Shown here: one piece after another, positions 1 to 37,401 of the stretch
Layout of the letters: every line of letters begins with the position of its first letter
Position numbering within the stretch: the stretch's first letter is position 1
Origin: a virus
Reading direction: 5' to 3' (one strand)
IMG/VR virus record: IMGVR_UViG_3300020457_000029
Location: 1-37,401 of that record
DNA length: 37,401 nt
Made by a program: the position numbers and the translations under genes
The notes under the pieces: generated by a model
What the model was told of the DNA's origin: nothing
The model's input: the letters and a program-made list of their open reading frames with translations, nothing else
Databases searched by the model: none

Positions 1-1245
1 GGTGCTGAGAAAATATTTTATAATATTAATAGTATTATAGGTTATGATATTTGTATTATAGTTGAAGGTGAAATGGACGTATTAAGTTTTCACGAAGCTG
101 GATTACCTAATGTTATTTCAGTACCGAATGGTGCAACGCTTAATTCTAATAATTTAGATTATTTAGATAATTGCATAGATTATTTTGAAGATAAAGAAAA
201 AATAATTTTAGCAGTAGACAATGATGAACCAGGCCAAGCTTTACAACAAGAATTAATAAGACGTCTTGGTGCTGAGGTTTGTTTTACTGTAGATTTTAAA
301 GATTGTAAAGATGCAAACGAATACTTATTAAAACATGGAAAAGAAAACCTTATCCAGCAAATTACAAAAGCAAAACCCGTCCCTCTGGAGAATGTTACAA
401 CGTTTAAAGATATTGAGGGAGAGGTTACAGACTTTGTTAAACACGGTTTTAAACCAGGTTACCAAGTGGGTTTGGCGAATTTTGATCGTATCTTTAGCAC
501 CTATACTGGTCAGTTTATTACTGTTACTGGTATACCATCTAGTGGTAAATCTGATTTTGTTGATCAGATGGTTATTGGGTATAATTTAAATTATAAATGG
601 AAAACAGCTTTTGCTTCACCTGAAAATCAGCCTACATATCTTCACGCTCATAAGTTAATGAGAAAAGTTTGGCAAGGAATGCCTACTCCAGGAGATATTA
701 ATACTAATAAATGGAAGGAAGTGGCTGAACACGTTAATGATAATTTCTTTTTTATAGATATGGAAAGATATACTCTTGAGTCTATATTAAGAAAAGGAGC
801 AGAGCTTGTTAAACGTAAAGGAATTAAATGTTTAGTTATAGACCCTTTTAATAAGATTAGAGATATAGATTCTAATACAGAGGATGTTAATAGATATACA
901 ATGGAATATTTAACGAAGATAGAAACATTTGCTAAAAAATTTGATGTATTAGTTTTTATTGTAGCTCATCCAACTAAAATGTATAAAGATAAAGATGGAA
1001 AAATCGAAGAACCTAATATGTATAATATAAAGGGTGGTGGAGAATGGTACGACGCTTCTTATCACGGAATTTTAGTGCATAGAGATTATGAAGCTAAAAC
1101 TGTAAAAGCAAAAGTATTGAAAGTTAAATTCCAAAACTTAGGTGAAAACGGAGCTGAAGCTTATTTTAAATGGGAACCTAAATCAGGATGTTTTATTCCA
1201 CAAGAAGATCAACAAGTTATAAATGATATAATGCCATGGGAATAA
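1..1245 (+). CDS. Primase-helicase (TOPRIM + DnaB/RecA-type helicase), 5' partial
   Basis: The reading frame is open from base 1, so the start and any zinc-binding N-terminus lie outside the window. The TOPRIM core is visible: the glutamate of VEGEMD is encoded at 64-66, and the acidic pair sits in AVDNDEPG (about 214-237). A linker leads to a RecA-type helicase domain with Walker A GIPSSGKS at 529-552, Walker B KCLVIDP (about 826-846) and a following FIVAHPTKM segment typical of DnaB/T7 gp4 helicases. This is the T7 gp4 arrangement: one protein that primes and unwinds at the replication fork. It overlaps the next gene by 10 nt. The rest of the replication module (DNA polymerase, exonuclease) probably lies upstream. 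The domain assignment is solid; the missing N-terminus cannot be judged. Confidence 0.93.
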   Translation, partial: GAEKIFYNINSIIGYDICIIVEGEMDVLSFHEAGLPNVISVPNGATLNSNNLDYLDNCIDYFEDKEKIILAVDNDEPGQALQQELIRRLGAEVCFTVDFKDCKDANEYLLKHGKENLIQQITKAKPVPLENVTTFKDIEGEVTDFVKHGFKPGYQVGLANFDRIFSTYTGQFITVTGIPSSGKSDFVDQMVIGYNLNYKWKTAFASPENQPTYLHAHKLMRKVWQGMPTPGDINTNKWKEVAEHVNDNFFFIDMERYTLESILRKGAELVKRKGIKCLVIDPFNKIRDIDSNTEDVNRYTMEYLTKIETFAKKFDVLVFIVAHPTKMYKDKDGKIEEPNMYNIKGGGEWYDASYHGILVHRDYEAKTVKAKVLKVKFQNLGENGAEAYFKWEPKSGCFIPQEDQQVINDIMPWE

Positions 1246-1514
1246 AATATAAAAAAAGAGTAAGTAACCCTTTGCCTTCATATTCTCCTAGCAAAGAAGA
1301 AAGGAAATGGATGAACTATTGTATAGATAATGATATAAGAATTTCTCAACAACCTGTTAAAGAAGAAATAGGGAGATGGAGAATGACTGTTAATATAGGG
1401 CCATATAAAAAGGGTGAAGTTCCTCACGTATCTCCTAGTGTATATGATAAAGATACTCTTTATCCTGCTTATTATCAAATGTGTAAATATTATTATGATA
1501 AACGTAAAAAATAA
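1236..1514 (+). CDS. Conserved hypothetical protein, 92 aa
   Basis: This is a small, basic, aromatic-rich protein. The C-terminal half contains a tyrosine-rich stretch, SPSVYDKDTLYPAYYQMCKY, which resembles small proteins I recall from phages of marine bacteria, but I know of no function. It has no signal peptide or membrane segment. The ATG at 1236 lies inside the end of the primase-helicase gene (10-nt overlap) and the 3' end overlaps the following gene by 20 nt, so it is probably translated by coupling within the replication operon. Being sandwiched between helicase and a nucleotide enzyme suggests a replication-associated role, which is inference only. Confidence 0.75.
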   Translation: MGIKYKKRVSNPLPSYSPSKEERKWMNYCIDNDIRISQQPVKEEIGRWRMTVNIGPYKKGEVPHVSPSVYDKDTLYPAYYQMCKYYYDKRKK

Positions 1515-2148
1515 TTTTAAAAACGCTGATGAAGCTTTTAAATATTTCTATCCCTACATTAAAAAATATGGAATAGATTTTGGTGATACAAAAGCTTTAT
1601 TTAATATAGGATTTTATTTAGATAATCCTTTACAAGTTAATATAACACATCCAGAAAGAAACTGGAATATAGATTATGCTGAAGCTGAATGGCAATGGTA
1701 TTTATCAGGAGATCCTAGTGTAGAAAAATTAGGTCAAATTTATGGTAAAGTACCTCCAATATGGGATAAAATGGCTGATTCAGAAAGAAAGTGTAGATCT
1801 AACTATGGTTGGCAATGGAATAGAAATCATCAAATTGATTATGTTGTAGCTAAATTAAAAGATGTAAAAGATACACGACACGCTGCAATATCTATTTATG
1901 ACGGTAAAGAAATTAATACTTATGCTAAAGATACTCCATGTACCTATGCTGTGCAATTTACTATCTTAAATAATAAGTTAAATATGGCCGTTATGATGAG
2001 ATCTAATGACCTCTGGTATGGCTTTTGTAATGATCAATATTGTTTTGTTATGTTACAAAAAATGATTGCAGAGAGGCTGTCTATTGAGCTCGGAAATTAT
2101 TATCATTTTGCACATAATTTCCATTTGTATAACAATAAAATTAAATAA
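1495..2148 (+). CDS. Thymidylate synthase-family enzyme, possibly a dCMP (hydroxy)methylase
   Basis: The 217-aa protein aligns through the thymidylate synthase fold. E65 in AEWQWYLSGD corresponds to E. coli E58, IWDKMAD (89-95) to IWDEWAD, the catalytic Cys is C149 in DTPCTYAVQF, R169-S170 sit in MMRSND, and H210/Y212 in FHLY match H207/Y209. Two nucleotide-binding positions deviate. The Asn that reads the uracil ring (E. coli N177) is Asp (D180, in GFCND), the residue that gives T4 dCMP hydroxymethylase its cytosine preference. The second Arg of the RR pair is His (R128-H129). I chose the ATG at 1495 over one at 1414 because it overlaps the preceding gene by only 20 nt and avoids a hydrophobic out-of-family N-terminus. 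The length is closer to T4 gp42 (about 246 aa) than to E. coli ThyA (264 aa). Family membership is strong; the exact reaction (dUMP or dCMP, methyl or hydroxymethyl) is inferred. Confidence 0.85.
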   Translation: MINVKNNFKNADEAFKYFYPYIKKYGIDFGDTKALFNIGFYLDNPLQVNITHPERNWNIDYAEAEWQWYLSGDPSVEKLGQIYGKVPPIWDKMADSERKCRSNYGWQWNRNHQIDYVVAKLKDVKDTRHAAISIYDGKEINTYAKDTPCTYAVQFTILNNKLNMAVMMRSNDLWYGFCNDQYCFVMLQKMIAERLSIELGNYYHFAHNFHLYNNKIK

Positions 2149-2155
2149 AATAAAT

Positions 2156-2926
2156 ATGTATTATTTATACCATATACCTGGTAAAAAAATAGGTGTTACA
2201 AGTAATCTTAATACAAGAGTTACGCTTATACAAGGGTATAAAGAAGGAGAATACGAAGTTCTAGAATCAAGTGAAGATATTGACTATATATCTGATCGAG
2301 AAATAGAACTTCAAAAGTCTTACGGCTATAAAGTAGATAGACGTAAGTATAATCAATTATATAAATCTAATGATATGAATATAAACGCAACTGAACAAAC
2401 TTCTACTTTCCCATATCCAGTAAATGAATTGGAAGAAGCTCTTATTAAACATAATGGGATGAATTGGGAAACTCAATTTGGTACATTTAAATTAACAGAT
2501 GATAATATCAAATGGATAATGTCTAATGTACACGTATCAATGTATAATCAAAATAGATCTTACATATATAATAAAGCTTTCTATGAAAATTGTATTAAGA
2601 AAGATAATATTAAGTGTAATAAAAAACCTTTAAAAATGTTTCAACAAATAAGGGATTGGGCAGAAGAAAGAGGTTTATATGCTAAAGGAAGTGCAACAAC
2701 TCAATATATTAAATTACAAGAAGAGTGTGGAGAGCTTGCAAAAGCTTTATTAAAAAATGATCAAACAGAAGTTATAGATGCTATAGGAGATATAGTTGTA
2801 GTCTTAACTAACTTAGCTCATCAAAGAGGAACTCATATTGAAACTTGTATTAGTTCAGCTTATAATGAAATTAAAGGACGTACGGGCCAAATGATTAATG
2901 GAACATTTGTTAAAGATGAAAATTAA
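2156..2926 (+). CDS. MazG-type nucleotide pyrophosphohydrolase with GIY-YIG-like N-terminus
   Basis: The 256-aa protein has two recognisable ends. Residues about 165-256 carry the MazG signature ExxE-(11 residues)-ExxD: E190xxE193 in LQEECGELAK and E205xxD208 in TEVIDAIGD, which bind Mg for hydrolysis of nucleoside triphosphates to monophosphates plus PPi. Residues 1-65 (start MYYLYHIPGKKIGVTSNL, then R21 and REIELQ around 48-53) look like a degenerate GIY-YIG nuclease fold; the second Tyr of the signature is replaced. The middle (75-160) is unassigned. I placed the start at the ATG at 2156 because the upstream in-frame ATG at 2066 would overlap the TS-like gene by more than 80 nt and add a hydrophobic stretch. 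It fits a nucleotide-pool role beside the TS-like enzyme. Confidence 0.82.
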   Translation: MYYLYHIPGKKIGVTSNLNTRVTLIQGYKEGEYEVLESSEDIDYISDREIELQKSYGYKVDRRKYNQLYKSNDMNINATEQTSTFPYPVNELEEALIKHNGMNWETQFGTFKLTDDNIKWIMSNVHVSMYNQNRSYIYNKAFYENCIKKDNIKCNKKPLKMFQQIRDWAEERGLYAKGSATTQYIKLQEECGELAKALLKNDQTEVIDAIGDIVVVLTNLAHQRGTHIETCISSAYNEIKGRTGQMINGTFVKDEN

Positions 2927-3179
2927 TACAAAAGATCAAATAGTTTTATCTGTTTTAAAAAAAATGGATGAACGTAGTTTAGTTGGCCAAAAAAAGTATG
3001 GTGCAACTATGATGGAAGAAATAGAAGGGCAAAAAAAAGATTTAAATAGATTTCTTAATGATGTACAAGAAGAAATCATGGATGCTCTTTTATATATCGA
3101 AGCTGCTAAAAGATGTTTACAAGATGAAATTGAAGAAGGTATGTTAAAGCAACTTCACGTCGATTATGAAAAGATTTAG
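2916..3179 (+). CDS. Small all-helical protein, possibly MazG-like
   Basis: An 87-aa protein starting at the ATG at 2916 (11-nt overlap with the MazG gene). An in-frame ATG at 2898 is possible but would increase the overlap. It is predicted to be almost entirely helical. It contains GQKKYGATMMEE and, about 25 residues later, DVQEEIMDALLYIEAAKR, an acidic helix resembling the metal-binding helix of small phage MazG/dNTP pyrophosphohydrolase relatives. The motif is incomplete, so the catalytic role is tentative. It overlaps the resolvase gene downstream by 14 nt. Confidence 0.7.
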   Translation: MKINTKDQIVLSVLKKMDERSLVGQKKYGATMMEEIEGQKKDLNRFLNDVQEEIMDALLYIEAAKRCLQDEIEEGMLKQLHVDYEKI

Positions 3180-3615
3180 AAGAAAAAAGAAAGGACCTGT
3201 AGTATCAAAAAAAATAACTCATGATGGTATTACTTTTTCTTCTGGACTTGAGAAATATATGTATATAGCTTTAAAAAAAGCTAAAATCCAAGCTGTATAT
3301 GAAGGTCAAACTTATGAAATATTTGAAGGATTTAATTTTCCAAATAAAGCATACGAAAGATGCGGTAACGGAAAAGGAGATTATAAAAATAGAGGTAGTA
3401 AGAAAATCCTTAATATAAAATATACACCTGATTTTATCGGTAGAGGATTTATAATAGAAACAAAAGGAAGAGCAAACGAGAGTTTTCCTTTACGTTGGAA
3501 AATGTTTAAAAGATATGTAGTGAAACATTTACCTGGAGTAACTTTATATAAACCACAAAATCAAAAAGAATGCGACGAAACAATAAGGTTGATATTAGAG
3601 TCCAAAAACAATTAG
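3166..3615 (+). CDS. T7 endonuclease I-like Holliday junction resolvase
   Basis: The 149-aa protein closely follows the T7 gp3 pattern. FSSGLEKYMY holds the first catalytic Glu (E29; T7 E20 in FRSGLE). YTPDFIGRGFIIETKGR holds D89, E98 and K100, matching T7 D55, E65 and K67 of the PD-(D/E)xK active site. A basic N-terminus (KRFRRKKK) and an insertion around residues 60-82 are extra. The enzyme would cut branched DNA and clear replication or recombination junctions before packaging, and in T7 it also helps degrade host DNA. It sits in the replication operon, with 14-nt overlap upstream and 46-nt overlap with the small ORF downstream. Confidence 0.88.
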   Translation: MKRFRRKKKGPVVSKKITHDGITFSSGLEKYMYIALKKAKIQAVYEGQTYEIFEGFNFPNKAYERCGNGKGDYKNRGSKKILNIKYTPDFIGRGFIIETKGRANESFPLRWKMFKRYVVKHLPGVTLYKPQNQKECDETIRLILESKNN

Positions 3616-3740
3616 CAAGACAAAAATATGCCGAACGTCAAATTGACAAATGGGTTAAGTGGAGAATGGAAGTTAAAGGATATTTGTTTTACAAAGATCT
3701 TGTAGAGATGCAAGAAAAGTTTAATATAAAATGTTATTAA
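3570..3740 (+). CDS. Small basic hypothetical protein, 56 aa
   Basis: A short ORF begins with ATG at 3570 inside the 3' end of the resolvase gene and runs 125 nt beyond it. It encodes a basic, Lys/Arg/Gln-rich helical peptide (MRRNNKVDIRVQKQLARQ at the start, ending FNIKCY). Nothing recognisable is present. It is supported because it fills otherwise empty space, keeps the overlap style of the operon and ends 1 nt before the next ATG. Confidence 0.55.
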   Translation: MRRNNKVDIRVQKQLARQKYAERQIDKWVKWRMEVKGYLFYKDLVEMQEKFNIKCY

Positions 3741-3741
3741 A

Positions 3742-3885
3742 ATGAAAGAAAAAAGTTGGGAATTAACAATGGGTTTTTATCCTGGTATTTTAATAGGGAT
3801 GAGAAGTTATACACATTCTGGATCTACACAACACGTTTTGTATCTCCCTTTTGTAGACATTTGTTTAGAAATTTTTGAAGATTAA
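3742..3885 (+). CDS. Small conserved hypothetical protein, 47 aa
   Basis: The ATG at 3742 follows the previous stop by 1 nt. The peptide contains the pattern GFYPGILIGMRSYTHSG followed by LYLPFVDICLEIF. I recall this 'FYPG...R-Y...YLPF-D' pattern from small phage and flavobacterial proteins of unknown function. Hydrophobic strands alternate with polar turns; there is no signal peptide. It may be a small beta protein. Function unknown. Confidence 0.6.
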   Translation: MKEKSWELTMGFYPGILIGMRSYTHSGSTQHVLYLPFVDICLEIFED

Positions 3886-3904
3886 TTAAATTAAATTAAA
3901 TATT
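3886..3904 (+). promoter_or_regulatory. A/T-only leader upstream of the lipoprotein gene
   Basis: This is one of very few true gaps in the + arm: 19 bases made of repeated TTAAA units with no G or C, ending directly at the ATG at 3905. There is no Shine-Dalgarno site. Such A/T-only leaders are typical of Bacteroidota translation initiation. An internal promoter is possible but I cannot identify one. Confidence 0.3.
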
Positions 3905-4165
3905 ATGAAACAATTTTTATATATAGCTAGTTTAGCTATCTTATTATCATCTTGTGCAGGAGGACAATTATTTGTAGAAGCAAGGACTACATATAATGTT
4001 CCATTAAATGACAATGGTATATTAGATACTAACACATTAGAAACACAATATAATAATCATTCGGGTTTACAAAACTTACACCCTCAAATTAGACTTACTT
4101 ATAGACAATATATTTTTGATAAAAAAAGATATCCAAAAGCTAAACCTTATAAATTAAAAAAATAA
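3905..4165 (+). CDS. Putative phage lipoprotein, 86 aa
   Basis: The N-terminus MKQFLYIASLAILLSSCAGG is a type II (lipoprotein) signal peptide with lipobox LSSC; the lipidated Cys would be residue 17. The mature part is about 70 residues, polar and basic, with a C-terminal KAKPYKLKK. The product should be anchored in a membrane, most likely facing the periplasm or outside. Phage lipoproteins of this size expressed with early genes often block superinfection (T5 Llp is a precedent), but no sequence similarity to such a protein is evident. The gene ends 2 nt before nrdB. Confidence 0.75.
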   Translation: MKQFLYIASLAILLSSCAGGQLFVEARTTYNVPLNDNGILDTNTLETQYNNHSGLQNLHPQIRLTYRQYIFDKKRYPKAKPYKLKK

Positions 4166-4167
4166 CT

Positions 4168-5136
4168 ATGGGATTATTTGACGAAAGAATTGCCTATAAA
4201 CCTTTTGAGTATCCTGAATATTATAATGAAGGTTGGCTTAAACAAGCACAAGCATTTTGGTTACATACGGAAATACCTATGTCAGGAGATGTAAAAGACT
4301 GGAATGAAAACTTAACTAAACAAGAAAAAAATCTTGTAGGAAATATTTTACTAGGTTTTGCTCAGACTGAATGTGCAGTATCTGATTATTGGACACAAAA
4401 AGTAGTATCTTGGTTTCCAAAACATGAGATACAACAAATGGCTATGATATTTGGGTCGCAAGAAACCATACATGCAGTAGCTTATTCATATTTAAATGAA
4501 ACTCTTGGTTTGGAAAATTTTGAAGCGTTCTTACAAGACAAGGCAACAATGGAACGCTTTGATAATTTAATTAGTTATAATGGAAATAACACTACTGGAA
4601 TTGCCAGAAGCCTTGCTATCTTTAGCGCATTTGCTGAAGGCGTTAGTCTTTATTCTGCTTTTGCTGTTTTATATAGTTTTCAACTCAGAAATCTTTTAAA
4701 AGGTGTAGGTCAGCAGATGAAATGGAGTGTAAGAGATGAATCATTACATTCTAAAATGGGGTGTCAACTCTTTAGACATATGTGTAAAGAAGATCCTAAG
4801 TTATTAAACAAATCTAAAAAAGATATATTTGATGCAGCAAAAACAATGCTTAAAGCAGAAGAAAAATACATTGACAAAATGTTCGAATTGGGTGACATTG
4901 AAAACCTTAAAGCCTACGATCTTAAACAATTTATCCGTAAAAGACTCAATGAAAAAATCATGGAACTTGGTTACACAAACGAACGGGAGTACTTTGAATT
5001 TAACCAAGACGCAGCAAAAAATCTTGACTGGTTCTACCATCTTACCGGGGGGCATACTCATACTGATTTTTTTGCTATTCGTCCGACTGATTATTCCAAA
5101 GCAAATGAAGGCGAAGATTTTGAAGATATTTGGTAA
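4168..5136 (+). CDS. nrdB: Ribonucleoside-diphosphate reductase, beta (radical-generating) subunit
   Basis: The 322-aa ferritin-like protein supplies the radical for ribonucleotide reduction by NrdA. All six dimetal ligands can be placed by the conserved spacing: E68 (in AQTECAVSDYW), E99 and H102 (SQETIH), E157 (FAEGVSLYSAF), E191 and H194 (RDESLH). The first ligand is Glu where E. coli NrdB (D84) and class Ib have Asp. Glu here is typical of class Ic, but class Ic enzymes lack the radical Tyr, whereas here Tyr is kept at that position (Y106). The acidic tail ending EDFEDIW fits the NrdA-docking peptide. The gene is separated from nrdA by five other genes. Identity is certain; cofactor class is not. 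Confidence 0.96.
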   Translation: MGLFDERIAYKPFEYPEYYNEGWLKQAQAFWLHTEIPMSGDVKDWNENLTKQEKNLVGNILLGFAQTECAVSDYWTQKVVSWFPKHEIQQMAMIFGSQETIHAVAYSYLNETLGLENFEAFLQDKATMERFDNLISYNGNNTTGIARSLAIFSAFAEGVSLYSAFAVLYSFQLRNLLKGVGQQMKWSVRDESLHSKMGCQLFRHMCKEDPKLLNKSKKDIFDAAKTMLKAEEKYIDKMFELGDIENLKAYDLKQFIRKRLNEKIMELGYTNEREYFEFNQDAAKNLDWFYHLTGGHTHTDFFAIRPTDYSKANEGEDFEDIW

Positions 5137-5706
5137 ATGATTTATATTGTAGATAATTTTTTAGATAAAAAACTTTTAGATTTTGTAACTAAAGATCTTA
5201 AAAATTTTGATAAAGTAGATATGCCTGATAAAAGTTTTTGGATTAAAGAGGCTACTCCTGTTTTTATTGATTATATAGTTCAAAGATTAGAGTTAATAGA
5301 AAATAAACCAATAAAAAATATTTTAGGATTTTTTAGAGAAGCTAAAAAAAACCAAGATAATAAATGGAGAATACATAACGATTCTATAATTAATAACGAA
5401 CAACCTGATAGAGCTATAGTATTGTATTTATCTACTAATAAAATTAATAAATTAAACGGTACAGCTTTTTGGAAACATAAAAAATACGGAGATACTTATA
5501 AAAAAGAAAAAGATATCAAAGAATTTAATAGAATGTTAAAAGAGGATGCTAATGATTTAAGTAAATGGGAATTAAAATCTGTTGTTGATGGTAAAAAAAA
5601 TAGATTATTATCTTATCCTTGTAATTATTTTCATAGCAAATATCCTAATGAATTTATAAAAAGTAGAATTGTTTTTGTAATGTTTTATAAATATGAGAAC
5701 GTGTAA
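5137..5706 (+). CDS. 2-oxoglutarate/Fe(II)-dependent oxygenase (prolyl hydroxylase-like fold)
   Basis: The 189-aa protein has the double-stranded beta-helix iron site in order: H80-x-D82 in WRIHND, a distal His H166 in YPCNYFHSKYP, and R177 in SRIVFVMFY, exactly 11 residues later, where 2-oxoglutarate is bound. Strands AIVLYLSTN and GTAFWKHKKYG lie between. Such enzymes hydroxylate proteins, nucleic acids or small molecules; the substrate here is unknown. The ATG follows the nrdB stop with no gap. Location among nucleotide-metabolism genes and near a possible dCMP-modifying enzyme makes a base or nucleotide substrate worth considering, but this is inference. Confidence 0.78.
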   Translation: MIYIVDNFLDKKLLDFVTKDLKNFDKVDMPDKSFWIKEATPVFIDYIVQRLELIENKPIKNILGFFREAKKNQDNKWRIHNDSIINNEQPDRAIVLYLSTNKINKLNGTAFWKHKKYGDTYKKEKDIKEFNRMLKEDANDLSKWELKSVVDGKKNRLLSYPCNYFHSKYPNEFIKSRIVFVMFYKYENV

Positions 5707-6052
5707 TATATGTAAAAAGAAAAAGAAAGATTCTAAATTTAAGCATCCTGGTAAAAAAACGTGTAAGAGATGTGAATTTAGATGGAAACGATCTTTTTTA
5801 AGACTACTAGTTCAAGATAGAAGACTAAGCGCAAAAGAACGTATAGCTAATAGATTAGGATATTTTGGCACTGCTTTTATAATGATCAGTCCATATCTTC
5901 TTTCGTACGGAAATATAGGAGCTATTACATATGTTATCGGAGGTATTGTATGTATACCTCAAGTTTGGGTTGCCAAACAATGGAATTTAGTATTAGTTAA
6001 TTTAAACGTAAGTATTGGTTATTTAATTTATATATTATACAATGGAGGATAA
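5693..6052 (+). CDS. Zinc-ribbon membrane protein with PQ-loop-like segment
   Basis: The 119-aa protein starts with a likely zinc-binding ribbon (CxxC at 4-7 and CxxC at 24-27, in a Lys/Arg-rich context). About three hydrophobic segments follow (roughly residues 55-71, 73-93 and 98-115). The second ends in IPQVWVAKQWN, reminiscent of the PQ-loop/SemiSWEET motif. The basic zinc-ribbon should be cytoplasmic. A small transporter-like or membrane-tethering role is possible, but I do not recognise the whole protein. It overlaps the oxygenase by 14 nt and the next gene by 11 nt. Confidence 0.7.
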   Translation: MRTCNICKKKKKDSKFKHPGKKTCKRCEFRWKRSFLRLLVQDRRLSAKERIANRLGYFGTAFIMISPYLLSYGNIGAITYVIGGIVCIPQVWVAKQWNLVLVNLNVSIGYLIYILYNGG

Positions 6053-6254
6053 AGAAAAAATAAAAGAATACGCACTTAAACATTATAAAAAAACTTTTAT
6101 TAAAAAAGTTATAACAAGAGACGGTAAGGGAAAAATAACCCGTAGACAATTTATTGATTTAGAACCTATTATTTTAATTAAAGATAATCATATAGAGGTT
6201 AAAAACAATATAGATGCATCACCAATTATATTAAGTAAAAATATATTAAAATGA
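6042..6254 (+). CDS. Hypothetical protein, 70 aa
   Basis: A small Lys-rich protein starting MEDKEKIKEYALKHYKKTF. A charged helix is followed by alternating hydrophobic residues (DLEPIILIKDNHIEV), suggesting a helix plus beta hairpin. It has no signal peptide or known motif. The start overlaps the preceding stop by 11 nt and the stop shares an ATGA with the next gene. Function unknown. Confidence 0.6.
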   Translation: MEDKEKIKEYALKHYKKTFIKKVITRDGKGKITRRQFIDLEPIILIKDNHIEVKNNIDASPIILSKNILK

Positions 6255-6496
6255 AAGAAAGTAAATTAATAGAAAAATTTAATAAATTAGAAAAACAAAT
6301 GGCAGCGGTTACTAATGTGCTGCGAAAAATAATTCATGATTTAGGAGGAATAGAGAATTTAGCACAAGGAACTTTAACTACATTAAAAACTTTTATGGGT
6401 GAAAAAGAATGGGATAAAGTAATGAAAAAATTAAAAGATCAAGATACTGTTAATAATAAATCTAAAAATAATAAAGAAAAAAAATTAGAATTATGA
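6251..6496 (+). CDS. Hypothetical helical protein, 81 aa
   Basis: Predicted helical throughout: heptad-like leucines in LIEKFNKLEKQMAAVTNVL suggest a coiled coil, followed by a GxxxxLAQGTLTTL loop and a very Lys/Asn-rich tail. ATGA overlaps join it to both neighbours, so it is translated with them. I do not recognise the family. Confidence 0.6.
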   Translation: MKESKLIEKFNKLEKQMAAVTNVLRKIIHDLGGIENLAQGTLTTLKTFMGEKEWDKVMKKLKDQDTVNNKSKNNKEKKLEL

Positions 6497-6855
6497 AAAA
6501 AATTATATTAAGTTTAATTATAATGTTTTCAACACATGTATATTCTCAAACGCTAAGAGATTTTGAAGGCATTTGGAGCACTCCGGATTCATTTTTTTAT
6601 AAAATGTTTACATACAATGAAGAAGATGAAATATTAGAAGTACATTCTTTTAGTTTTGGTTCAGATGCCGCTGTAGTAGAAAAAATTACCAAAATAAAAA
6701 ATAATACAGTCTATACTAAATCATATAACTATGACAATAAATGGAAAACAAAAATACAATATACTTTTATAGAAAATAAATTATATGCGGTATATTCAGG
6801 AGATATCGATACTTCTTGTATCTATACTAAAGCAACTTTAATACTTAATGAATAA
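6493..6855 (+). CDS. Secreted hypothetical protein, 120 aa
   Basis: The N-terminus MKKIILSLIIMFSTHVYSQ is a clean Sec signal peptide with likely cleavage before or at the Gln, a pattern common in Bacteroidota. The mature protein (about 100 residues) begins TLRDFEGIWSTPDSFFYKMF. It appears to be a small beta barrel: alternating strands such as NTVYTKSYNYDNKWKTKI and TFIENKLYAVY resemble lipocalin or calycin-like folds, though no fold can be proven by eye. It should act in the periplasm or outside. It overlaps nrdA by 8 nt, so its translation is probably coupled. Confidence 0.65.
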   Translation: MKKIILSLIIMFSTHVYSQTLRDFEGIWSTPDSFFYKMFTYNEEDEILEVHSFSFGSDAAVVEKITKIKNNTVYTKSYNYDNKWKTKIQYTFIENKLYAVYSGDIDTSCIYTKATLILNE

Positions 6856-8575
6856 TATGTGGAACAATAATTGGATAAAAGGAGAAGATTATCCTTCTTG
6901 GGGTAATAATGAAATTTACAAACAAACTATAACTGGTGGTTATTTATTACCAAATGAAACTCCTCGTGAAGCATATAAAAGAGTTGCTAAAACTATTGCT
7001 AAACGTTTATATAAACCTGAATTAGCTGATAGATTTTTTGAATATATTTGGAATGGTTGGCTTTGTTTAGCTTCTCCAGTGTTATCTAATACAGGTACAG
7101 ATAGAGGTTTACCTATAAGTTGTTTTGGAATTGATGTTGCAGATAGTATAAATGATATAGGCCAAAAGAATTTAGAAATGATGATGTTAGCAAAACACGG
7201 TGGTGGTGTAGGAATAGGTGTGAATATGATTAGGCCTTCAGGAGCTAAAATTACAGGTAATGGAACTTCAGATGGTGTAGTACCGTTTTGTAAAATATAT
7301 GATTCTACTATATTAGCAACAAATCAAGGTAGTGTTAGACGGGGAGCAGCTTCAGTTAATATAAATATAGAACATCCCGATTTTTTAGAGTGGTTAGAAA
7401 TTAGAGAACCTAAAGGTGATATCAATAGACAATCATTAAATTTACATCAGTGTGCTGTTGTAGGTGATAAATTTATGAGAAGATTAGAAGCAGGAGATAC
7501 AGTATCAAGAAAAAAATGGAGTAAACTGTTACAAAAAAGAAAAGCTACTGGAGAGCCTTATATACTATTTAAAGGTAATACCAACAAAGCTAACCCATCT
7601 GCCTATAAAGATAATGCTTTAAAAGTTCACATGACCAATATATGTAGCGAAATAGTTTTACATACAGACGAGTCACATAGTTTTGTTTGTTGTTTATCTA
7701 GCTTAAATCTAGCTAAATATGATGAATGGAAAAACACTAATATTATTTATGATTCTATATGGTTTTTAGATGGTGTATTAGAAGAGTTTATACAAAGAGC
7801 TAAATATAGAAAAGGTTTTGAAAATTCAGTAAGATCTGCAGAAAAAGGTAGGGCATTAGGATTAGGAGTTTTAGGTTGGCATACTTATTTACAAGAAAAA
7901 GGATTACCGTTTGAAGGATTACTTGCTCAATTTGAAACTAGAAAAATATTTAGTCAAATCAAAATAGAATCTGAAAGAGCTAGTATGGAACTTGCTGAAA
8001 TATATGGTGAACCTTTGTGGTGTAAAGGAACTGGTATGCGTAACACTCATTTAAGAGCTATAGCCCCAACGGTAAGTAATTCTAAGCTATCTGGTAATGT
8101 ATCACCAGGCATTGAACCATGGGCAGCTAATGTGTTTACAGAACAATCTGCTAAAGGAACTTTTATTAGAAAAAATCCTACACTAGTTAAACTTTTAAGA
8201 AAACATAAATTAAATACAAATGAAATTTGGGATAAAATTTTGGCGGATGGTGGTTCAGTGCAAGCCATTAATGAACTTGATTCTGTGGTTCTTGCTAACG
8301 ACATACCAGCTAAAGACGTTTTTAAAACGTTTAAAGAAATAAATCAATTAGAGTTAGTTAATCAAGCTGGTTTAAGACAACAATATATAGATCAATCAGT
8401 AAGTTTAAATCTTGCTTTTCCATCAGAAGCTCCACCTAAATGGATAAATAAAGTTCATATAGATGCTTGGAAAAAAGGGGTTAAAACGCTTTATTATATG
8501 AGAACTGAATCTGTATTAAGAGGTGATATTGCGGCGCAAGCAATGGATCCAGGTTGTGTTAGCTGTGATGGATAA
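6848..8575 (+). CDS. nrdA: Ribonucleoside-diphosphate reductase, alpha (catalytic) subunit
   Basis: The 575-aa protein carries the complete class I active site. C92 (PISCFG) and C281 (FVCCLSSLNL) form the redox pair, N264/C266/E268 (NICSEI) contain the thiyl-radical Cys, a YY pair (TLYYMRTES) is the radical relay, and a C-terminal CxxC (C570/C573) is the reducing tail. The loop KHGGGVGIGVN is the substrate-binding glycine region. It is about 190 residues shorter than E. coli NrdA (761 aa) and has no N-terminal ATP-cone, so the dATP off-switch is probably absent from this subunit, as is common in phage enzymes. It is the last gene of the + arm, ending just before the convergent terminator hairpin. 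Confidence 0.97.
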   Translation: MNNMWNNNWIKGEDYPSWGNNEIYKQTITGGYLLPNETPREAYKRVAKTIAKRLYKPELADRFFEYIWNGWLCLASPVLSNTGTDRGLPISCFGIDVADSINDIGQKNLEMMMLAKHGGGVGIGVNMIRPSGAKITGNGTSDGVVPFCKIYDSTILATNQGSVRRGAASVNINIEHPDFLEWLEIREPKGDINRQSLNLHQCAVVGDKFMRRLEAGDTVSRKKWSKLLQKRKATGEPYILFKGNTNKANPSAYKDNALKVHMTNICSEIVLHTDESHSFVCCLSSLNLAKYDEWKNTNIIYDSIWFLDGVLEEFIQRAKYRKGFENSVRSAEKGRALGLGVLGWHTYLQEKGLPFEGLLAQFETRKIFSQIKIESERASMELAEIYGEPLWCKGTGMRNTHLRAIAPTVSNSKLSGNVSPGIEPWAANVFTEQSAKGTFIRKNPTLVKLLRKHKLNTNEIWDKILADGGSVQAINELDSVVLANDIPAKDVFKTFKEINQLELVNQAGLRQQYIDQSVSLNLAFPSEAPPKWINKVHIDAWKKGVKTLYYMRTESVLRGDIAAQAMDPGCVSCDG

Positions 8576-8580
8576 TAAAA

Positions 8581-8606
8581 GAAGGGAGACCTTTCGATCT
8601 CCCTTC
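8581..8606 (-). terminator. Hairpin terminator for the - strand arm
   Basis: A perfect 9-bp stem GAAGGGAGA / TCTCCCTTC (8581-8589 with 8598-8606) encloses an 8-base loop. Read on the - strand it is followed by TTTTATTATC, so it looks like a Rho-independent terminator for the late arm, after the endolysin gene. The stem also exists in + strand RNA just 5 nt after the nrdA stop, but without a U-run. Confidence 0.75.
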
Positions 8607-8612
8607 AATACA

Positions 8613-8660
8613 GGAACTTTGGGGTGTGGAGCCCATTTTATCGTGTTCCCTTTTATTTAA
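8613..8660 (+). terminator. Possible weak terminator for the + strand arm
   Basis: GGAAC (8613-8617) can pair with GTTCC (8645-8649), with an inner TGGG/CCCA pairing, and a T-rich run CTTTTATTTAAT follows. This would stop + strand transcription before it enters the endolysin gene antisense. The stem is short and the loop long, so this is tentative. Confidence 0.4.
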
Positions 8661-9010
8661 TAAGTCCAGACTACATCAGGATCTTTATCAGGATCCATAT
8701 CTACATGTATAAAAGTATTTCCTATACCTATCCTAGTAAATCCTACATCTAATAAACAATTTAGAAGATCATACCTGTCTCTTGAATTTATACAATGAAT
8801 ATCAACTGCTAAACCTTTAAGATGAGAGGAATTCTTTTTTCCCCCAACCTTTTTATTGTGTTCTTTCGTTCGATAACCACTGTTTATATGGATTGCTCTA
8901 TCAAACTTAGATCGTACTAGATCTATTTTATCTAGCATTTCTTGTTTCATATTTCTTCCACTACCCATTTCATCGGGTGAATCAAACTCGGTAATGTTAA
9001 AGTATTGCAT
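8657..9010 (-). CDS. M15-family peptidase (endolysin, cell-wall hydrolase)
   Basis: The 117-aa protein has the M15 D-Ala-D-Ala/L,D-peptidase zinc site: H63 and D70 in SSHLKGLAVDIH (HxxGxAxD), and H102 in FIHVDMD. SGYRT near residue 45 is the usual substrate-loop motif. It should cut peptide cross-links in peptidoglycan at the end of infection. It has no signal peptide or membrane segment, so it needs a holin for access. Its ATG overlaps the stop of the 25-codon ORF upstream (TAATG), and a two-TM holin-like gene lies just beyond, forming a lysis cassette at the end of the late arm. Confidence 0.9.
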   Translation of the reverse strand: MQYFNITEFDSPDEMGSGRNMKQEMLDKIDLVRSKFDRAIHINSGYRTKEHNKKVGGKKNSSHLKGLAVDIHCINSRDRYDLLNCLLDVGFTRIGIGNTFIHVDMDPDKDPDVVWTY

Positions 9011-9087
9011 TATTTGTATTTTTTAAACATTAGTTTATACAATAGCGCATTCCACGCTGCTTGTAGTTTATCTATAAATTTTTTCAT
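9010..9087 (-). CDS. 25-aa cationic amphipathic peptide in the lysis cassette
   Basis: This ORF lies between the holin-like and endolysin genes. The peptide begins MKKFIDKLQAAW and ends LMFKKYK. It has seven Lys and one Asp (net about +6), and its hydrophobic residues (F4, I5, L8, A11, W12, L15, L16, L19, M20, F21) fall mostly on one face of a helix. The ATG starts 1 nt after the holin-like stop, with AAAGGA ending 7 nt upstream, one of the few Shine-Dalgarno-like sites here, although it also encodes the end of the preceding protein. The stop overlaps the endolysin ATG (TAATG). It could be a membrane-active lysis peptide or only a coupling leader peptide. Confidence 0.6.
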   Translation of the reverse strand: MKKFIDKLQAAWNALLYKLMFKKYK

Positions 9088-9088
9088 A

Positions 9089-9508
9089 TTATTTTCCTTT
9101 ACACTTACAGTTGTTTTCTCCACAAACACAATCTTTGTCTTTATTATATATAGTATCAAATGCGTTTGCGCCTAACAATGTTAATTGATCTATCATGTTT
9201 GTTTGAATTTTAATAAGCATTTTTTCTAGTTCATCTTTTTGTGTGACAAGATGATCTACTTTAGAGGTTAAACCTTCATTTTGTTTTTTAAGTTCATTGA
9301 CTTCGTCCGGGTTTCTACCTATAACTGTCATTATAACAACCGATAAAGACCCAACTATCATTCCTATTATAGATACCACCACGTCTTTATTCATGTTGGG
9401 TATTTCATTATATGATAAGAAAACTAGTATACCTATTACTAATAAAAATATACCAATCGCTCCAACATAATGTCTTAATTCTTTGGCTACGCCATTTGCT
9501 ATTTTCAT
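9089..9508 (-). CDS. Holin-like protein, two membrane segments plus coiled coil
   Basis: The 139-aa protein has two transmembrane helices (about 13-32 and 44-64) joined by a short loop. A helical coiled-coil stretch follows (about 68-103), and then a C-terminal CxCxxxxCxC cluster (Cys 127, 129, 134, 136) that could bind a metal or form disulfides. Two TMs, small size and position directly before the endolysin suggest a holin or holin/spanin-like lysis factor. The long coiled coil and Cys cluster are unusual for a holin, so a different envelope role is possible. Confidence 0.65.
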   Translation of the reverse strand: MKIANGVAKELRHYVGAIGIFLLVIGILVFLSYNEIPNMNKDVVVSIIGMIVGSLSVVIMTVIGRNPDEVNELKKQNEGLTSKVDHLVTQKDELEKMLIKIQTNMIDQLTLLGANAFDTIYNKDKDCVCGENNCKCKGK

Positions 9509-12500
9509 TTAAAATCTTTTTTTAGGTTTCTTTTTTGTTTTTTTCTTTTTCTTTTTAACTGATTTAATTTTAGGTTTTTCTTTTTTAACACCTAATTCCC
9601 AGTCAGACCATCCAGCAAGCATAGCAATCCTAGCCCATGCTTCGTAATCTGAACTACTGGCTTTTCTTATATTGTCAATTTTTTTAAACGCCCTATCAAG
9701 TGGAACATTTGTAGTTGCAGCTATCACTTGACCCGCTGCTAAGTATGCAGGATTATCTAATGAAAATCCTTTTTCTATTATTTCTTTTTTATTCCAAGAA
9801 TAAGCTCTACCTGCTGCTCTTAATTTACTTAATTTAGAAGATACAGGAGGAGATAATTGTGCTATTTCTTTAGTTAATACATCTTGAAATTTAGGTGATT
9901 TTTTCTGTGCTTCTCTATTTAATTTAATTGCTGTATTTTTTAATACTGAAAATATAGCACCACCTACACCAGCACCTCTTAGTATACTATCTGCCATAGA
10001 ATTAACTATATTAGCATATTTTTCTTCTCTTTTTTCTGTTTCTTCTTCTTCATCTCCAAAGCCCATAGCGAATAAAGCCTGTTGCATAGCGTTGAAAAAT
10101 AGATTTTGTACAAATCCATAATACAATATCTTAGATATATTGGTTATTGTATCTCCTCGGCCATTCTTAAGATCACTAGCGGCTTTTTTAATCAATCTAG
10201 TGTATTGCATTGGAGTGTTAGCAAAAGCTAATATAACGCGTCCTAATGGCCCAGCTTGCTGCATACTAATTCTATCAGGTCGACTTGACTGTTGAGCTTC
10301 TTCTGCTATTTCTCTAAAATCTATAAAAGCTTGGTTCTCTGCTTCAGATTTAGACATACCTTCTTTAGTATACTTTTTAACTCTATTTCTATAAAATGTA
10401 GAACCGCCAGATGCGATAGCAAAACTATCTGCTATTTGTGTAGGTAAAAATCCTATTCTAAGCATTTCACTTATAACTCCTCTTACCCCACCTTTTTTAG
10501 CCATATCAGCTATATCAGCTTCATTAACATTTAATCTTAATCCGTTTCTTCTATCTACTAAAAAATCACTATTAAAAAGTGTAATAAAATCTTTCCAAAA
10601 TTGAGGCTGATTTGCAAATGCTTTACCAGCAGCAAACAAATTGTTATCTTTAAAATTTATAAAGTTAACAGCTGATATAGTTTGAAGAACAGCTGATCTT
10701 GTATTAAAAAACATTATAGCGCCAATAGAATTAGTTAACCAATCTGTTACTCTACCTGTTAAAGAATCAGAGGTAAATTCCCTGTTTCTACCAGTGCGCA
10801 TACGTTTTAATATATTTTCTAATGCGGTTCTATAATCTTTACCATAAGCAGCTTCAAGTTTATTTAAATTAGGTTTTGTAAATATTTGGTCTACATTATA
10901 CTGCCATTGTTCTAAATATTTAGCTCTTTTAATAGTATTAATACCATCTATTAAATCTGTTGTAATGTTTCCAGCTAACCAACCAAATTTAGGTGCAGGA
11001 TAACTATCTCCTTTTTGTAATGCTATTAATTGATCAGCAAATATAACTAATTCAGGTTTGCTTTCAACAAAGTCTGTAAGTTCTTTTATATCTTTTTTAG
11101 ACATACCCTCTGGGGTCATACCTTGTTTATTCCAAATATAAGTTCTTATCGCTTGTTCTTGAGTAAATGGTTCACCAGGTAATTTTTTCTTTAAATTTTT
11201 AGGAACTATTTTTAAATCTTTTTTAAGAGCTTTAAAATCATTCATAAGAGCTATTCTATCTCTTGATATATTATCCATAGCCCTAGCAAAAGGATCTAAT
11301 AAATGTTTTTTATACCAAGCCATTTGAGAATCCCCTAACTTTCCTTTACCTAAAGTTTTATATAACAATCCTACAAAATCTTCAGCAGATGGCGGTACAA
11401 AGAAATTAAATCTTCCTTTATTTGCCCCTACTACTTGAGCTTTAACATCAGAATAAACTTTATCAGCCCCAATACCAGTTTTATTTTCTATTATATCATT
11501 AAAATCTTTATTTAAATCTATAGACTTACTAAATTTCATTTGATCTATTAACTGTTCTTTATCTAGTTCAGCCATTTCATCTAATACCATTTGATTAGTA
11601 TAATCTCCTTTAAGTCTAACAACTAATGGTAAAGATTTATTATTAAATTTAGAAGCTTTAATTTTTGAATTTTCAATTGCTATAGTAGTAGGTTGTCCCG
11701 CCACATCAATTTTAAATTCTTCTGCAAAAGTTTTACCATTAACATTTATAATAGAAGAAGGTGGAATACCTCCATCAATTTTAGCAACTTCAGCATTAAA
11801 ATATCTTTGCCACCAAAAGTTTTTGCCTAATTGCCATCCTTTAGGCATACCTCTTCCTAATTTAGCTTTTCCTAATTTAGCATTTTCAGCTTTATCTAAT
11901 GCTATTAATTTATAATTATCCATAACAGCATCATAAGCAGGTTTAAAATTATCTCTCCGTAACGATACATCTAATAAATACATATAAGATGCAGTGGCAG
12001 GCATTGCATGCTCGTACTCATATAAAGTTGTTTTACCTTCTTTATTAGTTGTTCCTTTAGGTTTTATAGAATAACCCACAAAATTAGCACCTTGTTTATG
12101 CCAATGCTTTGTATCATTAGCAGTTATTCTTAAATAAGTAGCAATAGCTGGCGCACTTTTATTTTTAGTATCTCTAATAGATTTATCTAATCTTTCCCAT
12201 AAAACTTTATGTATTAAAGACACTTTAGTATTAAACTTTTTTATTTCTCCATTTAGTATATTTTTTCTAATATTAGATGGAGTATTAAATAAAGTTTTAT
12301 AACTTTTTATTTTAAATAATTCTACATCTGCTTTTTTAGATATAATAGGTTTTCCAAACGCATTATTAGGTAAATAATTAGGACTTTTAGGATCATTTAA
12401 AGATTTTACTTGATTAACAAAATATTCCCAAACAGGGTTTTTTCTAGCTACACGTTTACCATCAATTTTATCATATATAGTTTTGCCATTTTTATCTTTT

Positions 12501-15500
12501 AAAGAACCAAATTTTGTTCCTAGTATTTTACTACTACCGGTGTAAGCTGTGCCTCCACTAGGTCCAAAAAAAGCAATTCTAGGCATGGTAGGAAACATAT
12601 ATTTAATTTGATTATCAATCCATGATTTAACTTGCGCTTTAGACTTATTATTAAGTTCATTAATTGTAATAGTAGATACTGGATTTAAACTATAATTATT
12701 TAATAATGCATCTACCCCTTTAACGTCTAGATCAAAATTAGCATTATTAAGAATATCTTGAGTACCTTCGCTGATACTAAATTTTAAGCTTGGATCTCTA
12801 TCTATTTGTTTACCTATTTTAGCTTCATCTGTTTTGGTTACTTTTTTATCTTGAAGTTTAGTAATAGCTTCACGTTTAGTTTTTACTTCAGGTTCTTTTA
12901 TAACCTCCATAGTAGCGTCTAGAGCCATAATTTCTCCCAGAGTTTCAGCTAAAGCATCTTTACGTGTGCCTTTAGTAGATGTACCTACTTTTGGACCTAA
13001 GAAGTAATCTACAAACTCTTGTTTATCAATAGATCTTTTCTTAAATATTTTTTTACCTTCAGGGGTTTTTTCTCTTTGCCCCGTATCTTCTGCAAATTGT
13101 CTAAATCTTTTATTTAAAATATCTTGAGGTAGAGCTTTATATATAGATTCAAAATTATCTTCTAAGAATTTTTTATAATTTTCTCTAGTACCTAATAATT
13201 CTGCTAAAGGAGTTTTAAGTTCTGTTCTATAAGCTTTTTGTAATGCTTGTTTAAATTCTTTAGATTCTATTTCTGGTAATTTAGTACCAAAGGTTTTTCT
13301 AACAGTTTGTTTAACTTTGTCAATAAGCGGTTTGTCTATTTTAAGATCTCTTCTTAGTTTTGATCTAATAGATTTTTCTTGTGTAGGTGTAGGTGCTTCT
13401 TCAACAGCAACGCCTCTAGCTTCAGCTACATCAGCTTCAAATACATCTTTAGTTGCAGCTTCACCTTTTTTAAATACATTACCAATTTTATTTTGTAATT
13501 GAGAATTAATCCAACCAGATAAACTATTATTTTGCTCAGGATTAAAATTTCTAATATGAGGAATAAGTTCTGCTATAGTACCACTTACAAAATCTTCTTG
13601 AGAAAATCCAGGGGGTTTTTCTCTAGGTATTTTACTTTTAATTAATCCTTGTAAACGCTCGTATGAATTTACAATTGCTTGATCCGCTTTTCCACCATCC
13701 CATTCAGCTTTTGTTAAAGTATATTTACCATCAGTTTTAGGTCCTACAAGCGCATCTATATCCGTAGATGAAACGGATTGTTTTTGAGTAAAAGAAGTAT
13801 CATCTTTAAGTTTTTTAATTCCATCTTTACCTCTTATAACTTCAAAACCTTCAACAGCCCCTTCTTTTATAGCTTTACCTAATTGACCTTTATCTAAAGA
13901 AGCATTATAATCAGATATAAAATTTATAACATCTTTTCCATCTTTAAATTTTATTTTTTTCCAACCTAAATTTTGAAATAATCTTCTAAAAAAAGTATTA
14001 AATCTTTGTATTGCGTTCTCGTTTAAAGATATAGCACCTAACCTTAAAGCGTCAGATAAAATTGTAAGTTTTTCTTCTGCTTGCATTGTTTTACCTTGAT
14101 CTTTATAAGATTTAAACCTTTGTTTTAAATATTCGTTTTTTAGTATACTAGGATCTATTTTATTTAATTGTTTATCTAATTCAATTCCTAGGGAACGAGC
14201 TACATTTGTTCCTTCTAATTTTCCTTCTTTATTTTTTTTATATAATGTATTAAACAAAACCCTATGAAGCAGTTCATGACCAGCTACGTTAAATGCTTTA
14301 ACTTTTTTAGCTTGTTCTAAATCAATAATAATAGTTTTATTATCAGGACTAGTTACACCTTCCGATCTTTGTCCTTTTTTATCTTGCATAACCATATCAT
14401 TCTCTGCAGCCAACTTATCAGCTTGTTTGCTAGTTTTAGCAACTAATACGTTTTCTCCAACACCTTCTTTTTGGGCCATATCAACGGTTCGTGTTATATA
14501 TGCATCTTCGGCAATTTGTCCTAATTGTTTATTAATAGATTCAAATTGATCTTTAATACTTTGCGGAACCATGCTTTGATCTACATTTTCAAACTGTCTA
14601 TTAAGATCTTCTTTTTTAATTAAAAGTTGTAAAGCTTTTTCTCTTTGTTCTACAGTATAATCTTTAGGTATTGAATTTAAAGCGTTTCTTACTTGGCCTA
14701 ATGATTTTAAACGATTATTTACAGTTTCAGGATTTAATCTTCCATCTGTTTTTATTTTTGTTTCTAATAATTTAAAACTTTTTTCTAACTGACCCAATTT
14801 TCCTTCTGATCCTAATGCACCAGCTATCTTCATAGCAGCTTGTTTTGTTTCAACCGCAGTTTGTGTAACCCCTACTTTTAAAGATGAAATTCCACCACCA
14901 ACTAAAGCACCCTGACTAGCTTGTTCTCTTAACTCTTTTAAATCAAATCTATTTTCATCAGTCACAACAGACTCACCTAGTTGACTCAATCCTCCTTGTA
15001 AACCTTCTGTTAATGCTTCTAACAAAGAAGCTTCAGTAACAGCTTTTCCAGAATTTAATAAAGATTGAGCGGCTATTTTAAATTCGCCTCTTACTATAGA
15101 ACCGATAGGTTTTTTAAGATCAACTTTTAAAATTTTTCCTGCACTTATTTTTTCTAAATAACCCGCAACTGCCCCTGTGGCTATTGCTACACCCGCTTCA
15201 TCTTCACCATTATTAATAACACTCATTAATTGTTCTGGAGTAGGCTGTTCATTTTCAGGTATGTTAAACTTTTGCCTAGTTATTGCGTTTAAATTTGTTA
15301 TATAATTTCCTCCAATTTCTTGTGCCATAACACCTACTCCTCCTGCTACTAAAGCTAAACCTAATTGAGGTAATTGTTCTCCTGCAATTCCACCTAATTC
15401 TTTTAATGTAAGATCAACACCACCATCATCTTCCCATATTTTGTTTTCAGTAAATAATTGTAAATCTTTATCTATATCTTGAATATCTGTAATAGTTTCA

Positions 15501-16612
15501 AACTGCTCTTCTTTTCTTTCACCAATAGCATCATTAAGTAATTTTATAGTTTTACCAACAGTGATATTTGGATCTTTTATATAACCCTGCATCATTTTTT
15601 TTATTTCAACAGGAGTTTTATCATTAAGATTTATTTCACCTTCTTCCAATTGTTTTTCAAGACTATTTATGGCTTTTGTAGCTCTGGTTGTTCTACCAAA
15701 AGCTTGATCAGGTCCCATTAATTCAATACCATAAAGCGACTGAATAACTTGTTTGCCAAACTTTTGAAGCCCTTCAACAACAGAATTATCGCTTATACCT
15801 TTGTAAATAATCTGATCAGTAAAAGGTATTTTAAATTCTACTTCTAATCTCCCCTTTTGTCTTTGTATTTGAGCTAATTCACTTCCAATAGAACTAGTAA
15901 CTTTATTATTTATAGCTTGTAAAATAGCTTGATATGAAGAATCATTTTCTGCCATTAATTCTGCAGCATCAGCTCTTTGATCGTTATAATCTTGATTAGC
16001 TTCTTCTAAAGTTTCAGCACTAACATTAGGATCGTTTAAATTATATTTTTCTATAATTTGATCTCTAATACTTCCTTTAGATTCAAAAAATTGATCTACT
16101 TTATTTAATATTTTTTTATTTTTAAAATTTAAATATTTATTATTTTTTATTAAATCATCCTGAATATAAATAGCTTTATCTTTAAAACTACCTATAGAAT
16201 CTTTATCATCAATTGGTTCATCAGCTGTTAGTTTATTCCATCCTTCTATTGCTGTAATATAATTTTCTTCTAAATCTTTTTTTCCTAAATCTGTAAGTTG
16301 TTGTTTTTTTCCTTTTTCTACAATAAAAATACTTTCATTTCCATCTTTATCTTTTTCAATACGTTCATATACTTTTTCTGGAATTTCTTGAGTATCACTT
16401 AAATCGTCTTGAGTATAAGCTTCTATTAATCCGTTTGTTTCAGGAGGAGTGTAATCTTGTAAAAAATTATCAAAATCTCCAATATAATCTTCATTACTAA
16501 CTAACTCATTATATAAAGATTTATAATTATCCTCACCCCAATCATCTTCAAATTCTTGAAAGGTACCTGTGTAATCTCCTTCAGCAAGTAATAGATCGTA
16601 AAGTTCTTCCAT
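9509..16612 (-). CDS. Giant virion/ejection protein with zincin motif and LPD38-like region, 2367 aa
   Basis: Probably an internal virion protein injected with the DNA, in the place of T7 gp16 (1318 aa). N-terminus (1-54): two copies of a 'LY-LL...-DYTG-F-FE/L-D' motif. Residues 400-600: several Gly/Ala-rich hydrophobic stretches. Residues 779-783: HELLH, a zinc metalloprotease HExxH motif in NVAGHELLHRVLFN, with a candidate third ligand Glu near AEEKLTILSDAL (845-856). Residues 1000-1050: a segment like sigma-70 region 2. Residues about 1960-2190: long helices with FFNTRSAVLQTIS and LGRVILAFANTPMQY, resembling the LPD38 domain of large polyvalent proteins. The last 20 residues are nearly all Lys/Pro/Arg. 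It is 11 nt from the gp15-like gene. The role is inferred from size, order and domains. Confidence 0.8.
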   Translation of the reverse strand: MEELYDLLLAEGDYTGTFQEFEDDWGEDNYKSLYNELVSNEDYIGDFDNFLQDYTPPETNGLIEAYTQDDLSDTQEIPEKVYERIEKDKDGNESIFIVEKGKKQQLTDLGKKDLEENYITAIEGWNKLTADEPIDDKDSIGSFKDKAIYIQDDLIKNNKYLNFKNKKILNKVDQFFESKGSIRDQIIEKYNLNDPNVSAETLEEANQDYNDQRADAAELMAENDSSYQAILQAINNKVTSSIGSELAQIQRQKGRLEVEFKIPFTDQIIYKGISDNSVVEGLQKFGKQVIQSLYGIELMGPDQAFGRTTRATKAINSLEKQLEEGEINLNDKTPVEIKKMMQGYIKDPNITVGKTIKLLNDAIGERKEEQFETITDIQDIDKDLQLFTENKIWEDDGGVDLTLKELGGIAGEQLPQLGLALVAGGVGVMAQEIGGNYITNLNAITRQKFNIPENEQPTPEQLMSVINNGEDEAGVAIATGAVAGYLEKISAGKILKVDLKKPIGSIVRGEFKIAAQSLLNSGKAVTEASLLEALTEGLQGGLSQLGESVVTDENRFDLKELREQASQGALVGGGISSLKVGVTQTAVETKQAAMKIAGALGSEGKLGQLEKSFKLLETKIKTDGRLNPETVNNRLKSLGQVRNALNSIPKDYTVEQREKALQLLIKKEDLNRQFENVDQSMVPQSIKDQFESINKQLGQIAEDAYITRTVDMAQKEGVGENVLVAKTSKQADKLAAENDMVMQDKKGQRSEGVTSPDNKTIIIDLEQAKKVKAFNVAGHELLHRVLFNTLYKKNKEGKLEGTNVARSLGIELDKQLNKIDPSILKNEYLKQRFKSYKDQGKTMQAEEKLTILSDALRLGAISLNENAIQRFNTFFRRLFQNLGWKKIKFKDGKDVINFISDYNASLDKGQLGKAIKEGAVEGFEVIRGKDGIKKLKDDTSFTQKQSVSSTDIDALVGPKTDGKYTLTKAEWDGGKADQAIVNSYERLQGLIKSKIPREKPPGFSQEDFVSGTIAELIPHIRNFNPEQNNSLSGWINSQLQNKIGNVFKKGEAATKDVFEADVAEARGVAVEEAPTPTQEKSIRSKLRRDLKIDKPLIDKVKQTVRKTFGTKLPEIESKEFKQALQKAYRTELKTPLAELLGTRENYKKFLEDNFESIYKALPQDILNKRFRQFAEDTGQREKTPEGKKIFKKRSIDKQEFVDYFLGPKVGTSTKGTRKDALAETLGEIMALDATMEVIKEPEVKTKREAITKLQDKKVTKTDEAKIGKQIDRDPSLKFSISEGTQDILNNANFDLDVKGVDALLNNYSLNPVSTITINELNNKSKAQVKSWIDNQIKYMFPTMPRIAFFGPSGGTAYTGSSKILGTKFGSLKDKNGKTIYDKIDGKRVARKNPVWEYFVNQVKSLNDPKSPNYLPNNAFGKPIISKKADVELFKIKSYKTLFNTPSNIRKNILNGEIKKFNTKVSLIHKVLWERLDKSIRDTKNKSAPAIATYLRITANDTKHWHKQGANFVGYSIKPKGTTNKEGKTTLYEYEHAMPATASYMYLLDVSLRRDNFKPAYDAVMDNYKLIALDKAENAKLGKAKLGRGMPKGWQLGKNFWWQRYFNAEVAKIDGGIPPSSIINVNGKTFAEEFKIDVAGQPTTIAIENSKIKASKFNNKSLPLVVRLKGDYTNQMVLDEMAELDKEQLIDQMKFSKSIDLNKDFNDIIENKTGIGADKVYSDVKAQVVGANKGRFNFFVPPSAEDFVGLLYKTLGKGKLGDSQMAWYKKHLLDPFARAMDNISRDRIALMNDFKALKKDLKIVPKNLKKKLPGEPFTQEQAIRTYIWNKQGMTPEGMSKKDIKELTDFVESKPELVIFADQLIALQKGDSYPAPKFGWLAGNITTDLIDGINTIKRAKYLEQWQYNVDQIFTKPNLNKLEAAYGKDYRTALENILKRMRTGRNREFTSDSLTGRVTDWLTNSIGAIMFFNTRSAVLQTISAVNFINFKDNNLFAAGKAFANQPQFWKDFITLFNSDFLVDRRNGLRLNVNEADIADMAKKGGVRGVISEMLRIGFLPTQIADSFAIASGGSTFYRNRVKKYTKEGMSKSEAENQAFIDFREIAEEAQQSSRPDRISMQQAGPLGRVILAFANTPMQYTRLIKKAASDLKNGRGDTITNISKILYYGFVQNLFFNAMQQALFAMGFGDEEEETEKREEKYANIVNSMADSILRGAGVGGAIFSVLKNTAIKLNREAQKKSPKFQDVLTKEIAQLSPPVSSKLSKLRAAGRAYSWNKKEIIEKGFSLDNPAYLAAGQVIAATTNVPLDRAFKKIDNIRKASSSDYEAWARIAMLAGWSDWELGVKKEKPKIKSVKKKKKKTKKKPKKRF

Positions 16613-16623
16613 TTGAATATTAT

Positions 16624-18207
16624 TTATCTATTGTATTTTCCTTTTTTCTTTTCACCAGTATTAGGATCCGTATAAGGAATTTGAGTATCGTTTTTATTAA
16701 CCTCTTGTTTAGCTAAAAAAGAATTTATTTCATTTTTTATTTTTCTTTCTTTTTGTGTATTACCTAACTTAGAACTAATCCATCTCATAAAAAACTGACC
16801 TGCATCTCCTTGACCTGCAGTAATAGCTTCTACGTCAAAATCTTTTATATTATCTAAGTCATATACCATTATTCCACCACCTTCAGTTCCTGTATCATCA
16901 ATTGTTACTTGATTTTTACTTTTATTATATGAAACTTTTTGTGTGCCAGTAGGGTCTAAATTTTTAAGTTGTTGTACAATTTCTTCAATAGGAGTATTTT
17001 GTATTTCTTTAATAAAATTATTAGCTTCTACTGATAAACCTTTATTATTAGAACCTGAACCAGAACCTGCGCCTGAACCAGAAACTTTAGGTTGTTTCAT
17101 ACTTTTACCCATCCTTACTTTAGTAACAAGAGGTAAGGCTGTTAATAACAATCCTTGTCTTACAGCTTGTAAAGACTTTTGATCTAATCTAGTTCCTTGA
17201 GCATTACCTACTTTTAAATCTTCTCCTATCCCTTGTTCTTTCATTATTTTTTCTTTAATGTTTTTAGGAAGACTATCATAAAAACCTTCAGCATCATAAT
17301 AATCAGTAGCATAAGCATCTGCAATAGGGTTTAATTGTGGAGTTAATTGTTGTGCTACTTTTTTCATATCAGTAAGAAAAACCTCTCGCATCATACCATT
17401 ACCTTCATCTATATAATCTGCAGTAGGAACAAAACTACCTTCAATCATTTGCCCGGTTAAATACTGATCAGCTACTTTACCTGTTTTTTCATCTATAAGT
17501 TTTAATTTATCATATAAAACTTCTTTTATATCTTTTGTGTATTCCGGTATAGTACCAGGATCATATGCAAAAAATACATCAGCTTTAGTTTCAGTAGGTT
17601 TTTCTAATCTTGGACCTTCGTGTCTTACTGCCCAATCACCATCTTTATCTATAAACCACGTCATATTACCGGGGTTTCTTCCAGCTGTTATAGCCATTTT
17701 TTTAGCCCATTCCAATGCTTCTGGATTACTTAAATTTAAATTACCTTCTGTATTAAGAGCTCCTTGAGCGTCTTCATTAAAAGTAGTTAAAGCATCATTC
17801 ATTAATTGTACTGAACCAGCTCCAGCACTTAATCTTTGTTTAAACAAACCAACTTCATTTAAAAGTGCTCTTTGCTCTTCAGGAGTAGAAGCTTGTCTTG
17901 CACGCCCGGCATAATCCCCCATCATGTTTATTTGCTCCATAAACATAGAGGCTAATTGAGGGTTGTTATTACCAGCTTTTTTTAATTGATCTAAATATTT
18001 ATCTTGCTGTTTCATTGTCCAATCCATAGTCCATTGGATTTGTTCATTAGCAGCTTTTTGTCTTTCTGTTTCTTGATCTATTTTTTTCTGTGCACGCGCA
18101 GCACCAGCTGCAGTAATTTTATTTATAGCATTTATATAAATCTGATCTGCTTCGTTATCGATAACTGTTAAAGGGCTTCTATATGTTCCCCCGCTTACTA
18201 CTGGCAT
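16624..18207 (-). CDS. Internal virion protein, gp15-like by position, 527 aa
   Basis: A hydrophilic, mostly helical protein. The first 100 residues form Gln/Lys-rich helices (KKIDQETERQKAANEQIQW). A Gly/Ser linker (SGSGAGSGSGS, about residues 381-391) separates a larger N-terminal part from a C-terminal domain with alternating beta pattern (VSYNKSKNQVTIDDTG). No enzymatic motif is seen. It sits between the gp14-like protein and the giant protein, as T7 gp15 does between gp14 and gp16, so a role in the internal core or DNA-ejection conduit is likely. This assignment rests on synteny and composition, not on sequence similarity. Confidence 0.65.
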   Translation of the reverse strand: MPVVSGGTYRSPLTVIDNEADQIYINAINKITAAGAARAQKKIDQETERQKAANEQIQWTMDWTMKQQDKYLDQLKKAGNNNPQLASMFMEQINMMGDYAGRARQASTPEEQRALLNEVGLFKQRLSAGAGSVQLMNDALTTFNEDAQGALNTEGNLNLSNPEALEWAKKMAITAGRNPGNMTWFIDKDGDWAVRHEGPRLEKPTETKADVFFAYDPGTIPEYTKDIKEVLYDKLKLIDEKTGKVADQYLTGQMIEGSFVPTADYIDEGNGMMREVFLTDMKKVAQQLTPQLNPIADAYATDYYDAEGFYDSLPKNIKEKIMKEQGIGEDLKVGNAQGTRLDQKSLQAVRQGLLLTALPLVTKVRMGKSMKQPKVSGSGAGSGSGSNNKGLSVEANNFIKEIQNTPIEEIVQQLKNLDPTGTQKVSYNKSKNQVTIDDTGTEGGGIMVYDLDNIKDFDVEAITAGQGDAGQFFMRWISSKLGNTQKERKIKNEINSFLAKQEVNKNDTQIPYTDPNTGEKKKGKYNR

Positions 18208-18230
18208 ATTATATATTTTTTAAAATTAAT

Positions 18231-19004
18231 TTATTTAGGACTACTGGATCCTCTACTTCCAGCATCCCATTCATTAGCTATATTACCTACCTCGGCACCA
18301 AGTTGTCCTACAGCTCCAATGCCGGCATCTATGTAACCTGCTTTAGTTGCTCTAGCAGAGGCAGCTTTTTGTTCTTGTCCTGTAATCTGGGCTTGAACTC
18401 TATCTAATTCCTCCATTTCTCTTTGTTCTCTTGCTTCCCATTCATATCTTCTTCCAGCAACTTCTGCTTGTTGAATTCTACCAGCCTCACCATATTGAGC
18501 TTGTTGTACTCTTTTAGCTTCACCAAACCTTGCTTGTTGAAGCTTTTGTTCTCCGTCAGCTCTTAGTTTTTCATTTTGAGCTTCTTGTTGCTCTATACTT
18601 GCGCTAATACCTCTTTTACTTTGTAAAGCTGCTTGAGCTAAAGCTGTAGCCCCTCCAGCAGATGCTCCACTAGCCTGTAAAGCATCTAAAGTATTAGCCA
18701 ACGCAATGTCTGCTTCTTCAGCTTGAAACTCTGCAGCTTGAGTCGCAACTGATAGATTGTTATAAGGATTAGAAAGCTCATCACTTACATCATATATCAT
18801 ATCTGATAAACTAGTTACATTATCAAATGGATTTATAATTTCTTGTCGAGAAGCTTCTAAACCTTCTAATTTTTTTGTTAAGGTTTTTGCTTTACGATTT
18901 GCTCTTCGCTGTCGTTTATTAGCGCTTACCGCACCATGTACTGCTGAACCTACTGATGCTAATGCACTAACACCGGCAAATATTGTTGTTGCTGCTACTG
19001 CCAT
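18231..19004 (-). CDS. Internal virion protein, gp14-like, 257 aa
   Basis: Starts with a Gly/Ala-rich hydrophobic stretch (residues 1-28) followed by a strongly basic patch (KRQRRANRKAK). The centre is Ala/Gln-rich helix and coiled coil (about 90-210) containing ALANTLDALQASGASAGG, a pattern I recall from gp14-type internal virion proteins. Near the C-terminus is a second Gly/Ala-rich amphipathic stretch (AGYIDAGIGAVGQLGAEVG). Such proteins form an outer-membrane channel during T7-like DNA ejection. It is located between the GNAT-like and gp15-like genes. Confidence 0.72.
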   Translation of the reverse strand: MAVAATTIFAGVSALASVGSAVHGAVSANKRQRRANRKAKTLTKKLEGLEASRQEIINPFDNVTSLSDMIYDVSDELSNPYNNLSVATQAAEFQAEEADIALANTLDALQASGASAGGATALAQAALQSKRGISASIEQQEAQNEKLRADGEQKLQQARFGEAKRVQQAQYGEAGRIQQAEVAGRRYEWEAREQREMEELDRVQAQITGQEQKAASARATKAGYIDAGIGAVGQLGAEVGNIANEWDAGSRGSSSPK

Positions 19005-19005
19005 T

Positions 19006-19416
19006 TTAAGTTATTTTTTTAATCATTTCATAAGATGGATCATTATCTACTGTCCAATTTAATTGTTTATGTATATTGAGTAAAGATTTATTTCTTCCAA
19101 TTGAAAACATATATTTTTTATCATTATTTTTACAAAATATTTCAGCAGAAGAAACTAAAGTTTCTATTGCTTTTTTTTTGTCTTTTTCTTTATAATCAGG
19201 ATTTGATACAATCCATTCAAGTAAGACGGCTGAAGAATTTGTAAAATACAAAAACCCAGCAACAATAGGAATATTATTCTTTTCTATCATTAATCCACTA
19301 GTGGCATTATCTGGTAAAAAATCTTGCGCAGGAGTATTCCATTTAGGCCATGCCTCCCACCAAGATACCAACGTATCCCAATCATTTTCTGTAAGTTTAC
19401 GAATGTTGAATTTCAT
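19006..19416 (-). CDS. GNAT-fold protein, T7 gp13-like by size and position
   Basis: The 136-aa protein begins FNIRKLTENDWDTLVSWWEAW, a typical GNAT start. The core includes IPIVAGFLYF, VLLEWIVSNP and LVSSAEIFCKNNDKKYMFS, then NKSLLNIHKQLNW, the usual C-terminal helix and strand. A full acetyl-CoA loop (Q/RxxGxG/A) is not clear: the sequence there is DYKEKDKKKA. T7 gp13 (138 aa), made just before gp14, has a similar fold and size. It may be a virion-assembly factor rather than an active acetyltransferase. It is 1 nt from both neighbours. Confidence 0.7.
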   Translation of the reverse strand: MKFNIRKLTENDWDTLVSWWEAWPKWNTPAQDFLPDNATSGLMIEKNNIPIVAGFLYFTNSSAVLLEWIVSNPDYKEKDKKKAIETLVSSAEIFCKNNDKKYMFSIGRNKSLLNIHKQLNWTVDNDPSYEMIKKIT

Positions 19417-19764
19417 TTAATTTAATTTTAAAACTTTATCTATAGTTTTTATTACTTCTTCTTGTGTTATTTTTAATTTAAAAGATAAATCTGCAGTCCA
19501 TTGAAATTTAGTTTGACCACCTACTCTTAATACTACTATAGGTAAAGGTTGTCCAGCTACACTTTTTTTAAATTCTGGACCTTGATTTTCTAATAAAGCA
19601 TAATCAATGGATATTCTATATCCTTTATAATCTTTAGGAAATTTTAATTTTACATCATTACGGGTGTTCCACTCCGCATTTATTTGTAATAATTGGATTG
19701 GTGGATTTTGAATTGTTGTGCTTGTTAAAATTAATAGTAATATTAAAGTAAATATATATTTCAT
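19417..19764 (-). CDS. Secreted thioredoxin-fold-like protein without CxxC
   Basis: The N-terminus MKYIFTLILLLILTSTTIQ looks like a signal peptide or membrane anchor. The rest of the 115 aa follows thioredoxin: LLQINAEWNTRND aligns with VDFWAEWCGPC, and GQPLPIVVLRVGGQTKF aligns with RGIPTLLLFKNGE, the cis-Pro strand. A closing helix EEVIKTIDKVLKL follows. The active-site CxxC is replaced by NTRN, so no disulfide chemistry is expected. It overlaps the one-TM gene upstream as TAATG. A structural or envelope-interacting role in the ejection module is plausible. The fold call is by eye. Confidence 0.6.
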   Translation of the reverse strand: MKYIFTLILLLILTSTTIQNPPIQLLQINAEWNTRNDVKLKFPKDYKGYRISIDYALLENQGPEFKKSVAGQPLPIVVLRVGGQTKFQWTADLSFKLKITQEEVIKTIDKVLKLN

Positions 19765-20057
19765 TATCTTTTCTTTTTTGTATTGTTATTTAAATCATAC
19801 AATCTTTCTTCAATTTTATCTAGTTTATCTCCATTTTCGTTTACTTTGTCTTCGGTATTCATAATTGATTCACGAATTAATTCGTCTTTAAGATCATATT
19901 CGGTTCTTGATATAGGAGGTTCTGGAAGTTTCTTAGCTTCTTCTATATCGTCTTGTAGCGCAAACCACATACCTACTAATGTAAATATTGCTACTCCTAT
20001 GCCTATAAGTGTTTTTATACTTATGTTAAATTTTGTATCTTCGCTTAATTCTGCCAT
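19764..20057 (-). CDS. Single-pass membrane protein with coiled coil, 97 aa
   Basis: One transmembrane segment (about residues 15-35, TLIGIGVAIFTLVGMWFAL) is followed by an acidic helix, EEAKKLPEPP, and a charged coiled coil (about 55-95) ending KKKR. The topology could fit an i-spanin or a small holin, but its place among internal virion genes and the lack of a lipoprotein o-spanin partner argue against a firm assignment. Similar one-TM proteins occur in tail modules of marine phages as I recall. The gene's stop overlaps the next ATG (TAATG). Confidence 0.65.
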   Translation of the reverse strand: MAELSEDTKFNISIKTLIGIGVAIFTLVGMWFALQDDIEEAKKLPEPPISRTEYDLKDELIRESIMNTEDKVNENGDKLDKIEERLYDLNNNTKKKR

Positions 20058-20065
20058 TTTTATTA

Positions 20066-21547
20066 TTAATATGATGATTCGACATAATCCGTAGAAGCAG
20101 CAAATAATTCTTTCATACCTCCAGGATCGGTTAATGTATCAGTAGAGATTTTAACTGTTGCATAATAACCTTTAATACCGGTCATTTTATTTCCCCATAT
20201 AACTTCTCCTGGGGTTGCTACACTATTATTAACTAAATTAGCCATATATTTATTTTCTTTTCTATCAAAACCAGCTCTATTAATAGGTGGAATTAAAGCA
20301 GTAGTATTTGCTGTAATAGGATTACTATTTAAATTAGCATATTGGTTTCCATAATTATCATATGCACCTTCATTATAACTATAGATAGAAGTAATAGTAT
20401 CTTGAGTATTTACAGTATTTGATCCTTCAAAATCTGTATTAACATATCCTATACCTGTTAAATCAGAAACAAAACTGTTTACTTCCCAACCATTACTCCC
20501 TTCGTAATTAATTGTTTTAAATACCTTTGAAACACTTACGTTAGGATTAAAGATAAATTCTATAGAAGCATCATTATTAATTCCATAAAATTGACACCTT
20601 GTTTGATTAGTTATATAATGTTGATATAAACTAGCGCTATCTGTTCCAGCAACACTTGATGGTCCTGTAGTATAAAATTTATTTTTTAAACTTAACATCA
20701 TACCTGGTTTATAAGTATATAAACTTGTCCATCCTTGTACAGTTTCATCAAATGATAATGTTTTATAAGGAACAGAATTATCCTCAGGTTGTATAGATAA
20801 AACATATTGTTTATTATAAATATCCCAACCACCAGTTAGTTTCCCGTTACCCATAGTGCCAAATTGATCTCTAAAGAAATCAATCATACCATAATTAGAT
20901 ATTTCAGTAAGACCATCTTGAGATAATCTCATTACTGCATTTCTATCTTTATCTGTAAAATATTTTCTTCTTCCGTATACTGCAAAACTTTCAGGATTTT
21001 TACTAATCCCAAAATTACCTACATAAGCTTGTACTTGACCGATAACATTAGGCCCAGAAGTTACAGTTGCATTTCCTTCTGCTGAGTAAATAGCATCTTT
21101 ATCTATTAAAGCTCTACTTACTTTTTTCTCTTGGAATATAATTAAATTAGTATCTTCGGCATAAAGTTTTTGTATACTACCGTTAGCTGGATCTACGCTT
21201 TTAGTAATATCTTCTCCTACTGAAAAAACATTTGTATCATTAATACCTGTTCTAGCATTAAAAATACCAGAATAAATCATTGAATTAATTCTAGTTGAAG
21301 CTTTTGGATTAGCTTCTACTAAATAAGCTTTAACCCCTTGACCACAATATGTGTTGTTATACCCACCTCTTATTCTAGCCTCTTCAACTGCCCAATCTTG
21401 TTCATTATCAGGATTACCACTTATCGCAGGGTATGTAAGATCTCCTCTAGACCCATTCCATTCTGCCGGAGCTGGATTAGTTCCATCATTTAACGTCTTT
21501 CTTAATATAAAGCTATTAAAAAATTTTACTTCAACTGTTGCTGCCAT
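20066..21547 (-). CDS. Tail structural protein, 493 aa
   Basis: A beta-rich protein with many aromatic and Gly/Asn turns, such as VYGRRKYFTDKDRNAVMRLSQDGLTEIS and YNKQYVLSIQPEDN. Propeller-like blades of this kind are usual in tail nozzle proteins (T7 gp12, P22 gp10 type). It follows the 1835-aa protein directly and may form the tail tip or nozzle with it. There is no signal peptide and no enzyme motif. The start at 21547 follows a 34-nt A/T-rich leader without Shine-Dalgarno. Confidence 0.65.
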   Translation of the reverse strand: MAATVEVKFFNSFILRKTLNDGTNPAPAEWNGSRGDLTYPAISGNPDNEQDWAVEEARIRGGYNNTYCGQGVKAYLVEANPKASTRINSMIYSGIFNARTGINDTNVFSVGEDITKSVDPANGSIQKLYAEDTNLIIFQEKKVSRALIDKDAIYSAEGNATVTSGPNVIGQVQAYVGNFGISKNPESFAVYGRRKYFTDKDRNAVMRLSQDGLTEISNYGMIDFFRDQFGTMGNGKLTGGWDIYNKQYVLSIQPEDNSVPYKTLSFDETVQGWTSLYTYKPGMMLSLKNKFYTTGPSSVAGTDSASLYQHYITNQTRCQFYGINNDASIEFIFNPNVSVSKVFKTINYEGSNGWEVNSFVSDLTGIGYVNTDFEGSNTVNTQDTITSIYSYNEGAYDNYGNQYANLNSNPITANTTALIPPINRAGFDRKENKYMANLVNNSVATPGEVIWGNKMTGIKGYYATVKISTDTLTDPGGMKELFAASTDYVESSY

Positions 21548-21581
21548 AATTTATTATTGCATATTTATTTATATTATTACC

Positions 21582-24500
21582 TTAACAAGGAGTTAAACCT
21601 ATATCTTGAATAAGATAATTATTCATTGGGGTTCCAGCTGGAATAGGACTTACACTAACACTGTTACCTGTAATGGTAATAAATTGTCCATCTGGATCTC
21701 CTTGAGTATAAGTTGCGGTTCCTCCAGTTACAGTAGCCCCACCAACTTTATCATAACATGGATTAGATGAGTGAAAATTAAGTTCCCCTACTGTTTGTAT
21801 TTGTCTAGATCCTTGGCTTAAAGGCGCACCGTTAGTTATTTTACTCCATAAGTTCTGTAAATTACAGAAACTACTATTTGTTATACCAGATTGAGTTTGT
21901 AATATTTTTAAAGTATTACCATCAACACGAATAGGTTGTAATACACCAAATTGATAGGCTTGAGCAGGCTTATTACATTGAGTATTATTTCCTCCTGTAT
22001 TTTGATCTATATCCCCAACACACGGTTCAGCTGTTTGGATTATTTTTTTACCTAAATTATCAAATTGTGCAACCCATTTCATATCTCGTGGCCTTACGGG
22101 TACTGAAGAGTTTTTAGAATTATCTCCAGATCCAATTATAGTATTAGCACCTCCTCCTGGACAAGTAGAACAAGTATAGATTGGTGCTCCAAATCTAGTG
22201 GATGCGTATTCATTTCCCCAATCTACATTCAAAGTACCTTCTCCATTAACTTTTCCTCTGTATGCAAACCATTTATTTGTAGCACCTGGAGACCAAGGTA
22301 AAGTTAACTCTGGATCGTGATAAAATTGAGAAACATATTTAAAAGACCATTCTCTAGCATGAACTTTTACACTTGGATGAAAACCAGCTGCTTCTTCTTT
22401 AGTATCTGCAGGGTTTGTATTTATTCTATACTCAAAAGATGCAGGTGGAGTAACATTAGAACCAACCCCATTACTGTACCTAGACTCAAGTTGAGTTGGA
22501 TTATAAAAATCTCCAAAACTTAAATAAACTTTTTGATATGCTTTCGCATTTTGATATCCTTCATATGGTCCACTTGGGCAATTAAATGTATCTAAAGTAG
22601 GTATTTTAGGATTTGTTACAGATGTTGAGTTAGTAGGTGAAATATTATTTCCATAAGGATAACGAGTAATTAATCTATATTCTCCAAACCTGTCAGGTGC
22701 ATTACTTGGTGCGTTGCCACTAGGTTCTCTATAAGCTTGATTTTTTCCAACTACAAATAGTTTTCTTCCAATACTTACTAAAGGCCAATTTCCTTGATTT
22801 TCTTTAGACTCTAACCAAGACTCAAAACAATCTGTTTTATCTGGACCCGCTGTTCCTTCAGAAGTTATAGCTGAAGAAAGTTTATCTTTAACACCGGTTA
22901 AAGGAAACCCTGATGGTTGAACAAAACCAGAACCACCATAACTAATTCCACTTTCCGATCTATAATAAGTATTAGCTTGTGCTCCTCCAAATTTTATTTC
23001 ATTACCTTCAATATCTGTAGCATTCTGCCAAGCTGAATTTGTGTTTTCTCTATATTGTAAATAAGTAGGCCAAATAACTGCTGGTCTATCATTACCTTGA
23101 GAATCATAATTTCCTAATTCAAAATCTAAAATAATATATGCACTACCATCTGTAAGACCTTCTGGAACTGGTATAACATTAGTTGCACAATCAGATCTTC
23201 CTTGAACTACATCAGTTCCTAAACCAGAGTTTGTTCCGTTCATAGTAACCTGTGGGTTTCTATTTGTATTTTTCCAACTCCAACCTGAGCAAGTGCTCAC
23301 ACTAGCTAATTTTGAATTTGGTAAAGTAGTTCCTAAATCTAAACCACTGACAGGTTCTCTCATGTTATCATCATAACCAGGTAAAGGAGAAGTGGTAACA
23401 GGACTAGTATTTCCAGTGCTAGGATTTGCCCAATAAAAACCAGAAGATTCAGAAGCTTCGTTTATGCACATATTTTTAGTGCTGCCAAAATTTGCATTTA
23501 AAGCTGTTGTTTCATATCCTGTATTTCCTGTAACACCCGGAGCACAAGTACCTACTGGATCACCACCAGGGCCACCACTACTAGCCATTGTAGTTTCTAA
23601 AGTTCCAGCATCTCTTAAAGCTATTGTTAAATTAACTGGAGTGTTTAAAGTACCTGTAGGATCTGTAACAACACCTGTTGTAGGATCTATAATTAATTCA
23701 GGAATCCCGTTATCAGGTTCTAAAGGGTCTTGAGATGTAATACTCCAAGTTAAATCTTCTTGATTTCGTGCATTATCATTACTACCGTTTACACCTTCAA
23801 AACTAAAAACTGGTGAAGCACCCGGTTCAACTACAATACCATCTTGAGGACAAGTAATAGAAGGAGCTATATTTAATAATTTTTCTGTAAGAGCTATTTG
23901 AGTAGATATACCTTTTTGATTACCAGAGTCGTTATTAGTTACATTAAAATTAAATGTAAATGAATCTTCAATATAAGAGTTAGGACTATAGTAAAAGAAT
24001 GTATTAGAAGCTATTTTTATAGAATATTTATCAGGAGTATTAACACCGTTACCTGCATATTTTTCTAAAACAAACTTATCTGTTACATCGTTTCCACTAC
24101 CGTTAATAACCCAAAAACCCGAGTTTAAATCTATATCACTACTTATAACAGCTGCTCTAACACCACTTGCATCTTCAGTATAAGGATAAAATCTTAATTC
24201 AGTATAAACACCACTAGAATAAGTTGCAGTACAATAATCACTAGGACTAATATCTTCTGCTAAATTAAATGTCCATTTTTTATTTTGAATATCTGCCGGA
24301 TCATCAGTTGTAAAATTTTTAATTCCCGAAGTACCTGTTTTAATAGCTTCATTTAATTCTGCGATTGTTCCACTTGATGAAGTTTCCCAATATATATCTA
24401 TTAAAGATTCTACTGGATCTGTTTCATAAACACCCAACCAAATAGTTTGAGCATCTGTTTCACTCGTTTTAGACTCAGTACCAATAGCATTACTAGCAAT

Positions 24501-27089
24501 AGATATTCTAGCTAATAATGGATTTGACACTGTTTGATATATAGAACCATACTTTACATTTGAAGTGTTGTCAAACATATCGTTTTGATCTGATATTGTT
24601 GAAACCGTATCTGGTATAGCAATTCTAGTAGCAGCATTAACAGGATTAAACTGATAATTATATGTAGGTGTAGCGTTTGCGTGAGGAGCTACTCTTCCAT
24701 AAAGTTGTACTGAACTTCTAAATTGTTTTTGTTCAGGTCCCACTTCTGTTAAATCTCTAGGAACTTTATTAATATTATCATTCAATAAAGTAATAAAAGA
24801 TACTGTATTAACAGGGTCTGGTGCATCTGTAGATTGTTGAGCCGCTGTTAAATTAGGATAAAAATTCATAATGCTTGGTAAGTAAACATTATAATATTCT
24901 TGTTCAGTTTGTTTTACTACAATTTTATAAGAATACCATCCTAAAGGGTTATAATTTTCATCTGTTGGATCTCCATTATACAAACCAGGCCAACCAGTTG
25001 TTGAGTTAGGAGGTCTTTCTTCATCAATAGGTTTATTAAATAATACTTTTATAGAATCTCCTCTCCATTTTTGTATTAAATTTTTAGTTTTATCTGTACT
25101 AGAAACATTATTATATGGAAAATAAATTGTATCTCCTAATAAAGTTAAATCATTTTCACCTATAGCTTGTGTACTTACCGATGATAATATTGTTGTAGAA
25201 CTTCTACCATATCTATCTGCTAATACAACCCCAACTTGATAATTTCTGTTTTGTTTAACAGTATGCATAGGGTATTCTCTTGATACCGTTCTTTCAATAG
25301 GCCTAGGAACAGTAGGATCGTCGGCTCTAAAAACGTCATATTTATCTGAAACTGCTACGTTATAATCTAAAGAATCAGGAGGAGTGTGTTTATCTTGAAA
25401 ATTACTATAAACTAATCTATTACTAATTATTTCTTGACTATGTGCTTTAACTGGAACTTTATCAAATACTCTAACTAGTTCGTTTTCGGGTAAAGTTTTA
25501 TAAGGCTTATCACCTTGATAATTATATTCTATTATAGTAGCTGTTCCAAATCTATTAAAACCTTGTTCACCATCTTTAGGTATAGCATCTACAACTTGAA
25601 CAGCTAAACTATCAGATTCTTTATATAAAATTTCTATCTCACTTATCTTTAACTCAGAACCTAAACTAGAGGCTTGTATACCATTATTATCTTTATCTAA
25701 AGGTAAAGGAATTTGTAAAAATATATTGTTAACTTTATTTTCCATAAATCCAACTACTGTACTTCTATAAGTGGCCTGCTCGTCTGTTGTCATGCTTACA
25801 GGTGTAGTTGCACCTAAAAAATAACCATCTTGTTTAGGAATAAAAGTAGGTTGAGTAAAAGGTGCCATTATAGAATAATTACCATCTTCATACTTAAATC
25901 TATAACTGAATCTTACAAATTTATCTTCTAAAAAGTCAGGATCTCCATTAAATTTGGGATTATAATTAGGATTTGTTGTAAGGCCAGGATACCCTGAATT
26001 ATAACTTCCTCCAGGATTCATAGGAGAACTAGCATCCTCCATGCTTGTAACCCAATTATCGGTACCTAAAGCCCCTAAAGTTATAGGATTTAAATTTTGA
26101 TTAAAATAAATTATACTACCCGGCGCAATATCTTGAGTTAAATTAACTGGATTTTCAGATCCGGGAAGAGCTGTTCGATCTATTAATGCAATTTCATTAC
26201 CATTAGAAAAACTTTGTAAAGCAGTATTAGCTGGAATAGGATCTGGCGATATCGGTAAACCACTAGCATCAGCAGCTGTAACTAGTGATCCAACTAATGT
26301 TTTCTCTACATCTAATTCTTGAGCTAATCCAAACCTATTATCAGCAGCTAATAAAATTTTATTTTGCCCTGCTTTATTTGCAACTCCTAAAGGATCATCT
26401 ACTACCACTGCAGAACCACCATTATACCAAACTGGAACAACATTATCATTCCAAGAAAAAGTAGAACTATCTTCAGGATTAACAATAAAAGCCCCATTTC
26501 TTCTATGATATAATTCAATAGGTTGAAAAGGAGCATAAGTAGCTACAGAAATTTGATCTTCTGAAGTATAATAATTAGGAGAAAAATCAACAGCACTTTG
26601 TACGTTTATTCTACGAGGTTGGTTTCTATTATCAGTCCAAAATAAAATTCCTTCTAATAAATTAACAGAAGTTATAGGATGAGTAGTAGAAAAATTTAAA
26701 AAAGCACCACTAACTAATTCGATAGTTTCTCTACTAGAAGTATTATATAAGTAAATATAATTATTTGCAGAAGGAGAGTAATTAAAAGATTGAAAATTAT
26801 ATCCATCTAATAATGTTTCATTAAAATCTGTTAAAAATATATAAATATTATTATTAACTTCATCTGTATATAAACCTATTGTAGTTAAATTACAATTACA
26901 ACCACTTTTAGCTTTAAGATCAACAAGTTCTTGATTGCCTAAAACATTTTCTAACGCTCCAACGTCGGCACCTTCTGATTTACTTACTTGTATATTAATT
27001 CCTTCACGATATTCACCATTAGGTAATAACCTGGCATCCAGGTCTTTATTCATTTTGGATTTAATAAAAGAATTTTTAGCTTCTGCCAT
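21582..27089 (-). CDS. Very large tail/adhesin protein, 1835 aa
   Basis: The N-terminus (FIKSKMNKDLDARLLPNGEY, then NIQVSKSEGADVGALENVLG) is a pattern I recall from nozzle/tail proteins of marine and crAss-like podophages. Residues up to about 1000 are beta-rich with tail-type repeats. Around 1075-1190 lies a cadherin/Ig-like segment (TWSITSQDP, LIIDPTTGVVT, PVNLTIALRDAG). The C-terminal 650 residues are Gly/Asn/Ser-rich and hold more than a dozen Cys, including YTCSTCPGG; the protein ends GLTPC. The protein probably combines a tail-attachment domain with a long host-binding part. It is 4 nt from the adaptor gene upstream. Confidence 0.75.
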   Translation of the reverse strand: MAEAKNSFIKSKMNKDLDARLLPNGEYREGINIQVSKSEGADVGALENVLGNQELVDLKAKSGCNCNLTTIGLYTDEVNNNIYIFLTDFNETLLDGYNFQSFNYSPSANNYIYLYNTSSRETIELVSGAFLNFSTTHPITSVNLLEGILFWTDNRNQPRRINVQSAVDFSPNYYTSEDQISVATYAPFQPIELYHRRNGAFIVNPEDSSTFSWNDNVVPVWYNGGSAVVVDDPLGVANKAGQNKILLAADNRFGLAQELDVEKTLVGSLVTAADASGLPISPDPIPANTALQSFSNGNEIALIDRTALPGSENPVNLTQDIAPGSIIYFNQNLNPITLGALGTDNWVTSMEDASSPMNPGGSYNSGYPGLTTNPNYNPKFNGDPDFLEDKFVRFSYRFKYEDGNYSIMAPFTQPTFIPKQDGYFLGATTPVSMTTDEQATYRSTVVGFMENKVNNIFLQIPLPLDKDNNGIQASSLGSELKISEIEILYKESDSLAVQVVDAIPKDGEQGFNRFGTATIIEYNYQGDKPYKTLPENELVRVFDKVPVKAHSQEIISNRLVYSNFQDKHTPPDSLDYNVAVSDKYDVFRADDPTVPRPIERTVSREYPMHTVKQNRNYQVGVVLADRYGRSSTTILSSVSTQAIGENDLTLLGDTIYFPYNNVSSTDKTKNLIQKWRGDSIKVLFNKPIDEERPPNSTTGWPGLYNGDPTDENYNPLGWYSYKIVVKQTEQEYYNVYLPSIMNFYPNLTAAQQSTDAPDPVNTVSFITLLNDNINKVPRDLTEVGPEQKQFRSSVQLYGRVAPHANATPTYNYQFNPVNAATRIAIPDTVSTISDQNDMFDNTSNVKYGSIYQTVSNPLLARISIASNAIGTESKTSETDAQTIWLGVYETDPVESLIDIYWETSSSGTIAELNEAIKTGTSGIKNFTTDDPADIQNKKWTFNLAEDISPSDYCTATYSSGVYTELRFYPYTEDASGVRAAVISSDIDLNSGFWVINGSGNDVTDKFVLEKYAGNGVNTPDKYSIKIASNTFFYYSPNSYIEDSFTFNFNVTNNDSGNQKGISTQIALTEKLLNIAPSITCPQDGIVVEPGASPVFSFEGVNGSNDNARNQEDLTWSITSQDPLEPDNGIPELIIDPTTGVVTDPTGTLNTPVNLTIALRDAGTLETTMASSGGPGGDPVGTCAPGVTGNTGYETTALNANFGSTKNMCINEASESSGFYWANPSTGNTSPVTTSPLPGYDDNMREPVSGLDLGTTLPNSKLASVSTCSGWSWKNTNRNPQVTMNGTNSGLGTDVVQGRSDCATNVIPVPEGLTDGSAYIILDFELGNYDSQGNDRPAVIWPTYLQYRENTNSAWQNATDIEGNEIKFGGAQANTYYRSESGISYGGSGFVQPSGFPLTGVKDKLSSAITSEGTAGPDKTDCFESWLESKENQGNWPLVSIGRKLFVVGKNQAYREPSGNAPSNAPDRFGEYRLITRYPYGNNISPTNSTSVTNPKIPTLDTFNCPSGPYEGYQNAKAYQKVYLSFGDFYNPTQLESRYSNGVGSNVTPPASFEYRINTNPADTKEEAAGFHPSVKVHAREWSFKYVSQFYHDPELTLPWSPGATNKWFAYRGKVNGEGTLNVDWGNEYASTRFGAPIYTCSTCPGGGANTIIGSGDNSKNSSVPVRPRDMKWVAQFDNLGKKIIQTAEPCVGDIDQNTGGNNTQCNKPAQAYQFGVLQPIRVDGNTLKILQTQSGITNSSFCNLQNLWSKITNGAPLSQGSRQIQTVGELNFHSSNPCYDKVGGATVTGGTATYTQGDPDGQFITITGNSVSVSPIPAGTPMNNYLIQDIGLTPC

Positions 27090-27093
27090 TTAT

Positions 27094-28317
27094 TTAAAAT
27101 TTAAGCCATTTAGATTTACCTCTCATTATCTGTACGAATTCTTTAGATTTAATATTAGATAATCTTATTTTTGCATTACGTAATTTTGCGCTCTTTTCTC
27201 TTCGTAAACGCTGAACAATGTATTCAGGTTGATTTATTCTGCTAGCTAAAATAGCATGACTTATGTAAGCATAAACAGCTTCTTCAGCTAATTTAGGTAC
27301 TCTCATATCTTTTTCATACGAAAGTCCATCAGATATATATTCTAAAACTATTATTTTATCTTTTAAATCACTTGAAAACCCAAAAGTTCCATTTCTTTCA
27401 TTGATAGTAAACCAACCGTTGATTTGAGAAGTCTCAGGTTGCATACCATATCTTTGACCATAACCATAAAACCAATTACCATACCATCCATATAATCCAT
27501 CCGCTATTAATCTTCCAGTAATATCATCTCTTATTTCTTGTAATAATTCTGTATTTTGACTATCCCAACGTTCTTCTGTAATAGATGTGCCTGTTAAATT
27601 TTGACCTAAATTATCTTGAGTGGGAATTCCTTCAGTATCTTGAATAGGTTTAGTGTATGGGTTTGTAGTTAAAGTTGTAGGGTAAATTATATGAGTTATA
27701 CCAACATCATCAACCCAAGATAAATTTACATAATTTACATAATCTTGAGGTATTGGAACACTTAAATGATAAGGAATAGTTAACTCTTGTGATTTTATAC
27801 TTTTTAAAGTATCATAACTAAATTCTTGTAATGCTCTTTTAGTGTGAAAAATTACATCAGTTCTTTTTACACTAGGAATAAGTTTTCCTTCTCCTACATA
27901 TGCCACTAAAAAATTATTAACTAAATCTTCTACTTTAATATAAGCATAGCTATTATAATTTTCTTGTGTAACTTTACCATAAGCATCTTTATTTCCAAAT
28001 TGGCCTCCAGTTTCTGTTAATAATTGAATAACTAAATAAGTACCTTCAGCTTGAGCGGGAAGTGTAAAAACATTTCTTAAAACACTATAAGTTGTAGTGT
28101 ATTCAGTAAATGTCCCTGGATTTCCTGTTAAACTTGTATATAATCTAAAATTATTTATATTATAATCTGGAGATGCAGGATCGTAACTTCCAAAAGTTAT
28201 ATCAGTATTAAAAGTTGCAGTAAAAGTTGTTTGATTTGCTGTAGCAATAAACATTTGAGCTCCTGCATAATATTGCGAATTTTTTTCGGTAATTAACCCT
28301 CCATCTGGTTGTGCCAT
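27094..28317 (-). CDS. Tail adaptor/connector protein with fibre-like N-terminus, 407 aa
   Basis: The N-terminal 120 residues are beta strands in the 'TFTATFNTDITF...NNFRLYTS...YTTTYSV' style also seen in N-terminal domains of tail-fibre proteins. The remainder is helical with SVKRTDVIFHTKRALQEFSYDTL, IPQDYVNYVNLSWVDDVG and LAEEAVYAYISHAILASR, a pattern I recall from connector or tail-adaptor proteins of Bacteroidota podophages. The C-terminus is very basic (REKSAKLRNAKIRLSNIKSK). Its position between the smaller connector and the giant tail protein fits a tail ring or adaptor. Exact role unproven. Confidence 0.68.
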   Translation of the reverse strand: MAQPDGGLITEKNSQYYAGAQMFIATANQTTFTATFNTDITFGSYDPASPDYNINNFRLYTSLTGNPGTFTEYTTTYSVLRNVFTLPAQAEGTYLVIQLLTETGGQFGNKDAYGKVTQENYNSYAYIKVEDLVNNFLVAYVGEGKLIPSVKRTDVIFHTKRALQEFSYDTLKSIKSQELTIPYHLSVPIPQDYVNYVNLSWVDDVGITHIIYPTTLTTNPYTKPIQDTEGIPTQDNLGQNLTGTSITEERWDSQNTELLQEIRDDITGRLIADGLYGWYGNWFYGYGQRYGMQPETSQINGWFTINERNGTFGFSSDLKDKIIVLEYISDGLSYEKDMRVPKLAEEAVYAYISHAILASRINQPEYIVQRLRREKSAKLRNAKIRLSNIKSKEFVQIMRGKSKWLKF

Positions 28318-28323
28318 TATCTA

Positions 28324-29100
28324 TTATATTTTTTCGTTTTGTTCGTTTATAGCAACTTGTTGAGCTGCGTCTTGTACTATTTGAGGATCTTCAATTATAA
28401 TACCAGCATATTTTAATATTTGTAAAATAACGTTTGTTTGTTCTGAACCATGTAATTCAAAATTACGAGAACCAGTTGGCATAGTATTTACATTATAAGG
28501 ATCTTCGTTATAAATATATTGACCTAATGTTCCAACGGTAAAACCCCAAATAGGGTCAATAGGTTTTCTTATATAATCTACTTTTATATCTCCTTGAGTT
28601 ATAATACTTTCTGGTTGAACATATAATCTATTATTCTCGAAAAGATAAACGGGAAAAGTTTTTGAAGGTTTAGTAAGGGGAGATTTTTTAACTTGATAAA
28701 ATTCAGTTCTATCTAATCTTTGAACTTCAACTTCATCATTATATATAACAGAACCTAGTCGATGAAAAACTACTTCTTCACCGAACATGTTTAATGCTGG
28801 TAATTCCCAATAAGTTATGGTATTAGTTCCACCTGAAGTAGTTGTAGAAATGTATACAGCATCACCAACAGTTTTAAATATATTTATTTTTTCATCAATA
28901 TTTTTTACTCTATCTGCATAATCAGTATCTGTTTGAGGTACTCTTATTAATTGATTAATATCTTCAAAATATTTTTCAAATATTTCTAATTGCACTTGAG
29001 TACCTAAACTATTAAACTCGGTAGGAGTTATATAGCCTCTTTGCTCTTTATTTAATACAAGCAAAACAGTTTGATACACCGTATTTACATTTATAGCCAT
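28324..29100 (-). CDS. Head-tail connector (ring) protein, gp11-like, 258 aa
   Basis: The start contains VYQTVLLVLNKEQRGYITPTEFNSLG and then QLEIFEKYFEDINQL, a signature I associate with head-tail adaptor proteins of crAss-like and related Bacteroidota phages. Beta-rich segments (FPVYLFENNRLYVQPESI) follow, then DIKVDYIRKPIDPIWGF and a C-terminal helix. It corresponds by order to T7 gp11 (tail tubular A). It begins just after a terminator hairpin, so a separate promoter or readthrough must serve it; none is visible. Confidence 0.72.
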   Translation of the reverse strand: MAINVNTVYQTVLLVLNKEQRGYITPTEFNSLGTQVQLEIFEKYFEDINQLIRVPQTDTDYADRVKNIDEKINIFKTVGDAVYISTTTSGGTNTITYWELPALNMFGEEVVFHRLGSVIYNDEVEVQRLDRTEFYQVKKSPLTKPSKTFPVYLFENNRLYVQPESIITQGDIKVDYIRKPIDPIWGFTVGTLGQYIYNEDPYNVNTMPTGSRNFELHGSEQTNVILQILKYAGIIIEDPQIVQDAAQQVAINEQNEKI

Positions 29101-29123
29101 TTATGTTATATTATTATAATAAA

Positions 29124-29140
29124 GGAGGCAAAAAGCCTCC
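29124..29140 (-). terminator. Rho-independent-type terminator
   Basis: On the - strand a 6-bp stem GGAGGC-TTTTT-GCCTCC is followed by TTTATTATAATAA. It lies 15 nt after the stop of the auxiliary head gene, before the connector gene. The stem is GC-rich in a very AT-rich context, which makes chance unlikely. Confidence 0.75.
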
Positions 29141-29154
29141 CTTATTAATTTATA

Positions 29155-29979
29155 TTAAGAAAGTTTTTTCTCTATTGATTTGAAGACATCTAAGCCTTCA
29201 TCTGTCTTAAAAAATTGAGCCATTGCTGAATATGGGTGCTCATCAAAAGGAACAGTCATAAGTTTCTTTTGGTTAGATGCCCACATAAAGGTTCTTTGAT
29301 CTGAACTTAATTTTATAATTCCAGCTTCTGTGGCTTTTATTGCAAAATTTCGTAATTGTACATTTTCATCATTTGCTAAATCTAAGAACAGTTTAGCATT
29401 CTTTTTAGCAAATATTAATAAATCTCTTTTAATTTCTTTAGAACTCATCTCTGATACCTTAGATCCAACTTCTACTCTTAAAATAGCTTCTGCTTGATCA
29501 ATATCAATAGTTCTTGCCATGTTTAAAGCATCTATTTCTAATTCTAAATCTATTAAATCGTCTTGAGCTTGTACAACTTCATCTACTTCTCTATATCTTT
29601 GTCCTTTTAAAGGATGATATAAAGATAATATTTTTTGTAATGCTTCTTTTTCTTTTTTTACTAACAAAGCTCCGTCTCTAAAAACAATATGACCTAATGT
29701 AGCCTCTCCTTTTTGTTCGTCTTTAAATGGAGAATTTTGATTAGTTGCATATCTAATTTCTCGTTGCTCTCTAGTTTTAGGATCATACCACAAAAGCGCG
29801 TGGCGTGTAGTATGTCTAGATGGAATTTTATACGTTAAAGGTGTTTTATCACCTGTTAAAACATAAGTTCTATCTTTTACTTCCCAATTATCTTTGGAAG
29901 TTATTTTTTCTTTTTTTGGTTGTATAACCTGTTTAGGTTCTTCTAAAACAACCTCTTCATTTTTTATTTTTTTTGCCAT
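29155..29979 (-). CDS. Head-associated hypothetical protein, 274 aa
   Basis: An acidic/basic, mostly helical protein. The N-terminal 40 residues are low-complexity (EEVVLEEPKQVIQPKKEK). A central beta part follows (TYVLTGDKTPLTYKIPSRHT, ALLWYDPKTREQREIRYA), then long helices (LIDLELEIDALNMARTIDI). I recall similar proteins directly after the capsid gene in crAss-like and marine phages, annotated only as hypothetical or structural. It is a one-gene unit between two terminator hairpins, suggesting its dose is set separately from capsid and tail genes. Function unknown. Confidence 0.65.
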   Translation of the reverse strand: MAKKIKNEEVVLEEPKQVIQPKKEKITSKDNWEVKDRTYVLTGDKTPLTYKIPSRHTTRHALLWYDPKTREQREIRYATNQNSPFKDEQKGEATLGHIVFRDGALLVKKEKEALQKILSLYHPLKGQRYREVDEVVQAQDDLIDLELEIDALNMARTIDIDQAEAILRVEVGSKVSEMSSKEIKRDLLIFAKKNAKLFLDLANDENVQLRNFAIKATEAGIIKLSSDQRTFMWASNQKKLMTVPFDEHPYSAMAQFFKTDEGLDVFKSIEKKLS

Positions 29980-30003
29980 GATATAATATAATTAAATAGT
30001 TAA

Positions 30004-30043
30004 AGTAAAGATACGGAGCACCCGAAGATGCTCCATCTTTACT
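30004..30043 (-). terminator. Strong hairpin downstream of the capsid gene
   Basis: AGTAAAGAT (30004-30012) pairs with ATCTTTACT (30035-30043), and inside it GGAGCA (30015-30020) pairs with TGCTCC (30029-30034). That gives 15 bp with a 2-base bulge and an 8-base loop. On the - strand it follows the capsid stop by about 30 nt and is followed by TTAACTATTTAATT. The U-run is poor, so it may also act as a 3'-end stabiliser of capsid mRNA. Confidence 0.7.
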
Positions 30044-30072
30044 GATATTAAATCCCTTTTGGTTTCATAGGA

Positions 30073-31524
30073 TTAAATACCTTTAAATAATACAAAGTTA
30101 TTAGCAGCTTGAGTTACAAGACATCTTTCTGAAAGGAAGTTGACTTCCATTGCATCAAGATTAGAAGTGTAAGCACCTCCAGCTGATCCAGTTAACCAAG
30201 ACTTCATACGTCTGTCTTCTGTTTGAGAAGCTCTATATCTAACGTGTAAGAATGGTCGTCTGATATTTGTACCTAAAATTTGATCGTAAACAGTAGAAGT
30301 ACCAGCTGGTATCAACACACCTTCGATGGATTGAATTCCAGTAATAGCACCTCTTGTAGACGCATCATTTAAATATTTCCAGTCAGTCTTATAGAAATCA
30401 TAAGATCCTCTTCTGAAACCGCTAAATCCAAGATTTAAAGCCATTTCTTCAGAATTTTCAAATAATCCATAAGCTGTACCTCCTTGAGCACCATAAGATA
30501 CGTTAGCAAGCATGTTATCAAATTCTAATGCTGTTGATCTTTGTAAGAACAACATATTTTCTTCAATAGCTCCTTGAGTATCTAAGTTTTTAAGTATCTG
30601 ATCAAAATCATCGATACCAGATGCTCCAGCAAATCCAACCTCTACGTTACCTCTTGATGAGATAGCAGCAAAAAGACCTTCAGTACCTTTAAATCCTGAT
30701 GCAGCAGCATTATTTCCAGCAGCCCCAGCAGCAATTTCCCCTTCAACACATACCATTTCTAGGTAATCTTCAAATCTTAATCTTGTTTCAGATTCAGCTT
30801 TTAAATACCATAAGTATCCAGTAGTTCCATCTTCAGTTGCAACTTCAACCCAACCAATTTGAGCCATATCAGAACCATTTATTGTATAAACATTTCTAAT
30901 GATGATTGGTGAATTATTATATTGCTGGAAAGCAGGAGTAATAGTTATTTGTGGTTGTACAGTATTATTTAAAGCTAAAGCTCCAGCACCTGCATTAGAT
31001 GTTGACGCACCTTTAATAAATTCTGAACCATAAACAAATATTTTTACTGAAGTACCTAAACCACTTAAATCTGTAGTTAAATAAGGAGCAACAGTTACTT
31101 GACCATTAGCAGTATTAGAAGCAGTTACAACGCACTTTGCTTCGTTGCCATCGTCGTCTAAAACTACAATAGTTTGACCTGGAGATATTACATTTCTTGT
31201 AACACCAGGAGCTGTAGCTGCAGGTACTGTGATGATAGATGGGTTAGCTTGATCGTTAACACAGTTATCATACGCTATATGTAATCTATTTTGCTCTGAC
31301 CAAACAACTTGATCTGAAGTCAGAGGCATTTCAGCACCTACCATACGTAAAAAACCTGATAGAGTTCTATTTCCATATCTCTCTACTTCTTGTTCATATA
31401 TTTCTGGTAGATATTGCTGAGCAAAATCATTATTACCATCTGTAAAAGATAGGTAATTACTGGCTAATAGCTGCTGATTAGGAGCAGGAACTATTGAGCC
31501 AAATTGTGGAGTTAATACACCCAT
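30073..31524 (-). CDS. Major capsid protein (HK97-type, crAss-like family)
   Basis: The 483-aa protein lies after scaffold and portal in the usual head-gene order. It starts MGVLTPQFGSIVPAPNQQLL and contains YLPEIYEQEVERYGNRTLSGFL, EDYLEMVCVEGEI and a C-terminal MEVNFLSERCLVTQAANNF, all in the style of major capsid proteins of Bacteroidota podophages. Base composition is visibly richer in G+C and more codon-selected than in neighbours, as expected for the most highly expressed phage gene. The leader before the ATG is A/T-only with no Shine-Dalgarno. The HK97 fold is assumed from family, not shown. Confidence 0.85.
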   Translation of the reverse strand: MGVLTPQFGSIVPAPNQQLLASNYLSFTDGNNDFAQQYLPEIYEQEVERYGNRTLSGFLRMVGAEMPLTSDQVVWSEQNRLHIAYDNCVNDQANPSIITVPAATAPGVTRNVISPGQTIVVLDDDGNEAKCVVTASNTANGQVTVAPYLTTDLSGLGTSVKIFVYGSEFIKGASTSNAGAGALALNNTVQPQITITPAFQQYNNSPIIIRNVYTINGSDMAQIGWVEVATEDGTTGYLWYLKAESETRLRFEDYLEMVCVEGEIAAGAAGNNAAASGFKGTEGLFAAISSRGNVEVGFAGASGIDDFDQILKNLDTQGAIEENMLFLQRSTALEFDNMLANVSYGAQGGTAYGLFENSEEMALNLGFSGFRRGSYDFYKTDWKYLNDASTRGAITGIQSIEGVLIPAGTSTVYDQILGTNIRRPFLHVRYRASQTEDRRMKSWLTGSAGGAYTSNLDAMEVNFLSERCLVTQAANNFVLFKGI

Positions 31525-31543
31525 AATTGATAATTATTTATTT

Positions 31544-32827
31544 TTAATTAAACGTTTTCTTTTTTATTCTTAGTTTTGAAGAATCAAGTCCACTAATTGC
31601 TTTTACTTTTAATCCACCTACAAATATTTCTCCTGAAGCAGTTTTTCTTGGTTCAGTACTAATATTTTTAGATTTTGCTAATTGATCTTTAATAGCGTCG
31701 GTTTTACCTTGCTCATAAAAATGATTAGCAATAGTATCTACATTTCGTGCTGCAAATAAAGCTTTATGGTAACCTCTAGTGTCTTCTACTTCTCCTTTAT
31801 CATTTAAGAACTTCTTAATAAAGTTAGAAATATCTCCTTGAGCTTCTGCCACAGATGAAGGATCTTTTACTCCGTATCTAAATTTTTTATCTCCTAATTT
31901 AAAATCAAAACCTTTGAAGTCTTCGTTAAGAAGGTTTTTGGTATTAGATACAAATCTTTCATGTCTAGCTTTACTAGCTGCTTGATTTTCGTTATAGCGA
32001 TTGAAAAAGTCTGTTGCTTTTTGTTGTTCTTGAGTTACTCCGGGTCTCAACTTGATTTCCGCATAATAATCTTTCTTAAGTCCATCTAAAAACATTCGAG
32101 CTTTAGCTATCTCTTCTTTGTGAGCAAGTTTTTTCTTTTTTATATCTCGCTCGTCGTCCACCTCTTCATCATACTTAAAAGAATCTTCAATAATAAAGTT
32201 TCTTTCTTCAGCATTCAAATGAGGTTTAGATTGTTTGTAATATTCATGAAGCAATGCTTCATCACTTACATTACTGTAATCAGCATTTAAACGGGCATAA
32301 TCTTCAATAGTACCACCCGTTTCTTCCATGAATTTTACTAAATTTTCTATGTTTTCAGGAAGTTTTTGTGTTTCTCCTTCCTGTTGTATTTCTTCTTGTT
32401 TCTGTGAGGTAGTGGTAGTTTCAGAGCTTCTATCCACTCCTGTCTTGTTAGTATTATCTTCTTCATCTATAATTTCTTTTAATGGTGAATCAGACTCTAC
32501 TTTTTCTTCGGTTTCCCGTACTTCTCCAACCACTTTTTCGCTGTCTCCACTGTCTTTTTGTTCTTCGATAGGAGCATCGCCCACATTTGTCTCTGGTGTA
32601 GGAACGGCATATTTTTCTTCTTTTTTAGGTTTACTTAAATCTACTTTTACTAAATCGGGTACTAATTTTTCATCACCTAATTGTTTAGGTTTAGTAACTT
32701 TTTTTATTTTAAAAGTACCCTCTTCTTTAGGAGGTTTATCATCACTTGTTTCTACAGTGGCTTTAGCCTCTTCAACAGTTTCTAATACTTTTTCTTTGAT
32801 AGTTTCTTTTTTTTCTTTTTTTGACAT
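31544..32827 (-). CDS. Scaffolding-type protein, 427 aa
   Basis: The first 170 residues are highly charged low-complexity sequence rich in Glu, Lys, Thr and Ser (KEKKETIKEKVLETVEEAKA). The rest is mostly helical and charged (ERDIKKKKLAHKEEIAKARM), ending in a basic tail, LRIKKKTFN. This composition and the position between portal and capsid genes are characteristic of procapsid scaffolds, whose basic C-terminus binds capsid protein. No protease motif is visible. Sequence identity to known scaffolds was not testable here. Confidence 0.78.
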   Translation of the reverse strand: MSKKEKKETIKEKVLETVEEAKATVETSDDKPPKEEGTFKIKKVTKPKQLGDEKLVPDLVKVDLSKPKKEEKYAVPTPETNVGDAPIEEQKDSGDSEKVVGEVRETEEKVESDSPLKEIIDEEDNTNKTGVDRSSETTTTSQKQEEIQQEGETQKLPENIENLVKFMEETGGTIEDYARLNADYSNVSDEALLHEYYKQSKPHLNAEERNFIIEDSFKYDEEVDDERDIKKKKLAHKEEIAKARMFLDGLKKDYYAEIKLRPGVTQEQQKATDFFNRYNENQAASKARHERFVSNTKNLLNEDFKGFDFKLGDKKFRYGVKDPSSVAEAQGDISNFIKKFLNDKGEVEDTRGYHKALFAARNVDTIANHFYEQGKTDAIKDQLAKSKNISTEPRKTASGEIFVGGLKVKAISGLDSSKLRIKKKTFN

Positions 32828-32858
32828 AATATAATAATATAAAATTAATAATAAATTT

Positions 32859-35276
32859 TTATCTTGGATTAAATTGTTCTAATCCAAAACCACCTAATGT
32901 ATCATTACCGGCTGATTCAAAATCTTTAGGTAATAAATCATTTTGTCTTTGATTTATAAGTTCACTTTCTTGTGTGCCTTGTATACGTATTCTTTTATCT
33001 TTACGATCTTCTATAGCAGCTTCTTTTTGTTGTTGAGCTTGACCTTGAATTTGAGCTAATTGCATATCATATCTAAACTCCTCTGCCATTAATTGTTTTT
33101 TAATTAAAGCTTCTTGTTCCATTCTTTGAATTTCAAATTGAGACTTCGCCTGTTCTATTTGAACTTCTGTATCAGCAAGTGCTTGATTTTTTTGAACCTC
33201 AGCCATAGCAGCTTTTTCTGCCGATTCAGCGTTTGCTTGAGCTTGTGCTTGTATATTTTCTAATTGTTGTGCTCTATCTCTTTCTTGCTTTTCTTTTTGT
33301 CTCAATTTAAGCATTTGATTAGCAAGTTTAATATTCCTTACCTCTCTTATATCTATTGCATCTTCTAATCCAATATTACCTGCTTGTAGAGCAATTTGTA
33401 TATTTTGTTCTAAATTAGCCTGTTCTTCTTCATCTGGTTCTAATTCTAAAAATATACCAAAATCATGTAAAGAAAGTTTTTCTATTTCTTCTAATGTAGA
33501 AATATTAAATCCATTAATACTACTTATTAAAGATTGTTTTGTGGTTGGAAATTGTAACATATCGCTTACTCTCAGACTTACATTTTCACAAACCCTTATA
33601 GTTAAATACATAAGAGACTGTAAAACATGTCTTGTTGCTGTATTAGAGTTAGCTGCAGCTAATTTTTGTAAACCTACTAACGAATCTTTAGCTGGAACGC
33701 TACCATCTCTAGCTTCATTTAATCCAGTAACATCACGAATCATTTGTAAGTAATAATTATATGTTTGAATCATGGATTGAATTTTAGCCATTCCATTAGA
33801 CGTTTGTAATTCTTGTACAGGTACTTTTCCACGATTTATTTCACCATCTTGAGTTAAAGAACGACCAACTATACTACCAGTTTGGAAATACATATTTAAT
33901 GCTTCAGCTGGATTATAATTAGTTCCATTACCTAAATCTACTTCAGCTAAACCATCCACATCTAAATATACTCCATCTGGTACCATTCGAGATAAAACTT
34001 GTTGTAATTTTAAATGAGTTAATTGAATCATATCTGCAAAACCGACTGTTTTACTTACTATTGAATTAATTCTACCTTGATACATCCTAGGTGCACTAAT
34101 AACATAATTCATATTAACTTTAGTAGTATCGCCATATGGTCTTGTCATATTTTCACTTAGTTCCCATTTAAGTAAATTATTACCTAAACCTAAAACTTTT
34201 GCACCACAATACAATACTTCAATAGATCTAGCTATTCTTTCAAAATTATCATTTGGTGGAGGGTTAAAAGTATCAGGTTTTTCTAATGTTTTTTCTAACC
34301 CTTGTTCGGTTTGTTTTATTTTAAATACTTGATCTTGATAAGTTTTATATTCAAAAAATAAAACTTGAACTTGATCTTTAGTTTCTTGTCCCCACCACGT
34401 ATTATCTACGTAAGAATTTTTTCCTGGATATTTTTGTATTTCTTCTAATTCAGCATCAGTAAGTGCAGGAAATTGTCTTTTTACCTCTGATAAAGACATA
34501 TTTTTAACTTCACCTACATAATATATATCTTCAAAATTAGGATCATCTGTATAAGAATAAACAATATTAGCTGGGTTTACATAATCTATAGTAATACCTT
34601 CAGATAAATTAAAATTTGTTTTTACACATCCAATACCTAAAACAGTTAAATCATACGCTAACTGTTTTTTTGTTTGTTCATATTTATTATAATCTAAAAT
34701 ATTATTAATAACTTCTTCTTCTGCTATTTCAACACTTTGCTTAAAATTTAATTGTAAGTATAAATCTAATTCTTCTGTTGTTCCCGGCAAATCATCTGGA
34801 CTTGCTGATGCAAATAAATTAGCATTAGGGCCTAATTGTGCTTGTAAACCCTCTATCATTTCTTTATTTTCTATATCTCTTATAGCATTTTGTGCAAACT
34901 CTGTTTTATTTTTAATAGCAAAAGGATCTTGAGCAAAAGATTTAATATCGTAACCTTTTTCAGTCATTCCATTAACTACTATATCTACAAATTTAGATAA
35001 TATAGGAACAGGTTTCCAATCTAAATTAAGATAAGATAAATCTCCATTAACCGCAAGTTCATCTTTATATTTTTGAACTGGTTGTTCTCCTCTAGCATAT
35101 AATCTTAATCTATTAAAATTTTGAAAATTACTTATAAACCGGTTTTGACCACTAGAATTTCTAAACCACTCACTTTCAATTGCTTGAGCTACCTGTAATC
35201 CATACTGTCTAGATTTTTTCTCTTCTTCAGGTACTACCTGATCTGGGAAAGCACTATTATAGTTAATGTTAACCAT
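32859..35276 (-). CDS. Portal protein, 805 aa
   Basis: The N-terminal part contains FNRLRLYARGEQPVQKYKDE and LSYLNLDWKPVPILSKFVDI, a signature I recall from portals of crAss-like and marine Bacteroidota podophages. Residues up to about 640 form the portal core (VISAPRMYQGRINSIVSK, YLQMIRDVTGLNEARDGSV). From about 655 to 770 the chain is a long Gln/Ala/Glu-rich coiled coil, which would form the barrel above the ring inside the capsid. It directly follows terminase (no gap), as expected for the packaging motor pair. Confidence 0.85.
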   Translation of the reverse strand: MVNINYNSAFPDQVVPEEEKKSRQYGLQVAQAIESEWFRNSSGQNRFISNFQNFNRLRLYARGEQPVQKYKDELAVNGDLSYLNLDWKPVPILSKFVDIVVNGMTEKGYDIKSFAQDPFAIKNKTEFAQNAIRDIENKEMIEGLQAQLGPNANLFASASPDDLPGTTEELDLYLQLNFKQSVEIAEEEVINNILDYNKYEQTKKQLAYDLTVLGIGCVKTNFNLSEGITIDYVNPANIVYSYTDDPNFEDIYYVGEVKNMSLSEVKRQFPALTDAELEEIQKYPGKNSYVDNTWWGQETKDQVQVLFFEYKTYQDQVFKIKQTEQGLEKTLEKPDTFNPPPNDNFERIARSIEVLYCGAKVLGLGNNLLKWELSENMTRPYGDTTKVNMNYVISAPRMYQGRINSIVSKTVGFADMIQLTHLKLQQVLSRMVPDGVYLDVDGLAEVDLGNGTNYNPAEALNMYFQTGSIVGRSLTQDGEINRGKVPVQELQTSNGMAKIQSMIQTYNYYLQMIRDVTGLNEARDGSVPAKDSLVGLQKLAAANSNTATRHVLQSLMYLTIRVCENVSLRVSDMLQFPTTKQSLISSINGFNISTLEEIEKLSLHDFGIFLELEPDEEEQANLEQNIQIALQAGNIGLEDAIDIREVRNIKLANQMLKLRQKEKQERDRAQQLENIQAQAQANAESAEKAAMAEVQKNQALADTEVQIEQAKSQFEIQRMEQEALIKKQLMAEEFRYDMQLAQIQGQAQQQKEAAIEDRKDKRIRIQGTQESELINQRQNDLLPKDFESAGNDTLGGFGLEQFNPR

Positions 35277-37401
35277 CTAATTTAGTATTTTTGAATTTAC
35301 TCCTTTATTGTCATATTTTTTAAAACCTAAAGGAACAGTTGTTAATTTTCGTTCAGCTATAGGTCTATATCTATTTTTATTACAAGCCATTATAGCTAAA
35401 CCAGAACTTATTGAAGCATCGTGCAATGTTCTATTGTTTATATTAAATTTAGCCCAATCTTCTAATGTTCTTTGAAAATATAAATCCCCATAATTTTCTC
35501 CGTTATATCCTATAAAATTTTCTATATAATCTTCTATAGCAGCAGCATGAGCTTGTTTTATATCTTCACTTGAATTGGGTATACCACCTATTTCTCTTTC
35601 TGCTACAGATAATTTATTATAAACTTTATCTGGTCGGTTCATTGAATAACCTCTATAACCTCTTCGTTTTAAATAATATAATAATCTTGGTTTGTTATTT
35701 TCTGCAAGTAATGGCATTCCATAAAAAACTAAAGCCATTAAAACATCTTCAAAAAATATTTCTGCAGTTTGTGGTCTGGCTATATATTCTAAAAAAAATA
35801 TATTAGGAGGAACATCCTCCATTGTAAATTTTGTAAGACCATGAAGTGATCCTTTTGATCCTCTACCATCTACTGTACCAGATATATCATAAGGATCGCA
35901 TCCAAAAGCACCACAATCATTGTTTCCAGGATATTTTATCCCATTTTTTACTAAATATCTATTTTGTAAATTAACAGGAGGAACCCAAGTTATAAAAAAT
36001 CTTCCATTGTTGTTAGGAACAAATAATACTCTAGTATCTTTTATTCCATTTTCCCATTGAAAATTACCCTGAGTAATTATATTAGTATTTTTTAAATCTT
36101 CATTATAATCTATTTGCTCGTAAATTTTTGTTAAATTAAATAAAGATTGTTTAGCTTCATCTCTGAAAGCGTGTTTTTCAGTTCTTGGAAATTGTCTATA
36201 AAATTCATTTAAACTATCTTGATCTTCTTTTAAACCTTCGACTTCGTTTTCCCAGTGGGAAATAACTCCAATGTTAATTTCGGATCCATCAATGCTTTTG
36301 ACGGCTTTTTTTGGAGTTTCGAATATAGGTATGCCATGAGTATTAATGTATCCTTCGTAGTTCCACTCCATAGGTATGAACAAACTATATAATCCTGAAT
36401 TAGTCTGTCCGTTGCGGTTTCTTTTTGTAACATCTGAAGCATCATATAGTTTTTTAAAATTACTACCTCCTTTATCTAAAGCATTAGAGGTAGATCCCAT
36501 CATACATTTTCCAACTATTCTACTACCTAATCTTAACGTTGTTTTCGTGACCCTCCAGTTGTTGAGGATATTATCCGGCCTCTCCCATTTCCCTGATTCA
36601 TCGTGCGCGAGGAGTTGGAGTTTCTCCCCATCATAGGAGTTGTCACCGGTGTTCTTCCAATCGATGGTCGTGTCCAAGCCCTGGAGTTCCTCTTCAATGG
36701 TTGTGTGATTTTCCAGTTTTTTTCTGGTAAGTTTCGAGGCAGGGACTCTATATGCGAGTTCGGTCTTGGGGCGGTCCATACCGTCTTGGATCGGTTTGAA
36801 AAAGAAGGGATAGTTAACTGATATTGGTACCACCTTGTCAGTAAACATCTTTTTCGCATCAGCTCCAGTTTTAGATAATATTCCATATCGTGAATCTGAG
36901 GATATAGTGGCCTGGTGTACCAATTCTGAGGATGCCATGAAAGAAAATCCCGATCGACGGTTCTTAAGGTAGCACATTCCATAACACCTAGTATCGGATT
37001 TACACGCTTCCCAAAAAATAAAGAAAAGTCTGTTTGCTTCTCTAAACTCTGGTTTCCCAACATCAATCTTGGTCCACTGCAAGTACATATAATGAGAACC
37101 AGTAATATAAGTAGAAATACCTTTGTTATAAAACCAAAAGCCTTCTTCGCGTCTTTTAAATTCTTCATCAATGTAATCATACCATTTATCTTTAAAATCT
37201 AAGGAAGTGTTATTCCAATCAAAAACTGTTTTTAATCTTTCTAAAGATTTTGGATAATCAAATACTTCCCAATATTGTTCTTCTTTTTTGTTTGCTCTTT
37301 TATATGTTTTTTCTTCTAACGGTAAAGCAATTTTGAGACCTTGGATTTCATATATTTTACCAATTTGGCCACTTTTGCTGATAACCACGATATCATTTTC
37401 T
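35277..37401 (-). CDS. terL: Large terminase subunit (packaging ATPase-nuclease), 5' partial
   Basis: The frame stays open to the window edge, so the true start is probably outside; the first in-frame alternative is a GTG at 37388 (numbering below counts from it). ATPase: a deviant Walker A, KNRRSGFS (142-149), of the phage lambda gpA type (K-x-x-R-x-G-Y-S), Walker B LQLLAHDE (257-264) and a coupling motif GSTS (298-301). Nuclease (RNase H fold): D498 in GCDPYD, E563 in LLAENN and D657 in LHDASISSG. It packages DNA into the procapsid through the portal encoded next. The ATPase half is far richer in G+C than the nuclease half. No small terminase subunit is visible in the window. Confidence 0.88.
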   Translation of the reverse strand, partial: ENDIVVISKSGQIGKIYEIQGLKIALPLEEKTYKRANKKEEQYWEVFDYPKSLERLKTVFDWNNTSLDFKDKWYDYIDEEFKRREEGFWFYNKGISTYITGSHYMYLQWTKIDVGKPEFREANRLFFIFWEACKSDTRCYGMCYLKNRRSGFSFMASSELVHQATISSDSRYGILSKTGADAKKMFTDKVVPISVNYPFFFKPIQDGMDRPKTELAYRVPASKLTRKKLENHTTIEEELQGLDTTIDWKNTGDNSYDGEKLQLLAHDESGKWERPDNILNNWRVTKTTLRLGSRIVGKCMMGSTSNALDKGGSNFKKLYDASDVTKRNRNGQTNSGLYSLFIPMEWNYEGYINTHGIPIFETPKKAVKSIDGSEINIGVISHWENEVEGLKEDQDSLNEFYRQFPRTEKHAFRDEAKQSLFNLTKIYEQIDYNEDLKNTNIITQGNFQWENGIKDTRVLFVPNNNGRFFITWVPPVNLQNRYLVKNGIKYPGNNDCGAFGCDPYDISGTVDGRGSKGSLHGLTKFTMEDVPPNIFFLEYIARPQTAEIFFEDVLMALVFYGMPLLAENNKPRLLYYLKRRGYRGYSMNRPDKVYNKLSVAEREIGGIPNSSEDIKQAHAAAIEDYIENFIGYNGENYGDLYFQRTLEDWAKFNINNRTLHDASISSGLAIMACNKNRYRPIAERKLTTVPLGFKKYDNKGVNSKILN

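Follow-up and report, generated by a model that had tools for sequence, protein, structure and literature searches.

Leaderless amphipathic helices of 20–30 residues, among them delta-haemolysin, the phenol-soluble modulins, TisB and SpoVM, resemble the phage peptide described here in size and form, and the disruptin of phage phiKT, at 56 amino acids, is about twice its length. Disruptins are phage-encoded antimicrobial peptides that form short amphipathic helices and whose diversity hinders their prediction, and how spanin-less phages breach the outer membrane has been stated as an open question (PMC12819732). Spanins could not be identified in 13% of analysed genomes, Bacteroidetes phages included (PMC6139136), and the spanin-less Bacteroidetes phages on record comprise Croceibacter phages P2559S and P2559Y and Bacteroides phage B124-14 (PMC6139136, Table 10). 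In flavobacterial phage isolates, endolysins and transmembrane (TM) proteins have been described, and spanins in some (PMC8776804).

Set beside these systems, the peptide shares with the phiKT disruptin (Holt et al. 2022, J Bacteriol; as summarised in PMC12819732) a short, cationic and predicted helical sequence, a lysis setting and the lack of an evident adjacent spanin pair, and it differs, as far as a comparison with that description goes, in that its family carries a conserved residue-specific motif. With two-component spanins (Rz/Rz1) it has in common its proximity to a holin and an endolysin, and it would likewise act at the last lysis step, whereas it has only 25 residues and neither a transmembrane segment nor a lipobox. 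Like small holins (T7 type, Phage_holin_2_2), it is short and lies in the same gene block; unlike them, it is too hydrophilic for a transmembrane segment and coexists with a separate holin-like gene. From delta-haemolysin, the phenol-soluble modulins, TisB and SpoVM, to which its likeness is of a general kind, it differs in being phage-borne and in lying in a late gene block.

The window, by which we mean the whole stretch of DNA analysed, is an entire linear IMG/VR record (37,401 bp) in which the genes at either end are truncated, so that arguments from absence within it are weak. Its large terminase (TerL) groups with those of phages of Flavobacterium, Cellulophaga, Maribacter and Tenacibaculum, and on this placement the host is probably flavobacterial (Flavobacteriia; marine Flavobacteria). 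The features on which the comparison draws are the following.

9010..9087, minus strand: 25-codon gene of the conserved WN-x-L-[LM]-YKLMFK microprotein, MKKFIDKLQAAWNALLYKLMFKKYK (sequence, family conservation, helix model of a longer member)
8657..9010, minus strand: M15 peptidase endolysin, 117 aa (Pfam Peptidase_M15_3, E=2.8e-21; PHROG 894 endolysin, E=4.7e-28)
9089..9508, minus strand: holin-like protein, 139 aa, with two hydrophobic segments, a coiled-coil-like C-terminal part and a CxCGxxxCxC tail
9509..16612, minus strand: late-region protein, 2367 aa, family CL0 (sequence, neighbour clustering)
6848..8575, plus strand: gene which from its sequence we take to be ribonucleotide reductase-like, convergent with the lysis block (cluster CL3)
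19764..20057, minus strand: 97-aa protein with an N-terminal TM segment and a coiled-coil-like tail, an i-spanin-like topology (hydrophobicity scan)
3905..4165, plus strand: 86-aa lipoprotein with an LLSSC lipobox, an unlinked o-spanin-like candidate (lipobox scan)

The 139-aa protein gave only weak matches in Pfam and PHROG family searches, and its topology and position suggest the label holin-like; position likewise suggests that the 2367-aa protein is a virion protein. The Cys-rich CxCGxxxCxC tail at 9089-9160 is the C-terminus of the holin-like protein, and some longer variants of the peptide in other phages (L190, L240) also end in Cys-rich tails (EPCTKCTGDSKKCNCK).

On the minus strand, the peptide ORF runs from an ATG at 9087-9085 to a TAA at 9012-9010 (25 codons, 78 bp). 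The original prediction had placed it between two lysis genes, rightly so: a single base (9088) separates its ATG from the stop codon of the holin-like gene (TAA, 9091-9089), and its own stop shares one base, at 9010, with the endolysin ATG (TAATG). Such tight coupling to neighbouring genes is normal for copies of the peptide. The Shine-Dalgarno-like site that had been cited in support of the ORF is present as AAGGA 7 nt upstream, but it is encoded by the last codons of the holin-like gene, where it spells Lys-Gly, and it is not family-wide: SD-like 4-mers precede the peptide in 16 of 121 places, against a shuffle expectation of 7.6 and a maximum of 16 in 300 shuffles. The argument from this site is therefore weak. 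An ORF of 25 codons is by itself no evidence of a gene, and it is conservation that puts this one far above chance.

A survey of 58 distinct 25-codon copies, mostly supplied by a search with a core pattern, shows saturated synonymous sites (pS 0.82) next to a pN of 0.099, giving a pN/pS of 0.12 overall and of 0.075 in the core (residues 12-22). Frame conservation with a synonymous-site bias was the check that had been proposed for this ORF, and with a pN of 0.10 against saturated synonymous change it upholds a real gene below normal gene-calling length. Ten residues never change in the 58 sequences (D6, Q9, W12, N13, L15, Y17, K18, L19, F21 and Y24). Since the core pattern imposed W, N, Y, K, F and partly L, the evidence for these residues comes from scans that left them free, while D6, Q9 and Y24 were not imposed by it. 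A pattern made of only the last residues and the stop codon, with the first 16 residues left free, found 89 distinct places; WN stands exactly five residues upstream in all 89, and because neither residue was required, this supports the conservation of W and N independently. Conversely, an N-terminal DNA pattern run on viral contigs (M-K-K-[hydrophobic]2-x-K-[hydrophobic]-x3-W, with the YKLMF part left free) returned dozens of near-identical 25-mers ending in YKL[MT]F.

The close relatives L001-L003 retain the peptide, differing in 2-4 codons by synonymous changes and in the protein by K25R at most. Elsewhere, 22-24 of its 25 residues are identical, with 4-7 synonymous codon differences, where the endolysins of the same loci share only 29-36%, a discrepancy that suggests strong constraint together with probable exchange between phages. 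Because amino-acid constraint of this kind requires a translated product, we read the 78-bp ORF as a genuine, translated microprotein gene. That it is spurious, or serves translational coupling only, would agree with its sub-gene-calling length and its tight coupling to neighbours, yet this is scarcely credible given the pN/pS of 0.12, the saturated synonymous sites and a core that stays invariant in different contexts, and it is refuted as far as sequence can refute it.

Across the pattern scans the peptide family occupies at least 121 distinct places, nearly all of them in IMG/VR, plus four GTDB MAG contigs, and thus occurs in over a hundred uncultured phages. Its core reads WN-x-[LF]-[LM]-Y-K-L-[MT]-F-[KH]. 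Length variants of about 22-58 aa share this one core and differ at their N- and C-termini, and six columns (W, N, Y, K, L and F) are invariant when 20 of them are aligned. A search of 84,980 bacterial and archaeal genomes with the core pattern yielded the four MAG contigs only; the peptide is flanked there by the phage genes also seen around the other copies, and these contigs appear to be phage sequences that binning assigned to MAGs. Short pattern matches at L075, L086, L130, L136 and L154 were out-of-frame within larger genes and were discarded.

Scanning 2.6 Mb of fetched loci with a PSSM revealed no more divergent copies, and tblastn of two queries (the window peptide and a consensus variant) against the phage collection gave no match; in a local control the window peptide was unmasked and would score E ~4e-8, and the consensus variant was partly masked. 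There was also no match of the window peptide in Pfam or PHROGs, or of a family member among PDB sequences, comparisons in which queries this short (25 residues for the window peptide) have little power. Six phages of the phage collection that are related to the window phage by TerL, including five isolates whose host is named, lack the exact core pattern throughout their complete records, and no cultured carrier came out of an M15 search begun from a second lineage (below) or out of an inspection of Nonlabens phage P12024S. The literature searched by topic, with queries other than the motif itself, contained no description of the family, and we regard the WN microproteins as undescribed so far.

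The genes around the peptide vary considerably. Family CL0, that of the large late-region protein, provides the immediate upstream gene in 55 of 121 places and elsewhere is often among the three upstream genes, while the downstream neighbours are a 390-aa secreted protein, small secreted proteins or M15 endolysins. In about 40 places the peptide has the large late-region protein on one side and secreted proteins on the other; at one such locus read at length (L211), an M15 endolysin is found ~4.4 kb away. At L254 and L190/L240 the peptide adjoins structural-looking genes. The ribonucleotide reductase-like family CL3 (40 pieces in the cluster) comes after the block in many relatives. The 390-aa secreted protein (L223, L198, L231, L074 and others) follows the peptide in many phages of the group, either at once or after a short interval; it had no match in Pfam or PHROGs, and its C-terminus, read by eye, is beta-barrel-like, so it is a possible phage-encoded outer-membrane protein.

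Where both neighbours could be read, an immediate lysis neighbour (holin, holin-like protein, small TM protein, M15 endolysin or amidase) was present in 27 of 108 places and lacking in 81. Lysis genes are immediate neighbours of 23 of 93 peptides, compared with 17 among the 154 other genes in these blocks, a moderate enrichment in counts that are phylogenetically non-independent. The lysis arrangements themselves differ: holin-like protein, peptide and M15 endolysin in the lineage of the window; a small holin-like protein, peptide and M15 endolysin at eight loci of an apparently different lineage; endolysin, peptide and holin at L072; and peptide, holin-like protein and endolysin at L220. The small holin-like protein of the second lineage weakly matches T7-type holins (PHROG 920, E ~1e-4), and in several of its loci a further holin (PHROG 3427, E ~2e-12) follows the block. 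The idea that the neighbouring holin is the partner of the peptide was weakened, since those holins fall in different sequence clusters.

The frequency of CL0 upstream, the strongly basic character of the peptide and the small basic proteins encoded next to it in places would agree with a role in the virion or in packaging, as a small part that attaches to DNA or to the large late protein and is comparable to those basic neighbours. This reading is improbable: the second lineage keeps the holin-like/peptide/endolysin order without the large protein among the neighbours read, and the conserved W, L, M and F suggest a membrane- or protein-binding helix instead.

Presence of the peptide is patchy. 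Twelve relatives with the holin or the endolysin of the window lack it, in records that may be incomplete, and it is thus not universally required; at L004 nothing separates the holin from the endolysin, and at L045 and L047-L051 other genes fill the space between the two. The fillers at L045 and L047-L051 are small basic proteins, one matching DUF6321 and one weakly DUF5872. Directly upstream of the window endolysin's family, relatives mostly carry other microproteins of 25-51 aa with a single TM segment, whose best 17-residue Kyte-Doolittle means are ~2.1-3.4, as opposed to 0.55 in the window peptide. Most of L011-L032 have a membrane microprotein of 39-40 aa (like MIYLILATVFANMVYKAREYGRADIADLIIAIAALAIILF) that overlaps the start of the M15 endolysin.

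Extreme sequence constraint combined with patchy distribution, the varied accessory genes of the slot (the small DUF6321-like basic proteins among them) and the frequent adjacency to secreted proteins are what one would expect if a mobile late gene in a hypervariable slot encoded a host-takeover or superinfection-exclusion peptide, a helix binding and inhibiting a conserved host envelope protein in a role unrelated to lysis. Against this, holin and endolysin neighbours recur in different arrangements and the slot is also occupied by other short membrane proteins, and we consider a takeover or exclusion role rather unlikely.

The original prediction had called the peptide cationic and amphipathic. 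The charge is as described, +6 from seven K and one D, and is at least +4 in 94 of 94 family members; the amphipathicity, however, is modest, with a hydrophobic moment of 0.46 in the window peptide versus a shuffle mean of 0.32 (p = 0.12) and a median p of 0.02 across 94 family peptides. In the AF2 model of a naturally occurring 36-aa member, the chain forms a single continuous helix (mean pLDDT 84.6). Altogether, the short cationic amphipathic helix expected of a disruptin is found in the charge, in the helix model and in the family-wide median p, with the window peptide itself at p = 0.12, and the disruptin-like location with holin and endolysin is found in the window and in a minority of places overall, about one in four. 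With a best 17-residue mean of 0.55, the window peptide shows no TM segment of the kind expected of a holin or an i-spanin, and with no cysteine among its 25 residues it has no lipobox, as an o-spanin would. The polar-face residues D6, Q9, N13 and K18 are invariant, as fixed as the hydrophobic ones.

It had also been noted that no spanin pair is evident. A simple hydrophobicity and lipobox scan indeed detected an adjacent pair in neither the window nor its 70-kb relative G001, but both encode a single small lipoprotein and, far from it, a single coiled-coil-like protein with an N-terminal TM segment; in the window, an incomplete record, these lie at 3905-4165 and 19764-20057. The lipoprotein has a homologue in G001 at 9344-9637. 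The 97-aa protein had no spanin family match in Pfam or PHROG searches, and CL5 proteins, which are similar to it, lie downstream of the peptide in many phages. A lipobox scan for a complementary distribution of peptide and spanins found too few lipoproteins to tell.

These observations bear on the suggestion of a disruptin-like lysis factor, which survives in part. The peptide is real, cationic, helical in the AF2 model and placed beside varied holins and endolysins, while outer-membrane disruption is a conjecture against which residue-specific conservation on all faces, a lysis neighbour in only 27 of 108 places and absence from relatives with the holin or endolysin speak. A disruptin proper, in which the cationic helix would disrupt the outer membrane after holin and endolysin and so replace spanins, could account for the cationic helix, the lysis-cassette position and the lack of an adjacent spanin pair, and there is precedent both for spanin-less Bacteroidetes phages (PMC6139136) and for disruptins as short amphipathic-helix peptides (PMC12819732). 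In contrast, residue-specific conservation on every helix face, the unexceptional hydrophobic moment of the window peptide (p = 0.12), the patchy presence among relatives and the unlinked i-spanin-like and lipoprotein candidates all argue against a disruptin proper, which we hold to be doubtful, although it is partly counted within the explanation that we favour.

We favour a late, envelope-directed helix that assists lysis by means of a docking motif, with a probability of roughly one in two, given the invariance of the polar face, the unexceptional moment of the window peptide and the helix model. The peptide gene would be expressed within the late structural-lysis block, a timing suggested by gene position, and its product would be synthesised alongside the lysis proteins, with no signal sequence. 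The peptide may then fold into a cationic helix on a membrane, and its conserved core would dock on a particular host-envelope partner that is itself widely conserved, thereby helping the final lysis step; the periplasm or the outer membrane would be reached only once the holin opens the inner membrane. Variants of this scheme would be disruptin-type outer-membrane disruption, or assistance at the inner membrane or at another envelope target. Docking on a specific partner seems to fit the invariant D6, Q9, N13 and K18 better than generic membrane disruption, as charge and amphipathicity alone would not need such invariance.

Short cationic peptides of other kinds came from the same scan as the window family. 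One further short family, MKKIIQKIKDLWN[KR]F[IV][ND]W..G.[DN][KR] (L079, L082, L099, L102, L105, L116, L119 and related loci), is preceded by a TM protein and by a coiled-coil protein of 83 aa, in lysis modules whose endolysin is of the Amidase_2 type (contexts read in L066, L079, L082, L099 and L140), and has a C-terminus quite different from that of the window family. At L081, a 21-aa cationic peptide, MKKIIQKIKKFWKDLISKLEK, opens a module of a small TM coiled-coil protein, an M15 endolysin and a holin-like protein. With these two additional peptides in Amidase_2 and M15 lysis modules, short helices seem to be a repeated feature of phage lysis modules.

Being short, conserved, below gene-calling length and without Pfam or PHROG match, the WN peptide family readily suggests itself as a candidate for a new kind of peptide that acts in lysis or targets the envelope. 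More tentatively, many phages, some of them apparently unrelated, might share a sequence-specific lysis peptide of ~22-58 residues, as opposed to a generic membrane disruptor, that hits one conserved envelope component and thereby brings about or times lysis; the fixed sequence of the peptide makes the question of its target testable.
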